Below are positions 1 to 64,000 of a stretch of DNA of 64,000 nt, in pieces (within the stretch, counting starts at the first letter, position 1; each line of letters opens with the position of its first letter). The notes beneath the pieces are model-generated. The model saw nothing but the letters and a program-made list of their open reading frames with translations, was not told the DNA's origin and did not search any database. The stretch is from Polycladomyces zharkentensis. GTDB taxonomy: Bacteria > Bacillota > Bacilli > Thermoactinomycetales > JIR-001. The position numbers were made by a program, and so were the translations under genes. Location of the stretch: assembly GCF_016938855.1 (NCBI RefSeq), contig NZ_JAFHAP010000010.1, positions 62,001-126,000 of the forward strand, written 5' to 3'.

Positions 1-682
1 TGATCTTACGCCAGGCGAATGTTGCCAGCACTTGATGCAGCGCGCCGGGAAAATCACTGGCCAGGGTCACGCACAAACTGGTTTTCCACTGACCGGGCGG
101 TGTGCGGCGTGCCGGCAAAGGGGAGCCCACCGCGATAAAGCGGGTGTAATTGTTTTGGAAGTCTTGTACATCGGCTGACAGTATATGCAGGCCATAGCGC
201 TTGGCGGCCTGCCGCGTGCCGATCGCCATCCACGCCTCGGTCGGATGCCGGCTCACTTTTTCCGCCGCTTCAGCCGTGCTGTTGGCATATTCCACCTGAA
301 CCTGCGGATAATGACGGCGCAAATGCAGCTGACATTGCGCGATCGCCTGCGGGTGGGAGATGATCCTGTTCCACGCCTCCTTCTGACGGTTGGCTTGCGA
401 TGGATGCACAAGCAGGCACTGGGTGATCGGATGAACCAGTTCACCAACGATGGGAACATCCACTTGGTGAATCAACCAATCCAGGGTCAGGTTGACCGCC
501 CCTTCGATGGCGTTCTCTACCGGAATCACACCGTGCGTGCATTCCCCCCGGTCGACTGCCGACAGCACATCCGGGATGGTGGGATACGGCATCATGTGGA
601 CGGGCTGATCCGAAAACAGTTGACATGCCGCTTCGTGCGTGAATGTACCTTCTGGTCCCAAATACCCTACCGTCGGTTTCAT
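1..682 (-). CDS. pheA: Prephenate dehydratase, 3' end beyond window
   Basis: Converts prephenate to phenylpyruvate, the committed step to phenylalanine, in the cytoplasm. The reverse strand reads MKPTVGYLGPEGTFTHEAA, the usual PDT amino terminus, followed by the PVENAIEGAVN substrate-loop motif near residue 60. About 227 residues are inside the window; the rest of the catalytic domain and the expected C-terminal ACT domain lie to the left of base 1. A good ribosome site (AAAAGGAGAGG) precedes the ATG at 682. It is the last visible gene of a pheB-thrC-thrB-pheA run, 13 bases after thrB. In B. subtilis pheA directly follows pheB, so thrCB look inserted. Confidence 0.95.
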   Translation of the reverse strand, partial: MKPTVGYLGPEGTFTHEAACQLFSDQPVHMMPYPTIPDVLSAVDRGECTHGVIPVENAIEGAVNLTLDWLIHQVDVPIVGELVHPITQCLLVHPSQANRQKEAWNRIISHPQAIAQCQLHLRRHYPQVQVEYANSTAEAAEKVSRHPTEAWMAIGTRQAAKRYGLHILSADVQDFQNNYTRFIAVGSPLPARRTPPGQWKTSLCVTLASDFPGALHQVLATFAWRKI

Positions 683-695
683 CGTTCCTCTCCTT

Positions 696-1637
696 TTAGA
701 TGTTTCCCATGAATGTACCCCATTTTTTGAATGTTGTCAATCGGACAGTCGCCCCGTCAGGCCAAGGCTTCAACACTTCGATACGGACGGAGGTGCCCTC
801 CTGGCCAAATACTTCTCTCATAAAGGCTACGAGCGGCTCGGTCTCGCGGGCAAAGGCGATGACCGTCGGACCGGCTCCGCTCAATGCCGCCCCCCATGCA
901 CCGTTTTGCGGCGCCTCGCGTAACACCCGCTCCATCCCGGGGATCAACGAGGCCCGATAAGGCTGGTGAAAACGATCCCGCATCGCTGTCTGCAACAATT
1001 CCCATTTGCCGGTGAAAAAGGCGGCCGTCAGCAAGTTGGCCCGACTGCTGGCCAACACCGCTTCATCGTGCGGCAACTCAGGCGGCAGTACCTGCCGTGC
1101 CCGGGAAGTCGGCAAGGGATAAGCGGGGATGGCCGCCACCACGTCCCAACCCGGGCAGGGGGCTTGCACAACATCCACCCGCTCGCCGTCCCATGAGCCG
1201 ATCACCACACCACCCAGCAGTGATGCACCCACATTGTCCGGATGACCTTCACGCTTGGTGGCCTTGAGCAGGATTTCCTCCCGATCCCACGGCTCACCCA
1301 ACAGATGATTGGCCAACAAAAGACCCGCGATAATCGCTGATGCACTGCTCCCCATCCCTCTCATCAACGGGATGTCGCTTTCCGCTTGGATGTGGAGAGG
1401 AGGAGCCGTTTGACCGACCGAACGGAACGCGTCTTCCACCACCTGCAACAGAAAGTTTCGTCCGTCCTGCGGTAATCCTTGAAGATGCGGGCCGATCAGC
1501 TCCAGCTCCGTCCGTTCCGCGGGATACGCCCGGATGCGGAGGAAACGGTTCAAGGCCATTCCGATCGAATCAAATCCCGGACCCAGGTTGGCTGTGCTGG
1601 CCGGCACTGCAATTTCCACGACTTTGTGTTCACACAT
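696..1637 (-). CDS. thrB: Homoserine kinase
   Basis: Phosphorylates homoserine to O-phosphohomoserine, the substrate of the threonine synthase encoded just upstream. GHMP-kinase family: the amino-terminal [16 protein letters not shown] segment and the ATP-binding RGMGSSAS loop at about residues 93-100 are both intact, and 313 residues is the normal length. I start at the ATG at 1637 because AAAGGTG sits seven bases upstream; an in-frame GTG at 1646 is too close to that site to be the start. The beginning overlaps the end of thrC by 8 bases, implying translational coupling. Confidence 0.95.
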
Positions 1638-2700
1638 GGAAAACACCTTTTTCCTTCAGGATTTCTTCCAACACCGCATCCATCGTGCAGGGAATCACCC
1701 GCGGCTGCACCGCTGCCGCCTCCAATGCGGTGGACGGATCTTTCAACCCGTTACCGGTCAGTACACACACCACCTTGGAACCGGGACGCAATACTCCTTG
1801 CGCCCACATTTTCATCACACCGGCTAACGACGCGGCCGAAGCGGGTTCAGCGAAGATGCCTTCCGAACGGGCCAGCCTCCGGTATGCGCTGAGGATCTCA
1901 TCATCGGAAACACAATCGATTCGTCCGCCGGACTCTTCCGCCGCCCGTACCGCCAAATGCCAACTGGCCGGATTTCCGATACGAATGGCGGTGGCGATCG
2001 TCTCGGGACGTTCGATCGGTTCACCGCGGACGATCGCCGCAGCCCCTTCGGCTTCAAAGCCCCACATGTGCGGCAAACGGTCAATCTTGCCTTCTTTTTT
2101 GTATTCCACAAACCCCTTCCAGTAAGCGGAAATGTTGCCCGCATTGCCAACCGGAATCGCCAGGATGTCGGGGGCTTCCCCCAACTGATCGCACACCTCG
2201 AACGCCGCCGTTTTCTGTCCTTCCAACCGGTAGGGATTGACCGAGTTCACCAACGTAATCGGATGTTGGTCAGCGATTTGGCGCACCAATGTGAGTGCCT
2301 GATCGAAGTTGCCTTCCACCGCCAGCACTTCAGCCCCGTAGACTACGGCCTGGGACAATTTCCCCAAGGCGACATGGTTATTGGGCACCAATACGATACA
2401 GCGCAGTCCGACCCGCGCGGCATACGCAGCGGCGGAGGCGGAGGTATTACCCGTCGATGCGCAGATCACCGCCTGGCTGCCCTCTTCCACCGCTTTTGCG
2501 ATGGCCATCACCATGCCGCGATCCTTAAACGAGCCGGTCGGGTTTGCTCCCTCCACTTTGAAATACAGTTCCACTCCCCATTCCTCGGATAACTTTTCCG
2601 CTTTGACCAGTGGCGTGTTTCCTTCCTGCAGGGTGATCATGGGCGTTTGATCGTTGATCGGCAGATATGGTCGATAATGATGCAACAGTCCTCTCCACAT
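1630..2700 (-). CDS. thrC: Threonine synthase
   Basis: PLP enzyme (fold type II) making threonine from O-phosphohomoserine. The PLP lysine is K59 in PTGSFKDRG, and the phosphate loop VGNAGN follows further on. The protein begins MWRGLLHHY, like the Bacillus enzyme; the start at 2700 is preceded by AAAGGGAGAG, which I prefer to the ATG at 2727 nine codons upstream. Length 356 residues is usual for the short Bacillus-type ThrC. It lies 39 bases after pheB and overlaps thrB. No homoserine dehydrogenase gene is visible here. Confidence 0.95.
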
Positions 2701-2739
2701 GTTTCTCTCTCCCTTTGTCCCCATCATCGTGAGGGAATT

Positions 2740-3189
2740 TTATTCGCCTGAACCCACCAGCATCGCACGGCTGACACCGTCCAACTCCTGCAGCCCGTCG
2801 ATCAGACGGGTAACATCGGTCCTCAGATAGACGGTATCCACCGACATGGTGACGTTGGCCACTCCTTGCAACGGAATCGTCTGGTGTATAGTCAACACAT
2901 TGCCGCCATACTCCGCCAAGTGACGCAACACTTGGGACAACACACCGGAACGGTGTTCCAGCGTCAGCGAGATGGTAACGATCTTGGATTTGACCATCGC
3001 ATTGAACGGCAAGATCCCGTCTTTGTATTTATAAAACGAACTGCGACTCAAGCCCACCCGTTCCACGGCTTCCTGAACCGTGCGAACCTCTCCCTTCGCC
3101 AGCAACTGTTTGGCATCCACTGTTTTCTGTATCGCTTCCGGCAACAGCTCACCCTTGACCAAATAATAGGCATCCGCTTCAAATCCCAT
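2740..3189 (-). CDS. pheB: ACT-domain protein PheB
   Basis: A 149-residue protein of the PheB (UPF0735) family. It combines a helix-turn-helix-like segment (EAVERVGLSRSSFYKY, about residues 45-60) with a C-terminal ACT domain (from about residue 70), the amino-acid-binding fold of regulatory proteins. Its precise role is not established; linkage to pheA suggests a part in aromatic amino acid control. I start at 3189 because ACAGGAGG lies seven bases upstream. The longer reading frame to 3234 would begin inside the -10 box of the promoter described next, so it is unlikely. Confidence 0.9.
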   Translation of the reverse strand: MGFEADAYYLVKGELLPEAIQKTVDAKQLLAKGEVRTVQEAVERVGLSRSSFYKYKDGILPFNAMVKSKIVTISLTLEHRSGVLSQVLRHLAEYGGNVLTIHQTIPLQGVANVTMSVDTVYLRTDVTRLIDGLQELDGVSRAMLVGSGE

Positions 3190-3232
3190 GCGATGTCCTC
3201 CTGTAGTAGACAGTTGTTTATTTGCTTTGGAC

Positions 3233-3262
3233 ATTATAAGATGTGAAAGCGTTGTCAGGCAA
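3233..3262 (-). promoter_or_regulatory. Sigma-A promoter of pheB-thrCB-pheA
   Basis: On the reverse strand TTGCCT (3262-3257) and a perfect TATAAT (3238-3233) are 18 bases apart. This would start transcription about 40 bases before pheB and drive the four-gene amino acid operon. No T-box or attenuator hairpin is visible in the short leader. Confidence 0.8.
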
Positions 3263-3351
3263 GTGTTTTTTTGAAACGTGTGAAAGAATGCCGAACCGAT
3301 CGGACTGTGATACCATAGAATTCGTCACCATTTACAAAGGAGGGAGACAGC

Positions 3352-3822
3352 GTGATCTCCGTGTTGTTCGTCTGTTTGGGCAATATTTGCCGCTCACCGA
3401 TGGCGGAAGCGGTCTTCCGACACATGGTAAAAGAAGAGGGGTTGGAAGATCGAATCCGCGTCGATTCAGCGGGCACGGGTGACTGGCATACAGGTGAACC
3501 CCCTCACCATGGTACACGCCGCATCCTCAAACAATACGGCATCTCCGACGAAGGCATTCGCGCCCGTCAGGTGAAAAAGCGGGATTTGGAAGACTTCGAC
3601 TACATCATCGCCATGGACGACAGCAACTTGGCCAACCTGCGCCGCTTGGCCGACCGACATCACCAACGACTCTACCGGTTGACAGATTTCATCCCGGACA
3701 CAACATATACGGAAGTACCGGACCCTTACTACACGGGAAACTTCGAAGAAGTATACGAGCTGGTTTCCGCCGGTTGCCGCGGTCTCTTGGAACGAATCAA
3801 AGAGGAACAGGGATGGAAGTGA
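3352..3822 (+). CDS. Low molecular weight protein-tyrosine phosphatase
   Basis: Hydrolyses phosphotyrosine (possibly phosphoarginine) in proteins. The P-loop C-X5-R-S is at residues 8-15 (CLGNICRS) and the general-acid DPYY motif begins at D124; 156 residues is full length. GTG start at 3352 follows AAAGGAGGGA. The gene is alone on the plus strand between two minus-strand operons and is followed by a terminator. YfkJ of B. subtilis is the nearest type I can name. The cysteine after I12 leaves open an arginine-phosphatase-like specificity, which cannot be settled by eye. Confidence 0.93.
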   Translation: MISVLFVCLGNICRSPMAEAVFRHMVKEEGLEDRIRVDSAGTGDWHTGEPPHHGTRRILKQYGISDEGIRARQVKKRDLEDFDYIIAMDDSNLANLRRLADRHHQRLYRLTDFIPDTTYTEVPDPYYTGNFEEVYELVSAGCRGLLERIKEEQGWK

Positions 3823-3917
3823 TACAGCTGAGGCAAGGAGAAGGAGTGTTTTCCCGGAGCCGCACCCGTATCGCAAGTGAATGATCAACGTCTGTTTCAG
3901 GAACATGCCAGCGTACT

Positions 3918-3945
3918 CTCCCTTCCGACGGAAGGGAGTTTTTTG
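3918..3945 (+). terminator. Rho-independent terminator after the phosphatase gene
   Basis: A perfect 9-bp stem (3918-3926 with 3930-3938) and a GAC loop, followed by TTTTTTG. Confidence 0.85.
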
Positions 3946-3974
3946 TTTAGCCCATACCTGAGAGGTTCATACTA
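3944..3974 (+). promoter_or_regulatory. Candidate forespore sigma-G promoter before the gerA fragment
   Basis: TGTTTA (3944-3949), an 18-base spacer and CATACTA (3968-3974). The second element equals the sigma-F/sigma-G -10 consensus, and germinant receptor genes are classic sigma-G targets. The match is a pattern reading only; the gene it would serve is now truncated. Confidence 0.5.
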
Positions 3975-4006
3975 AGGGGGAGTTTCATCAAGGGAGCGGT
4001 GCAGAC

Positions 4007-4383
4007 GTGCGCGGATTCCGAAACCGATCAAGAAGAAAAAAGTATCGCCGGCCAGATCCCCATCCGGATGTGTCCGTCCCGAAGAATACGCGGTTGTATG
4101 AGGAGCTGGAAGCCAACATCAACGAGTTGAGAGAGCAGTTCGGCCACAGTACGGACCTGATGATCCGATTTGCCGAAATGGGAAAAGAACCTCAGATCGA
4201 CGTCGCTGTTGTCTATATGGACGGATTGGTGAATGAACAAGCGGTCAGTCAGTTTGTCATGCATACGTTGTTGATTGACTCCGCCGGTCAGCAAGGCGCC
4301 ATCACCAGGGAAACCGATCCCCCAAATTTTCAAGTCTGTGCCCCCCCGCCGCGCTTGTCGATGGTTATTATGCCCCTTCCCAC
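4007..4383 (+). pseudogene. Truncated spore germination receptor (GerA family)
   Basis: The first roughly 100 codons (GTG start at 4007) encode a basic head and then ELEANINELREQFGHSTDLM and VAVVYMDGLVNEQ, the amino-terminal domain of GerAA/GerKA-type germinant receptor subunits. Intact proteins are about 480-550 residues with several membrane segments. Here homology stops near 4330 and the frame runs into the convergent nupC terminator and the antisense of nupC. No gerB or gerC partner follows. I read this as the 5' remnant of a germination operon removed by a deletion or by the arrival of nupC. Confidence 0.7.
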
Positions 4384-4414
4384 AAAAAAACCGACAATCC
4401 CTTCGGACTGCCGG
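4384..4414 (-). terminator. Terminator of nupC
   Basis: Reverse strand: a 10-bp stem (4414-4405 with 4400-4391, two G-U pairs) with a four-base loop, then seven T residues (4390-4384). It begins 17 bases after the nupC stop codon. Confidence 0.85.
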
Positions 4415-4430
4415 TTGTCAACCTTGATTC

Positions 4431-5642
4431 TCATACCAACATGCCGGCCATGGACGCACTCAACAGCGAACCCATCATACCGGCAATCATGGCGCGCAAA
4501 CCGAAACGGGCCACATCGCTCCGACGGTTGGGAGCGAGTGAACCGATCACCCCGATCTGAATCGCGATGGAGGAGAGGTTGGCAAATCCGCACAAAGCAA
4601 ACGTGACGATCGCCACCGTTTTTTCCGACAAATGCGGAATTTGCGGGCCAAATGCAGTATAAGCCACAAACTCGTTGAGAATGAGCTTTTGCCCGATATA
4701 ACCGCCGGCCTGAATCGCTTCCGACCATGGCACCCCCACCACAAACGCGATGGGAGCGAAGAGGTAACCCAATACTTTTTCCATCGACAATCCGGGTACC
4801 CCCACCCAGTTGCCGATGCCACCCAATATCCCGTTCATCAATGCGATCAGCCCGATAAACGCCAACAACAATGCGCCGACGTTCAGTGCCAGTTTCAATC
4901 CGTCAATCGCACCCCGGGCTGCCGCATCGATCACGTTGACGGATTCGTTGTCTTTGGCCATGCGAATCTCCTCATCGGCCAGCGGGGTTTCCGTTTCCGG
5001 CATCACGATTTTGGCCATGACCAAACCGGCGGGTGCCGCCATGATGCTGGCCGCGAGCAGATAATGGAGCGGCACGCCCAACAGGGAATACCCCACCAGA
5101 ACCGAACCGGCAACCGAAGTAAATCCGCCGGTCATCACCGCAAACAGTTCGGAAGAGGTAAGCCGGGCCAGATAAGGACGGATCAGGATCGGTGACTCCG
5201 ATTGTCCGAGAAAAACGGTCGCGACCGCGGTCAATGACTCCACCTTACTCGAGCCCATCAACCAAGAGATGGTACCGCCCAGGATCTGAATGATCCATTG
5301 CATGATGCCGAGATAATACAGCACCCCGATCAGAGAAGCGAAAAATATGATCACCGGCAGTACCTGAAGCGCAAAAACCGGTGCCTGATGACCTTCCAAC
5401 AACGGACCGAACAGAAACCGGATGCCTTGGTCCGCATATCCGATCCCTTTCTCCACCTGTGAGCTGAACCATTGCAATGCGGCACGCCCCAACGGCCATT
5501 TCAACACAAAAAAAGCAAAAGAAAACTGTATTGCCAAACCGACAAGAACGGGACGCAGGCGAATCGCTTTCCTGTCAGTGGACATCAGGAAAGCGATTCC
5601 CAGCACCAACAGCATGCCGGCGATTCCCCACAAAATATTCAC
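4431..5642 (-). CDS. nupC: Concentrative nucleoside transporter (NupC, CNT family)
   Basis: Inner-membrane symporter that takes up nucleosides with protons or sodium. About 403 residues with many hydrophobic segments. The CNT core is recognisable: FLGQSESPILIRPY in the middle, then GGFTSVAGSVL, and near the end LNEFVAY and ALCGFANLSSIAIQIG. I start at the GTG at 5642, seven bases after GGAAGGAG; a TTG at 5669 would overlap the obg stop and has no ribosome site. It follows obg by 23 bases, so it may be cotranscribed. This position is not occupied by nupC in B. subtilis. Confidence 0.92.
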   Translation of the reverse strand: MNILWGIAGMLLVLGIAFLMSTDRKAIRLRPVLVGLAIQFSFAFFVLKWPLGRAALQWFSSQVEKGIGYADQGIRFLFGPLLEGHQAPVFALQVLPVIIFFASLIGVLYYLGIMQWIIQILGGTISWLMGSSKVESLTAVATVFLGQSESPILIRPYLARLTSSELFAVMTGGFTSVAGSVLVGYSLLGVPLHYLLAASIMAAPAGLVMAKIVMPETETPLADEEIRMAKDNESVNVIDAAARGAIDGLKLALNVGALLLAFIGLIALMNGILGGIGNWVGVPGLSMEKVLGYLFAPIAFVVGVPWSEAIQAGGYIGQKLILNEFVAYTAFGPQIPHLSEKTVAIVTFALCGFANLSSIAIQIGVIGSLAPNRRSDVARFGLRAMIAGMMGSLLSASMAGMLV

Positions 5643-5665
5643 ACCGAAACTCCTTCCCACGACTG

Positions 5666-7697
<2,032 letters not shown>

Positions 7698-7765
7698 AGG
7701 TACCGACTCCCATCTTTTTTCAGATATTTTTATAGGCGTCCCTATTGTACTTCAATACGACCCAT

Positions 7766-7790
7766 AAAAAAACCCCGGTAGAAACCGGGG
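7766..7790 (-). terminator. Terminator of rplU-prp-rpmA
   Basis: Reverse strand: 7-bp GC-rich stem (7790-7784 with 7779-7773), four-base loop, seven T residues. It separates the ribosomal protein operon from spo0B-obg. Confidence 0.88.
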
Positions 7791-7807
7791 CGCATATTTC
7801 CGTGATT

Positions 7808-8104
7808 TCAGGCTTGGACAACCGCTTCTTGCGGATAGACGGACACTTTTTTCCGGTCGCGTCCCATCCGCTCAAACCGAACCACACCGTCCACTTTGGC
7901 GAACAGGGTGTCGTCTCCACCGATGCCTACGCCAAAGCCCGGATAAATTTTGGTACCGCGTTGACGCACCAAAATGCTGCCTGCGGTAACAAACTGACCG
8001 TCTCCACGTTTCACACCGAGACGTTTGGCGATGCTGTCCCGACCGTTTTTCGTGGAGCCGACCCCTTTTTTCTGAGCGAAGAATTGCAGATTCATTTTCA
8101 GCAT
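7808..8104 (-). CDS. rpmA: 50S ribosomal protein L27
   Basis: 98 residues beginning [16 protein letters not shown]. The first nine residues match the Firmicutes-specific cleavable extension ending LQFFA, which is removed by the Prp protease encoded directly upstream; the exposed tail then reaches the peptidyl-transferase centre. Start at 8104 follows GGAGG. The longer open frame to 8263 is only the antisense-free extension through the ribosome site and is not used. Confidence 0.97.
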
Positions 8105-8136
8105 GGGTGTCAACCTCCTTTTCAGCCCCATCGGGC

Positions 8137-8460
8137 CTAACGATTCTCTATCCGAACATGATCCGGATACGCCTCGGCAATCTCGGCGAGCGAGTGAACC
8201 ATCGCCTCCATCAGCAACTGCACGCGTTCGGCCGTATTCGGTTCCAGTTCGGGAATGCGACACGCGATTCTGCCTGCGGATTCGTCCGCTTCGTACACGC
8301 GGACACCCAACAGTTTTTCCGTCGCATTGACCAGGCCGATGGTGATCGACGAGACGGCGGCACAGACGATGTCCCGCCCCGGTTCGTCGAAATAGGCGTG
8401 GCCTTCCACGATCACCCGCTCGATTCGCCCGCGTTTCCGGAAAACATCCACCCGGATCAT
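8137..8460 (-). CDS. prp: Ribosomal-processing cysteine protease Prp
   Basis: Cleaves the amino-terminal extension of L27. 107 residues; the catalytic pair is visible as H21 (EGHAYF) and C33 (DIVCAAVS). Known as YsxB in B. subtilis and always located between rplU and rpmA in this lineage, as here (10 bases after rplU, 32 before rpmA). Its co-occurrence with the LQFFA extension on L27 is consistent. Confidence 0.95.
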
Positions 8461-8470
8461 TTTATCTTCC

Positions 8471-8782
8471 TTACGCTTCGATCGCTTCGATCACCACTTT
8501 GGTGAACGGTTGGCGATGACCTTGTTTCCGTTTGTAGTTTTTCTTCGGTTTGTACTTGAATACGGTGATTTTTTTGCCTTTGCCGTGTTGTTCCACTTTC
8601 CCCTTCACCACGGCACCTTCCACGACCGGTTTTCCGACAACCGTACCGTCTTCTTTGGCCACGAGCAGGACTTTGTCAAAGGTGACGGTTTCACCTTCGG
8701 CCACCGGCAGTTTTTCCACATAAATCACATCGCCTTGTTTGACGCGGTATTGTTTGCCGCCTGTTTCGATGATTGCAAACAT
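8471..8782 (-). CDS. rplU: 50S ribosomal protein L21
   Basis: 103 residues, starting [18 protein letters not shown] and ending in the basic [13 protein letters not shown] segment that binds 23S rRNA. First gene of rplU-prp-rpmA. It is preceded by about 100 bases of untranslated leader after the predicted transcription start, long enough for the autoregulatory L21 leader known in Bacilli, although I could not fold it convincingly. Confidence 0.97.
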
Positions 8783-8890
8783 CCCGGTACCTCCTCTGCT
8801 CCAGACTCGCCGGCCAAGGGTGGATCACTTATGAACCCTTGCCGTGCGGTTGTACGCCTTTCCGGGAAAAAGCGTAAGTGCACAAAGAGC

Positions 8891-8919
8891 ATCTTAGCAT
8901 AAACCTGCGTCCTTGTCAA
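8891..8919 (-). promoter_or_regulatory. Sigma-A promoter of rplU-prp-rpmA
   Basis: Reverse strand: consensus TTGACA (8919-8914), 17-base spacer, TAAGAT (8896-8891) preceded by TGC, an extended -10. It lies between the end of spoIVFB and the rplU leader. Confidence 0.88.
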
Positions 8920-8936
8920 ATCTGTTCCACATCCCG

Positions 8937-9782
8937 TTACAAGTCCCCGATACGCCGGTCATGCTCACTGTGGTCCAACAGCCGGGCCAGCACCGCTTCT
9001 TCCGGTATCACGCGTCGGGTACCCCGAACCATGATCACATGGTACGCTTCTTTCCGCCATGTTTTGACCACCGACAACAATGTGGCCCGCGGAGAAACAC
9101 GCAGGGTAACCAAACGGGATGACGGCGGTGGCGGATGATTTTTTCGATTGACCAAAAAGCGCATGAATTGAAATTCTCGTTGCCGCCACGCCTGCCAATT
9201 GGCGTGCAATAAAAATACGGCGATCATGACGAGATTGACATGAATGCCGCCGATCCATCCCCACACCATCAGCATTCCGGCTGCAACGGTGCTGATCTTC
9301 ACCGACCATGCCACCGCCTCCCGATACGGCAACACATAGCCCAAGAGCGCCTGCATCACCCGACCGCCATCCAGCGGATAGATCGGCAACAGGTTAAACC
9401 CGACCAACATCGCATTGAGATGGACGAAATAGCGGGTCCACTCCTGATCCCACCAACCGATCCACATAAACAGGCCGCCCGCCAATATCATCATCACATT
9501 GTGAAACGGCCCGGACAGTGCGACGATCAGTTCTTCATGAATGGGTACACTTCCCCATTCATCCGTCTTGACCACCCCGCCGAACGGCAACAGTTCCAAA
9601 GTCCCCATTCGCCATCCCAAGGACCATGCCGCGGTGGCATGGCCCATCTCGTGAATGATCACCAACACGAACAATGTCACGATTTCCAAAAAGCGTCCCA
9701 TCACCACCGCCCACAGGATGACGATCCAAAACAGGAAATGAATGCGGACCTTCAATCCCTGCCACGGCAGGCGATTATTCAA
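8937..9782 (-). CDS. spoIVFB: Intramembrane metalloprotease SpoIVFB
   Basis: Site-2-protease family (M50) enzyme that processes pro-sigma-K in the mother cell during sporulation. Zinc ligands are HEMGH (44-48) within a membrane helix and D138 in NLLPIYPLDGGR. 281 residues with four to six hydrophobic segments, followed by a soluble C-terminal part from about residue 205. It overlaps the end of spoIVFA by 8 bases, the usual inhibitor-protease pair. Confidence 0.95.
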   Translation of the reverse strand: MNNRLPWQGLKVRIHFLFWIVILWAVVMGRFLEIVTLFVLVIIHEMGHATAAWSLGWRMGTLELLPFGGVVKTDEWGSVPIHEELIVALSGPFHNVMMILAGGLFMWIGWWDQEWTRYFVHLNAMLVGFNLLPIYPLDGGRVMQALLGYVLPYREAVAWSVKISTVAAGMLMVWGWIGGIHVNLVMIAVFLLHANWQAWRQREFQFMRFLVNRKNHPPPPSSRLVTLRVSPRATLLSVVKTWRKEAYHVIMVRGTRRVIPEEAVLARLLDHSEHDRRIGDL

Positions 9783-10578
9783 ACGGAATCACACCCGTGG
9801 GATCGACAAAGGTTCCGTTTCGGCGCAAAGCGAAGTACAGCAGGGGACGTCCGCCTGACCCACCGATCTCACCCAACAATTGTTTCCCGGTCACCCAATC
9901 CTTGGCCCGAACCCGGACCGTTTCCAACCAGCCATACCATGTTTCCCTGCCGTCGGCATGACGGATCACCACGGTTTTTCCCAATCCCGGTTTCGACCCG
10001 GCAAACACGACCCAGCCGTCCGATGCCGCAACAACGGGGGACGAATTCTTACTCTGGATCACCACGCCGCGTCCGTCCTCAGCAAAAGGTTGCGCCACTT
10101 TCCCTTTGACCGGCGTGTACCAGGACGGTGTCGGATTGGTGCGCTGATTGTCCGTCACCCCGGAAAAGGCCGGAAGCAAGTCTCCCGCTCTCCCTGCATA
10201 CGTGCGATACCACTCAGCCACACCCGCAAAATTGAAGTCCCGATGGAGCGCTTCACTGATCCACGCTTGGGTACGGCGGCTCATGGCCGAATCGGATTGG
10301 AACACCAAATAGGTAAAAGAGAGGAGCAAAAAAGCTGCAAATGTTTGGTAGAGCAACCGACCGGTGTGATTTTTCTTCGGCTCCTCCGTCCACCATCCCG
10401 GCCGGTTCCACGGCGCACTCTCTTCCCGCCACCGGTCGCGCCGATCCGCCCACGGTCGGGAAGAGCGAAACAACAAGGGGGGCTGACCCTGTTGGATCGC
10501 CCTCACTTGCCGTTCCCGCCGCTTGCGGATTCCCTGGGCCCACTCCCGCATCTTTGACCCCATCCCTTCGTTCGGCAT
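9775..10578 (-). CDS. spoIVFA: SpoIVFA, regulator of SpoIVFB
   Basis: Membrane protein that holds SpoIVFB in an inactive complex at the outer forespore membrane. 267 residues: basic, Trp/Arg-rich cytoplasmic head (1-72), one membrane helix (about 76-93), and a C-terminal LytM/M23-like domain (about 150-262). The metal ligands of active M23 peptidases are absent: the HxxxD region reads GRGVVIQS and the HLHFE region reads LLYFALR. So the domain should be structural. The start at 10578 is less certain than the frame; ATGs at codons 6 and 10 are alternatives. Confidence 0.9.
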   Translation of the reverse strand: MPNEGMGSKMREWAQGIRKRRERQVRAIQQGQPPLLFRSSRPWADRRDRWREESAPWNRPGWWTEEPKKNHTGRLLYQTFAAFLLLSFTYLVFQSDSAMSRRTQAWISEALHRDFNFAGVAEWYRTYAGRAGDLLPAFSGVTDNQRTNPTPSWYTPVKGKVAQPFAEDGRGVVIQSKNSSPVVAASDGWVVFAGSKPGLGKTVVIRHADGRETWYGWLETVRVRAKDWVTGKQLLGEIGGSGGRPLLYFALRRNGTFVDPTGVIPFE

Positions 10579-10660
10579 GTCCTTGGATTGTTACAAAGAT
10601 ATGAGACAAGCGGTTCAGTTATGCTCACATTGCCGTTGGAGGAAAGGGGGTGGACCCCAG

Positions 10661-10684
10661 AAAAAACGGGGGCATCATCCCCCG
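10661..10684 (-). terminator. Terminator of minCD
   Basis: Reverse strand: 6-bp C/G stem (10684-10679 with 10672-10667), loop ATGATG, six T residues. It implies that spoIVFAB has its own, presumably sporulation-specific, promoter. Confidence 0.8.
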
Positions 10685-10749
10685 ACCATGATGATCGATG
10701 AACCCTATATGCTGTACATGTCCGCTCCAGAAATTATGTACGAACCAAA

Positions 10750-11544
10750 TCAGGCAAAGCCCAGCCACCTTTTCAATTTGGACATCACATTTCTCTCTTT
10801 GTCCAAAACCAAGAGCGGTACCGATTCTCCCTGAATTCGGCGCGCGATGTTGCGATATGCCTGTGCGGCCGGACAATCGTGATGCAGAACGATCGGTTCT
10901 CCTTGGTTGCCGGCACGGATGATGCGCTCGTCGTCAGGTACGACACCCAACAAGTCGATGGCCAAAACGGAAACCACTTCATCAACGTCCATCATGCCTC
11001 CGTCTTTGACCATTTGCGTTTTGAGACGGTTCACCACCAGCTTGGGGGCTCCCACCCGCTCCTTTTCCAGCAATCCGATTACCCGATCGGCATCCCGAAC
11101 CGAAGCATTTTCCGGGGTGGTCACGACAATGGCCTGATCGGCACCGGCCACCGCATTTTTAAAACCGGTTTCGATCCCGGCCGGACAATCGATGATCACA
11201 TAATCGAATTCTTCTTTCAACTCGCCGATCAATTTGCGCAACTGATGGGCGGAAACAGCTGACTTGTCCTTGGATTGCGCCGCCGGCAACAGATACAGTT
11301 CATCACATCGCTTATCACGGATCAGTGCCTGCTGCAAACGGCAATTTCCCTCGATCACGTCGACGAGGTCGTAGACGATCCGATTTTCCAGCCCCATCAG
11401 GACATCCAAATTGCGCAATCCAATATCAGTGTCAACCAAGCACACTTTTTTCCCCGATAAGGCGAGGGCGGTACCGACGTTGGCGGTCGTGGTGGATTTG
11501 CCCACACCGCCTTTCCCCGAAGTTACAACGATGGACTCCCCCAC
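10750..11544 (-). CDS. minD: Septum site-determining ATPase MinD
   Basis: Membrane-associated ATPase that places the division inhibitor MinC near the poles. Deviant Walker A KGGVGKST at residues 11-18, Walker B region DYVIIDCPAGIE, and the amphipathic C-terminal membrane-targeting helix MSKLKRWLGFA. 264 residues, 30 bases downstream of minC. Confidence 0.97.
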   Translation of the reverse strand: MGESIVVTSGKGGVGKSTTTANVGTALALSGKKVCLVDTDIGLRNLDVLMGLENRIVYDLVDVIEGNCRLQQALIRDKRCDELYLLPAAQSKDKSAVSAHQLRKLIGELKEEFDYVIIDCPAGIETGFKNAVAGADQAIVVTTPENASVRDADRVIGLLEKERVGAPKLVVNRLKTQMVKDGGMMDVDEVVSVLAIDLLGVVPDDERIIRAGNQGEPIVLHHDCPAAQAYRNIARRIQGESVPLLVLDKERNVMSKLKRWLGFA

Positions 11545-11574
11545 AACTTCTCCTCCTCTCGGGCTTACCCCCTC

Positions 11575-12249
11575 TTACCATCGCCGCATTCGGTTTTCTT
11601 TCCATTCTCGATCCGGTCGAATGAGGCTGAAATGATGAATCTTGTCCACCGCAATCTGATGATTGACCAAATAAGCGAACTTCATCTCCACATCGGACTC
11701 ATCCCACTCGTCGGGCGGCCGGGAGATGGTGTCCGCGATGCGCAACTGCGTCGGACGAAACTGAGCGGCAGCGATGATCGCTGTCTCGTCTCCTTCACTG
11801 CCGGCATGAGCCAACCCGCGCAAGGCGCCCAAAACATACAAGCTGCCCGTCGTGCGGACACATCCACCCGGATTGACATCCCCCATCAATAACAGGTCTC
11901 CCCGATGTTCCAACACTTGACCCGACCGCACCGTGCCGGTCAACATGCGAATGCCCGTATTCCCGTCTGCCAGATATGGCATACCGTCCGCCTCGATGGA
12001 TGTGATGATCAGGTTTTTGCGAAGCGAAAACAGCTTGCGCATCTCCGCTTCTTCCTGCTGTGTGATCTGCCTTTGTCCCAGCTTGATCCACACGCGGGTA
12101 TCGGGACCGTCCCATATCGGGCCGCCGCTGTCCAATTTGTGTCTCAATTCGTTCAGGATGTCGGAAAACGGGCGCGAATCGTCAAACAAAAACAGCAGCC
12201 CATCTTTGGTCCCCTTGATGGTTACGCCCGGTTTTAACACTTTTTTCAT
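11575..12249 (-). CDS. minC: Septum site-determining protein MinC
   Basis: FtsZ assembly inhibitor acting with MinD. 224 residues: amino-terminal inhibitory domain (KPGVTIKGTKDGLLF at the start) and a C-terminal beta-helix (LLLMGDVNPGGCVRTTGSLYVLG) that binds MinD. I place the start at 12249 rather than 12339, because this gives the family length and an initial MKKV as in relatives, with GGGGTGA upstream. Confidence 0.94.
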   Translation of the reverse strand: MKKVLKPGVTIKGTKDGLLFLFDDSRPFSDILNELRHKLDSGGPIWDGPDTRVWIKLGQRQITQQEEAEMRKLFSLRKNLIITSIEADGMPYLADGNTGIRMLTGTVRSGQVLEHRGDLLLMGDVNPGGCVRTTGSLYVLGALRGLAHAGSEGDETAIIAAAQFRPTQLRIADTISRPPDEWDESDVEMKFAYLVNHQIAVDKIHHFSLIRPDREWKENRMRRW

Positions 12250-12351
12250 GCTCGTGTCACCCCGTCTCAACATATGGATTTCGGCGAATCTCATGGAATA
12301 TCCTTCTTCCACCAAGGGGCGGTTCACGGCGGTACGCAAGGCGTAACGGGA

Positions 12352-12879
12352 TCAATCAAATGAAAGAGATCGGGTTTCCAATTTTCGGACCCCCCATCGC
12401 AACACGCGGTCGACGGGGAGGGCGGCTACGGCATTCAACACCACGGACGGCGCGACATGATAAACCAAAGCTTGATTCCAATTCATATCCGTCAATCCGA
12501 ACAGACGATACAAACCGAAAATCATGATCAGATGGACGGTGATACTGAGCGTCGTGGTCAGTAACGACACGATCGCACCGGGAGCGAATTGACGGGAGAT
12601 GAGACCGGAAAAATAGCCGACTGCCGACATGGTGAACGCGTGCATGCCGAGAACCGGACCATACACCACATCATGGAGCAGTCCGAAACCGAAACCGTAA
12701 ATCAGACCGGCTCGCTCCCCGCGAAACAACGAGAGGATCACCACACCGGCCACCACCAATTGGGGAACAATCACAACGGTGCTTCCCCAAGCCTGAGGAA
12801 GCACCCACTGCAACACCGTTCCTTCCAACACCAATAAAAAGAAAAGAAAACCGACGAAGACTGCGCGATTCACCATCAT
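12352..12879 (-). CDS. mreD: Rod shape-determining protein MreD
   Basis: Small polytopic membrane protein of the elongasome. 175 residues with about five hydrophobic helices, normal for MreD. Its ATG overlaps the mreC stop codon (ATGA). Low sequence conservation of the family makes context the main support. Confidence 0.92.
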   Translation of the reverse strand: MMVNRAVFVGFLFFLLVLEGTVLQWVLPQAWGSTVVIVPQLVVAGVVILSLFRGERAGLIYGFGFGLLHDVVYGPVLGMHAFTMSAVGYFSGLISRQFAPGAIVSLLTTTLSITVHLIMIFGLYRLFGLTDMNWNQALVYHVAPSVVLNAVAALPVDRVLRWGVRKLETRSLSFD

Positions 12880-13745
12880 TTCCCCCCATCGCCGGCGGCA
12901 CCCGTTTGTCGTTCATGCTGACGCAGTTGAATCTTCTCCGGATCGCGCACAACCAGCACATAGCTGAGCTGTTCCATGGAGGCCGACGGTTTGACGTACA
13001 CCGTCTTGTCCACCCCGTACTCACCGGGTGCAACACCGTCCACGGTGCCGATCAGCAAACCGCCGGTGTAGATGTCGGATTGGTCGGACGTGACCACGAT
13101 GTCGCCTTTTTTCGGTTTGGCCGCAGCCGGGATATACTTCATGACCAAACGTTTCCGTCTCTCATCAAACCCGTCCACAACGCCGAAATAGGTTCCTTGT
13201 GCGGTCTGCACATGCGCCGCGATGCCGGGTCCTTCGTCCGAATCGGTGAGCAGCTGGACGTCAGCCATGTGCCCGGTGACCGCTGTGACCCGCCCAATCA
13301 GTCCTTGGTCGGTAATCACCGGCATATGAACCAACACCCCGTCTTCCGAACCGCGGTCGATCACCACCCGGTTGTTCCACCTGTCCGGATTGCGCGCCAC
13401 GACATGGGCCGCGATATAGGAAACTTCATTTCCTCTCCGGTATCCGATGATCTCTTTTAACTGGCGGTTCTCCTCTTTCAGTTTCGCCAGTTGCGATTTC
13501 AGCTGCAAAACCTGTGCGGAAGCGACGCTCTCCCCGGATGACGGAGAAGCATGAAACCATCCGACCAAAACGGAAGTGGGTCGATATAACCCACTTCCCA
13601 CCGTGTCCGTCACATTTTTGATCCAGCGCTCGGGGAGCGTCAACCCGTCACGCTCCCCGCGGGTCATTCCCATCATGGACAGCAGGGCGATCATCGACAA
13701 CAACAACACCAACAATCTTCGATTGCCAAACAGTCGCGACAACAA
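12876..13745 (-). CDS. mreC: Rod shape-determining protein MreC
   Basis: Links MreB filaments to extracytoplasmic cell-wall synthases. 289 residues: one membrane helix (about 9-27), a coiled coil (about 77-100, LKSQLAKLKEENRQLKEI) and the two beta-barrel domains of the external part. Located 14 bases after mreB. Confidence 0.96.
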   Translation of the reverse strand: MLSRLFGNRRLLVLLLSMIALLSMMGMTRGERDGLTLPERWIKNVTDTVGSGLYRPTSVLVGWFHASPSSGESVASAQVLQLKSQLAKLKEENRQLKEIIGYRRGNEVSYIAAHVVARNPDRWNNRVVIDRGSEDGVLVHMPVITDQGLIGRVTAVTGHMADVQLLTDSDEGPGIAAHVQTAQGTYFGVVDGFDERRKRLVMKYIPAAAKPKKGDIVVTSDQSDIYTGGLLIGTVDGVAPGEYGVDKTVYVKPSASMEQLSYVLVVRDPEKIQLRQHERQTGAAGDGGK

Positions 13746-13759
13746 CGGCGATCACCCGC

Positions 13760-14803
13760 TTACTTACGTCGTCCGAACCGGAAGCCTGAGGACGAACCGG
13801 ATGTGAACAAATGAATGTTTTCCAGTGCCTGACCAGTACCGATGGCCACACAATCAAGCGGGTTGTCCGCCACGACCACCGGCATCTCGGTTTCCAGGCT
13901 CATCCGCTTGTCCAAATTGCGCAACAAGGCACCACCGCCCGTCAACACAATGCCGCGGTCCATGATGTCGGCGGCCAATTCGGGCGGGGTTTGCTCCAAC
14001 GTCTGCTTCACCGCTTCCAAAATGGCATCCACCGTGTCGGACAACGCCTCGGCGATTTCCCGGGAAGTGATGTGGATCGTTTTGGGTAATCCCGTGATCA
14101 GGTCGCGGCCGCGAATGTCCATCGCCTTGCCGTCGTCTGTCGGCATGGCGGAGCCGATCTCCAGTTTCAATGTCTCCGCGGTGCGCTCTCCGATCATCAG
14201 GTTGTAATTTCTTTTGATGTATTGAATGATGGCCTCATCCATCTCGTCGCCGGCCACACGAAGCGATTTGCTCGTCACGATCCCTCCCAACGAGATGACG
14301 GCCACTTCCGTCGTTCCCCCACCGATATCGACAACCATACTGCCGGTCGGTTCCCATACCGGCAAATCCGCACCGATCGCCGCCGCAAACGGCTCCTCGA
14401 TCGTGTACGCTTCCTTTGCCCCCGCTTGGCGCGTCGCTTCTTCCACCGCCCGCTTTTCCACGGGCGTGACGCCCGAGGGCACACACACCATCACGTTGGG
14501 CTTGCGGGGAATATAGATCCGGTTTTGCTTTTGGGCCTGACGAATGAAGTACTCGATCATGGTCGCCGTCGTGTTGTAATCGGCGATCACACCATCCTTC
14601 ATCGGACGGATCGCCACAATGTTGCCCGGAGTACGTCCGATCATCCGTTTCGCCTCGTTGCCGACTGCCTTGATTTCTTCCGTCCCGGTTTCCAATGCCA
14701 CGACGGAAGGCTCGCGTACGACGATCCCCTGTCCTTTCACGTAAACCAAGGTATTCGCCGTACCCAGATCAATCCCCATATCCCTCGTAAATCCGCCAAA
14801 CAT
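13760..14803 (-). CDS. mreB: Cell shape actin homologue MreB
   Basis: Actin-like ATPase that organises lateral wall synthesis. 347 residues beginning [20 protein letters not shown], with the phosphate-1 loop DLGTANT, the phosphate-2 motif [15 protein letters not shown] and the adenosine motif [12 protein letters not shown] begin at 14803, preceded by GGAGAGA; a longer frame to 14857 carries an unlikely 18-codon extension. Confidence 0.97.
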
Positions 14804-14875
14804 CGGGAATCTCTCCTTCCGACTGTCCTCTCCTTTGCTTCCCAACCCCATGCGCATCAGTCGTCCACCCTCCCG

Positions 14876-15595
14876 TCAATCACGCGGTTCACCAGGCAGA
14901 TATCCGTTTTCGCGCATACTGAAAAACACGCCGTCACCAATCACAATATGATCAATCAATTCAATCCCGACAATCCTTCCTGCCTGAAACAGCCGTTCCG
15001 TCACTTGAATGTCTTCCACACTCGGACTCGGGTCTCCGCTTGGATGATTGTGGAAGCAGATGACGCCGGCAGCACTGCGGCGAATCGCCTGACGGTACAC
15101 TTCCCTCGGGTGAACGACTGAACTGTTCAAGGTTCCGACAAAGATGCACGTCTTTTCGAGTACGTGATTTTTGGTATTCAGAAAGAGGCAAACAAAATGC
15201 TCCTGCTTGAGATGGCGCATCTCCTCCATGACCCAGTCAGCGGCGTCCCGCGGCGAACGAATCGCTTTTCGTTCGGGGGGCAGCGTACGGGAGATCCGCC
15301 TGCCCAATTCGATCCCCGCAAACAGTTGGACCGCCTTGGCCGGGCCGATCCCGCGAATGTTCATCAGCTCGTTCAGTGTCACATCGGCCAATTCACGCAG
15401 TCCGCCCGTTTGCGTGAGCACACGTTCGGCCAGATGGAGAGCCGACTCCGACGATGTCCCCGTCCGAAGCAGAATCGCCACCAGCTCGGCATTGGACAAC
15501 CGTTCAGCCCCCTCGTGCATCATCCGCTCACGGGGACGTTCACTTTTCGGTACATCCCGGATTCTCAAATGTGTGCCAGGGTTCACCCGATGCAC
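14876..15595 (-). CDS. radC: RadC family JAMM protein
   Basis: 239 residues, with an amino-terminal helix-hairpin-helix segment (NIRGIGPAKAVQL, about 79-91) and a JAMM/MPN metal site: H182, H184 and D195 in FHNHPSGDPSPSVED. Despite its name the biochemical role is uncertain; it is not required for ordinary repair in tested bacteria. The position between maf and mreB is conserved in Bacillales. Starts with GTG at 15595; an internal start a few codons later cannot be excluded. Confidence 0.94.
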   Translation of the reverse strand: MHRVNPGTHLRIRDVPKSERPRERMMHEGAERLSNAELVAILLRTGTSSESALHLAERVLTQTGGLRELADVTLNELMNIRGIGPAKAVQLFAGIELGRRISRTLPPERKAIRSPRDAADWVMEEMRHLKQEHFVCLFLNTKNHVLEKTCIFVGTLNSSVVHPREVYRQAIRRSAAGVICFHNHPSGDPSPSVEDIQVTERLFQAGRIVGIELIDHIVIGDGVFFSMRENGYLPGEPRD

Positions 15596-15640
15596 CCCCG
15601 CATCTTTCGACTGACATCGCCGGGGCCGCCCGTTCGATGG

Positions 15641-16249
15641 TCATGATTCGGTGAAATCAATCAACGAATGCCCCATGTCCCGCGCCATTTCATAAAGCAA
15701 GGGGACCGAAAGACCCACCACATTGGTGTAGCAACCGTCAATCCCCGCGACCCAGAAAGATCCCAGCCCCTGAATGCCGTAGGAACCGGCCTTGTCCATC
15801 GGTTCGTTTGTATCGATATACCACTCGATCTCGTCGGGGTTCATGGGCCGCATGTGAACCCGGGTGATGCGATGGCGGACACTCCGGCGGCATATCTGCC
15901 CGCTTTTGTCCGTTTCCACCAGTGCAAGGCCGCTGTATACCTGATGGGTTCTACCTTGCAGCCGCTCCAACATCGCATACGCTTCCCGACGATCGGCCGG
16001 TTTACCCAGCACCTCACCGTCCAGTACGACGACGGTGTCCGCGCCGATTACCAGAGAATACTTGCAGGATCGGGCGACGGACTCGGCTTTGCAGAGCGCC
16101 AATTGTTCCACCATTTCACCCGGAGGAAGCGACTGGGCCATCTGTTCGTCGATCGTACTGGGAATCACTTTGAATGAAAGGCCCAAGCCGCTCAAAATCT
16201 CGCGGCGGCGAGGGGAAGCGGATGCGAGAACCAGTGTGATCAACACCAA
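15641..16249 (-). CDS. maf: Maf nucleotide pyrophosphatase
   Basis: House-cleaning enzyme that hydrolyses dTTP/UTP and modified nucleotides and, in B. subtilis, affects septum formation. 202 residues with the signature ASASPRRREIL near the amino terminus, VIGADTVVVLDG in the centre, and YGIQGLGSFWVAGIDGCYTN near the end. Confidence 0.95.
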   Translation of the reverse strand: MVLITLVLASASPRRREILSGLGLSFKVIPSTIDEQMAQSLPPGEMVEQLALCKAESVARSCKYSLVIGADTVVVLDGEVLGKPADRREAYAMLERLQGRTHQVYSGLALVETDKSGQICRRSVRHRITRVHMRPMNPDEIEWYIDTNEPMDKAGSYGIQGLGSFWVAGIDGCYTNVVGLSVPLLYEMARDMGHSLIDFTES

Positions 16250-16455
16250 CGCCTCCAGTCTTTTAACAGCAAACGTGTACCATAACCAAACATGCGATCG
16301 GAGTATGGGAGCTTGTCCCGTTCGTCATGACGGCTTTTTTCGGGAAGACAAGAAGAACCTTCCCCAAAACGGAAGGCAACAAGCAGGACGGAAGGATCTT
16401 CAGCGGGTTGAAGGTTGAAAACCATTCAAAACCTCGTTGGACCACTCTCGTTTTT

Positions 16456-16484
16456 AGTGTAGCAAAATCAAAGGGGGCGAACAA
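16456..16484 (-). promoter_or_regulatory. Candidate promoter before maf-radC-mre
   Basis: Reverse strand: TTGTTC (16484-16479), 17-base spacer, TACACT (16461-16456) with an upstream TGC (extended -10). It would leave a leader of about 200 bases before maf, in which I see no other gene. Confidence 0.55.
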
Positions 16485-16496
16485 GCGAGATTTCGC

Positions 16497-17606
16497 TCAC
16501 TTCCAGGCCGACACGAATTGTTCATAAGCCAGTACGTAGCGCACCAACCCCTCTTGAATCTGCCAAATCAGGGCGGAACTGGGGTTTTTCCGCGCCTCCT
16601 CCGCGCCCTGCACGGCAAGATCCAGCGCTTGCATCATGCCCAGAGCTGCTGACTTCGCTTGTTTGGGCAACTTGGCTTCCAATTGGGTGCCTTGAATCAC
16701 AAACGCTTGATACTGCTTTTGCAAATCGGTCATCCCCGAAAAAGCCTTCACGGTGTTGTCGCTTTGCAAATGAGACACCGTCTGTTGGCCCAACCGCTGA
16801 AACAACCCACGCCCTTTTTCCGCAAAAACCGTCATCTCCTTGGACAAGCGAGCTTGTTTTTCCGGGATGCGAACCCCATCACCGCGCACAGCCCAATCCT
16901 TCAGATAGACCTGTATATTCCGCTTCTGATAGAGGACGGACAACTTCAGGGCATCATCCCGATTCATGCCCACCCCCAGGTAGATTCGGTGCGGCGGATC
17001 GGGCGTCATCACTGCCGCCCATCCATCACTCCGAAGATCTTCCACTGTTTGTTGCGCTCCCTTTTTTTCGGAGTAGCTTCCTGCCTGCAAGAGAACCGCC
17101 TGCAAGGAGGGAAGCCGAATCGCCGTGCCCGGCTTGTGCGAAACTTTCCCGCTTTCCAAATCCGACGGGGTGCTCTTCAAATGGGAATCGATCGTGCGGG
17201 TTTGTACCGAATCACCCGAAAAAAACGTAGACAACAGGGTCATCCCCATCAATGTGCCCAACACGACCGCGCCGAAAATCGACAGGATCAACCAACCCGC
17301 CGGCCAACCTGAAAACAGGGAAACCCGATTCCGACGGGAACGCGGGGGAGAGGACGGGGAACGCCATCCAATCCCTTCACCCCACTGCTCCTCATCCGTT
17401 GAAAAAACGAGTGGAAACCGGGAACGGATCGATTCCTCCTCCTTGGAGCGGACAGCCTCCGTTGTCATAGACGTTGGAACGTCCCGGTTTGTTTCAACCT
17501 TGGGCGACAGGGGTTTGCCACATACTTTGATTTGTTTGGGAGCTTCGGCGGACTCCCCCTTCCCGTCGGGGGATTGGGACCGCAACGTGATCCGGGGTTG
17601 GGGCAT
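16497..17606 (-). CDS. spoIIB: SPOR-domain membrane protein, SpoIIB type
   Basis: Septum-localised protein expected to help engulfment start at the sporulation septum. 369 residues: a charged, Pro-rich cytoplasmic region, one membrane helix (about 102-128), and a periplasmic-side SPOR-like segment (about 165-240, LLQAGSYSEKKGAQQTVEDL) that should bind denuded glycan strands. Sequence conservation is low; the name rests on architecture plus position between comC and maf as in B. subtilis. Start at 17606 follows AAGGAGAGG; two in-frame ATGs lie just upstream. Confidence 0.82.
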   Translation of the reverse strand: MPQPRITLRSQSPDGKGESAEAPKQIKVCGKPLSPKVETNRDVPTSMTTEAVRSKEEESIRSRFPLVFSTDEEQWGEGIGWRSPSSPPRSRRNRVSLFSGWPAGWLILSIFGAVVLGTLMGMTLLSTFFSGDSVQTRTIDSHLKSTPSDLESGKVSHKPGTAIRLPSLQAVLLQAGSYSEKKGAQQTVEDLRSDGWAAVMTPDPPHRIYLGVGMNRDDALKLSVLYQKRNIQVYLKDWAVRGDGVRIPEKQARLSKEMTVFAEKGRGLFQRLGQQTVSHLQSDNTVKAFSGMTDLQKQYQAFVIQGTQLEAKLPKQAKSAALGMMQALDLAVQGAEEARKNPSSALIWQIQEGLVRYVLAYEQFVSAWK

Positions 17607-17631
17607 GGTCATCCTCTCCTTATCCAATCTG

Positions 17632-18339
17632 CTACCACATGTATATGGTTTTGCTAGAGAAGATAGAACCCGTCAGAAGCGAGCCATACCATGCCGCCCA
17701 TGCTTCTCCCCAAAAATAGGCGGTGATGATCCCCGCTGCCAAAAACGGACCAAAGGGGATCGCCTCTCCTGCTCTGACACGGCCGGTTCCCCACCACCAC
17801 AATGCCGTCACGCCGCCGACCAACACGGAGAGCCACAGTGCAACCCCGGCAGCAGGCCATCCCAACACCCATCCTGCCATTCCCAAGAGTTTGACGTCTC
17901 CCCATCCGATCCCCTTGCTGATCCAGGCCAGAACCGCCAACATCGAACCTCCGGCCAAACAACCTGTCAAGTAGTCAGTCCAAGGATGGGGTCCCACCCA
18001 GAACCGGAGGATGGCAAACAACAATGCGGCGGGGCAGATGACCATATCCGGGATCCACTGCAGGTGCAAATCCGTAATCGTCACGACCAACAACACGGCA
18101 AACAACAACATCGCCACCGCTGATTCGGGCAAACCGGGGTGAGAAACGGTGACAAACCCGCATACCCCGCCTAAACACGCCGGTGCGATCCATTCCATGG
18201 CGGGGTGCCACATGGAGGGACTATGCCATTTCGATGAAACCCCGTTTCCCCATCGAGCGCAGAGAAACCAACCAAAGCGTACCAGCCAGCCCCCGATCCA
18301 CCATCCGCCAACCGCCGCCCATACCCCGATCACATCCAT
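17632..18339 (-). CDS. comC: Type IV prepilin peptidase (ComC/PilD family)
   Basis: Membrane aspartic protease that processes prepilins for competence pili. Both catalytic motifs are present: TITDLHLQWIPD with D90, and GIGWGDVKLLG with D148 (numbering from the ATG at 18339). About 235 residues with several membrane helices. The amino-terminal cytoplasmic zinc-binding and methylation region with its CxxC pairs, found in most family members, is missing, so this may be a peptidase only. The reading frame is open to 18417, and the real start is uncertain; the 5' end overlaps the pilT-like gene. Confidence 0.85.
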   Translation of the reverse strand: MDVIGVWAAVGGWWIGGWLVRFGWFLCARWGNGVSSKWHSPSMWHPAMEWIAPACLGGVCGFVTVSHPGLPESAVAMLLFAVLLVVTITDLHLQWIPDMVICPAALLFAILRFWVGPHPWTDYLTGCLAGGSMLAVLAWISKGIGWGDVKLLGMAGWVLGWPAAGVALWLSVLVGGVTALWWWGTGRVRAGEAIPFGPFLAAGIITAYFWGEAWAAWYGSLLTGSIFSSKTIYMW

Positions 18340-19370
18340 GATTCCACTGCTCCAGCTGCGATCTTTTCCAGCTGCAGCAGCCGATCCGTCTCCTGTTTGA
18401 ACGTTTGCATCCCCCATACCGCCCCCGTCTGCATGAGTGACGAAAGCTGATGGAGTTGACCGGAGCGAATGAGATTGGCTGCGGCAGGGGTGTTGACCAA
18501 CACCTCAAATACAGCGAGACGGCCACTCCCCTCCCTCCGGGGCAACAGCCGTTGCGCAACCACACCGGCCAATTGTTCGGACAACTGCATGCGGATATAA
18601 GACTGTTGCTCCGCAGGGAATGCGTCAATCAACCGGTACACTGCAGAGACGGTGTCCGCGGCATGCATTGTCGCCAATACCAATCTGCCCGTTTCCGCGG
18701 CGCGGATGGCGGTATGGATCGTTTCCCGATCGCGCAGTTCCCCCACGACCAGACAATCCGGATCTTGCCGCAAAGCTGCATACAATCCCCGTTCAAATCC
18801 CGCGGTATCGCACCCCACTTCCCGCTGTTCGATCATCGACCGCCAGGGGGAGTGTTGATACTCGATCGGATCTTCCAGCGTGATGATCCGCAACGTATGG
18901 TGCGTGTTCAAATGGTGGACCAAAGACGCCACGGTCGTCGTTTTTCCCGCCCCCGTCGGCCCGACGACCAACAACAGGCCATGCATACGCTCGCAGAGTT
19001 GCAACACGGTTCGCGGGATGCCGATACTTTCGGGCGTCGGAATGAGGGTGGGCAAAATGCGGACGGAAATGGCCAACTTCCCCGCCCCTTTGCGAAATGT
19101 ATGTACACGGATGCGCGTCACCTCATCCCATTCCGTCGACGCGTCAGTCTCCTCCCGCACCCGCGCACGTTCCCACGCTCTTTCCCCCAGCATCACAATC
19201 CCCCAGACGTTGATATCATCAGCGGTCAAAACCTCATCACTCATGGCACAAAGCCGGCCGTCCAGGCGTATGTACGGCCGATGACCCACAGACAGATGCA
19301 AATCGGATGCGCCCAGCCTGATGGCGGCGGACAACCAATTCGGCTCCGGCAACCCCACTCCCCCTGTCAT
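18330..19370 (-). CDS. PilT-type retraction ATPase
   Basis: Hexameric AAA-like motor of the PilT/VirB11 family that depolymerises type IV pili. Walker A GPTGAGKTTT (137-146), Asp box ITLEDPIEYQH, Walker B region CLVVGELRD followed by the arginine/histidine-rich AIRAAETGRLVLATMHA. 346 residues, like PilT. No pilB, pilC or pilin gene is next to it in the window; instead it overlaps comC. This pairing is absent at this position in B. subtilis. Confidence 0.9.
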   Translation of the reverse strand: MTGGVGLPEPNWLSAAIRLGASDLHLSVGHRPYIRLDGRLCAMSDEVLTADDINVWGIVMLGERAWERARVREETDASTEWDEVTRIRVHTFRKGAGKLAISVRILPTLIPTPESIGIPRTVLQLCERMHGLLLVVGPTGAGKTTTVASLVHHLNTHHTLRIITLEDPIEYQHSPWRSMIEQREVGCDTAGFERGLYAALRQDPDCLVVGELRDRETIHTAIRAAETGRLVLATMHAADTVSAVYRLIDAFPAEQQSYIRMQLSEQLAGVVAQRLLPRREGSGRLAVFEVLVNTPAAANLIRSGQLHQLSSLMQTGAVWGMQTFKQETDRLLQLEKIAAGAVESWM

Positions 19371-19533
19371 TGTGGCTTGATTTCATTTATAGAGTCACGT
19401 TTTACCATGTATATATTTTATCATTTTGTATAAGATTGTCTAATATTATTTTATCTGCTTTAGATACTCTTTTTTGCGTTTGTTTATATAAAATGGAATC
19501 TCCGCCCATTGAATCCTTCAAATCGACCATTGC

Positions 19534-21012
19534 TCAAAACAAAGGCGACTTTCCCTTTCTGTTCGTGAGTAAAGAGAGATACCGTTCCATCACGCGGCAG
19601 AGTGTGGTAAGACCTCGTTCCAAATCGGCCTCCGTTGTCGGTGAAAAACTGATACGCAAATGCCGCCACTGAATCTGATTGGGATCACACGCAGACCCCG
19701 GCAAAAACCGAATGCCGGCTTTTTCTGCCTCCGCCAGCAGTTCGTTGGCATTGGCTCCTTCAGGCAATGACACCCATACGTTAAAACCGCCTTGGGGAAT
19801 CTTCCAAGTTACATTGTCGGGTGCATGCCGTTTCAACAGGCGAAGCGTCAGGTCCCGTCTTTTGCGCAACGTTTCCCGAAGGCGTCGCAGGCTTTCCCGG
19901 ATCGATCCGTTTTCAAACAAGGGAAGGATCACTTTCTGATTGAGCAGGGGATTCCCCAGGTCCGCATTGGTCTTGGCCGCCACCAATCGTTCCAATACCG
20001 GGCCGGTCGCGATTAAAAAACCGATCCTGCATCCAGGGGACAAGATTTTGCCCAGCCCTTTGATATAAATGACATTGCCCGTCTCATCCATCGATTTCAG
20101 ATGCGGCGGAGGCGGTTCATCAAAATGGATTTCGCTCCATGGATCGTCCTCCAGTACCAGGCAATTGACTTCAGACGCGATGGCGATCAATTCCCGCCGC
20201 CGCTTGATGCTCATCACCGAACCCGTCGGATTGTGAAAGGTGGGGATCGTGTAAATCAGTTTGGGTGTGTATCGGTCCAGCAGATTGATTAACTCATCAA
20301 TCCGCATCCCATGTTCGTCCACCGGTACGGACAGCACGGTGGCGCCGCGGCTTCGGAAGGCATCGATGGCGGCCGTGTAAGTGGGTTCTTCGGTGACAAC
20401 CACGTCCTGCGGGCCCACAAAACTCCGCGCCACCAGATCGATGGCCTGTTGCGACCCGTTGGTCACCAAAATTTCATGAGCGGAGACCGTGATCCGTTCC
20501 CCGCTGATGTACCGTGCCAAAGCCTGACGCAACGCGAAATCTCCCTGAATCTCGCCGTATTGCACCAATACGTCCGGTTCCTCCCGGATCAAGCGTCGAA
20601 TGCTGTCTGCCAATGCCTGCGTGGGCAACAGGGAAGGATGTACGACCGATTGGGCAAAATCGATGGAGACTTCACTCTTCTGATACTGCCAGTATTGTGA
20701 GCGATACAAATAGTCCACGACAGGAAACGTTTTCTCTCGTTCTTTCCTCTGATCGGTATTCGCATGTTCTTCATAGACAAACGTTCCTTTGCCTTGGACT
20801 CGGGTGATCAATCCTTCCGCCTCCAACAAATCCAGGGCATGAACCACCGTAACCGGACTTACCTTCAACATCCTGGCCAACTGGCGAACGGAAGGCAACT
20901 TGGCTCCCCGCTCGAGATGGCCGGACAAAATCCGATCGGCAATGGCTTGGTGAATTTGCTGGGCGAGCGGCACTTTGGATTGACGGTTGATGACGAGTTT
21001 CATCGCATCCAC
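19534..21012 (-). CDS. MocR/PdxR-type GntR regulator with aminotransferase domain
   Basis: Transcription factor fusing a GntR winged helix (about 8-80) to an aminotransferase class I-like domain (about 115-480) that senses PLP. The PLP lysine is K322 in KGLGKILSPG. 492 residues. Divergent orientation from pdxS, with two direct repeats in between, is the arrangement known for PdxR controlling vitamin B6 synthesis, so that is my proposed role. Start ATG at 21012; an alternative M4 changes nothing of substance. Confidence 0.88.
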   Translation of the reverse strand: MDAMKLVINRQSKVPLAQQIHQAIADRILSGHLERGAKLPSVRQLARMLKVSPVTVVHALDLLEAEGLITRVQGKGTFVYEEHANTDQRKEREKTFPVVDYLYRSQYWQYQKSEVSIDFAQSVVHPSLLPTQALADSIRRLIREEPDVLVQYGEIQGDFALRQALARYISGERITVSAHEILVTNGSQQAIDLVARSFVGPQDVVVTEEPTYTAAIDAFRSRGATVLSVPVDEHGMRIDELINLLDRYTPKLIYTIPTFHNPTGSVMSIKRRRELIAIASEVNCLVLEDDPWSEIHFDEPPPPHLKSMDETGNVIYIKGLGKILSPGCRIGFLIATGPVLERLVAAKTNADLGNPLLNQKVILPLFENGSIRESLRRLRETLRKRRDLTLRLLKRHAPDNVTWKIPQGGFNVWVSLPEGANANELLAEAEKAGIRFLPGSACDPNQIQWRHLRISFSPTTEADLERGLTTLCRVMERYLSLLTNRKGKSPLF

Positions 21013-21016
21013 TCCA

Positions 21017-21063
21017 ACTGTTACAATCTGATATTGACTGTTACATATGATGATACATAAAAT
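21017..21063 (+). promoter_or_regulatory. pdxS promoter with PdxR-type direct-repeat operator
   Basis: ACTGTTACA occurs twice, at 21017-21025 and 21037-21045, exactly 20 bases apart (two helical turns), the spacing typical of MocR operators. The second copy overlaps the -35 box TTGACT (21034-21039); TAAAAT (21058-21063) follows after 18 bases. Control of both divergent genes is likely. Confidence 0.72.
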
Positions 21064-21101
21064 TCAGCCGAAAGTGGAGAAAAAAAGGGGGAACCATCAT
21101 C

Positions 21102-21992
21102 ATGAGTCAACATCAAACCGGTACGGACCGTGTCAAACGCGGCATGGCCGAAATGCAAAAAGGCGGCGTCATCATGGATGTCGTCAATGCCGAACAGGCC
21201 AAAATCGCGGAAGCCGCCGGCGCGGTGGCCGTCATGGCGCTGGAGCGCGTCCCGGCAGATATTCGGGCCGCGGGCGGCGTGGCGCGGATGGCGGACCCGA
21301 CCGTCATCGAAGAAGTGATGAACGCGGTGAGCATTCCGGTCATGGCCAAAGCGCGCATCGGACACTTCGTGGAGGCACGTCTGTTGGAAGCGTTGGGCGT
21401 GGACTACATCGACGAGAGTGAAGTGCTCACGCCGGCCGACGATCGTTTTCACATCGACAAAACCCAATTTACCGTGCCATTCGTCTGCGGAGCGCGGGAT
21501 TTGGGCGAAGCGCTGCGCCGGATCGGTGAAGGTGCTTCGATGATCCGGACCAAAGGGGAACCCGGCACCGGCAATATTGTCGAAGCCGTCCGTCATATGC
21601 GGATGATGCAGAGCCAGATCCGCAAGGTGCAATCGATGTCCCGCGATGAGCTGATGGCGGAAGCCAAACAGCTGGGGGCGCCGTATGAGCTGTTGCTGCA
21701 AGTGCACGAAACCGGGCGCCTGCCGGTCGTCAACTTCGCGGCGGGTGGTGTGGCAACACCGGCGGACGCGGCGTTGATGATGCACTTGGGTGCAGACGGC
21801 GTCTTTGTCGGATCGGGGATTTTCAAATCGGAGAATCCGGAAAAATATGCGCGTGCGATCGTGGAAGCGACGACGCACTACGAAGATTTCGAGCTGATCG
21901 CCCATCTGTCCAAAGGATTGGGCGGCGCGATGCCGGGGATCGAGATCGACCGTTTGGAACCGGCGGCCCGGATGCAGGATCGGGGATGGTAA
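21102..21992 (+). CDS. pdxS: Pyridoxal 5'-phosphate synthase, PdxS subunit
   Basis: Makes PLP from ribose 5-phosphate, glyceraldehyde 3-phosphate and ammonia. 296 residues; catalytic lysines K83 (MAKARIGH) and K151 ([10 protein letters not shown]) are present, together with D26. Normally paired with the glutaminase PdxT that supplies ammonia, but pdxT does not follow: a terminator comes six bases after the stop. PdxT must be elsewhere or free ammonia is used. Confidence 0.97.
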
Positions 21993-21997
21993 AAAGC

Positions 21998-22030
21998 AAA
22001 GGCCCGTTTCCCTTGTGGAAACGGGCCTTT
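21998..22030. terminator. Bidirectional terminator between pdxS and the Sco1 gene
   Basis: A perfect 14-bp stem (21998-22011 with 22017-22030) with a five-base loop. The flanks are richer in T on the reverse strand, so it should serve the convergent Sco1 gene as well. Confidence 0.88.
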
Positions 22031-22038
22031 GTCATCCA

Positions 22039-22686
22039 TTATTTCTGAAGTTGCCGAATGTCATTGACGATGGTTTTCTCGTCCGGGCGGAGACCGTCAT
22101 AGATTTTCATCACCTTGCCATCAGGGCCGATCAGATAGAAACGGGCCGTATGGCTGACCATCACCATGCCGTTGGTTTCAGACTTCATCAGTTCCTGTTT
22201 GAACGCCGATTGGGCGAATTTGCGGATCTCGTCATCCGTGTAGCCGGTCAGAAAATGCCAGTTGTCCAACTCGGCCCCGTGTTCCTTTGCAAATGCGCGC
22301 AGCTTTTCCGGTTTGTCGTACGACGGATCGACACTGAACGAAACGATGTCCGCCTTCAATCCCGCTTGATCCAGCGCCTTTTGAATGCGCGCCATATTGG
22401 AAGTCATCGGTGGACAAATATCCGGACATCGCGTGAAAATCAAGTTGGCCAACCACACTTTTCCTTTCAGCTGCGACAAACCGAAAGCTTGTCCGTTCTG
22501 GTCCGTATACCGGAATTCCGGCACCCGCCAGTTCAGTTGGGATACATCATTGGACTGGTTGTTGGTACGGGCACTTGGGGTCGACGGAGACGGCTCCACA
22601 GGCGCCGCCTGGCCGCATGCCGTCATTACAAGGCACAGCAGAAAAACGGCGATCCCCCAACACCCTTTTCGTCTGTTCACCGACAT
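22039..22686 (-). CDS. SCO1/SenC family copper chaperone lipoprotein
   Basis: Extracytoplasmic thioredoxin-fold protein that delivers copper to the CuA site of cytochrome oxidase. Lipobox LVMTAC places the lipid-modified cysteine at residue 24; the copper ligands are C87 and C91 (CPDIC) and H179 (SHTARFYL). 215 residues. Downstream neighbour of a YtkA-like lipoprotein gene (24-base gap), a frequent pairing. YpmQ of B. subtilis is of this type. Confidence 0.93.
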   Translation of the reverse strand: MSVNRRKGCWGIAVFLLCLVMTACGQAAPVEPSPSTPSARTNNQSNDVSQLNWRVPEFRYTDQNGQAFGLSQLKGKVWLANLIFTRCPDICPPMTSNMARIQKALDQAGLKADIVSFSVDPSYDKPEKLRAFAKEHGAELDNWHFLTGYTDDEIRKFAQSAFKQELMKSETNGMVMVSHTARFYLIGPDGKVMKIYDGLRPDEKTIVNDIRQLQK

Positions 22687-22710
22687 GAATTACACCCGCC
22701 TTTCGACGCG

Positions 22711-23151
22711 TCACTGCCGTACTTCCAACTTTTGTGCATTCATGACGTGACTCCCGTTGGCCGTCACATGATACATCACCTGATACGCTCCCGGTTGCTC
22801 CAAACGAACGGCGGCCGTATAGACACCGTTTCCGGTCCGCTTGGTCCCGATCATACGGTGAGGCGACCCGGGACGCGACGCATTCCACACTTCCACCTGC
22901 ACCCGATCCGCATCGTTTACCGGCTGTTTGTCCACTGTCACCAGTACGTGAATGCGGATGGACTCACCGGTTTTGGGTGTGGCAGGTGAAAATGAAAGGG
23001 ACACTTCCGGCATGGAAAGTGAAACGGTTGTCTTCTTTTTCGAAGCCGACTCCCGGGGATGTCGATGTTCATCCGCCCCGGTGCAACCGCCCAGAATCAC
23101 CCACACACTCAACAGCAGGACGGTCAACGCGATTCCGCCCATTTTCCTCAT
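22711..23151 (-). CDS. YtkA/FixH-like lipoprotein
   Basis: 146-residue exported protein with lipobox ILGGC (C23) and an immunoglobulin-like YtkA domain (about 45-145: VSLSFSPATPKTGESIRIHV through GAYQVMYHVTANG). Family members are found next to copper and cytochrome-oxidase genes; the His/Met-containing surface could bind copper, but that is inference. Ribosome site GGGAGTG precedes the ATG. Confidence 0.82.
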   Translation of the reverse strand: MRKMGGIALTVLLLSVWVILGGCTGADEHRHPRESASKKKTTVSLSMPEVSLSFSPATPKTGESIRIHVLVTVDKQPVNDADRVQVEVWNASRPGSPHRMIGTKRTGNGVYTAAVRLEQPGAYQVMYHVTANGSHVMNAQKLEVRQ

Positions 23152-23292
23152 ACGTTCACACTCCCAAATTGACCATACAACAGTTTAACCATACCATATT
23201 TTCCCCTTTTGCAAAAATGGTGAGAATGTGAACGGTCATGAAAAAAACCCCTTTCAAGGCCTGTTGACAAAATCCTGCCGGTTCCCATTCTC

Positions 23293-23544
23293 TTGATCTC
23301 ACCCTGGCATCAGCCTGTGTCGCTCGACCGGAAAATCCGACCTGCTTCCAAATCGCAAGGGTTTCAAGCGGGGACTCTTCCATTGGCTGGACATGTTCAC
23401 GGTCACTTTTTTACGAACATTCCCGCGGAGGAAAGACCGGCACTTTACCGACACATCGCGGAACGCCTGCAAAACGACCTTTGGGTTGACGGCCAATGGA
23501 TCGCCGATTACAAACGGTTACAAGTCGTCGCAATCAAAGCGTGA
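23293..23544 (+). pseudogene. Possible C-terminal remnant of a methyltransferase-like gene
   Basis: In a 600-base stretch without an intact gene, the end of this frame reads like protein: NIPAEERPALYRHIAERL, then WIADYKRLQVVAIKA and stop. WTADYxRLxxxAxK-like endings occur in class I SAM-dependent methyltransferases, so a decayed member is possible. No ribosome site, and the first 30 codons look random. Weak call. Confidence 0.3.
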
Positions 23545-23659
23545 CGAGTGGGACGGTTCGGGTATACCGGTTGAATCCGGTTTGTACCCGACAGCCAATC
23601 AGGAGTGTATAGGCTACAATTGCCTGCTGCTGGCCAGCGAAGCCACTGAAAGAGGGTGG

Positions 23660-23708
23660 CCGTTTTCCCGCCCGGAACCTTTAAAGTCAAGAGCGGGAGG
23701 GAAAACGG
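23660..23708. repeat. Imperfect inverted repeat downstream of the nickel permease gene
   Basis: Arms 23660-23674 and 23693-23708 pair over about 15 bp with one internal mismatch (CCGTTTTCCC against GGGAAAACGG at the base). There is no T-run, so a role as 3' stabiliser or terminator for the urease operon is uncertain. Confidence 0.45.
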
Positions 23709-23753
23709 TACACCCGGAACCGTGAAGCGACAGACAGAGGCGGCGGTGTGGTC

Positions 23754-24386
23754 TCAGATCCACATCCGCCACAATCCTTCCGATACGGCTGTACTGTACA
23801 TGTAATAAAGACCGTAGACGGTGCTCAATACCGCCGCCGCCTGGGTCAACACGCCATGAATCATCCGATTGCGGGACGTCATGACAAAGGGGATGCCGAT
23901 ACATGTGGAAAAGGTAAACATCCCCACCACGGTTCCCATGCCGAAGATCAGGATATACAGTGCTCCTTCCACGACCGTTTTCACGGTGGTCATCGTCAGC
24001 AACACCATCGCCGCACTCCCGGAAAGCCCATGAACAAACCCGACCAACAGCGATTTTTCATAAGATGCTCGCGGGGTATGAACGGGCCGGTATGAACGCA
24101 TACCGGACCATCCCAGGTAAACCAGCATGATCCCCACCACAAACTCCAGCGACAATGCCCATTTTTCGGAAATCTGACCTTTTAACACAAGCAAGATCAT
24201 CCCGACCAGGAACAAGGTTGCCGTGTGCCCGATCCCCCAGCAGATCCCTGCCAACGAGGAACGGTACCACCTATTGCTCCGACTCGCGATCGTGGTGACC
24301 GCCACGACATGATCCGGCTCGAATGCATGCTTGATTCCCATCAAAAACCCCAAAAACAATGTGGACCATAACCCATGTGCCATCAT
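23754..24386 (-). CDS. ureH: Nickel permease, UreH type
   Basis: Membrane protein expected to import nickel for urease. About 210 residues with six or so helices; the nickel-transporter signature HAFEPDHV (H20, D25, H26) is present, a variant of the HX4DH motif of NiCoT carriers, and a second His-containing helix FVHGLSGSAA follows. Last gene of the urease operon, 17 bases after ureD, as in thermophilic Bacillus urease clusters. Start chosen at the double ATG (24386/24383). Confidence 0.88.
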   Translation of the reverse strand: MMAHGLWSTLFLGFLMGIKHAFEPDHVVAVTTIASRSNRWYRSSLAGICWGIGHTATLFLVGMILLVLKGQISEKWALSLEFVVGIMLVYLGWSGMRSYRPVHTPRASYEKSLLVGFVHGLSGSAAMVLLTMTTVKTVVEGALYILIFGMGTVVGMFTFSTCIGIPFVMTSRNRMIHGVLTQAAAVLSTVYGLYYMYSTAVSEGLWRMWI

Positions 24387-24402
24387 ACCACAATCCCTTT
24401 TT

Positions 24403-25221
24403 TCAATATTTGCGCAAAAACACCGTTGTTGCGCCCCACCTGTTCTCCCGCAGGATGCCGCGGCAGAGATCGAAAATCGATTCCACATCCTGCGTGCGTT
24501 GGGCCAATACACGGAGAGCCAACCCCGGAACCATCAGCAGGGACAACCCGATTTTCACTTCGGAGAACGGCTCAAGCAGTCGATGAATGCGATCGATAAA
24601 ACTGTCGTCGATTCCTTCCTGAATGACAACCAACGAACCAAGGTGCGTAAACCCCTCCATATACCCTAGGCCCGGCATATCCCGATCCGGTTCCAACTTC
24701 ACATGATCAAACAAGACAAGCTGATCCTCCATGTACACGTCCATCCGGGATTGCAGCAAATCATAGCGAAACCGGGAACCGTCCGGAGCCCAGCCGGGTG
24801 TTAACACCTCAGTACAAACCAACGATGCCCCCGGCTCCATCCGTACGATGGTCCGCTGCGCGAAACGCGCATGCGGATACGCGATGACAGGGTCCGGAAC
24901 ATACTCCAGGAAACTTCCTTTCTTCAGATTCAACTCTGTTTCCTGCAAAACCGGCCGCCGAGGGGTTTTGTAAACTTTGGTGGAAGATTGCGTCGTGAGA
25001 AGCACTTCCGCTCCCGCTTCCAGAAAGACCTCCATCCGGTAGGAATCGCCGCCCAGATATCCGCCTCCGGGATTCATGAGATAGACGCACGCTTGACCGG
25101 TTTCGTCCAGATAGACCGGTTTCGTGATTTTGAGCGCCCCTTCAAAGTAGGCATCCCTCAACACACTTCTCTCTCCCTTTTGGGAAAATACCGCCCGCAA
25201 ATAACCCGTCCAGCTTCCCAT
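24403..25221 (-). CDS. ureD: Urease accessory protein UreD
   Basis: Scaffold protein of the UreDFG complex that loads nickel into apo-urease. 272 residues from the ATG at 25221; typical motifs include LMNPGGGYLGGDSY and LLTTQSSTKVYK. The start lies next to the ureG stop codon. An upstream frame to 25275 overlaps ureG and is not needed. Confidence 0.93.
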   Translation of the reverse strand: MGSWTGYLRAVFSQKGERSVLRDAYFEGALKITKPVYLDETGQACVYLMNPGGGYLGGDSYRMEVFLEAGAEVLLTTQSSTKVYKTPRRPVLQETELNLKKGSFLEYVPDPVIAYPHARFAQRTIVRMEPGASLVCTEVLTPGWAPDGSRFRYDLLQSRMDVYMEDQLVLFDHVKLEPDRDMPGLGYMEGFTHLGSLVVIQEGIDDSFIDRIHRLLEPFSEVKIGLSLLMVPGLALRVLAQRTQDVESIFDLCRGILRENRWGATTVFLRKY

Positions 25222-25222
25222 C

Positions 25223-25834
25223 TCAATCCATTCCCGCCAAAAGCGCGTTCTTCTTGATCCAATCGACCACTTCATCCAAACCGATATCTTCTTTCAAATT
25301 GGTGAATATGAACGGTTTGTCGCCGCGGGCTACCCGGGTATCTGCCGCCATTACCTCGAGACGGGCACCTACATGGGGAGCCAGGTCGATCTTGTTGATG
25401 ATGAACAAATCGGATTTGATCATTCCCTGTCCGCCTTTGCGCGGGATTTTCTCTCCCTGGGCCACATCGATGATATAAATGGAGAAATGGACCAGCTCGG
25501 GGCTGAAAGTGGCCGCCAGATTGTCTCCCCCACTCTCCACAAAAATCAAATCCAGGTCCGGGTGTCTGGACATCAATTCATCAATCGCCGCAAAATTCAT
25601 CGAGGCGTCTTCGCGTATGGCAGTATGCGGACATCCGCCCGTCTCCACCCCGATGATCCGGTCCGCAGACAGGACGCTGTTTTTGATCAAAAACGCTGCA
25701 TCTTCTTTGGTATAAATATCGTTGGTCACCACGGCGATGCTGTATTCTTCGTGCATATGTCTCGTCAATCGCTCCACCAGCATGGTTTTTCCGGCTCCCA
25801 CCGGACCGCCGATTCCGATGCGGATCGGTTCCAT
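25223..25834 (-). CDS. ureG: Urease accessory GTPase UreG
   Basis: SIMIBI-class GTPase that powers nickel delivery. 203 residues; P-loop GPVGAGKT at 10-17, the metal-binding CPH motif in [13 protein letters not shown], and the NKIDLAP base-recognition motif. Good ribosome site AAAGGAGG. Confidence 0.97.
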
Positions 25835-25854
25835 TCGTTTTCAACCTCCTTTTG

Positions 25855-26556
25855 TCATGACATGAAGAGGCGCACATGCAGGCGTTCGTGCCGCATTTGC
25901 GCAATCTCCAATCCCGGAGAAACGGCTCCGAGATCCTCCGGCTGCAACTGTTGGATCTTTTCCGCCGCTTGGATCAGATGTGGTTGCAGCTCAAGCAGGA
26001 GACGCTGTCCGTCGGTTTGCCCCAACGGAATGCCGCGTACCCCGTTTTGAACCAACGTTGACATGCTCGTATACAAAAAGGACAAGACCCCCTCTTTTTT
26101 CGGGATTTGCAGATGGTGGGCGATGATTGTAAACACCACAGCCGGATGTCCGAATGATTGTTTGGCGAGAATTTTTTCCCGATATGCCATAAGCAGCGGC
26201 AGGGAAAACAGATCGATTCCCAACCGGATCATCCGCTCCCCCATCCGCCGCCCCGCTTCCCGGGATTCCCGCGGCAGATTTTGCGCAGTCATCACCCGAT
26301 CCAACCGCCAAAGCTCCTCAATCCGATCTTGTTCGATCGCTTCATAGGCAAGGCGGCAAGCCAATCCGTCGGCATAAACCAATTGTTTGTCCAAATATGC
26401 CCGCAACCAACAGGCAAACGTTTCCTTGTCTTTCACCCGTCCGTCCTGGATGTACGTTTCCATCCCGAAAGAGTGGGAAAAAGCGCCCGAAGGAAAGTTG
26501 GAATCGCAAAACTGCAATAATGACAACAGACGATTACCCGTGATGGTGGCCGACAT
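25855..26556 (-). CDS. ureF: Urease accessory protein UreF
   Basis: All-helical partner of UreD that acts as checkpoint for UreG GTP hydrolysis. 233 residues; [20 protein letters not shown] near the start is the family hallmark. Its beginning overlaps the end of ureE by 23 bases. Confidence 0.95.
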
Positions 26557-26980
26557 GCCGAAACGCCTGCCTTACTTTCCTCTTCTCCCTTTCATACGGG
26601 ATATCCAACTGTTGCAGTAATTCCTCCACCAATCGGTCGTATTGAACCAGCATTACCTCCCCTTCAAATTGGGCCGGCAGGTGGCGATTGCCCAGTTGGT
26701 GCGCGATTTCCCCCATTTGCTTCAGATTGCGGGGGCGGATGACCAGCAAATCATCTTCCAACACACTTACCACGATCGCTTTTCGTTCATCCAGATACAA
26801 AATATCGCCGTCGGTCAATTCTTTCGCTTCCTTCAAACGAATCCCGATTTCCTTGCCGTGGTCCGTGATCACCCGTTGAATGCGTTTGACCAAGTCGTCA
26901 CTTGGCATATATACCGTTTCCACATGCCGATCGCCGATATCGTACTGACTCACATTTCCCACGATTCGCTCGATAATCAA
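26534..26980 (-). CDS. ureE: Urease nickel metallochaperone UreE
   Basis: Carries nickel to the UreDFG complex. I use the TTG start at 26980 (ribosome site GGGGAGAG), which gives 148 residues beginning with the usual IIERIVGNV segment and lies 11 bases after ureC. A short His-rich tail, HVGHHHG, binds metal. The longer frame to 27052 would overlap ureC by 60 bases and begins with unrelated residues. Confidence 0.9.
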
Positions 26981-26991
26981 TTCTCTCCCCC

Positions 26992-28704
26992 CTAAAACAA
27001 AAAGTAACGCTGTGCCATCGGTACCACATCCACCGGATCGCAGGTGATGCACTCACCGTCCACCTTCACTTCATAGGTTTGCGGGTCTACGTCAATTTGC
27101 GGTGTCTCCGAATTGAACACCATGTCTTTCTTGGTCAATTGCCGAGTTCCGCGGACGGGTTTGATCCGTTTTTTCAGGCCCAACTTTTCATGAACGCCCC
27201 GTTCGATCGCCGCTTGCGACAAAAACGTGATCGAGGTGGCATGTTTCGCTTTCCCGAATGACGCAAACATCGGCCGGTACAATACCGGTTGCGGCGTCGG
27301 GATGGAGGCGTTGGGGTCCCCCATCAGACTGTGAACGATCATCCCGCCTTTGATCACCATTTCCGGCTTTACGCCGAAAAATGCCGGGTCCCAAATCACC
27401 AGATCCGCCATTTTCCCCACTTCCACCGAACCGACTTCGTCGGCGATGCCGTGGGTGATGGCCGGATTGATCGTATATTTGGCGATGTAACGTTTCACAC
27501 GGTAATTGTCGCCTATTCCTGTGTCTTGGGGCAGCTTTCCTCTCTGTTTTTTCATCTTGTCCGCCGTTTGCCAGGTACGGGTGATCACCTCCCCGACACG
27601 TCCCATGGCTTGGGAATCGGAGCTAATCATGCTGAATACGCCCAGATCGTGCAGGATATCTTCGGCCGCAATCGTCTCCTTGCGGATGCGCGAATCGGCA
27701 AAGGCGATATCCTCCGGGACATCAGGGTCGAGATGATGGCACACCATCAACATGTCGAGATGCTCGTCCAGCGTATTTTTTGTAAACGGCCGGGTCGGAT
27801 TGGTGGACGACGGCAAGATATGGGGATAACCGGCCACTTTGATGATATCGGGAGCATGTCCGCCTCCCGTCCCTTCGGTGTGGTAGGTGTGAATGACCCG
27901 GCCATCGATGGCCGCCAACGTATCCTCCACAAATCCTCCCTCATTCAACGTATCCGTGTGAATAGCCACCTGCACGTCGAACCGATCAGCCACCCTTAGA
28001 CAATGATCGATGGCTGAGGCAGTCGTTCCCCAATCTTCATGGAGTTTGAGGCCGACCGCTCCGGCGAGGATCTGCTCCACCAACGGCTCCTCCGCCGATG
28101 CGTTGCCTTTCCCCAGAAATCCCAGATTCACCGGGAAAGCTTCTGCCGCCTCCAACATCCGATGAAGGTTCCACGCACCCGGAGTGCATGTGGTCGCATT
28201 GGTTCCCGTGGCAGGGCCGGTCCCTCCCCCAATCATCGTTGTCACGCCTGAGGCGAGCGCCGTTTCGATCTGCTGGGGACAGATATAATGGATATGGGTA
28301 TCCACCCCACCCGCCGTCACAATCATCCCCTCGGCGGCAATAATCTCTGTCGTTGCCCCGATGATGATGTCCACTCCATCCATCAACAGGGGGTTTCCAC
28401 TTTTGCCGATCCCCGCAATCCGCCCGTCACGAATCCCGATATCCGCTTTATAGATGCCGGTGTAATCGACAATCACCGCATTGGTGATGACGACATCCAT
28501 CGCCCCGTCAGTACGGGTGATGAACGGATGCTGTCCCATCCCGTCGCGAATCACCTTGCCTCCGCCGAATTTGACTTCATCGCCATAGATGGTATGATCT
28601 TTTTCAATTTCGATAAACAAATCCGTATCAGCCAAACGGATGGCATCCCCGACAGTCGGGCCGAACATGTCCGCATACTGCTTTCTCGACATCCGCAAAC
28701 TCAT
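26992..28704 (-). CDS. ureC: Urease alpha subunit
   Basis: Catalytic subunit hydrolysing urea to ammonia and carbamate. 570 residues. All nickel-site residues are visible: H137 and H139 (DTHIHY), carbamylated K220 ([10 protein letters not shown]), H249, H275, and the mobile-flap C322-H323 (VCHHLD). Start overlaps the ureB stop by 4 bases. Confidence 0.98.
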
Positions 28705-29081
28705 CGTTGGATTTTCCTTTCCATATTGGAGTGTGCCTGAATGTCTTGACCGGACAAGACCCGGCGCTTCAACTTGTCGAGCGGTCCGTTGGTTCGGTTG
28801 TTCAAACCGTACACTTCCCGTGTACCGGAAAACGGGACCAGCTCCACTTCTTTGGCGTCACCGGGTTCAAAACGGACCGCTGTCCCCGCCGGAATGTTGA
28901 GATGCATGCCGAACGTCAGCGCACGGTCAAATTCCAGTGCATGATTCACTTCGTAGAAATGAAAATGGGAACCGACCTGTACAGGACGGTCTCCTCTGTT
29001 GAGCACAGAAATTTTTACCGTTGGTTTCCCCTGATTGCAGATGATGTCATCCTTTTTCAGCAGCAGTTCACCTGGAATCAA
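28701..29081 (-). CDS. ureB: Urease beta subunit
   Basis: Structural subunit, 126 residues, with the conserved [11 protein letters not shown] and [14 protein letters not shown] segments. TTG start at 29081, preceded by AAAGGTGG. It is separated from ureA by 168 bases, unusually far for a urease operon; the spacer has no convincing gene. Confidence 0.96.
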
Positions 29082-29249
29082 AGCACGGTCACCACCTTTT
29101 GTATCCTCTGATCATTCCGCTTTATCAGAACATGTATGATCCGTCATGCATGTAACCACTGTTTCGAATCGATCTCAGTCTGGATCAGTCGCCCGCTTGA
29201 AATAAACGTTGCCCGTGTTGAAATGACCATGGAAATGACCATACACCAC

Positions 29250-29552
29250 CTACCGAATCGGTTCATGTACGGTTACCAGTTTTGTTCCGTCGGGAAACGT
29301 GGCCTCCACCTGAATTTCCCGAATCATTTCGGGGACGCCCTCCATCACGTCTTCCCGCGTCAAAATTTTCGCCCCCACGCTCATCAACTCCGCCACTGAT
29401 TTCCCATCCCGTGCACCTTCCATGATCTCGTATGTAATCAGTGCGACCGCCTCCGGATAATTCAATTTCAATCCACGTTCTTTTCGTCTTCTCGCCAAGT
29501 CGGCTGCAACCACGATCAACAATTTTTCCTGTTCACGTGATGTCAGCTTCAT
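29250..29552 (-). CDS. ureA: Urease gamma subunit
   Basis: 100-residue structural subunit ([13 protein letters not shown] at the start, [18 protein letters not shown] near the end). Start at 29552 with a GGAGG ribosome site; first gene of ureABCEFGD-ureH. Confidence 0.97.
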
Positions 29553-29624
29553 CCATCGGTCCTCCTTCACAAAATGACTCCTTCCCAAAAAAGGAGGAGA
29601 TCATCATGCTTCTCTTTGCATTCT

Positions 29625-29641
29625 TGTAAACAAAACTGACA
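29625..29641. promoter_or_regulatory. GlnR/TnrA binding site between ureA and the urea symporter gene
   Basis: TGTAA, seven bases, TGACA: a full match to the nitrogen-control box TGTNAN7TNACA. It lies 73 bases before the ureA start on one side and 48 bases before the symporter start on the other. In Bacillus, TnrA activates and GlnR represses urease through such sites. Paired -10 elements on either side are weak, so the direction of control is not settled. Confidence 0.8.
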
Positions 29642-29688
29642 TATGATAATGTAAATATACCAAATATACCACGAGGAGGGCAACTATA

Positions 29689-31224
29689 TTGACACCAATT
29701 GTGGGGTATCTGGTTCTCATTGTGTTTGGCGTCGGATTTACTGTTATCACCGCTGTTCTGCACCGCATGGCTATGAAACGTCACGGAAATGAAATGACAG
29801 CGGAGCGTTTCAATACTGCCGGCAGAAGTGTGGGTGTCGGACTGGCCAGCGCCTCCATCGTGGCTGCTTGGACCTGGGCGGCCACCATTATGATGTCGTC
29901 TTCAACGGGCTACCAGTATGGAATCAGTGGGCCTTACTGGTATGCAGCAGGAGCCACTATCCAAATATTGTTATTCGCAATTATCGCAATACATTTAAAA
30001 CAAAAAGCACCACAAGCGCATACGTTCTTGGAATTCATCGCCCAACGATTTGACAAAAAAAATCATCGGCTGATGCTGGGATTTGCATTGATGACGAACA
30101 TCATCGTCACATCGATGATCATTCTTGGCGGAGCGATTACATTGAACCAACTGACGGGGATGAACCTGTACCTGGCCGCATTTCTGATCCCCCTGAGCTT
30201 TACGATCTATACGATGATCGGCGGATTGAAAGCCTCGTTCATCGCAGACTATCTGCACACCGTCATTTTATTTATCGTGCTGGCCGTATTGGGCGTAGCG
30301 ATCTATACCAAGTTCGGCATCACCCCCATATACGAGGGATTGCGCCACCTTCCGGAATCGAAGCAGATGCTGACCATGGCTTCCATCCCCGGGCTGATGT
30401 TCGGTGTGATCAACATCGTCGGTAACTTCGGCACCGTTTTTGTCGACCAAGCTTACTGGCAAAGAGCGATTGCCAGCACTGATCGGGCCGCTTCCAAGGC
30501 TTTCATTTACGGAGGTCTCGCCTGGTTCTCCATTCCATTCGCCGTCGCCACCATTCTGGGGGTGAGCGCGGCCGGACTGGGGATCGCCGTACCGACACCG
30601 GATTCCGTGGCTCCCATCATGGCTTCCCATGCATTGGGCACGGTCGGTTCGGTCCTGTTCCTCATCATGCTGTTCATGGCCGTTACGTCGGCGGGATCGG
30701 CGGAACTCACCGCAGTAACCAATATTCTGGTGACAGATGTTTACCGCCATTCCATCAACCCCGACGCGGACAGTAAAACCCTGCTCCGGGTATCCCGTTG
30801 GATCACGCTTGGTTTCGGAATCGCGATGAGCATCTTTTCCATTTTGCTCTTTTATCTGGGCATCAGTCTGGGATTTGTGTATATGGCGATGGGCATATTC
30901 GTCAGTTCGGCGGTCATCCCGGTGGCACTCGGTTTGATGTGGAAACGGACGACCAATGAAGGGGCCTTTTACGGAACGTTGCTCGGTATGATCGGGGGGA
31001 TTGTGATTTGGCTCTTTTCCGCATATCAACTCACCGGTCTTATCAATGTTGATTCCCTGGGCCAACTGTATCCCATGCTTTTCGGGAACCTTGCTGTTTT
31101 CATCGTCAGCGGCATCATCACCATCGGTCACAGCCTGACATCATCCACCGAATTTCAGTTTGAATCGTTGAAAGGCAAATTTAAGAGCTTTGACGAAGTT
31201 GCGGAACGGGAGGAAACGGCATGA
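29689..31224 (+). CDS. Urea/sodium symporter, SSS family (DUR3-like)
   Basis: Polytopic solute:sodium symporter, 511 residues with about 13 hydrophobic helices. Family features include TAGRSVGVGLASASIVAAWTW near the start and FVDQAYWQRAIAS in the middle. The divergent position from urease with a shared nitrogen-control box argues for urea as substrate. TTG start at 29689 after GAGGAGGG. Allantoin or another amide is the alternative. Confidence 0.85.
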   Translation: MTPIVGYLVLIVFGVGFTVITAVLHRMAMKRHGNEMTAERFNTAGRSVGVGLASASIVAAWTWAATIMMSSSTGYQYGISGPYWYAAGATIQILLFAIIAIHLKQKAPQAHTFLEFIAQRFDKKNHRLMLGFALMTNIIVTSMIILGGAITLNQLTGMNLYLAAFLIPLSFTIYTMIGGLKASFIADYLHTVILFIVLAVLGVAIYTKFGITPIYEGLRHLPESKQMLTMASIPGLMFGVINIVGNFGTVFVDQAYWQRAIASTDRAASKAFIYGGLAWFSIPFAVATILGVSAAGLGIAVPTPDSVAPIMASHALGTVGSVLFLIMLFMAVTSAGSAELTAVTNILVTDVYRHSINPDADSKTLLRVSRWITLGFGIAMSIFSILLFYLGISLGFVYMAMGIFVSSAVIPVALGLMWKRTTNEGAFYGTLLGMIGGIVIWLFSAYQLTGLINVDSLGQLYPMLFGNLAVFIVSGIITIGHSLTSSTEFQFESLKGKFKSFDEVAEREETA

Positions 31225-31451
31225 AAGATCAACGGTTGGCGAAGGAAACCCGATTGTACACACGTTGGGCGACCGGATTGAGTTTGGTGTTGATCGTGAT
31301 CTGGCCGGGTATCATGTTTGCGACCGGTTACGTCTACAGCTTGTCCTTTTTCAAAGCGTGGGTGGCGTTGGCGTTCGGATGGATGATCGCGGCCGCCGTC
31401 TTTATCACGATTCGCCCCCTGATTGAATTGTACAGGGAGTACAAAAGGTGA
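31221..31451 (+). CDS. Small membrane partner of the symporter
   Basis: 76 residues with two membrane helices (about 16-37 and 46-66) and charged ends. Its ATG overlaps the symporter stop codon (ATGA), so the two are translationally coupled. Small two-helix proteins accompany several SSS and related carriers; no known name is offered. Confidence 0.75.
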   Translation: MKDQRLAKETRLYTRWATGLSLVLIVIWPGIMFATGYVYSLSFFKAWVALAFGWMIAAAVFITIRPLIELYREYKR

Positions 31452-31584
31452 GCACACCGGCCACCCTGGCTCAGGCCAAGAAGCCTCACGGTCTGAGCAG
31501 GGAACCGGTTTCAAGCACCCTCTGTGTGAATTTCGGGTGCTTTCGCGATGCTGGTTCCCATCCACCATATCATTTGTGTCCTTC

Positions 31585-31620
31585 CCCCGAACGGACTGAT
31601 CACCGTTCGGGGACATATTT
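31585..31620 (+). terminator. Terminator between the symporter operon and the yezG-like pseudogene
   Basis: Perfect 10-bp stem (31585... with ...31612) around an eight-base loop; ATATTTT follows on the plus strand. A similar but eroded sequence follows the second yezG fragment near 49.0 kb. Confidence 0.7.
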
Positions 31621-31623
31621 TCA

Positions 31624-32138
31624 TCAATCGCTTTCATCCACGGCATCCTTCAAATATTCTTCCAAAATCCGCTTCCCAAGGTTACTCTTCGGAACAAGCC
31701 CAAGATATTTATATCTCCAAATTACCATTCTGTCATAATGATCCGTTTTGGATAAATCCTCGTAACCATATTCGACCTGAAACTTCCCCGAATGATCAAA
31801 GACCATCATGAACGTGGTCCACGGCTCATGACCGCTTTGTTGAAACTCATTCCACAAGTTTTTAATCTGATCATAGAATTGATCCACCCGTTTTTCGAAC
31901 TCTTCCTCGTCCACTTGGAACAACTCGGGAATATCAAAAATTTGCACGGGTTCTTCATTTGATAGTAAAAATAGTTACTTTGTACACCATCCATTCGTTC
32001 TCCATATACATATACCTTCGTCCATTCCTCCGGGATCATTTCCATCACCGTTTGGGCGATTGATTGATACATACTGTCCAGTTTTGCATGATCCATCCGA
32101 TTAACCCCCGCAACATTTTCAAATGTTTCAGTGTCCAT
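31624..32138 (-). pseudogene. Frameshifted YezG-family immunity protein gene
   Basis: Two overlapping frames make up one protein. The first (from 32138) gives KLDSMYQSIAQTVMEMIPEEW and VYVYGERMDGVQSNYFYY; the second (ending 31624) continues with QIFDIPELFQVDEEEFEKRV, EPWTTFMMVFDHSGKFQVEY and VIWRYKYLGLVP. Together they match the DUF600/YezG antitoxin family, which neutralises LXG-type nuclease toxins. The frame changes near 31960, consistent with loss of one base. No toxin gene is adjacent. AT-rich compared with its neighbours. Confidence 0.78.
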
Positions 32139-32219
32139 ACACGTTCACCTGTCTGATACCCTACTTCCGTCTTGTTGTGAATCTCCTTGTATGCTTCGGT
32201 TCTTAACGAAACGGTCAGC

Positions 32220-32332
32220 GTGACTTGCCCCACACCTGAAGCACCAGAGGCACTCCTTGGTCGACATGGGCTTCTCGTTCGTCCGGCGTGGCAACCCATG
32301 GCTGAGTTTTCCCGCTCGCTCTTTATAAAAAG
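32220..32332 (-). repeat. IS605-type right-end relic, copy A (solo)
   Basis: Reverse strand carries the element-family core AAGGAGTGCCTCTGGTGCTT followed by GTGTGGGGCAAGTCAC, as in copies B and C, preceded by GTTGCCACGCCGG and by GAGCGGGAAAAC. No coding part remains. It directly follows the terminator of the decayed aldo/keto reductase gene. The 20 bases after the presumed end (32219 downward) would be guide position if this still acted as an omegaRNA. Confidence 0.5.
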
Positions 32333-32358
32333 AGACCCCGCGCGAACCGAACGGGGTC
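32328..32358 (-). terminator. Terminator of the aldo/keto reductase pseudogene
   Basis: Reverse strand: GACCCCG (32358-32352) pairs with CGGGGTC (32340-32334), followed by TCTTTTT. Confidence 0.75.
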
Positions 32359-32370
32359 CGTTTTGTCTTC

Positions 32371-33033
32371 TCACGCTTTCCCTGCTTGGGGATGATCGTC
32401 ACTCACCCAATCGGCGGTTTTGGCGTTGGAAATCACATTCTCCACATCTTTGCAGCCCGGGATGACACAGGTCACTGCCGGATGTTTCAGACACCATGCA
32501 AGTGCCCACTGTGCTATCCCCATCTCTTCGGGCACTTCATTGTGCCGAACTTCCTCCACCATTTGGGTATTTTTGTCATTTCTTCTTGTAACCGGTTGCG
32601 GACATCATTTTGCCGAAATACCACACCCAGTCGATAGTTGTCGCTCAAAAGCCCGCTGACCGGCGGCACCCGTGAAAGTACACCAAGACCTTGCCATTAC
32701 CAGGAAGGAAATACCCGTTCTTCCGGTTTTCTGCACGTCCTCCGGCGACAATGATGGGTCTGGTTCATATGACCATGGAACTGATGACCGAATTTGATCG
32801 CTATCATCCCATCCTGTCTTTCCCGTTGGATTGATTTCCCGATGAAAGATTCGGACAAATGATCGCCGTAGCATTCAGCCGTGTCGATCAGGTTGATCCC
32901 CTTTTCTTGCCGTGGCCAAAATCCGGTCGACTTCAACCTGGGTAAACGACTTGCCCCACTCACCGTCGAATTGCCGAGTCCCTACGCCAATAACCGACAT
33001 GTTCAATCCAGTTTTTCTGTCTGCGGTATTCAT
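32371..33033 (-). pseudogene. Aldo/keto reductase pseudogene
   Basis: Starts with a good ribosome site (GAGGAGTG) and MNTADRKTGLNMSVIGVGTR, then jumps frame to GINLIDTAECYGDHLSESFIG (catalytic Asp and Tyr of the family), jumps again, and ends with EEMGIAQWALAWCLKHPAV and VIPGCKDVENVISNA. At least two frameshifts and a shortened middle make it non-functional. Family members are about 310-330 residues. Confidence 0.85.
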
Positions 33034-33104
33034 CCCAATCACTCCTCGTCCGGTGCATTCAGTTTCCGGAATAACGATTATTTCAAACATTTTGTCAATA
33101 ATTG

Positions 33105-33138
33105 AAAGCAAAACCCAGCCATTACTGGGTTTTGCTTT
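33105..33138. terminator. Terminator of murC
   Basis: Perfect 14-bp stem (33105-33118 with 33125-33138), six-base loop; the reverse strand ends in TTTTGCTTT. It lies 18 bases beyond the murC stop. Confidence 0.85.
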
Positions 33139-33156
33139 GTTCACTCACCTTCCCCG

Positions 33157-34551
33157 TCAACCGCGATCCTTGACGGTCCGTTTCTCCTCCAACGCCGGCA
33201 CCAGTTCATGCGCCACCCGCCAAATGTCGCCTGCTCCCATCGTCATCACGACATCGCCGGGGCGCGTATGTTCGAGCAGGTACTGTTTTACTTCCTCTTT
33301 GGTATCAAAATACCGCACGTTGTGATTGCTGTTTTGTCGGATCAACTCCGCCAACCGCTCCGCGGTGACACCATCGATCGGCTTTTCCCCCGGCGGAGCG
33401 TAAATGCGATTGATGATCACTTCGTCTGCTTCACCGAAAGCGCGGCTGAATTCATTCATCAACAGATGCGTTCGGGAATAGCGCTGGGGCTGGAAGACCA
33501 CCACGATCCGCCGGTTCAGCGCCTGGGTTGCCTGGATGGTCGCCCGTATTTCCGTCGGATGGTGTGCGTAATCATCCACAACCAAAATGTTGTCCACTTC
33601 CCCGATCACCTGGAAGCGCCGTTTGGCCCCGCTGAATTGTGCAATCGCCCGTGCGGCTTCTTCGAATGGCACGCCCGCATGCATGCATGCGATGATTGCG
33701 GCCATCGCGTTAGCCACATTGTGAAGACCGGGAACGTTCAGTTTCACTTCTCCGAGCGGGGTGTCCCCTTTTTTCATGGTAAACGTGATTTGACGCAGGT
33801 GCTGACGGATCCCTTCCGCCGTATAATCAGCATTTTGGTGTAATGCATACGTAACCACACGGACGTCCAAATCCTTCACCATCTCGCGCAGGTGCGGGTC
33901 ATCCATGCACAACACGGCCAGCCCGCCCGGTTTCACTTGGCTCAAAAATTGGCGGTACGCCCGTTTCAGATTGTCAAATTGTCCTTCGTAATTTTCCAGA
34001 TGATCCGGTTCGATGTTGGTGACCACAGCCACTTCCGGGTAATATTCCAGGAACGTACCGTCGCTCTCGTCCGCTTCGGCGACGACAAAATCGCTTTTGC
34101 CAGCCTTGGCGTTGCTGCCGAGTCCGACCACTTCCCCGCCGATGATGAACGAGGGATCGACGCCGCAAATCTCCAGTGTTTGTGCGATCATGGACGAGGT
34201 GGTCGTTTTCCCGTGCGCGCCGGCCACGGCAATCCCCTTTTTGTCATTGAGCAGACGGGCCAGCATTTGGGAACGGTGCAATACCGGAATCCCTTTTGCT
34301 TTTGCGGCTTGCAGCTCCACGTTGTCCATCGCGATACTGGAGGAGTAGACAACCACGTCCGGCTCCCCGACCTGCGCTGCATCATGACCGATATGGACGA
34401 CGGCACCCCGTTTGACCAGATTTTCCGCCAATTTGTTCATGGCGACATCCGATCCGGTCACTTTGACCCCCTGATCCAACAATACACGGGCGATCGCGCT
34501 CATGCCGTATCCGCCGATCCCGATAAAATGAACGTGTTTGGTCTCGTTCAT
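33157..34551 (-). CDS. murC: UDP-N-acetylmuramate--L-alanine ligase
   Basis: Adds L-alanine to UDP-MurNAc, the first amino acid of the peptidoglycan stem. 464 residues; nucleotide-binding HFIGIGGYGMSA at the start, ATP loop GAHGKTTT at 111-118, and the Mur-ligase EADESDGTF motif. Located 15 bases after folC, its fold relative; in B. subtilis murC is not at this position. Confidence 0.96.
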   Translation of the reverse strand: MNETKHVHFIGIGGYGMSAIARVLLDQGVKVTGSDVAMNKLAENLVKRGAVVHIGHDAAQVGEPDVVVYSSSIAMDNVELQAAKAKGIPVLHRSQMLARLLNDKKGIAVAGAHGKTTTSSMIAQTLEICGVDPSFIIGGEVVGLGSNAKAGKSDFVVAEADESDGTFLEYYPEVAVVTNIEPDHLENYEGQFDNLKRAYRQFLSQVKPGGLAVLCMDDPHLREMVKDLDVRVVTYALHQNADYTAEGIRQHLRQITFTMKKGDTPLGEVKLNVPGLHNVANAMAAIIACMHAGVPFEEAARAIAQFSGAKRRFQVIGEVDNILVVDDYAHHPTEIRATIQATQALNRRIVVVFQPQRYSRTHLLMNEFSRAFGEADEVIINRIYAPPGEKPIDGVTAERLAELIRQNSNHNVRYFDTKEEVKQYLLEHTRPGDVVMTMGAGDIWRVAHELVPALEEKRTVKDRG

Positions 34552-34566
34552 CCTGCCCACCAACCT

Positions 34567-35895
34567 TTATCCTTGATTTTCCCCTGATACCACATGCTTG
34601 CGAATGTCGGACACGAGAAACAGTGATCCCGTCACCATGATGAGATCATCCGCGGACGCCCGTTGTCGCAGGTGGTTCAGTCCTTGCTCCGGCGTGTCGG
34701 CCGTTTCCACTTCCGCGGAAGTAAGTGACCGTACCAACCCGGCGAGCCGTTCCGCTTTCATCGCTCGAGGGTGATCCGCCTGTGTGATGACGATATGTTC
34801 AGCCAGCTGCACCAACGGTCGCAGCACCCGTTCCACCTCTTTGTCTTCCATCACGGAGAGCAACAAGTGCAATCGCCGGTATGTCAGTTGCTTGGACAGA
34901 AACGCCGCCAACGCTTCCGCTCCTTCCGGATTGTGTGCGCCGTCCAGCCAGATTGGCGGATCATCCGCCACTTTTTCCAATCGTCCGGGCCATTGCACCT
35001 TGGAAAATCCGGCCAACACATCTTCGTCTTCCAATACCGTGGCGTAAAACTGACGCAACACTTCCAGGGTCATCATCGCCGTGGCTGCATTTTTCACCTG
35101 GTGCTCTCCCGCCAGCGGAATGGTGATCTCCTCCAATGTCCGATACATATTGCGGAATCGGATACGCTGATGTGACGGCGTTGATTCGATCATTTCCGCG
35201 GCATAATCCCGCCCGATCAGATACAGGGAGCTTCGACCCGTTTTCACCTTTTCTTCGATCACCCGCACGGCGGTCTCATCCTCACAACCGCACACCACGG
35301 GTACACCCGGCTTGATGATGCCGGCTTTCTCCTCTGCGATCTGAGATAATGAATCCCCTAATAAATGTATGTGATCATGCCCGACATTGGTAATGACCGA
35401 CACCAACGGATATACCACGTTGGTCGCGTCCCACCTGCCTCCAAGCCCCGTCTCCCAAACAATAAACCACGGCAGGGCTTCTTTGGCGAAATAACAAATC
35501 GCCAGCAACGTCCAAAATTCAAACGGCGAAGGTTGTCCGACGCCGGATCGGATCATTTCCTCGACAACGGGTTTCAGCTCGTTGGCCCAGCGTACGAACG
35601 ATTCCTCAGAGATGTTTTCTCCGTCAAAACGAATGCGTTCGCTCCAATGCATCAGATAGGGAGACGTAAACATCCCCACCGGATAACCGGCCTGTTCAAG
35701 CACCTTGGCGACCATCGCCGCCGTTGAGCCTTTGCCGTTGGTCCCGGCAATATGAATCCATTTCATCCGGCGCTCCGGATGCCCCAACCGATCCAGCGCC
35801 CATTCCATCCGGTCCAGTCCCGGTTGGATCGCTTGCACACACGTTTCATCCATCCAGCGAAACACGTCTTCAGCGGTGACAAACCGTTGATCCAT
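34567..35895 (-). CDS. folC: Folylpolyglutamate synthase/dihydrofolate synthase
   Basis: Attaches glutamates to folates. 442 residues; ATP loop GTNGKGST at 51-58, folate-site GRWDATNV and C-terminal DGAHNPEG. Follows valS by 58 bases, the same pair as in B. subtilis. Confidence 0.96.
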   Translation of the reverse strand: MDQRFVTAEDVFRWMDETCVQAIQPGLDRMEWALDRLGHPERRMKWIHIAGTNGKGSTAAMVAKVLEQAGYPVGMFTSPYLMHWSERIRFDGENISEESFVRWANELKPVVEEMIRSGVGQPSPFEFWTLLAICYFAKEALPWFIVWETGLGGRWDATNVVYPLVSVITNVGHDHIHLLGDSLSQIAEEKAGIIKPGVPVVCGCEDETAVRVIEEKVKTGRSSLYLIGRDYAAEMIESTPSHQRIRFRNMYRTLEEITIPLAGEHQVKNAATAMMTLEVLRQFYATVLEDEDVLAGFSKVQWPGRLEKVADDPPIWLDGAHNPEGAEALAAFLSKQLTYRRLHLLLSVMEDKEVERVLRPLVQLAEHIVITQADHPRAMKAERLAGLVRSLTSAEVETADTPEQGLNHLRQRASADDLIMVTGSLFLVSDIRKHVVSGENQG

Positions 35896-35953
35896 CCTGA
35901 CCGTTCCCTTCCGTCGACGACTCTGTTGTTGGGAGTGAAAGGGCAGGGGAAGC

Positions 35954-38608
35954 CTACCCTTTCAACTCGTTCAACCGTGCCAATACCTTTTCGCGTTTTT
36001 CGCGATACTCTTCCCCTTTACGCCGCTCTTCTTCCACAACGTGCTTCGGTGCCTTGGTCACAAATCCCTGGTTGGACAATTTTTTCTCCACCCGCGCCAC
36101 TTCGGCATCCAGCTTTTTCAACTCCGCTTCCAGCCGGGCGATCGTTTGGTCGATATCGATCAAGCCCGCCAGCGGCACGAACACCTCCGCACCGGTGACC
36201 ACCGCGGTCATCGCTTTGTCCGGGCGGGTGACGTCTTCTCCGACCGTGACCCGTTCCGCCCCGCACAGCCGGCGAATGGCCGCTTCGTTTTGCCGGATGG
36301 CCGACAACACCTCGGCATCGGCGCGGATCAGGAGTTCCACTTGCTGTTTGACCGGCACTTCCATCTCCGCCCGGATATTGCGCACCGAGCGGATGATCTC
36401 GATCAGCACCTGCATGTCCCGCACCGCTTCCGGTGCTTCCCACTCCGCAGACGGTTTCGGCCACTCGGCCACCGTGATGCTCCGACCGGCCGTCGGCAGG
36501 TGCTGCCAGATTTCCTCCGTCACAAACGGCATAAACGGATGCAGCAGGCGCAGCGATTGATCCAGCACATACGCCAAAACGGAGCGTGTCACCCGTTTGG
36601 CTTCTTCGTCTTCACCGTACAGCGGGAGTTTGGCGAACTCGATGTACCAGTCGCACAACTCGTCCCAGATAAAATTGTAAAGGACTCGCCCCACTTCGCC
36701 AAATTCATAGCGTTCCAACAGGCGGGTCGCTTCTTCAATCGTTTCGTTCAGCCGGTGCAAAATCCAGCGATCCGCCGTGGAGAACGGGCCGGTCAGCTTC
36801 AATTCCTCCGCCGAAACACCGTCCAGATGCATCAGGGCAAAACGGGACGCATTCCAGATCTTGTTGGCAAAGTTCCGAGCCGATTCCACGCGCTCCCAAC
36901 GGAAGCGTTGGTCATTGCCGGGCGTACAGCCGGTGGCCAGCATAAACCGCATCGCATCGGCACCGTACTTGTCGATCACTTCCATCGGATCGACGCCGTT
37001 GCCGAGTGACTTGGACATTTTGCGTCCTTCGGCATCCCGCACCAGACCGGTGATCAGCACGTCGCGGAACGGTTTTTGTCCCGTAAATTCCAACGCGGTA
37101 AAGATCATGCGGGCCACCCAGAAGTAGATGATGTCATACCCGGTGACCAATACGTCCGTCGGGAAATAGCGCTTCAAGTCTTTGGTCTCGTCCGGCCACC
37201 CCAACGTGGAGAACGGCCACAGCCCTGAGCTGAACCAGGTATCCAGCACATCCGGGTCCTGCTCCAGATTCCGGCTGCCGCATTTTGGACAGGTTTTTGG
37301 CTCTTCGCGCGCCACGGTCATTTCGCCGCAGTCGCCGCAATACCAGGCCGGGATGCGGTGACCCCACCACAATTGTCGCGAAATGCACCAATCGCGCACG
37401 TTTTCGATCCAGTGCAGATAAATCTTTTCAAACCGCTCCGGCACAAACCGGACCCCTTGACCCGACCGGGTTTGTTCGATGGCCCGTTCGGCAAGCGGCT
37501 TCATCCGCACAAACCATTGCGTGGACAGATACGGCTCCACCACCGCGCCGGATCGTTCGCTGTGCCCGACGGAATGCACGTGTTCTTCGATATGGACAAG
37601 TACGCCCTGTTCCTGCAGATCCTGAACGATGCGCTTCCGGCACTCGAACCGGTCCAACCCTTGGTACGGTCCCGCGTTCTCGTTCATCTTGCCTGTCTCG
37701 TCCATCACCAACACCTGCGGCAGGTTGTGACGCTGCCCGATCTCGAAATCGTTGGGATCGTGTGCCGGCGTGATTTTCACGGCACCGGAGCCGAACGACG
37801 GATCGACATATTCGTCGGCGATGATCGGGATTTCCCGGCCGATGATGGGCAGGATCACCGTTTTTCCGATCAGGTGCCGGTACCGTTCATCTTCCGGGTG
37901 AACCGCCACGGCCGTGTCGCCCAACATCGTCTCCGGACGCGTCGTGGCCACTTGGATGTATCCCGTGCCGTCTTTGAGCGGGTACCGCATGTGATACAGC
38001 GCGCCCTTCACTTCTTTATGGATCACTTCGATGTCCGAAAGCGCGGTGCGCGCGACCGGGTCCCAGTTGATGATGTATTTGCCGCGATAGATCAACCCTT
38101 TTTCATACAAACGCACAAACACTTCCCGCACCGCACGGGACAACCCTTCATCCAGGGTGAAACGTTCGCGCGAGTAGTCCAGCGACAGCCCCATCTTCCG
38201 CCATTGATCGCGGATGATCTGCGCATAGTGATGCTTCCATTCCCACACTTTCTCCAGGAATTTCTCCCGCCCCAGATCATGCCGGCTGATACCTTCTTCC
38301 CGAAGCGTCGCTTCCACCCGTGCCTGGGTAGCAATTCCCGCATGGTCCATGCCGGGCAACCACAGCGCGTCATAGCCCTGCATGCGTTTGAAGCGGATCA
38401 GCACGTCCTGCAGCGTATTGTTGAGCGCATGCCCGATGTGCAGATTGCCCGTGACATTGGGCGGGGGGATCACGATGGTAAACGGCTGTTTGTCCGAATC
38501 GGCGTCAGCGCGGAAAAAACCGCCCTCCAACCAGTAATCATACCATTTTTCCTCCGCCGCCTTGGGATCATAGGTCGGCGGCAATGATGCTTTCGGTTGT
38601 TCGGCCAT
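35954..38608 (-). CDS. valS: Valyl-tRNA synthetase
   Basis: Class I synthetase charging tRNA-Val. 884 residues; HIGH motif at 57-60 (GNLHIGHA), editing domain (about 190-350), zinc-binding CGDCGE and CPKCGS pairs, KMSKS in [14 protein letters not shown], and a C-terminal coiled coil (about 815-880) that contacts the tRNA. Start at 38608 follows GAGGAGG by eight bases. Confidence 0.98.
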
Positions 38609-38633
38609 GCCTCTAACCTCCTCACTTCCCAAA

Positions 38634-38925
38634 ACAAAATAACTCCTTCCATCACAAAGGACGGAAGGAGTTGTTTCCGCGGTACCACCTTTGTTCGCCC
38701 GTTCGAAGAACGGACGCCCTCAACTCCCGTATCGTGGGAAAACGGTTCGGCCTACTGCCGGTCGGGTTCAGCCGAACAGCTCCAGGGGGACGTTCACCGG
38801 CTCCGCCTTGGGAAACCTTCCAGCCTCAGGGTTTCCCTCTCTTGAAGGCGAACGACCGACTACTCTTCCCTGTCATCGCCGCTGGGTTTCATGATAGTTG
38901 TGAGTCGTTCTCTCCAGTGTAACAC
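38634..38925 (-). promoter_or_regulatory. T-box leader of valS
   Basis: Reverse strand: the T-box sequence AAAGGTGGTACCGCGGAAAC (about 38695-38676) is followed by a strong terminator, a 10-bp stem 38672-38663 with 38650-38641 and a T-rich tail. Upstream lie several GC-rich hairpins that should form stem I. Uncharged tRNA would pair its 3' end with the TGG of the T-box and stop termination. A GTC in the region near 38793 is a candidate valine specifier, not proven. Confidence 0.92.
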
Positions 38926-38939
38926 TGTCTCGTCATCTT

Positions 38940-38969
38940 ATTCTACAATGCACGGGACGGACACGTCAA
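38940..38969 (-). promoter_or_regulatory. Sigma-A promoter of the valS T-box transcript
   Basis: Reverse strand: TTGACG (38969-38964), 18-base spacer, TAGAAT (38945-38940). The -35 box starts 10 bases from the end of relic copy B. Confidence 0.8.
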
Positions 38970-38978
38970 ATCCCGCAA

Positions 38979-39265
38979 GTGACTTGCCCCACACGGCTGA
39001 GGCACCGGAGGCACTCCTTTGGTCACCGTGAGCTTCTCGTTCCCTCTGGCGTGGCAACCCACACCCATCGACGCATGCTTCGTCCAAGCCCGGGGGATTT
39101 TCCTCACACATTTTCGTTCTCATATTCATTTTCGGTTTTTTCCCAATATTCAGCCTGATTGTACCAAATTTTTGTCGGACTTGCGAGAGGGCTGAATCCC
39201 TCCCGCGTCCGACGCTTGCTTCTGCTTTCCCACTCACTTTTTATAAATAAGACAAGTCCAAATGC
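38979..39265 (-). repeat. IS605-type right-end/omegaRNA-like relic, copy B (solo)
   Basis: Reverse strand, 5' to 3': GAGTGGGAAAGC, a strong hairpin (GTCGGAC...GTCCGAC with an inner GGGAGGG/CCCTCTC stem, 39223-39177), a variable AT-rich part, GTTGCCACGCC, then AAAGGAGTGCCTCCGGTGCC and GTGTGGGGCAAGTCAC ending at 38979. The same order occurs in copy C. No open frame of substance. The end abuts the valS promoter. Confidence 0.6.
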
Positions 39266-39269
39266 GATC

Positions 39270-39431
39270 TTACCGAACCATACCAAACGCCCGCTCGACA
39301 CTTTCCATCATCAGACCGGGATTGGCGAGAAACGCCAGCAACAATACCGTGCACAACAGCATCACACTGAGAAAGATAATAAACAACACCCCGCGATAGG
39401 CACTCTTGACCATCGACTTGACCACGCTCAA
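39270..39431 (-). CDS. Small hypothetical membrane protein
   Basis: TTG start at 39431 preceded by AAAGGGGG gives 53 residues: a basic head, one membrane helix (about 14-36, VLFIIFLSVMLLCTVLLLAFL) and a short amphipathic tail. The frame is open upstream to 39617, but that part contains a terminator hairpin and no ribosome site. I do not recognise a family. Confidence 0.45.
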   Translation of the reverse strand: MSVVKSMVKSAYRGVLFIIFLSVMLLCTVLLLAFLANPGLMMESVERAFGMVR

Positions 39432-39526
39432 TCCGAAAACCCCCTTTGGTCCCTGACGACGATTTTCTCTCTTATATTTTGTTCTTTTCCGCTCGTATTG
39501 TCCAGCCATGAAAACAAAAACGGGCG

Positions 39527-39558
39527 AAAAAAGAAGTGCCCGCACACAGGGACACTTT
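39527..39558 (-). terminator. Terminator or attenuator before the small membrane protein gene
   Basis: Reverse strand: AAGTGTCCC (39557-39549) pairs with GGGCACTT (39541-39534) with a bulged T, followed by CTTTTTTC. A second, weaker hairpin with TTTTTG comes right after. Confidence 0.6.
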
Positions 39559-39756
39559 TTGCATACGATTTGACTGAAGGAAACTTTTTTCACACAGAGA
39601 AACATATGTGTCCCCATGCCAATCTTTTATGAAAGCAGGGAATTCCATGTTTCGCACGTGTCTTTGGATACTGGCATTGGCGTTGCCCATCAAAGCATGC
39701 GAGATGTGTTTGCAAAAATGGCTGAAACAAAGACATCGGCGATGAGATGAAGAAAC

Positions 39757-39784
39757 AAAAAAACACACCATCATCATGATGGTG
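39757..39784 (-). terminator. Terminator downstream of the PLP decarboxylase gene
   Basis: Reverse strand: CACCATCA (39784-39777) pairs with TGATGGTG (39773-39766), three-base loop, then TGTTTTTTTG. The interval 39559-39756 holds no recognisable gene. Confidence 0.65.
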
Positions 39785-39894
39785 AGCGCTCTGCTTGTCT
39801 TGAATCGCTTTCGGCACCATTTCCACCTGACTCTGGGGAGTATTGGGTATAATGTTTGCTTTGTCTTCCCAAACAAGAGCACACAACCAGGGCT

Positions 39895-40012
39895 CGAACC
39901 TTCAAGCGCAGGACGCGGGCAATGTACACTCGCTTAAAAGAAATTACCCGCGCATGACTTGCTGCGCGTTTCGAATCGATCCTCCGGGAGAACGCAGCCG
40001 CCCGAACAAATG
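39895..40012 (-). repeat. Relic F: hairpin module shared with the TnpB relic at 50.5 kb
   Basis: A large hairpin (GCGCAG and CGCGGG arms closing around an AT-rich loop, about 39906-39970) is clearly related to one at 50,478-50,535: both read GCGGGYAATTTC, then AAGCGA, GTAC and TTGCCCGCG on the reverse strand. At copy E the hairpin lies between the TnpB relic and its right end, so copy F is probably an eroded copy of that part. Confidence 0.5.
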
Positions 40013-40038
40013 AGAAAACAGTCCCCCGAATCCAAGGA

Positions 40039-41457
40039 TTATATCCCATAAATCTCTCTTCCGATTCCTTCCATTTTTTGTATGGTGTTCTGAATATCCT
40101 CCTTGGTTGTGCGTGGATTGATCGTACACAAACGCAAAACGGTTCGACCTTTTAATTCCGTTGTACTGACCATGGCATAACCTTCGCGGATCATCCGATT
40201 GACAATCTGCTGCTGCACCTTGTCAATCATCTCTTCATGCATAGAATCAGGAGCAAAACGGAAAGTAACGACTCCCAACTGTGCCGGCGATACCACATCC
40301 CAATAAAGGGACCGACGCAAGGTTTTCTCCGCCGTTTCGGCCATCTCTAAACCGTGACTGACCGCCCTGCGAAAGGATTCGATACCAAACATCTTAAATG
40401 ACATCCACAACCTTAACGCACGGAAACTGCGGGTAAGCTCGATACCGTAATCGCAGAAATTGACTTCCGTTTCCTTTCCTTCAACATCTCGCAAATACTC
40501 GGGGAGAATGTGAAAGGTCATCTTTAAATGTTGACTGTCCCGAACGAGTATACATCCCGTATCGTAAGGTTGAAACAACCACTTGTGAGGATCGATCGTC
40601 AATGAGTCTACTGATTCAATTCCTTTCAGCAGTTTTCGCCCTTGATCGCTCAGGATTGCCGGGGCACCATAAGCACCGTCAGCATGAAGCCATAACCCTT
40701 CCCGGTTACAAATCTTCACCAAGGTTTCCAAAGGATCCACAGCCCCTGTGTTGGTTGTGCCTGCATTCGCGATGACGCAAAACGGTTGTTTTCCCTGTGA
40801 TCGATCTTTTTGAATCTGCACCTCCAGCTCGGGGGCTGATAGACGAAAAGCCTCATCTGAAGGTATTCTTCGAATCTGTTCCTGTCGAAACCCCAGGATT
40901 TTCAAGGCCCGTTCCACAGAGGAGTGAGTTTGATCGGAGAAATAAACGGTAGCGCGTTCCGAAGGACCGCCCAGCTTCACCTGCCGAGCCACTGCTAATG
41001 CCGTCAAATTCGCCATGGAACCACCACTGACAAACAATCCCCCTGCCGTTTTCGGAAGACCGAACAGTCGGGCAATCCAATCTACAGTAACCCGCTCGAC
41101 CTGGGCCGGACCTGAAGCCTCCAACCAAGTTCCTGCAAACACATTCAATCCGCTGGCTAAAAAGGTTGCCAGCGTTCCAATATAATTGCTCGGGCCTGGA
41201 ACAAACGCAAAAAAACGGGGGTGATCCAGATGCATGATCTGAGAAAAAACGACTTCATCCAGCTGTTGCATGATTTTTTCAAAAGAAATGCCTTGCTCGG
41301 GAAGTGATTCGCCCAACGCTTTTTCCAATTGGGCAGGACTGCTGTTTCTTGTCACCGGTTTGTCCGGCAACTGACAAAGATGATCCACAATCCGATCGAC
41401 CACTTGATACCCCATCTTCCGCATCTCTTCCGGGGTAAAGTGCAACTTTTCGTTCAT
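40039..41457 (-). CDS. Group II PLP-dependent amino acid decarboxylase
   Basis: 472 residues, aromatic-L-amino-acid/tyrosine/diaminobutyrate decarboxylase superfamily. PLP lysine K292 in TIDPHKWLFQPYD, PLP-ring Asp D260 in LHADGAYG, and the substrate-site HPRFFAFVPGP segment near residue 79. Which amino acid it uses cannot be told by eye; the aromatic type is most likely. Start at 41457 follows GGGGGAAAG. It interrupts the ysxE-valS pair of B. subtilis and is flanked by transposon relics on both sides, suggesting gain by transfer. Confidence 0.88.
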   Translation of the reverse strand: MNEKLHFTPEEMRKMGYQVVDRIVDHLCQLPDKPVTRNSSPAQLEKALGESLPEQGISFEKIMQQLDEVVFSQIMHLDHPRFFAFVPGPSNYIGTLATFLASGLNVFAGTWLEASGPAQVERVTVDWIARLFGLPKTAGGLFVSGGSMANLTALAVARQVKLGGPSERATVYFSDQTHSSVERALKILGFRQEQIRRIPSDEAFRLSAPELEVQIQKDRSQGKQPFCVIANAGTTNTGAVDPLETLVKICNREGLWLHADGAYGAPAILSDQGRKLLKGIESVDSLTIDPHKWLFQPYDTGCILVRDSQHLKMTFHILPEYLRDVEGKETEVNFCDYGIELTRSFRALRLWMSFKMFGIESFRRAVSHGLEMAETAEKTLRRSLYWDVVSPAQLGVVTFRFAPDSMHEEMIDKVQQQIVNRMIREGYAMVSTTELKGRTVLRLCTINPRTTKEDIQNTIQKMEGIGREIYGI

Positions 41458-41586
41458 GGATTCTTTCCCCCATTTGATACCGATCTCCACCGGATACTGC
41501 ATGATCTGCCTTTAACCGGAACACATCGACTCCTTGACGACCGGCTTCTTACTCGCCATCATTTTCAGTAGCCTTTCAATATGTAT

Positions 41587-41860
41587 TCACTCTTTTTCAA
41601 TTGTGCAGAAATAGATCGGAAACCGCCGCTTTAAACTCATATTATCACGGAAAGCCACGTGCTTGGTCGCATAATATGATGATTGGAGCAACGGACAACG
41701 ATTACTTCGCTTCCTCCTTGCAATGCCCTGATCCTGAAACTGGAGCGGAACCATCACAGCGCAACGGGGGGTGCCGCCGTCACAATTGCCATCAAATCGA
41801 TGCGATCCCCTGGTTGACATCTTGCTCGGAGTGGGTTGCACAGAGCTATCCAGCATCGTT
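41587..41860. other. Intergenic stretch without a recognised gene
   Basis: Reverse-strand frames here are open for up to 60 codons (for example FQDQGIARRKRSNRC) but have no ribosome site and no family I recognise. It may be debris of an inserted element next to copy C. Confidence 0.4.
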
Positions 41861-41902
41861 TTGAGGTTAAAATGGATATACGGGTACAATTGTACCCGTA
41901 TA
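41861..41902 (+). promoter_or_regulatory. Perfect 26-bp palindrome overlapping a promoter-like sequence
   Basis: 41877-41902 is a perfect inverted repeat (half-site TATACGGGTACAA, no spacer). On the plus strand TTGAGG (41861-41866), 18 bases and TACAAT (41885-41890) form a promoter-like pair, with the -10 box in the palindrome centre. It looks like an operator for a dimeric repressor, but no plus-strand gene follows. Confidence 0.5.
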
Positions 41903-41916
41903 GAGTGTCGACAAAG

Positions 41917-42190
41917 GTGATTTGCCCCACACGACTGAAGCACCGGAGGCCTTCTCGCTTCATCCGGCGTGGCAAGCCGCATCCACCCATAATCGCTTCG
42001 TCCGTCCAAGCCTGGGTGATTTTCGTAACGAGTTTTCTCTCGCATCGTAGCTTTCAGTGTTTTCGCACTTCTCGACTCCATTGTACCAAAATTCTGTCGG
42101 ACTTGCGAGAGGGACAAAACCCTCCCGCGTCCGACGCTCGCTTTCATTCCAACCCTGAAGGACCGGGTTTTCCCGCTCGATCTTGATAAC
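41917..42190 (-). repeat. IS605-type right-end/omegaRNA-like relic, copy C (solo)
   Basis: Reverse strand order as in copy B: GAGCGGGAAAAC, hairpin GTCGGAC...GTCCGAC with inner GGGAGGG/CCCTCTC stem (about 42139-42096), CTTGCCACGCCGG, CCTCCGGTGCTTCAG and GTGTGGGGCAAATCAC ending at 41917. Some 60-70 percent similar to copy B by eye, with the hairpin and the terminal block best conserved. Confidence 0.6.
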
Positions 42191-42246
42191 AGAAAGATAA
42201 CAGATCAGCAGTGTCAACCTCTCATCCTGATCATTGTGTGTCAACA

Positions 42247-43317
42247 TCATTGTGTGTCAACTTTTTTGGCTCGGGTTAAGACGACCCCGGTCTTTCGCGT
42301 TTTTCTCCCGCTCCCCTTTTTACTCGGCCAAAGCGAACGGATCAACGACTGCAACCATCTGAGATGGGCGATCTCCTCTTCCCAGCGCCGAATCGCGATC
42401 GTTTCCTCGATCCGGTCCGGCATCTCATAATAGCGGGCAAGCAATCGAAGCGGCCGCTCGGGATACGCCAAATAGAGAGCCAACAGCTTTTTTTCCTTTC
42501 CGCTCAGCTTCCATCTCTCTTCATAACGGGTCAGGTAGAATTGCGGCTCTTTCTCGTGATCCAATCGCTGGGAAAATCGGCGGAAAAACGCACCCAGATC
42601 GCGAACCGGACTGTCAACAGCTGCATGATCCCAGTCGATCCACACCCACCCGTCGTCTTTTTTCAACAGGTTGCTGGGATGAATCCGACCGTGACACAAA
42701 GTATATCTCGGCGCGATCCCTTTATCCGACTGCATGAATTTTTCCATCCCCTTCACTGCAAAACGCAGTGCCTTGTCCACATATTCCGCATCAGCCGCAA
42801 AAGCATGATCAAACGGGGAACGAAATGTTCGGCTCTCCATCACTTCCCGGTATTCGCACAATTTTTCCAACTTGTCCTTCCAAACTTGCAGGCGTTCGGC
42901 ATCGATGACCTGTTTCTGCTCCGATTGTTTCCCGACAACCGGGAACGCCGAACGGTGAATGTGTGCCAACATGGTCGGCAATTCTTCAATGGGAACCGTT
43001 TCCCGCAAGCCGGCGTCGCTTTCCACCCACGGAGTGGCGTACCAAACCGCATCTGTTGTCTGGACGAAAGGTTCCCCATCAGATGTGTTCACCCATGGCA
43101 GAAATATCTCCTGGCCTTTGGCGTGAACCGTTTCCATCACCTTGTGCAACCAAGCGAGCCGATCGGCGGAACAAGACGATTTTTTCAATGCAAATATGCC
43201 ATCCTCCGTCTGGACGCGCAATACACCTTCGACGGGTCGTACTTGCAGGGGAACCCATCCGTACCGTTCAAACACTTGTTCCAATACCGCTCGCTCTTCA
43301 GGCAAATGAATGCGCAC
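42247..43317 (-). CDS. ysxE: Spore coat-associated kinase-like protein (YsxE/CotS family)
   Basis: 356 residues with an aminoglycoside-phosphotransferase-like fold, related to CotS and YutH of the spore coat. The C-lobe motif reads LCHGRIHPSN (207-216) and VWIDWD (225-230). In active kinases the first motif is HxDxxxxN; here the Asp position is Arg211, so activity is doubtful. Lies directly after spoVID as in B. subtilis, which is the main support for the symbol. Confidence 0.85.
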   Translation of the reverse strand: MRIHLPEERAVLEQVFERYGWVPLQVRPVEGVLRVQTEDGIFALKKSSCSADRLAWLHKVMETVHAKGQEIFLPWVNTSDGEPFVQTTDAVWYATPWVESDAGLRETVPIEELPTMLAHIHRSAFPVVGKQSEQKQVIDAERLQVWKDKLEKLCEYREVMESRTFRSPFDHAFAADAEYVDKALRFAVKGMEKFMQSDKGIAPRYTLCHGRIHPSNLLKKDDGWVWIDWDHAAVDSPVRDLGAFFRRFSQRLDHEKEPQFYLTRYEERWKLSGKEKKLLALYLAYPERPLRLLARYYEMPDRIEETIAIRRWEEEIAHLRWLQSLIRSLWPSKKGSGRKTRKTGVVLTRAKKVDTQ

Positions 43318-43396
43318 ACTCCTCCCCCCTTTTCAAATAAAATCAGCCACTGCCGCCAAAAGTACGGCAGTAGCTCAAATGGTCCCTTTTGATCGT

Positions 43397-44809
43397 TCAC
43401 GACTCGTTCAACCGAATTTTTTGCGGGATGTGGATGATTTGACCCTCTTTCAATCCTTCCTCTTCCAATTGATTCACACGGATCAACTGACTGGCCAACA
43501 CATCGTACTTTTCAGCGATGGAGTCGATGGAGTCTTCTTTTTGCGCGATCACCATTTTGAGTTTGACGAATTTCTCTTCCCCTTCACCGATCAACCATTT
43601 GGCCCACTCCAACTGCGTGGCTGGTTTCTCCTGATTTTGTTCCACCTGGTCGCTTGTTTCCTCTTCATGCGTTTCCACTTCATCAGCGTATTCCGTCGGT
43701 TTCTCTTCCCCATGGTCTTTGAACAACTGCACATTTTTCGGCCATGCCGGCTCTTCCTGATTCGTTTCCCATTGATTGCTCGGAGCAAAATCGGGAGGGG
43801 GATCCGCTGGCCACGTTGGTGGATGCTCCGGTTTTCCCAACAGGCGATCTTGAAACCGAAAGGATGACGGTTGCTGCTCTTTTTGGCGTTGGAACCCGAC
43901 TTTCATTTCCCGCTGGCGAAAGGCCGGTTCCTCGTCTTCCGATTCGTTCTCCTCCTGATTCTCCGTGACACCCTCCTGATTCTCCGCGACACCCTCCTGA
44001 TTCTCCGCGACATCTTCAGACTCGTAGGGTTGCAATTTGGCCACGGGATCGTCCGCGTTCCATTCCGGTTCGCGTTTTTCCCCATCGGACGCGTGAGGCG
44101 ACTCCGCCTCTTCTTCCGGTTCGCCGGAGGATCGGATCGATACATCCTCCGCATGTGAACGGGTTCCCCAACCGTATTGGCTGTCAGGATCGCGATAAGC
44201 CGGTCGTGCATCATGGGGATGAGCCATATGTTCAAACTGATACGTCGGTGGCTGTGACGAGGCTGTTTCGTACGATTCCATCTGTTCTTCCGGAGAGGAA
44301 GGGGTAAAGCCGGAGAATGTGGGACTGTCTTCGGATGTTTCTCTCTCCGATTGCTCTTCCCGCGGCGGTTCGGGAATAAATCCGTCAATCGCCAGTACCG
44401 CTTCGATTTGCAGTTCAAATGGCGACAACACACGGTAATCGAACGATTCCACCTCGGCGGAGATATGGTCCAGTGCGGCGCGGTTGGCGGGCAATGTGAT
44501 CTCGACAGGGATGACGTACGCCAGTTTCTCCGTCTCCTCCCCCTCTCCCTCCGCTTGTTCCTGTTCGGTTCCCCCGGACAATTCCGTTTGCTCCGCCGCT
44601 TGTTCCCCGGACACCATCCAGTCGTCTCCCCTGTACCGACCATTCAAACGAAGGTATCCGCGGATTTTCAAGTGCGATCCATGGTTTTCGATCTCCACAT
44701 CGGGCGTCAAATCCAGTTCCAACAAATCACCGATCCCGGGCTGTTGGGGATGGAGCCGAACTTTCTCCAAGATATCAAACCTCAGTTGACTGTATTGATC
44801 GTCCGCCAT
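43397..44809 (-). CDS. spoVID: Spore coat morphogenetic protein SpoVID
   Basis: Needed for encasement of the spore by coat proteins. 470 residues: conserved amino-terminal domain (FDILEKVRLHPQQPGIGDLL, about 9-150), a long acidic low-complexity middle with a short tandem repeat (QEGVAENQEGVTENQEE), and a C-terminal LysM domain (about 420-463: IAQKEDSIDSIAEKYDV). Start at 44809 has GGAGGGAG eight bases upstream; the longer frame to 44890 is not needed. Confidence 0.9.
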   Translation of the reverse strand: MADDQYSQLRFDILEKVRLHPQQPGIGDLLELDLTPDVEIENHGSHLKIRGYLRLNGRYRGDDWMVSGEQAAEQTELSGGTEQEQAEGEGEETEKLAYVIPVEITLPANRAALDHISAEVESFDYRVLSPFELQIEAVLAIDGFIPEPPREEQSERETSEDSPTFSGFTPSSPEEQMESYETASSQPPTYQFEHMAHPHDARPAYRDPDSQYGWGTRSHAEDVSIRSSGEPEEEAESPHASDGEKREPEWNADDPVAKLQPYESEDVAENQEGVAENQEGVTENQEENESEDEEPAFRQREMKVGFQRQKEQQPSSFRFQDRLLGKPEHPPTWPADPPPDFAPSNQWETNQEEPAWPKNVQLFKDHGEEKPTEYADEVETHEEETSDQVEQNQEKPATQLEWAKWLIGEGEEKFVKLKMVIAQKEDSIDSIAEKYDVLASQLIRVNQLEEEGLKEGQIIHIPQKIRLNES

Positions 44810-44991
44810 GCTCTCCCTCCTTACACAGACAGATCTTGCCCGAAACCGCCGCGACCAACGGCGCATGTGATCTTTTCCGGGCGAAACCACAGATTTTCGA
44901 CGGTACTATCTATATGCGCCCAGGCAGTGGATATAACCGGGTCGAAGACAAGAGCGGCGAGATCAAAGAAAAGGCGGATGAAACGAAAAAG

Positions 44992-45023
44992 AAAAAAGCC
45001 AAGCGTGACAAATCACGCTTGGC
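44992..45023 (-). terminator. Rho-independent terminator upstream of spoVID
   Basis: Reverse strand: perfect 10-bp stem (45023-45014 with 45007-44998), six-base loop, six T residues. It probably ends the hemL transcript, read through the transposon relic. Confidence 0.85.
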
Positions 45024-45183
45024 GAAGACTGACGCAGCGTTCCACAAACAGATCACTCCCGATCATGAAACTGTGCGCCATGTACCCACTCTGCTGTTTC
45101 AGCACAGCACAAAGAATGGTCATGAGAAAAGGGCGAAACTTCTCTTCAGATGATGTCCGGAATACAGCAAGTGCATTCATCGC

Positions 45184-45486
45184 GAAATGGCGAACCGAAG
45201 CGGCATCCGCTTCAAGTGCAAACAGTGCGGATACACCGTCAGCACTGATCTGAAAACAGGGCGATCCACATCGCCAAAGCCATTCCAGGGTTGGTAACCC
45301 GGCACACCGGTAATACCACGGGCACTTCCGTTGGTCGCAGGTGTCCGCCCATCCGGGTACGTGCGAACCGGGCGGGACGGGCTGATGACACAGCCCTTAG
45401 CTTGAGGGTTGCCCGAAACAGAAACGGACTGAGGACGTTCACCACTCAAGAATCCCACGGCGACCATAGGGAGTGCCTGTGGTACT
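45184..45486 (+). pseudogene. TnpB (IS200/IS605 OrfB) C-terminal relic with right end, copy D
   Basis: Plus strand: MANRSGIRFKCKQCGYTV is the second half of the TnpB zinc ribbon; the frame then breaks after a small insertion (TAA at about 45294). The following 190 bases, GCACACCGGTAATACCACGG through AGAATCCCACGGCGACCATA and GGAGTGCCTGTGGTACTTT, match copy E closely. It ends against the hemL stop codon. Confidence 0.75.
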
Positions 45487-45492
45487 TTGGCC

Positions 45493-46782
45493 TCAAAGTT
45501 GTTTCAACGCATTCCGGTTGGCTTCGATCGTCCGTTCAATATCTTCGTCACTGTGCGCACAGGAGACGAACATTCCCTCAAACTGAGACGGCGGCAACAG
45601 AATCCCCTGTTCCAGCATGAGTCGGAAATAACGGGCAAACCGCTTGGTGTCGGATTGTTTGGCCTGGGTGTAGCTGACTACTTTTTCTCCTGTGAAGAAC
45701 AAACACACCATGGAACCTACCCGGTTAATATGGTAGGGAATTCCCGCTTCTTCCGCGTTTTGCCGGAATCCTTCCTCCAAACGGGCCGCTTTGGCTTCCA
45801 ATTGCTCATAAATACCGGGTTTGCCCAACTCCTTCAATGTGGCGTATCCGGCAGCCATGGCCAACGGATTGCCGGAGAGTGTTCCCGCTTGATACACGGG
45901 ACCGGTCGGAGCCACCATCTCCATAATTTCACGTCGACCGCCGTATGCCCCGACAGGCAAGCCGCCACCGATCACTTTCCCCAGGGTGGTCAGATCCGGC
46001 ATCACTCCGTACTTGCCCTGCGCACAGTGATAATCGACCCGAAAACCGGTCATGACTTCATCGAAAATCAACAGGGCACCGTAATGCGAGGTCAACCGGC
46101 GCAATCCCTCCAGAAAGCCCGGCTCGGGCGGAACGACACCCATGTTGCCCGCCACCGGTTCCACGATCACCGCGGCGATATCGTGGCCGAACTTCTGGAA
46201 GGCGACGCGGGCGCTGTCCAAATCGTTATAGGGGACGGTCAATGTGTGCTGCGCCGTATTCTCCGGTACACCGGGACTGTCCGGCAACCCTAATGTCGCC
46301 ACACCGGAACCGGCTTTGATCAACAAGCTGTCAGAATGACCGTGATAGCTTCCCTCAAATTTCAAAATCTTGTTTCTGCGTGTGTATGCACGCGCCAACC
46401 GCAATGCGCTCATTGTCGCCTCAGTACCGGAATTGACCATCCGGACCACTTCCACGGACGGCACGATCTCCGCCACCAATTGGGCCAGTTTTACCTCGAT
46501 CTCCGTCAGCGCACCGAAGCTGGTCCCTTTTTCCGCTGCGGCTTTGACCGCCTCCACCACGGACGGGTGGGCATGACCCAGGATGAGCGGTCCCCACGAA
46601 CAGATATAATCGATGTATTCGTTCCCATCCACATCCCATACCCGGCTGCCTTCGCCGCGCTCCAGCACCACCGGGTTCATCTCTACGGATTTGAACGCGC
46701 GAACCGGGCTGTTCACCCCGCCAGGAATCACTTTCACCGCTTGTTCATAATAGGCAATCGACCGCTGAAATCCCTTATGCAA
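45493..46782 (-). CDS. hemL: Glutamate-1-semialdehyde 2,1-aminomutase
   Basis: PLP enzyme that makes 5-aminolevulinate in the C5 pathway, using the product of HemA. 429 residues; PLP lysine K269 in [14 protein letters not shown], plus [10 protein letters not shown] and NSGTEA motifs. TTG start at 46782 after AGAGGTGATG. In B. subtilis hemL follows hemB directly; here about 4.3 kb of unrelated genes and relics separate it from the rest of the hem operon. Confidence 0.97.
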
Positions 46783-46969
46783 GCCACATCACCTCTCAAA
46801 CGGTATTGTACCGCAAATCCTGGCATAACACACGAGGGGAGGAAAGAGGTTTTTGTCCGTTTGGTGGATGATTACCGATTCATCGCGGAGCCGAGCCGCA
46901 AGATATTCACTTGCGTTCCCTATATAAGCTGAAAATCACTTCTAATTGGATCAGGAGAGATCACTTTTG

Positions 46970-47028
46970 AAAAAAGAATGGCTCTGAGTTCCGCTCCGCT
47001 GTTGGTGCTGGAGCGAAAAGTCAGAGCC
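46970..47028 (-). terminator. Two-level hairpin terminator between the M23 gene and hemL
   Basis: Reverse strand: outer stem GGCTCTGA (47028-47021) with TCAGAGCC (46987-46980), inner stem CGCTCC with GGAGCG, then ATTCTTTTTTC. A further 10-bp inverted repeat (47119-47110 with 47068-47059) starts at the M23 stop codon. The rest of the 336-base gap has no gene that I can see. Confidence 0.7.
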
Positions 47029-47118
47029 GAAACCAAACGATGAGCGCCTTTCACGCCCATGCGGTTCAGTAAAACGGATGCCACTCCCCACTTGCAAGAG
47101 ACCGTTAAATGAACCGCA

Positions 47119-47571
47119 TCACTTCATGACACTCATTGGATTGATCTTTTTCCCGTCTTTGATCACTTCCAAATGAAGAATCGGGTATTTTGCCCGCACT
47201 CTGCCAGTCTTGCCCATATTGCCGACTTTTTTCCCCTTTTTCACTTTTTGACCCTGTAATACACTGATTCCGCTGAGATGGGAATAGACACTCACGTAAC
47301 CGTCTCCATGATCCACCATCACGTGCCATCCGTAGGCGCACTTCGCATCTCGTTTTACCCTGATCACTTTCCCGTCCCCGATGCTGCCAACGAAACCTTT
47401 GTCACGCTTGTATCGCTGATAGTCGATCGCCCGGTGCTGTTTCCCGTATTTCTGCGTGATATACGTACCGGATAAAGGCTGTGAGAAAGATTTCGCTGCC
47501 CAGACGTGCGAAGTACCCGCACCGACCAACAAAGCCGCGGTCACCATCAGGGATGTGATCCAATGTTTCAC
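47119..47571 (-). CDS. Secreted M23 family metallopeptidase
   Basis: 150 residues: signal peptide (1-25, cleavage after VWA), then a compact LytM-type endopeptidase domain. Zinc ligands H46 and D50 (HRAID) and H133 (ILHLEV), catalytic H98 (YSHLS). Expected to cut peptidoglycan cross-links outside the cell. The protein has no SH3 or LysM anchor, so it is probably freely secreted. Confidence 0.9.
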   Translation of the reverse strand: MKHWITSLMVTAALLVGAGTSHVWAAKSFSQPLSGTYITQKYGKQHRAIDYQRYKRDKGFVGSIGDGKVIRVKRDAKCAYGWHVMVDHGDGYVSVYSHLSGISVLQGQKVKKGKKVGNMGKTGRVRAKYPILHLEVIKDGKKINPMSVMK

Positions 47572-47698
47572 AACATCACCTCATCATAATAGTGGATTTT
47601 TCCACTAAACCCCTATAAAGGGATTTAAGTGATGACGAGGGGTTATTTCCCTTATGCCGCCGTGGTTAAACCCCTTTTTTCAGAGGAGGTTCTTTTTT

Positions 47699-47748
47699 AT
47701 GAAAGCAGGTTTTTACTTCCGATAATGTATTGGTATCGGAAGTAAAAA
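47699..47748 (+). other. Eight-codon leader-like ORF fused to a 15-bp hairpin
   Basis: AGAGGAGG, nine bases, then ATG encodes MKAGFYFR and stops (47699-47725). The last five codons form the left arm (47710-47724) of a perfect 15-bp stem; the right arm is 47734-47748, followed by GGAG. A ribosome on the tiny ORF would cover the hairpin. The layout resembles a translational or transcriptional attenuator, but no intact gene follows. Confidence 0.4.
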
Positions 47749-47751
47749 GGA

Positions 47752-48040
47752 GTGCAGTCGGAAGAGGACTTTGAGATGTCCCGCCAGCAATTGATAAAAA
47801 GGTACGCTAAGCACGAAAACCCTTCATTTTGAACGTAATTGCATACGCTAAGGATCGTTCTGTGATGAAAAATTCAAGGGATATTCCCCTTTCTAAGCAC
47901 GGCGTTTATGTCATGCACTATCTGCAAAAGTGGCGTTGAAAGGCTATTTTCACGTCGGAGAGTGATTTCTCGGGATCAATTTTAGTCTTGTACACAACCT
48001 TAACAGTAAGGGAATGGTGGCGACTCCAGCCCAGACTTTC
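47752..48040 (+). other. Intergenic stretch with short open fragments
   Basis: Two plus-strand pieces look protein-like, EEDFEMSRQQLIKRYAKHENPSF (about 47761-47832, in two frames with the next) and LSKHGVYVMHYLQKWR ending at 47939, but they are in different frames and match no family that I know. On the other strand GGGTGAAAGTC near 48040 recalls group II intron domain I, with nothing else to support it. Confidence 0.3.
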
Positions 48041-48056
48041 ACCCTGCACAATATTT

Positions 48057-48074
48057 ATAACTTTACAGTTATAT
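48057..48074 (+). promoter_or_regulatory. Inverted-repeat operator before the arsR-type gene
   Basis: TATAACT, four bases, AGTTATA, ending 23 bases before the ATG. Small AT-rich inverted repeats of this size overlapping the promoter are typical binding sites of ArsR-fold repressors, so autoregulation is likely. Confidence 0.5.
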
Positions 48075-48097
48075 AACCAATAGGTAATATAAAAACC

Positions 48098-48445
48098 ATG
48101 AGGAGTTCAATCTTTGAAGTAATGGCTGAACCCAATCGTCGGCGAATACTTGATCTTCTGAGAGAACGTGAACGTTCTGTGGGAGAACTTGTCAAAGAGA
48201 CCCGACTTAGTCAACCCGGAATCTCTAAACATCTTCGGGTCCTTCGCGAAGCCGGGTTGGTTGAGGTTCGCCAAAAAGGACAAAAACGCGTGTACCATTT
48301 ACGCGCCGAACCACTAGTAGAAATCGATAACTGGCTTGAGCCGTATCGACGGTTCTGGTCCGAAAATCTGGATGCTCTTGAAAAACATCTAAACGGGAAG
48401 GACAAACATTCAACAGACGCAGCGCTCCCCGAGAAGAAAGGATGA
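48098..48445 (+). CDS. ArsR-family transcriptional regulator
   Basis: 115-residue winged-helix protein (VMAEPNRRRILDLLRERERS, recognition helix LSQPGISKHLRVLREAGLV). No metal-binding cysteines are visible, so the inducer is not a thiophilic metal. Followed four bases later by an SRPBCC gene, a common non-metal ArsR/AHSA1 operon in Bacillota. Confidence 0.9.
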   Translation: MRSSIFEVMAEPNRRRILDLLRERERSVGELVKETRLSQPGISKHLRVLREAGLVEVRQKGQKRVYHLRAEPLVEIDNWLEPYRRFWSENLDALEKHLNGKDKHSTDAALPEKKG

Positions 48446-48449
48446 TCCC

Positions 48450-48896
48450 ATGAATTTTGAGTCGAATGCCAAAATACGTGTCACCCGTCGCTTTAGCGCA
48501 TCGCCGGAGCAAGTTTTCGAGGCTTGGCTGGATCCTGAGATGATCGGCAAATGGATGTTCGGCCCTGCTCATCCTGAACGTGAAGAAGAAGTCGTGCGAA
48601 TCTCTCTCGATCCGCGTGTGGGAGGCTCGTTCTCTTTCGTTGTGCGTCGACAAGGACAGGAAATTGACCACGTAGGGGAGTATCTTGAAATCGACCGGCC
48701 TCGCCGCCTCGTGTTCACCTGGGGAGTGGCGGACGTGGGGGATAGCAGCCGTGTCATCATCGACATCGTTCCGCTGGAGAAAGGGTGCGAGCTCACATTG
48801 ACCCACGAATTGCACCCAAACTGGGTAAACTTCGCAAGCCGCGCCGAGGCCGGCTGGACCAAGATGCTCGACGTTCTAGCCGAAACACTCAGTTAG
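48450..48896 (+). CDS. SRPBCC/AHSA1 domain protein
   Basis: 148 residues of the START-like fold: TRRFSASPEQVFEAWLDPEMI at the start, WMFGPAHP, and GWTKMLDVLAETL at the end. Such proteins bind hydrophobic ligands; the ligand is unknown. Probably the sole target of the ArsR-type partner. Confidence 0.88.
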   Translation: MNFESNAKIRVTRRFSASPEQVFEAWLDPEMIGKWMFGPAHPEREEEVVRISLDPRVGGSFSFVVRRQGQEIDHVGEYLEIDRPRRLVFTWGVADVGDSSRVIIDIVPLEKGCELTLTHELHPNWVNFASRAEAGWTKMLDVLAETLS

Positions 48897-48916
48897 GGGA
48901 AACTAATAAACAAAAC

Positions 48917-48952
48917 CCGGAACCCTTAACACACAGGGTACCGAGCTTTTTT
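48917..48952 (+). terminator. Terminator of the arsR-SRPBCC operon
   Basis: CGGAACCCT pairs with AGGGTACCG (one mismatch), eight-base loop, then AGCTTTTTTA. Confidence 0.75.
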
Positions 48953-49033
48953 AGCCGTGCCCCTTTGATTTCATAGAAAGATGCTGATGTTTTCACCAAT
49001 AATCTTTTGAGAAAACCCCGAACGGGAATCTGA

Positions 49034-49084
49034 TCATCGTTCAGTGACATCCTCCATCAAATCTTCTTCCAAAATTCTCTTGAC
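49034..49084 (-). pseudogene. C-terminal scrap of a second yezG-like gene
   Basis: Reverse strand VKRILEEDLMEDVTER and stop parallels GKRILEEYLKDAVDESD at the end of the YezG-type pseudogene at 31.6 kb, and the following CCCCGAACGG-like hairpin half is shared too. The remaining gap bases show nothing else. Confidence 0.5.
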
Positions 49085-49087
49085 TAA

Positions 49088-49114
49088 ACAGAAAGGAGCC
49101 CATTTGAAGGCTCC
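49088..49114 (-). terminator. Terminator of the DUF6612-like lipoprotein gene
   Basis: Reverse strand: GGAGCC (49114-49109) with GGCTCC (49100-49095), then TTTCTG. Confidence 0.6.
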
Positions 49115-49205
49115 CTCGATTTCGCGACACCATCGTCATTCGCCTCCGCCATGCACCGTGCAACCGGAGTTGCAAAACCGGTGACGGAGCGGTTCTTCAC
49201 AGACG

Positions 49206-50081
49206 TTATTGCACCTGTACTTCTTGGGCGCTGTTTTTCACGTCTTCCGGTACGGTGATCGTTCCGTTGAACTCACCAACCAGATTCATTTCCGTTTTTT
49301 GACTCGCCTTCAACACACCGCTGGCGGAAGGATCATTGATCGGGATGTCCATTTTGATCTCTTGCACCACTTTGGTCTGTTTGAAGGTCTTTTTGTCGAT
49401 GGTGATTTTTTGCGTAAATTGATGCAGTTTGATTTGAGCGGCATCCACGGGGACACCCGCCTGCTGAAGCTGCGGCAGCATCGCAGCCTTCACTTCCTCC
49501 AGGAATACGTCCTTAATTTTGTGAGTGGTTTGTTCGTTTACGTTGATCTCCAATAGGTAGGCGTCCGCTGTCTCCGTCATTTTCAGCATTTTCTTTTCTT
49601 CCGGTGTTTGCAGCTTACCGAGCAACTCTTCCAGCTTTTGCAACGCTTGGTTCGGATTTTGTGAATTGTCGGCGGAACCGAGATCCGGCGCTTTCGATTT
49701 AATCCAACCGCTTCCGTCGACCGTCTGCTGATAGATTTCATTGCCGACCAGATACATTTCTCCGGTGATTTGCTGTCCTTCACTATGAATCGTTGTCGTC
49801 GTATGCATTGCCTGCGGTTTATTGGTCATCTCCAGTTTGGCCTCGATGGTTTGATCGACGGATTGGGTTTGACCGCCCGCTTCAATTTCGATGGTTTGAT
49901 TTCCTGTTGCTTTGTAGGAAAATCCTTTCGCGTTTTCGGCGGCATGCTCTGCTTTGATCAGCACTTCCTTGGGCGTCAGCTTTTTCATGCCCTCGGCGTC
50001 GATGTTGAGTTGTCCACAACCCGAGACGAGAACCAGAATCATGGCAGAAACAAGCAACCAATTCCACTTGCGACGCATCAC
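49206..50081 (-). CDS. DUF6612-type lipoprotein
   Basis: 291 residues, exported and lipid-anchored (lipobox VSGCG, C22). The body resembles the LolA/LppX-like fold of DUF6612 proteins (AEHAAENAKGFSYKATGNQTI; GWIKSK; VVQEIKMDIPI) found on the surface of Bacillales. Function unknown; the fold suggests binding of a hydrophobic molecule or a role as a sensor domain. Confidence 0.8.
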   Translation of the reverse strand: MMRRKWNWLLVSAMILVLVSGCGQLNIDAEGMKKLTPKEVLIKAEHAAENAKGFSYKATGNQTIEIEAGGQTQSVDQTIEAKLEMTNKPQAMHTTTTIHSEGQQITGEMYLVGNEIYQQTVDGSGWIKSKAPDLGSADNSQNPNQALQKLEELLGKLQTPEEKKMLKMTETADAYLLEINVNEQTTHKIKDVFLEEVKAAMLPQLQQAGVPVDAAQIKLHQFTQKITIDKKTFKQTKVVQEIKMDIPINDPSASGVLKASQKTEMNLVGEFNGTITVPEDVKNSAQEVQVQ

Positions 50082-50175
50082 AGTCTCCCTTTCTTTTTTG
50101 GATGATTGCCGACTCCCTTTGAAGTACTAATAAAAAAATCAAGACTTTATCTCAACTTCAAAAGGAGACTTTACC

Positions 50176-50204
50176 ATTTTATCACAAAGTTCACTAACCG
50201 TCAT
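50176..50204 (-). promoter_or_regulatory. Candidate promoter of the lipoprotein gene
   Basis: Reverse strand: ATGACG (50204-50199), 17 bases, TAAAAT (50181-50176), about 95 bases before the start codon. Confidence 0.5.
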
Positions 50205-50302
50205 GCAGAATTTGCGATTTTTATTCTTTTGTCCATATTCCCCCATTTCCATAGAAAAAAAGTACTAGAATGCATCTGGAAAATTCTGTTCACACAGCCT
50301 CC

Positions 50303-50664
50303 TTAACGAAACGTCCCGTATTGACACTCCACACGGCTAAAGTACCACAGGCACTCCCTATGGTCGCCGTGGGATTCTAGGGAGTGTCTGGTATTGTCCA
50401 CAGTGTTTTCCCGGCTCGCTCCACCTGCGCCCTGCAGGAATGCAGATGATGATCGCTCCGACCCGGTCAACGCAGGTCGCGGGCAAAGTACGCTTCGCTT
50501 GGAGGAAATTGCCCGCGATTTCAATCCTGCGCTTCCCGAGTCTTCGCTCAGTCAGGGCTTGGTCAGTCGCTCGTCCGGGAAAACATTGCTCCCTTACGGA
50601 ATGAAATGACCAGACACGCCCCAGAGTGGCAAACGCCCTCAGTCCATTTCTGTTTCGAGCCCCC
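50303..50664 (-). repeat. IS605-type right end following the TnpB relic, copy E
   Basis: Continues the TnpB relic on the reverse strand: a large hairpin (GCGGGCAATTTC/TTGCCCGCG, about 50535-50478), then GAATCCCACGGCGACCATAG, GGAGTGCCTGTGGTACTTTA and GTGTGGAGTGTCAA ending near 50321. The tail TTTCGTTAAG at 50312-50303 also follows copy A at a similar distance, so the true end may lie there. Confidence 0.65.
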
Positions 50665-50990
50665 TCAATCTAAGGCTGTGTCATCAGCCCGTCCCACCCG
50701 GTTCGCATGTACCCGGACGGGCGGCACATCTGCGACCAATGGAAGTGCCCGTGGTATTACCAGTGTGCCGGCTTTGGCGATGTGGATCGCTCCACTCAGA
50801 ACAGCGCGGATGGTGTATCCGCACTGTCTGCACTTGAAGCGGATGCTGCTTCGGTTCGCCTTGTCTCGATGACCGCACTCGCAGGTTTGGCTGGTGTATT
50901 CGGGGTTGACGATCTCCACCCGAATGCCCGCCATCCCTGCCTTGCAGCGAATCATCTCTTTCAGCCGATAAAACACCCGGAAATGCAGGT
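50665..50990 (-). pseudogene. TnpB (IS200/IS605 OrfB) C-terminal relic
   Basis: Reverse strand: FYRLKEMIRCKAGMAGIRVE, VNPEYTSQTCECGHRDKANR, FKCRQCGYTI and GAIHIAKAG, that is, the last RuvC part and the C4 zinc ribbon (CxxC...CxxC) of an RNA-guided TnpB nuclease. About three quarters of the gene (the amino-terminal part with the first RuvC motifs) is missing; homology begins right at the terminator of the ahb gene. Confidence 0.85.
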
Positions 50991-50995
50991 AAAGC

Positions 50996-51026
50996 AAAAC
51001 ACCCCCACCGATGGATCGGCGGGGGT
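50996..51026 (-). terminator. Terminator of the hem operon
   Basis: Reverse strand: ACCCCCGCCGA pairs with TCGGTGGGGGT around a short loop (51026-51001), followed by GTTTTGC. Confidence 0.8.
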
Positions 51027-51071
51027 CATCTCCGTGATGTGAACACGTACAGCGTTGAGACACGTCTTCAT

Positions 51072-52124
51072 TCACAGGCCGAAACGGCGGATCACTTTTT
51101 CCTCCCACTCATCCGCTTCCGGAGTGAAATAAGAGACGCGGGTTTTTTTGTATTCCTTGGTAGAGTACAAGACGGCGCGCTCGGTAATCCCCGTTTCATC
51201 CTCGATCGCCTGCAGAATCGATTCGCACTCCTCCATCGTCCGGCCGTGTACCATGGTAAAGATACTGTACGGCCAATCCGGGTACGTCGGACGTAAATAG
51301 CAGTGGCTGACCGCCTTGAAGGAAGCCATTTTCGGTCCGACCTCATCCACCCGATCTTCCGGTACGGCCCAAACGCCCATGCCGTTGAAACGGAAGCCGG
51401 CCTTACGGTGATGGAGCACGGCGGCAAAGCGGCGCATCTGTTTCCGGGCTTGCAGATCGCGGCCGGCTTGGAGGAGTTCCTCCGTGCTGATGCCGATATT
51501 TTGGGCCCAACGGTCAAACGGCCGGGACTCAATCGGCAGGTCTTTCTGCAGTTCACGAATGACGGCAATGTCGAAGTCGGAGACGGTTTTGGCCGCCTGT
51601 TTCCGGTCTTCTTCCCCGTAAGCCGGTTTGGCCTTTGCCTTGGTCTGGTCTTCCTTGCCGGTCATGTCCAGCTGAACGCCGATCTTGAACAATCGGAGCG
51701 TGGGCATCAGCCGGATTACATCCACTTCAGCCATTTCGCCCAAGAGCTCCACCGTTTTTTCCAATCCGAGACGGCTGTTCGGGGGCACGGCGATCGTAAA
51801 CCACAGGTTGTAGTCATGATTGCGCTTGTAGTTATGGGAGACGCCGGGGTGATCGTTGATGATCTGCGCCGCCTCGTCCAGCCGCTCTTCCGGAATTTTG
51901 GCCGCCACCAAGCTGGATTGGTATCCGAGTGTGCGCGTATCGAAAATGGCAGAGATCTGCCGGACAATGTCCCCTTTCATCCGGCGAACCCGCTCCATGA
52001 CATCTTCTTCCGTCGTGCCCACCTTATCGGCTATGGCCAAGAAGGGGCGCTCCACCAACTCGATGCCTTCCTGCAACAGGTTCAGGATTTCCTGATCCAA
52101 TCGGTCCAACGTTTGTGCGGTCAT
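51072..52124 (-). CDS. ahbAB: Fused siroheme decarboxylase (AhbA-AhbB/NirDL type)
   Basis: Two Lrp/AsnC-like halves in one 350-residue chain: domain 1 (about 1-160, [18 protein letters not shown]) and domain 2 (about 190-345, [20 protein letters not shown]), joined by a charged linker ([15 protein letters not shown]). These are the signature segments of siroheme decarboxylase, which removes two acetate carboxyls to give 12,18-didecarboxysiroheme, the precursor of heme d1 and of heme in the Ahb pathway. Often mislabelled as an AsnC regulator. ATGA overlap with hemB; start at 52124. AhbC and AhbD radical-SAM partners are not in the window. Confidence 0.87.
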
Positions 52125-53104
52125 CCGATCATCCCTCCTCGCAGCCACCGGGCCACATCTTTGGCGTGATAGGTCAGAATCAGGTCGGCGCCGGCACGTT
52201 TCATCGCAGTCATCAGTTCCATCACGATACGCTGTTCGTCGATCCACCCGTTTTGCGCAGCCGCTTTCACCATCGCATACTCGGCACTGACGTTGTACAC
52301 CGCCACCGGCAGATCAAACCGCTCTTTCAACCGGTAAAGGATGTCCAGATACGCCATGCCCGGTTTCACCATGAGCAGATCGGCTCCCTCTTCCACATCG
52401 GAAGCCGCTTCCCGCAGCGCTTCCCGTGCGTTGGCCGGGTCCATCTGGTACGTGCGGCGATCTCCGAATTGGGGTGCCGAATGAGCCGCATCACGGAACG
52501 GACCGTAGAAGGCGGAGGCATATTTCACCGCATACGACATGATCGGGATGTTGGTGAACCCTGATTCGTCCAGTCCCTGGCGGATGGCGGCGACAAACCC
52601 GTCCATCATGTTGGAAGGCGCGATCATGTCCGCACCGGCACGTGCTTGGGAAACAGCGGTTTTCACCAACAGCTCCAGTGAAGAATCGTTGTCGATCTCC
52701 CCGTCTTCCACCACGCCGCAGTGGCCGTGGTCGGTGTACTGGCACAGGCATGTGTCCGCGATGACATAGAGCCCGGGATGCCGCTCCTTGATCCGGCGGA
52801 TGGCCCGCTGGACGATGCCGTTTTCATCATAGGCGGAACTGCCGCAGGCGTCTTTTTCATTTGGCACGCCGAAGATCAAGACGGACGGGATGCCGAGGTC
52901 CACCACTTCGTCGATTTCTTCATCCAGCCGATCCAGGGAGAAATGACAGACTCCCGGCATGGACGGAATCTCTTCTTTTACACCGTTTCCTTCCACGACA
53001 AACAACGGGTAGATCAAATCCGTCACTTGCACATGGTGTTCCCGCACCATGCTTCGGATTGCCTCATTTCTTCTCAATCGGCGATGACGCGCGAACGGTT
53101 TCAT
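52121..53104 (-). CDS. hemB: Porphobilinogen synthase
   Basis: Condenses two 5-aminolevulinate molecules. 327 residues; Schiff-base lysines in [19 protein letters not shown] and [10 protein letters not shown], and the zinc-type metal site [14 protein letters not shown]. Overlaps cobA-hemD and ahbAB by ATGA on both sides. Confidence 0.97.
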
Positions 53105-54651
53105 CGCAATTCCCCCTTCGTCAGCACTTTCGGCGGATGTTGGGCAATGGCCTCAACCAATCCGTCGATGGTAAAGCGCTCCGCCACCACATCCGGCGTC
53201 AGTCCGAGTTCTTCCGCTGTTTGGGCGGTGATCGGTCCGATGCACGCGATTTGCGTCCCTTGGACCAGAGACAGCCAGTTTTCCCGAACGGAACGGATTG
53301 CGTCCACGAAATTACGGACCGTGGATGAACTGGTAAACGTAATGACGTGAATGGCACCGTTTTCCAACATGTCGGCCACTTCTTCCGCATTTTCATTGCC
53401 GACAACCGTGTCGTAAGCGTCCACTTCCTCCACTTGACACCCCAGTTTCTCCAGTTCGACAGCCAGCACTTTGCGGGCGATGTCAGCACGCGGGAGCAGA
53501 ATGCGTTCCCCGGCACGAACCAACGGTTTCAGGTGCTCCACCAACGCCTCCGCCTGGTATTTGTCGGGCAGCACCTCAACCAAAAGCCCCTTCTCTTCCA
53601 GGGCTTCCGCAGTTTTCGGACCGATCGCCGCGATCTTGGCCCGGGACATCGAACGGATGTCCAGCTTCAGCTCGCGCAAACGGCGGAAGAAATACTTGAC
53701 ACCGTTGACACTGGTGAACACCACCCAGTCATACAAGCCGAGCCGGTTCAACGCTTGATCCAGCAAGTCCTGCCGCTTCGGACGCGTGAGGTGAATCACC
53801 GGAAACTCGACTGCTTCTCCGCCCAACGCCTCAATTTTCTCCACCAACGAACTGCTTTGACTGCGTGCGCGGGTCACCAGCACGCGACGGCCGAACAACG
53901 GCTTGTTCTCAAACCACTTCAGCTTGTCGCGCAACCGGACCACTTCACCCACAATGATAATGGCTGGCGGTCGGAAGTTGGCTTCCCGGACCTTTTCCAC
54001 GATGTCCCCCAACGTCCCCGTCAGGACTTCCTGTTCCACGCGCGTGCCCCAGCGAATCAGGGCGACAGGGGTCTCTTCGGAACGACCATGCCGGATCAAT
54101 TGTTCGCGGATGAACGGCAAATTGCCCACGCCCATCAGGAAAATCAACGTTTCCGAAGCAGTGGCCAATTTGTCCCATCGGATGGTGGATTCCGTTTTTT
54201 CCGGCCGCTCATGTCCGGTCACAATGGTGAAGGAAGGGTTGATGTCCCGGTGCGTTACTGGAATCCCGGCATACGCGGGAACGGCAATGGCAGATGTGAT
54301 GCCGGGCACCACTTCAAACGGGATGCCGTGCTCCGCCAACATCTCCGCCTCTTCGCCGCCCCGACCGAAAACAAACGGATCTCCTCCTTTCAGCCGGGTG
54401 ACCGTTTTGCCTTCTTTCGCTTTCTCCACCAGCAACCGGTTGATATCTTCCTGTGTCAAGGTGTGCCGGTCCGGCATTTTCCCCACATAAATTCGCTCGG
54501 CATCCGGTTTGGCATATCTCAGCAATCGGGGACTGGCCAATCGGTCATACACGATCACATCGGATTTTTCGATCGCTTCCTTCCCTTTGACCGTGATCAG
54601 CCCGGGATCGCCGGGGCCTGCTCCCACCAAGTATACGGTGCCTGCGTTCAT
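53101..54651 (-). CDS. cobA-hemD: Fused uroporphyrinogen-III C-methyltransferase and uroporphyrinogen-III synthase
   Basis: 516 residues. The first half (1 to about 245) is SUMT/Cob[35 protein letters not shown], and [21 protein letters not shown]. It turns uroporphyrinogen III into precorrin-2. The second half (about 258-510) is HemD, which closes hydroxymethylbilane to uroporphyrinogen III ([32 protein letters not shown]). Such fusions are usual in Clostridia and some Bacilli, whereas B. subtilis has a separate HemD. Start ATGA overlaps the hemC stop. Confidence 0.95.
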
Positions 54652-55574
54652 CTGCTCATCTCCTTTCGCAAAGCCGACAACAATGCTCCCGCTCCCTTTT
54701 CCAGCAACTGTTGTGCCAGTGTACGGCCGACTTGCTCCGGCTCCGAACCTTCGACAGTACCGCGTAACACCTTTCGGCCATCCGGGTGCGCCACCATGCC
54801 GATCAGACGGATCGATCCGTCCGTTGCCTCTGCGTACGCGCCGACCGGCAAATGACAACCGCCTTCAAATGCACGCAAAAACGCCCGTTCCGCACGAACG
54901 GCCCGTTCGGTCTTTGAATCGTTGATCCGCTTCAATCCTTCCAACACTTCAACATCGTCGGCACGACACTGGACAGCCAATGCTCCTTGCCCCACGGCCG
55001 GCACCATGATATCCGTCGAAAGCGCTTGCGTGACGCGATCTTGCCAGCCCATCCGGGACAGGCCCGCCACCGCAAGGAGAACGGCGTCAAACTGCCCTTC
55101 CTCCATTTTGCGCAGACGGGTGTCCAGATTACCGCGCACCGGTTCCACCGTTACATCGGGCCGATACGCCAATATCTGCGCCTGCCTGCGCAAACTGCTG
55201 GTACCGATCCGCGCACCGGACGGCAGTTTCTCCAACGATTGCCCGCTGCGGGTGATCAGGCAATCCCGCGGGTCTTCCCGCTCCGTCACCGCGCCGATCA
55301 CCAGACCATCCGGCATTTCGCCGGGCATATCCTTCATGCTGTGGACAGCGATATCGATCCGCCCGTCCAACAGCGCTTGTTCGATCTCTTTGACGAAAAG
55401 CCCCTTGCCGCCGATTTTGGACAAAGTGACGTCCAAAATGCGATCCCCTTTGGTCACAATTTTTTCCTGTCGCAGCTCCCAGCGGGGATTCGCTTCCCGA
55501 AGCCGGTCCATGACCCAACGGGTCTGGGTCAGCGCCAAAGTGCTTTTCCTGGTTCCCACCACTACGGTTCGCAT
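54648..55574 (-). CDS. hemC: Hydroxymethylbilane synthase
   Basis: Polymerises four porphobilinogens. 308 residues; dipyrromethane-cofactor cysteine C240 in FEGGCHLPVGAY, and the arginine-rich SSLRRQAQ substrate site. Start at 55574 (GAGGAGG about 12 bases upstream) gives the family length; the frame is open to 55706 but overlaps sirC. Confidence 0.96.
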   Translation of the reverse strand: MRTVVVGTRKSTLALTQTRWVMDRLREANPRWELRQEKIVTKGDRILDVTLSKIGGKGLFVKEIEQALLDGRIDIAVHSMKDMPGEMPDGLVIGAVTEREDPRDCLITRSGQSLEKLPSGARIGTSSLRRQAQILAYRPDVTVEPVRGNLDTRLRKMEEGQFDAVLLAVAGLSRMGWQDRVTQALSTDIMVPAVGQGALAVQCRADDVEVLEGLKRINDSKTERAVRAERAFLRAFEGGCHLPVGAYAEATDGSIRLIGMVAHPDGRKVLRGTVEGSEPEQVGRTLAQQLLEKGAGALLSALRKEMSR

Positions 55575-55612
55575 GATCGTCTGTGTCCTCCTCACTGCCC
55601 GATCCGAACGGA

Positions 55613-56266
55613 TCACCCGCTGATTTCCGCCGTGGCCGCTTGTTCGATCCAACTCTCCATGCGACGGCGCGCTTCCGCGGGATCGTTTTTGCACAGTGCC
55701 ATCCATTCCTCATCCACAAGGCGGGCCATCAATTGATGGCGGACAGCCGCATCGGTGATTGTCTCCTGAATCCGTTGGCGCATCTCTTTGAGCAGATTCA
55801 GGTAGACCGCGTATTCGGGTCCGTACGCTTTTTCCAACTCCCGGCGGATTTTTTTGGCCAACGTAGGACTGGCCCCTCCTGTGGATACGGCGATTTGCAG
55901 TTGTCCCCGACGAAGGGTGGAGGGCACGGTAAAATTGCACAGATCGGGCCGGTCCACCACATTGATCCATGCCCCGCATGCCTGCGCCTCCTCATACACC
56001 GCCCGGTTGACCGCTTCCTGGTCCGTGGCGGCAATCACCAGGGTACATCCCGCCGCATCTCCCTTGCGATAGGGACGGGCATGGTACGTAATCTCTCCCT
56101 GCTCCGCCCACACTTGCAGACCGGGGGTCACATCAGGGCTGACCACGATCACGTCAGCGCCCCCTTCCAACATCGAGGCCGTTTTTCGCTCCGCCACCGG
56201 TCCGCCGCCCACCACGAGGCAACGCCGACCAGTCAAATCCACCATCATCGGATAAAACCGTTTCAT
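55613..56266 (-). CDS. sirC: Precorrin-2 dehydrogenase/sirohydrochlorin ferrochelatase-type protein (SirC/Met8)
   Basis: Oxidises precorrin-2 to sirohydrochlorin with NAD. 217 residues; Rossmann motif VVGGGPVAERK, and NVVDRPDLCNFTVPS plus STGGASPTLAKKIR, typical of the family. A start at 56266 (GGGAG nine bases upstream) removes a spurious 115-residue extension that would overlap hemX. No separate SirB is seen, so iron insertion may be done here, as in Met8, or elsewhere. Confidence 0.92.
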   Translation of the reverse strand: MKRFYPMMVDLTGRRCLVVGGGPVAERKTASMLEGGADVIVVSPDVTPGLQVWAEQGEITYHARPYRKGDAAGCTLVIAATDQEAVNRAVYEEAQACGAWINVVDRPDLCNFTVPSTLRRGQLQIAVSTGGASPTLAKKIRRELEKAYGPEYAVYLNLLKEMRQRIQETITDAAVRHQLMARLVDEEWMALCKNDPAEARRRMESWIEQAATAEISG

Positions 56267-56280
56267 CGCATTCGTCTCCC

Positions 56281-57096
56281 CTACATCCACCGGTGGAATG
56301 AAAATCCCGTAACGGAAATCCAATAATTGACCAACGTCGCCAGGAACGACACGACATTCCACCACGCCAGCCGCCGTCCGTGCCATCTCTGTTTCGCCCT
56401 CTGATACAAAAGAATCGCGTACAACAACACCACAATCAGAGAGCCGATAATTTTCGGATCGTACCATAATCCGCCGATATTCGTCTGATACGCCCAGATC
56501 ACACCCAAAATGATCGCCGAGAGCAACAACGGCATCCCGATCAGGGAAAAACCGTATGACAGCCGTTGCAAATGTTCCAAACTGGGCAACAAGCGCAACA
56601 GACGGTTCCATTTCTTCTGTTTCAGCAAATGATCTCCAATCAGGTACAGAATCGCGAAAACGGCGGACAAAGAAAAAGCCGCATAGGCCAAAAACGCCAT
56701 CGTGACATGGACGAACACCAATTCCGACAGGAGCAGTCGGGACAAATGGCGTGACGTGTCACGGGCGACAAAAAAATTGATGGCCAGTACGGCAAACCCC
56801 ACCAAATTCGCGGAAAACACAACCAAATCCATTCGATACAACCAGTTGATCAACAAGGTGAGCGCCACAATGGCCCACGAGTAGAAAAACAAAGAATCAA
56901 ACGGTGTCATCAGCGGAAACAGTTCAAAAAGCCGAAAAGCAATAAACACGGTTTGAATCATCCAGACCGCGATGAACAAGGAAAGTGCCAGTTGATTGGC
57001 CCGCCGGTTCTTGTGCAGTAAATCCGCAAAGGCAAAAAGGAGCCCTAACGCATAAAGATAAATAATCAGATCATACACCCAACGCTCAGCGAACAC
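56281..57096 (-). CDS. hemX: HemX, CcsA-like membrane protein
   Basis: Negative effector of HemA level in B. subtilis, related to the cytochrome c assembly protein CcsA. About 271 residues and eight membrane helices; VIWAYQTNIGGLWYDPK near the end resembles the CcsA heme-handling loop. GTG start at 57096 follows AAAGGGG; another GTG lies at 57105. Confidence 0.9.
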   Translation of the reverse strand: MFAERWVYDLIIYLYALGLLFAFADLLHKNRRANQLALSLFIAVWMIQTVFIAFRLFELFPLMTPFDSLFFYSWAIVALTLLINWLYRMDLVVFSANLVGFAVLAINFFVARDTSRHLSRLLLSELVFVHVTMAFLAYAAFSLSAVFAILYLIGDHLLKQKKWNRLLRLLPSLEHLQRLSYGFSLIGMPLLLSAIILGVIWAYQTNIGGLWYDPKIIGSLIVVLLYAILLYQRAKQRWHGRRLAWWNVVSFLATLVNYWISVTGFSFHRWM

Positions 57097-57114
57097 GGCG
57101 GCCACCCCTTTCGT

Positions 57115-58494
57115 TCACGAGCGGAACGTCACCTTGCCACCGGCAAAAACCGGATGACGAAGCGGTGCGGCGACGTTTTCCAACGAAGGCGCGTGCGCTT
57201 GTTTCGGTTTTTCCGCCTGTTGTTTCTTCAGGGTTTCTTCCAGCGCAAAGATGTGGGCGAACATCTCCAACGCCTCATCGCGATCGGGGCCGGCAGCCAA
57301 TTCTTTGGCTCGCATGATCGGGTCACGCAGCAACTGATTGACAATGCTCTTGGTGTGCTTTCGGATCACACGCAACTCCCGCTCAGTCAGATCCGGCAAT
57401 TTGCGCTCAATGCTTTTCATCGTTTCTTCCTGAATGGCCAACGCTTTTTCACGCAATGCCGTAATCAGCGGAACGACACCGAGCGTCTGCACCCAATCCC
57501 GGAAATCGCGTACTTCCTCTTCGATCATACGGCGTACCTTTTCCGCTTCCTGCTCGCGCAGTTGCAGGTTGGCCGCCACAATCTCCTGCAAGTCGTCAAT
57601 ATCGTACAGATACACGTTGTCCAATTCATGCACGTCCGGCTCGATGTCGCGCGGTACGGCGATATCGATCAGAAACAGCGGCGAACTTCGCTCGGGCAAC
57701 ACCCGCTTGATCATTTCCCGGGTGATGATCGCGCCGGGCGCTCCCGTGGAGCTGACGACGATGTCCGCTTCACGCAAGCTCTGATGCAACTGCGTCAACG
57801 GACGCGCTTCGGCACCGAAGTGCGCTGCGACTTCCCGCGCTTTTTCCCACGTGCGGTTGAGCACGATCATCCGATCGGCTCCGTTGGCTTGAAAGTGTTT
57901 GGCCGTCAGCTTACCCGTTTCGCCCGCACCGATCAAGAGCACCGTTTTGCCTGAGAATGCGGGAAACAGTTTTTTCCCCAGCTCCACCGCAGCATAGCTG
58001 ACGGAAACGGCGTTTTGGCCCAGCTCCGTCTCGGCGTGAGCCCGCTTTCCGAGCGTAATCGCCTGGCGAAACAGCGTGTTGAACATCGTGCCGGTGGTTT
58101 GATGTTCCTGCGCTTTCAAGAAAGCATCACGCACTTGTCCCAGAATTTGCGTCTCCCCGATCACCATCGAATCCAGCCCGCACACCACCGTAAACAGATG
58201 ACGGACCGCTTCATCGTTTTGTTTGATATACAGATGATCGACGAACTCCGATTTGGGAACGGAGAACCATTCTTCCAAAAACGTTTTGGCGTAGTATTCG
58301 CCCGTATGCAATTGATCGCAAATGACGTAAAGCTCCATCCGGTTGCAGGTGCTGACGATGACGCTCTCCAAAATGCTCTTGGTATGGCGCAATCTCGTCA
58401 CGGCTTTTCCCCATTCGTCTTCGGAGAACGCCATACGCTCCCGCAACGATACCGGAGCTGTCTTGTGATTGAATCCGACCACCAAAATGTGCAT
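57115..58494 (-). CDS. hemA: Glutamyl-tRNA reductase
   Basis: First enzyme of the C5 tetrapyrrole pathway, reducing Glu-tRNA to glutamate-1-semialdehyde. 459 residues; GFNHKTAPVSLRER at the start, nucleophile C50 in STCNRMELY, NADPH-binding GAGETGKL and the C-terminal dimerisation helices. First gene of the hem operon; ATG at 58494 after GGTGGGG. A TATAAT-like element lies upstream near 58610 without a good -35 box. Confidence 0.96.
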   Translation of the reverse strand: MHILVVGFNHKTAPVSLRERMAFSEDEWGKAVTRLRHTKSILESVIVSTCNRMELYVICDQLHTGEYYAKTFLEEWFSVPKSEFVDHLYIKQNDEAVRHLFTVVCGLDSMVIGETQILGQVRDAFLKAQEHQTTGTMFNTLFRQAITLGKRAHAETELGQNAVSVSYAAVELGKKLFPAFSGKTVLLIGAGETGKLTAKHFQANGADRMIVLNRTWEKAREVAAHFGAEARPLTQLHQSLREADIVVSSTGAPGAIITREMIKRVLPERSSPLFLIDIAVPRDIEPDVHELDNVYLYDIDDLQEIVAANLQLREQEAEKVRRMIEEEVRDFRDWVQTLGVVPLITALREKALAIQEETMKSIERKLPDLTERELRVIRKHTKSIVNQLLRDPIMRAKELAAGPDRDEALEMFAHIFALEETLKKQQAEKPKQAHAPSLENVAAPLRHPVFAGGKVTFRS

Positions 58495-58712
58495 GAACCC
58501 CACCCCGATTCCAGGTCATCCGTGCCCGAGTGCCTGCTCACCGGGTATTTTGCGGAATCAGTCGCTTCCCTGTTGATGGACACTCTTTTTCTATTTCAGT
58601 CTTTCCTTATTATATCATAGGCTATTCCTACATCAGGAAAGCCAATGTGAACAGAATTTGAAGCCCAGGCATACGATACATCAGCCCAGAATTTTGAGAA
58701 AGGATGACCAAC

Positions 58713-59711
58713 ATGCGAACATTTCGGTGGATGATCGGATTCGCCGTTCTCTCCTGTTGGTTGATGGTTGTAACGGCCTGTTCCCCGTCCTCTTCCCAAT
58801 CCCGTACCATTCGATTGGTTGAGGTGACCCATTCCATGTTTTACGCGCCACAGTATGTGGCGATCCGCAAAGGCTTTTTCAAAGAGCAGGGATTAACGGT
58901 GGAGCTGACCAACGGCTTCGGCGGCGACAAAACGATGACTGCCCTTTTGTCGGGTGATGCCGATATTGTATTGGTCGGCGCGGAAGCCGCCGTCTACGTC
59001 ACTGCCCGCGGTGCTTCCCGCCCGGTGGTCGGCATCGCCCAATTGACGCAGACGGACGGCAGTTTTCTCGTCGCCCGCAATCAAACCGGGCCGTTCCGGT
59101 GGAGCGACCTGCGCGGCAAATCACTGTTGGGCCAGCGAAAAGGAGGCATGCCCCAGATGGTGAGTGAGTACGTGCAGCGCCTCCATGGCTTGAAACCCCA
59201 TAAAGATGTGAAAATCATTCAAAACGTCGACTACAAAAATCTCGGCAACGCCTTTGCCGCCGGGACAGGGGACTACGTCCAGTTGTTTGAACCCGTTGCC
59301 TCCAAACTCGAACAGGAGGGGAAAGGAAGAGTCGTTGCCTCATTCGGAAAAGACAGCGGTCGCCTGCCCTATACCATCTACATCACCAGTCAATCCAACC
59401 TGGAACAAGATCCCGATACCCTGCTTCGTTTCATTCGTGCCGTGTATCAAGGCCAAAAATGGGTGCAATCGCATTCCGTGCAGGAAATTGCGGAGGTCAT
59501 TGCTCCTGAGTTTCCCGACACAAATCGTGCCGTCTTGGAAAAAGTGCTGCAAAGATACAAGGAACAACAGGCATGGGCCACCGATCCGATCATTGACCGA
59601 CAAGAATACGGTCATATGATGGACATCATGCGTCAAGCCGGTGAACTGCCCGGCAACGTACCCTATGACACCATCGTCAAAATGGAGTTAGCCAAAAAAG
59701 CGATGCGGTAA
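58713..59711 (+). CDS. ABC transporter substrate-binding lipoprotein (NMT1/SsuA-like)
   Basis: 332 residues with lipobox VVTAC (C23) and the NitT/TauT-type fold: FYAPQYVAIRKGFFKEQGLTVEL and SGDADIVLVGAEAAVYV. Substrates in the group include nitrate, sulfonates, thiamine precursors and riboflavin; nothing here decides among them. First gene of a three-gene importer; ATG at 58713 preceded by AAAGGATG. Resembles ytlA-ytlC-ytlD of B. subtilis in organisation. Confidence 0.88.
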   Translation: MRTFRWMIGFAVLSCWLMVVTACSPSSSQSRTIRLVEVTHSMFYAPQYVAIRKGFFKEQGLTVELTNGFGGDKTMTALLSGDADIVLVGAEAAVYVTARGASRPVVGIAQLTQTDGSFLVARNQTGPFRWSDLRGKSLLGQRKGGMPQMVSEYVQRLHGLKPHKDVKIIQNVDYKNLGNAFAAGTGDYVQLFEPVASKLEQEGKGRVVASFGKDSGRLPYTIYITSQSNLEQDPDTLLRFIRAVYQGQKWVQSHSVQEIAEVIAPEFPDTNRAVLEKVLQRYKEQQAWATDPIIDRQEYGHMMDIMRQAGELPGNVPYDTIVKMELAKKAMR

Positions 59712-59770
59712 ACCGTCCCCTGCACATCCGGGGCGACGGTCGCCGCGCCCGTGTTTGGGGGAATAGCGAT

Positions 59771-60541
59771 ATGCGATCTTCCCATGCCATCGTGCTGGAA
59801 CAAGTGGTCAAAACCTACATGACCAAAACGGAAGAAATTCACGCCGTGGGTCCCGTCGATCTGACGGTCAAACCCGGTGAGTTCCTGTCGCTGGTCGGCC
59901 CCAGCGGATGTGGAAAAAGTACGATTTTGTCCCTGATGGCGGGGTTGATCCCCGCCACTGCCGGTACGGTGCGAATTTTCGGTGAAGCCCTGCGTTCCCC
60001 GTCTCCCCGAGTCGGATACATGCTGCAACAGGACTGCCTCCTGGAATGGCGAACGATCAAAGGCAACGTGCTGTTGGGATTGGAATTGCGCGGTCTTCTG
60101 TCCGACCGTACAATCGGTCGGGCACTTGACCTCCTCCACGAATTGGGTCTGGGGGATGTGGTGCATCATTATCCCTCTCAACTATCCGGCGGCATGCGCC
60201 AGCGGGCGGCTCTGGTCCGCACACTGGCTGTTGACCCCGATATCCTCTTGTTGGACGAACCGTTCTCCTCTCTGGATTATCAACAAAAATTGCACTTGGA
60301 GGAACTGATGGTGACCGTCTTGCGCGAACATAAAAAAACAGCCGTGCTGGTCACACATGACTTGGAGGAAGCATTGGCCGTTTCCGATCGGGTGTTGGTG
60401 ATGGGCGGCCGGCCAAGCCGGGTCCGCAGAACACTCAGCATACCCGAGGAGGTGCGGGCCGCCTCACCGATGGAAGCCCGCAGTCACCCGATGTTCCGCA
60501 CGTTGTTCGATGAACTGTGGAGGGAGATGGAACGCCGATGA
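59771..60541 (+). CDS. ABC transporter ATP-binding protein (NitT/TauT type)
   Basis: 256 residues; Walker A GPSGCGKST (43-51), signature LSGGMRQR, Walker B ILLLDEPFSSLD and switch His in VTHDLEEAL. Overlaps the permease start (ATGA). Energises import by the adjacent system. Confidence 0.94.
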   Translation: MRSSHAIVLEQVVKTYMTKTEEIHAVGPVDLTVKPGEFLSLVGPSGCGKSTILSLMAGLIPATAGTVRIFGEALRSPSPRVGYMLQQDCLLEWRTIKGNVLLGLELRGLLSDRTIGRALDLLHELGLGDVVHHYPSQLSGGMRQRAALVRTLAVDPDILLLDEPFSSLDYQQKLHLEELMVTVLREHKKTAVLVTHDLEEALAVSDRVLVMGGRPSRVRRTLSIPEEVRAASPMEARSHPMFRTLFDELWREMERR

Positions 60542-61374
60542 CACCATGGTTACCTTCAAAATCGGAAAAGGGCGGGCGTTCTCCCGCCCACACGCGCTAT
60601 CTTCGCCGCCTGCGCCTGCGACATTGGAGCGTGTGGGGTTGCCGCCTCGCCCTGGTGCTCCTGTTTTTCGGCGGATGGCAGATCAGTGCTGACCGTGGAT
60701 GGATCGATCCGTTTTTGTTCAGCAGTCCCTCCCGCATGGGAGAACAGCTTCTCCAATTGCTCCGGTCCGGTGATTTGATCCATCATGTCGTCACAACCGC
60801 AACCGAGACGGTCATCGGATTTTCGATCGGCACCGCCTCAGGGATCGCTCTGGCCACGCTGATCTGGTCCTCCCCTTTTCTTTCCCGTGTCTTGGACCCT
60901 TTTCTCGTTGTGATCAACAGCATGCCCAAAGTGGCGCTCGGCCCGCTCTTCATCGTCTCGATGGGAGCGGGATACGGTTCGATTCTGGCGATGGGCGTGG
61001 CCATCACAGTGATCATCACCACGCTCGTCATCCACTCCAGCTTTCAAAACGTCGATCCCGATGCATGCAAACTGGCCCGATCCTTCGGTGCCACCCGGCG
61101 CCAATTGTTTGTCAAGATTATTTTCCCGGCCTGCATCCCCGACATGATCGCCGCACTGAAAGTGAATGTCGGACTCGCCTGGGTAGGCGTGATCGTCGGG
61201 GAGTTCCTCGTTTCCAAAGCCGGACTCGGCTATTTGATCATTTACGGATTTCAGGTGTTCAATCTGACGCTGGTCATGATGAGCCTGTTGATCGTGGCCG
61301 TGTTGTCCACGGTCATGTACCAACTGGTGGCTTGGCTGGAACATCGGCTCCTCCGGCACCGTCATCTGTCATGA
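60538..61374 (+). CDS. ABC transporter permease (NitT/TauT type)
   Basis: 278 residues, six membrane helices, BPD-transp-1 domain with a cytoplasmic coupling loop DACKLARSFGATRRQLF. A basic head of about 35 residues precedes the first helix. Last gene of the importer. Confidence 0.93.
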   Translation: MTPWLPSKSEKGGRSPAHTRYLRRLRLRHWSVWGCRLALVLLFFGGWQISADRGWIDPFLFSSPSRMGEQLLQLLRSGDLIHHVVTTATETVIGFSIGTASGIALATLIWSSPFLSRVLDPFLVVINSMPKVALGPLFIVSMGAGYGSILAMGVAITVIITTLVIHSSFQNVDPDACKLARSFGATRRQLFVKIIFPACIPDMIAALKVNVGLAWVGVIVGEFLVSKAGLGYLIIYGFQVFNLTLVMMSLLIVAVLSTVMYQLVAWLEHRLLRHRHLS

Positions 61375-61400
61375 CAAGGAGCAGGTGACTGCCAACTTTC

Positions 61401-61455
61401 GCGGGTTTCGATTTCCCGTCTGATGCTCCGCACCCGACGGGAAAGTCGGACCCGC
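61401..61455. terminator. Large hairpin between the importer and the two-component genes
   Basis: GCGGGT...TTCCCGTC (61401-61420) pairs with GACGGGAA...ACCCGC (61436-61455), 14 strong base pairs with an interior bulge. No T-run on either side, so it is a candidate terminator or barrier for the convergent transcripts only. Confidence 0.5.
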
Positions 61456-61509
61456 TCCTGAAATCGTGTGGATCAATCACTTTGTGAGCAGTATCGGGTT
61501 GCATTTCGT

Positions 61510-62160
61510 CTATTCCAACACCACCAATTCGTGTTGGATCGCATAGATAATCGCTTGGGAACGGCTTTTGACCCCCAGCTTTTTCAGGATGTTGCTGACA
61601 TGAATCTTCACGGTTTTGTCACTGATGAACAATTGTTCCGCTATTTCTTTGTTGCTGTGCCCTTTGACCATCAATTGCAACACATCCAATTCCCGAGGGG
61701 TGAGATTCTCGTCGGAGCTGCCCCGTTCGCCTCTTTTTTCTCCGGTCAAATTATCCAGCAGTTTACGCGCCATCACCGGGTGGAGTGTCGACTCGCCACG
61801 GGACGCGGAGCGGATTGCCGCGATCACATCCCCCGACGGTGCATCTTTGAGCAGATAGCCCGTGGCACCGGCTCGGATTGATTCATAGAGATACTCGTCC
61901 CGATCATACATGGTCAATACAATGATGGCGATCCCGGGATGCTGGGCGTGAATGCGGCGAATCGCTTCCACCCCGTTCATGCCCGGCATATTGATATCCA
62001 TCAGGATCACGTCGGGATGAACTTGTTCCACCAACTGCAATGCTTCGATGCCGCTCTTGGCCTCTCCCACCACTTCCATGTCATCTTCCAAACTGATAAT
62101 ATTGGACAAGCCGTCACGCAAAACGGCATGATCATCCACGAGTAATACGCGAATAGACAT
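61510..62160 (-). CDS. NarL/LuxR-type response regulator
   Basis: 216 residues: receiver domain with acidic pocket D9-D10 and phosphoacceptor D55 (ILMDINMPG), and a LuxR helix-turn-helix (about 150-210, LTPRELDVLQLMVKGHSNKEIA). Its start overlaps the kinase gene by 29 bases, so the two are co-translated. Targets are unknown; similar to LiaR/DegU-like regulators in layout. Confidence 0.95.
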   Translation of the reverse strand: MSIRVLLVDDHAVLRDGLSNIISLEDDMEVVGEAKSGIEALQLVEQVHPDVILMDINMPGMNGVEAIRRIHAQHPGIAIIVLTMYDRDEYLYESIRAGATGYLLKDAPSGDVIAAIRSASRGESTLHPVMARKLLDNLTGEKRGERGSSDENLTPRELDVLQLMVKGHSNKEIAEQLFISDKTVKIHVSNILKKLGVKSRSQAIIYAIQHELVVLE

Positions 62161-63997
62161 GAACGGACTCCTCCTCGCTTTTCTCCGTCGGAATCGTCAG
62201 GATCACACGCGTTCCTCTGTTCGGTTTACTCAGAAACTGTAATGCCGCCTCCAGTTTTTGCGCGCGTTCGTTCATACCGACGATACCGTACCGTTTGTGG
62301 GCCTCCGCTTTGGAAATCGCTTTGCCCAAACTGAATCCCACCCCGTCATCCTGCACGATCAAGCGGACATATTCGGATGAGAACCGCAATTGCACGCGCA
62401 CCTTGGTGGCTTGCGCATGTTTGGCCACATTGTTCAGTGCCTCATGACACACCTGATAAATGGTTTCCTCCCACTCCTGCAACAACGGATACGCTCGTCC
62501 CTTGATCTGAAATACGGACCATTGACCCGTCTCGCGCTGATGTGCTTCGACGCGTTGCCGCAATGCAGGCAGCAAACCCAACCGAGCCGCGGGAGAAGGC
62601 CTGAGCGCCGTGATCGAGTGGCGAACCTCCTTCAATCCTTCCCTCAGCTTCTCCTGCGCTTCCTCCAGCCACTGACGCACCCGCTCCGGATGGGTGTCAA
62701 ACACCCGGGCCGCAGACTCCACTTTCATCAAAACACCAGCCAGCGATTGTCCGATGCCGTCGTGAATTTCGCGTGCCAAACGGTTTCGTTCCTCCGCCAC
62801 CACCCGGCGTTCCCGCTCTTCCATCAGTTTGGCGGTACGCATCGCGACCACCGCTTGACTGGCCAAAACGGTGAGAAAACGCAAATCCATGTCGCGAAAT
62901 CCGTAGGTTTCCGTTTTCCCCAGCGTGATGACGCCCATCACATCTCCATTGACTTCCAACGGCACCGACAGAAGGGATTTCACCCCTTCCGCATCCGTCG
63001 GCGTTCCCTTACAGCGGGGGTCCTTGCGCACATCATGGATACACGCCGGTTTCGCGTGGGAGGCGACCCATCCGCTCAATCCGCGGTTGAGCGGCAGCGG
63101 TCTGTGCCTTACCTTCAACGTTTCCTCCCCCGCGAATACTTCCGGGTACAATTGACCGTCGCGCAACAAGTACACGACACCGTATGTATAATCGATCACT
63201 TTGGACAACGGAATCAATGTCTCCTTCATCACTTCGCGCAAGTCCAGCGTTTGATTGATCCGTGTCGCGATGACGAAAAGCAGCTCCATCTTTTGCTGCT
63301 GCCGTTTGAGGCGGGCGATGATGTTCAACAGAACGGCGAAACCGACCAACGGCGCAAAGAAAAAGGCGATTTCCAACAAACCGTGCGGTTGTCGCGGTAC
63401 TTCAAACACGATGGCCACCGTGCAATACAGGAAGGAAAGCAACAGCAAGCCGGGCTCCAATGGCCAACTTCCCCACCAGGTCTTGCCGCGCCGGGAGGCG
63501 GGCATCAGCTGTTCGACACCGTCACGAATCCCTTTGCTTACCAACTCGTACACCAATAAAAACGTGATCAGACCGAACAGCAACCGGGACAACGGCGCCA
63601 AACCGATCAACCACGGACGGACCGCATGATGCGCTTCGCTGGCGGCAAACAGACCGATCAACGTGTATCCGGTTCGAAAGAGTGCCCGGGAAAACGACTG
63701 ACGCTTCAACCAAGTGACGAGTAATGCGACATCGACGAAAATCAACCCGGCGACGGAAGGGGAGAACAAGGTGCTCAGCGCATACAAAAGCGGAAAATGA
63801 ACGGTTGCTTTCCCCCCGCCTGCCGGATGGGGATGATATTCCACGACAAACAGGTAAATGCCGATCAAGACAAGCACGGACCAACCTGCCGAAAAAGTAA
63901 CGGGATGAAACAAGTCGCGCACCATCCAGCCCCAACCCGCCATGATGACAACCGTCATCAATACCCTTTCCCACGCTTTTTTCCAGTTTCTCATCAT
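62132..63997 (-). CDS. Membrane sensor histidine kinase with GAF domain
   Basis: 621 residues if it starts at the double ATG near the right edge; the true start could lie beyond the window. Order: about seven membrane helices (1-228, MASE-like), a coiled linker, a GAF domain (about 245-390), HisKA_3 dimerisation box with H412 (AREIHDGIGQSL), and a HATPase domain (HEALNNVAKHA, DDGVGF). Together with the downstream regulator it forms a NarL-type two-component system. The GAF domain suggests sensing of a small molecule or redox state. Confidence 0.92.
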   Translation of the reverse strand: MMRNWKKAWERVLMTVVIMAGWGWMVRDLFHPVTFSAGWSVLVLIGIYLFVVEYHPHPAGGGKATVHFPLLYALSTLFSPSVAGLIFVDVALLVTWLKRQSFSRALFRTGYTLIGLFAASEAHHAVRPWLIGLAPLSRLLFGLITFLLVYELVSKGIRDGVEQLMPASRRGKTWWGSWPLEPGLLLLSFLYCTVAIVFEVPRQPHGLLEIAFFFAPLVGFAVLLNIIARLKRQQQKMELLFVIATRINQTLDLREVMKETLIPLSKVIDYTYGVVYLLRDGQLYPEVFAGEETLKVRHRPLPLNRGLSGWVASHAKPACIHDVRKDPRCKGTPTDAEGVKSLLSVPLEVNGDVMGVITLGKTETYGFRDMDLRFLTVLASQAVVAMRTAKLMEERERRVVAEERNRLAREIHDGIGQSLAGVLMKVESAARVFDTHPERVRQWLEEAQEKLREGLKEVRHSITALRPSPAARLGLLPALRQRVEAHQRETGQWSVFQIKGRAYPLLQEWEETIYQVCHEALNNVAKHAQATKVRVQLRFSSEYVRLIVQDDGVGFSLGKAISKAEAHKRYGIVGMNERAQKLEAALQFLSKPNRGTRVILTIPTEKSEEESVHVYSRITRG

Positions 63998-64000
63998 TCC

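Follow-up and report, generated by a model that had tools for sequence, protein, structure and literature searches.

A conserved candidate GlnR operator between divergent urease and DUR3-type urea symporter genes of Polycladomyces zharkentensis

A urease cluster and a solute symporter gene diverge from one short spacer in Polycladomyces zharkentensis. Does a single nitrogen-control site in this spacer govern both urea import and urea hydrolysis, and if so, through which regulator and with which sign? The analysis covers the window, a stretch of 64,000 nucleotides (positions 62,001 to 126,000 of contig NZ_JAFHAP010000010.1). A first-pass annotation of this DNA had placed a GlnR/TnrA box in the spacer and had taken it as support for urea as the transported solute.

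The divergent urease and symporter genes

Matches to NCBIfam and Pfam profiles give the order ureABCEFGD followed by a ureH-like gene, all on the minus strand. The urease subunits are encoded by ureA (gamma, 29250..29552; NF009712, 178.1 bits, cut-off 123), ureB (beta, 28701..29081; NF009682, 162.7 bits, cut-off 129) and ureC (alpha, 26992..28704; TIGR01792, 1019.9 bits, cut-off 680). The start of ureE (26534..26980; NF009755, 237.7 bits, cut-off 223; PF02814, PF05194) was taken from the NCBIfam model alignment, the ORF as listed beginning at 27052. It is followed by ureF (25855..26556; PF01730, 155.4 bits; no NCBIfam match), ureG (25223..25834; TIGR00101, 334.1 bits) and ureD (24403..25275; PF01774, 187.2 bits; no NCBIfam match). 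The ureH-like permease ORF, as listed, spans 23754..24512. It passes the cut-off of the NicO profile PF03824 narrowly (29.1 bits, cut-off 27.7), reaches 29.3 bits against DsbD_2 (cut-off 24.9) and scores far under the cut-off in NCBIfam; its substrate is probably nickel. The sole Rfam match within 20000-33000 was to 5_ureB_sRNA, an RNA that has a role in Helicobacter, at 28260-28549 on the plus strand (109.4 bits), antisense to ureC. This match probably reflects conserved coding sequence rather than an RNA.

On the other side of the spacer, a gene of the SSS family (29689..31224, plus strand, TTG start) matches PF00474 and scores above the cut-off of TIGR00813 sss. Comparison with PDB entries placed its product with the plant DUR3 chains 9vim (E 2.2e-128), 9j7c and 9x5u (range 2.2e-128 to 8.2e-123), with the next SSS members far behind at E 1.9e-11 or weaker. 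The accessible text of PMC9783183 describes ten positions of Aspergillus UreA with a demonstrated or suggested importance for urea. All ten are kept in the window protein (W82, W84, Y106, A110, T133, N275, N279, T282, D286 and Y289 in A. nidulans numbering), as placed by motif spacing without an alignment to UreA; Y388 and Y437 were not mapped. In an alignment of 39 symporter rows, T282 is alanine in 13 rows, and the other nine positions vary by gaps only, in one or two short rows. Judged by the PDB chain matches and the conserved urea-related residues, the protein is a DUR3-type symporter.

Two other regions of the window deserve mention. At 19534-21992, a GntR/aminotransferase (MocR-type) regulator gene is divergent from a pdxS-like gene, which has no adjoining pdxT; a SNO-family gene is found at G000:C2:114754-115302 of this genome. 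A YezG-like immunity protein gene on the minus strand (31624-32138) is matched from profile position 52 on, and an overlapping upstream ORF in another frame resembles, by eye, the front part of this protein.

The box and its conservation across symporter loci

The spacer between ureA and the symporter gene is 136 bp long (29553-29688, 38% GC), bounded by the ureA ATG (29552-29550, minus strand) and the symporter TTG (29689, plus strand). The divergent setting claimed for the box at first annotation is thus confirmed, with both the ure cluster and the DUR3-type symporter in place. The candidate operator TGTAAACAAAACTGACA (29625..29641, no strand assigned) agrees with TGTNAN7TNACA (TGTNA-N7-TNACA) at 8 of 8 specified bases, and the earlier reading of TGTAA-N7-TGACA as a fit to the nitrogen-control consensus at each specified base holds with zero mismatches. 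PMC4475385 cites a longer TnrA consensus, TGTNANAWWWTNTNACA, which the site does not match, as positions 7 and 11 differ; this mismatch bears on TnrA, a protein not found in this genome. The chance of a perfect match in this spacer is 0.0039 by shuffling and 0.0019 by a first-order Markov model. No second perfect site occurs in the spacer, the sole further site (29650) having two mismatches. In the sister genome G016 the box reads TGTCAACAAAACTTACA, with two base changes relative to the window, both on N positions.

The decisive evidence for the box is its recurrence at other predicted symporter genes. The comparison covered 39 loci, namely 37 relatives found by scanning named genomes for the symporter, the window and G016, with none left out of the box count. 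A perfect box lies within 300 bp upstream of the symporter in 35 of these 39 loci, which are related and hence not independent tests, compared with about 0.4 expected (0.43 from shuffles; 0.38 from Markov sequences, with a maximum of 3 in 300 runs). Upstream distances refer to the point where the protein match begins; at many loci this point is a few codons within the gene. The reversed pattern was found at 1 of 39 loci. The box pattern itself was found at 0 of 39 loci inside the symporter gene and at 2 of 39 between 300 and 600 bp upstream (L032 and L033), where the ureA-side boxes of these two loci fall. The four loci without a perfect box comprise L029 and L034, each with a site one mismatch away, L061, with two one-mismatch sites, and L060, from a Scalindua MAG, which has no box even when one mismatch is allowed. 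Of 40 genomes searched at E 1e-10, that of L060 alone gave no GlnR/TnrA match. The symporter frames of L059 and L062 are interrupted in the deposited genomes, by sequencing error or real loss, and both loci are kept in the box count.

The ure genes take several positions relative to the symporter. UreA is encoded divergently from the symporter in 5 of the 39 loci, the window and G016 among them, and downstream on the same strand in 14; the ureD or ureG end lies near the symporter in 5, and no ure gene was found in the flank examined in 15. UreC is encoded in 36 of the 37 relatives' genomes (in two pieces in G073), and the sole genome without it is the Scalindua MAG, in which pieces of ureD and ureG adjoin the symporter. 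A separate perfect box, whose start lies 39-42 bp upstream, precedes ureA at the divergent loci outside the genus (L028, L032 and L033). At the 14 same-strand loci, the 300 bp before ureA contain no perfect box. The distance from the box to the ureA ATG is 72 bp in the window and 27 bp in G016, and the ure promoter of G016 must therefore overlap the box or lie beyond it.

About 45 bp of the window spacer (approximately 29567-29612) are missing in G016. On the plus strand, it includes a sequence resembling a ribosome-binding site and a reading frame of 7 codons with its stop inside the box; on the minus strand, it contains a terminator-like stem, which does not exceed what shuffles produce. Folding of the ureA leader (29541-29647, minus strand) gave a z of -2.62, with 1 of 200 shuffles as good, and pairs the box with the ureA start region. 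An RNA switch in this leader was considered and rejected, as by eye a pairing base is changed and the 45-bp piece is missing in G016.

Within the order to which the window's genome belongs, the symporter is present in 2 of 42 genomes (the window's own and G016), and the same two have UreC, for which reason a gain of the block inside the genus was considered. In G015, a genome of the same genus, the corresponding murC-like and SCO1-like flanking genes enclose ureH and a 3' portion of ureD, and no other ure or dur3 match was found (L127, G015:C1:1045700-1049700, compared with window 24781-33107). This remnant between the same flanks is most likely a deletion scar, indicating that, most likely, the genus ancestor carried the block and G015 lost it; a gain inside the genus is thus unlikely. 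In the symporter tree, built from 37 of the 39 rows without the interrupted L059 and L062 frames, the window protein groups with Fictibacillus L028 and Bacillus L030, with support of only 86/71.

The regulator and the predicted sign of control

Nitrogen control of the kind first annotated presupposes a glnR or tnrA homologue, and one GlnR-type protein is encoded at G000:C8:140464-140850, directly upstream of glnA. By eye, the protein has RxxRY in the reading helix. Its tail, IQGELSRFFH, contains XG(E/D)XSRF, described in the accessible text of PMC9249791 as the GlnR C-tail motif that binds feedback-inhibited glutamine synthetase (GS), and its IQGELSRF is identical to the P. polymyxa GlnR peptide seen bound to GS in the same source. 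No TnrA or close GlnR paralogue was found in the genome (assembly completeness 99.79%). The next match is a 264-aa MerR protein at only E 8e-8, so TnrA appears absent and the regulator should be GlnR alone. The GlnR gene and the conserved box thus sustain the proposed nitrogen switch over the urea genes, narrowed from GlnR/TnrA to GlnR. Further perfect boxes in this genome lie before glnRA and two ammonium transporter (amt) genes; other AT-rich matches examined lie near genes without an evident nitrogen role, such as those for an EamA permease and an M50 peptidase. Among the 37 relatives' genomes, 30 have at least two GlnR/TnrA-like matches, 6 have one short match and 1 has none. The six are the genomes of L043, L045, L047, L051, L055 and L061, each with one short match at 36-41% identity, as if they had TnrA but no GlnR, with assembly gaps possible.

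The sign of control was assessed from consensus guesses of the promoters. The promoter predicted for dur3 (29624..29652, plus strand) reads TTGTAA-17-TAATGT, its second hexamer preceded by TG. It has 7 of 12 consensus bases, too weak for the list of a stricter scan, and its G016 counterpart is TTGTCA-17-TAATGT. In the window, the box covers the -35 and spacer of this promoter, with the centre at about -27. For ure, the guessed promoter TTGCCC-18-TATATT, also with TG (29654..29683, minus strand), would place the box centre at about +15, and the two guessed promoters overlap. An alternative guess for ure, TTTACA-16-CATGAT (29603..29630, minus strand), has its -35 within the box, and its -10 falls in the stretch missing from G016. 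The stricter scan gave two promoter-like sites, both on the ure side, compared with 0.8 in shuffles. Positions of about -27 for dur3 and about +15 for ure are repressor positions, so the predicted placement of the box suggests repression rather than activation. Control on the ureA side, too, is a prediction.

A simple promoter scan, with the best two guesses per locus, gave for 18 of the 35 boxed loci a box centred between -53 and -49 relative to a predicted start, compared with 2.6 in shuffles (maximum 8 in 500 runs). TnrA activates from a position close to this. Other layouts were found in the Gracilibacillus loci (-39 as the best guess) and in L033 (+8 and +30). The other boxes of the present genome lie at -49 of the predicted start for glnRA and at -53 and -52 for the amt genes, the former accompanied by a further box at +21; as this genome lacks a detectable TnrA, there is no simple link between box position and TnrA. 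By eye, L028 and L030 share the skeleton box-ACATNTGNTAAT with the window. In each of the two, another box lies 22 bp further upstream, the nearer box of L028 having one mismatch, and an upstream second box of this kind is missing in the window and in G016. We infer that an activator site may have been lost in the TnrA-less lineage while the repressor site was kept; the boxes at -49 to -53 before amt and glnRA here indicate that such positions persist without TnrA.

Several other readings of the locus have to be weighed against repression of both genes. The box pattern is loose, and a search of the whole genome gave 39 perfect matches compared with 32 for the reversed-pattern control, most of them as chance gives; the two matches in the 64-kb window are nothing unusual either (0.58 expected, at least two in 14 of 100 shuffles). 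Genome-wide counting is thus uninformative as a test. Against the recurrence at 35 of 39 loci, however, a chance match is hardly credible. It is unlikely, though conceivable, that the GlnR site controls dur3 only, with ure under its own promoter or other control and the shared spacer incidental. The box does accompany the symporter wherever ure is, also at loci without a ure gene in the flank, and ureA at the same-strand loci lacks a perfect box of its own. The short distance from the box to ureA in the window and G016 argues against this view, as does the separate box of ureA at the three other divergent loci.

Activation by GlnR from the box at low nitrogen, like that by TnrA in B. subtilis, would agree with the -53 to -49 layout of about half the boxed loci, with the boxes at both amt genes of this genome and with the ability of P. 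polymyxa GlnR to activate, as described in the accessible part of PMC6191146. However, the window box is placed over the predicted dur3 promoter, at about -27, and none is found near -51, which makes activation here quite improbable. As to the solute, transport of another small nitrogen compound could be argued from the many different compounds that SSS members carry and from the 15 of the 39 loci without a ure gene in the flank examined. Such a solute is very improbable given the distance between the plant DUR3 chains and the next SSS members (E 2e-128 vs. 2e-11), the ten UreA positions kept in the window protein and the presence of UreC in nearly all the relatives. Urea as the solute, for which the first-pass annotation had cited the box, appears much better supported by the DUR3 match, the conserved residues and the co-occurrence with urease than by the box.

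A proposed repression mechanism and its relation to known systems

We propose, with a probability of roughly 0.8, that the 17-bp site is a GlnR operator at which one dimer represses the divergent dur3 and ure genes at plentiful nitrogen. The GS/GlnR part of this mechanism is taken from the literature on relatives. At plentiful nitrogen, glutamine-inhibited glutamine synthetase would capture the C-tail of GlnR, and GlnR thereby freed would bind the operator as a dimer. One dimer would block the two overlapping divergent promoters, on the dur3 side by covering the -35 and spacer and on the ure side from a position shortly past the start. At nitrogen shortage, GlnR would release the operator, and DUR3-type import and urea hydrolysis (UreABC, the accessory proteins and the probable nickel permease) would be made together. 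In this scheme, we infer GlnR binding at the site, the promoter positions, the sign of control and the effect on ureA.

The switch looks to be of a known kind, with parts of known kinds and only the arrangement new. YodF of B. subtilis, which we take to be an SSS permease, may be related to the window symporter, and orthology between the two would reduce the novelty. The yodF gene is TnrA-regulated according to the accessible part of PMC4475385. In the accessible parts of the sources on B. subtilis, ureABC is repressed by GlnR (PMC4475385, PMC5569456, PMC3412718), and its P3 promoter puts urease under GlnR/TnrA (PMC4475385, PMC5569456). However, P3 lies 839 bp upstream of ureA (PMC4475385), whereas only 72 bp separate the site from ureA in the window, in a spacer common to the divergent symporter. 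The glnRA operators of B. subtilis have the same 17-bp dyad, and one B. subtilis site overlaps the -35 (PMC6191146, in part), as predicted here. Regulation of glnRA there involves two cooperating sites and both GlnR and TnrA, whereas the window has one perfect site and TnrA was not found. Predicted GlnR-ureABC associations in Bacilli include B. amyloliquefaciens, B. megaterium, B. pseudofirmus, B. subtilis and Paenibacillus JDR2 (PMC3412718); unlike in the window, no DUR3-type symporter was found alongside them in the accessible part of that source. P. polymyxa, as described in accessible parts of PMC6191146 and PMC9948412, has GlnR without tnrA and represses nif from a GlnR site just past the start (site II, 24 bp downstream; PMC6191146). 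The nif genes also have an upstream activating site, whereas the spacer of the window has no second perfect site.

The symporter likewise has known counterparts. Plant, fungal and ammonia-oxidizing archaeal DUR3/UreA symporters are like the window's in sequence and urea-related residues, and dur3 and ureC are found together in ammonia-oxidizing archaea (accessible part of PMC12686405). The window protein differs from the plant DUR3 chains (704-773 aa) in being bacterial and 511 aa long. A urea transporter gene of S. xylosus is numbered beside ure and co-induced with it, the accessible part of that report naming neither its family nor GlnR. Among the papers listed, a literature search covering few subscription journals found no report of GlnR/TnrA control of a DUR3-type symporter.

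If the proposed repression is true, one operator would shut off both overlapping divergent promoters in a TnrA-less host. More tentatively, and at somewhat less than even odds, the DUR3-type symporters of Bacilli may be a standing and hitherto unreported part of the GlnR/TnrA regulon in which the operator has shifted from one lineage to another, with an activator position at -51 in many hosts that have TnrA and repressor positions at -27/+15 in a TnrA-less host, the same box changing the sign of control. The layouts with a box at -51, with two boxes and with one box over the core promoter provide a natural series for studying how nitrogen control is maintained at a promoter without TnrA. Ureolytic Bacilli are relevant to fertilizer loss and biocementation. 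For this bacterial group of SSS genes, the comparison gives good grounds for annotation as nitrogen-controlled urea symporters.
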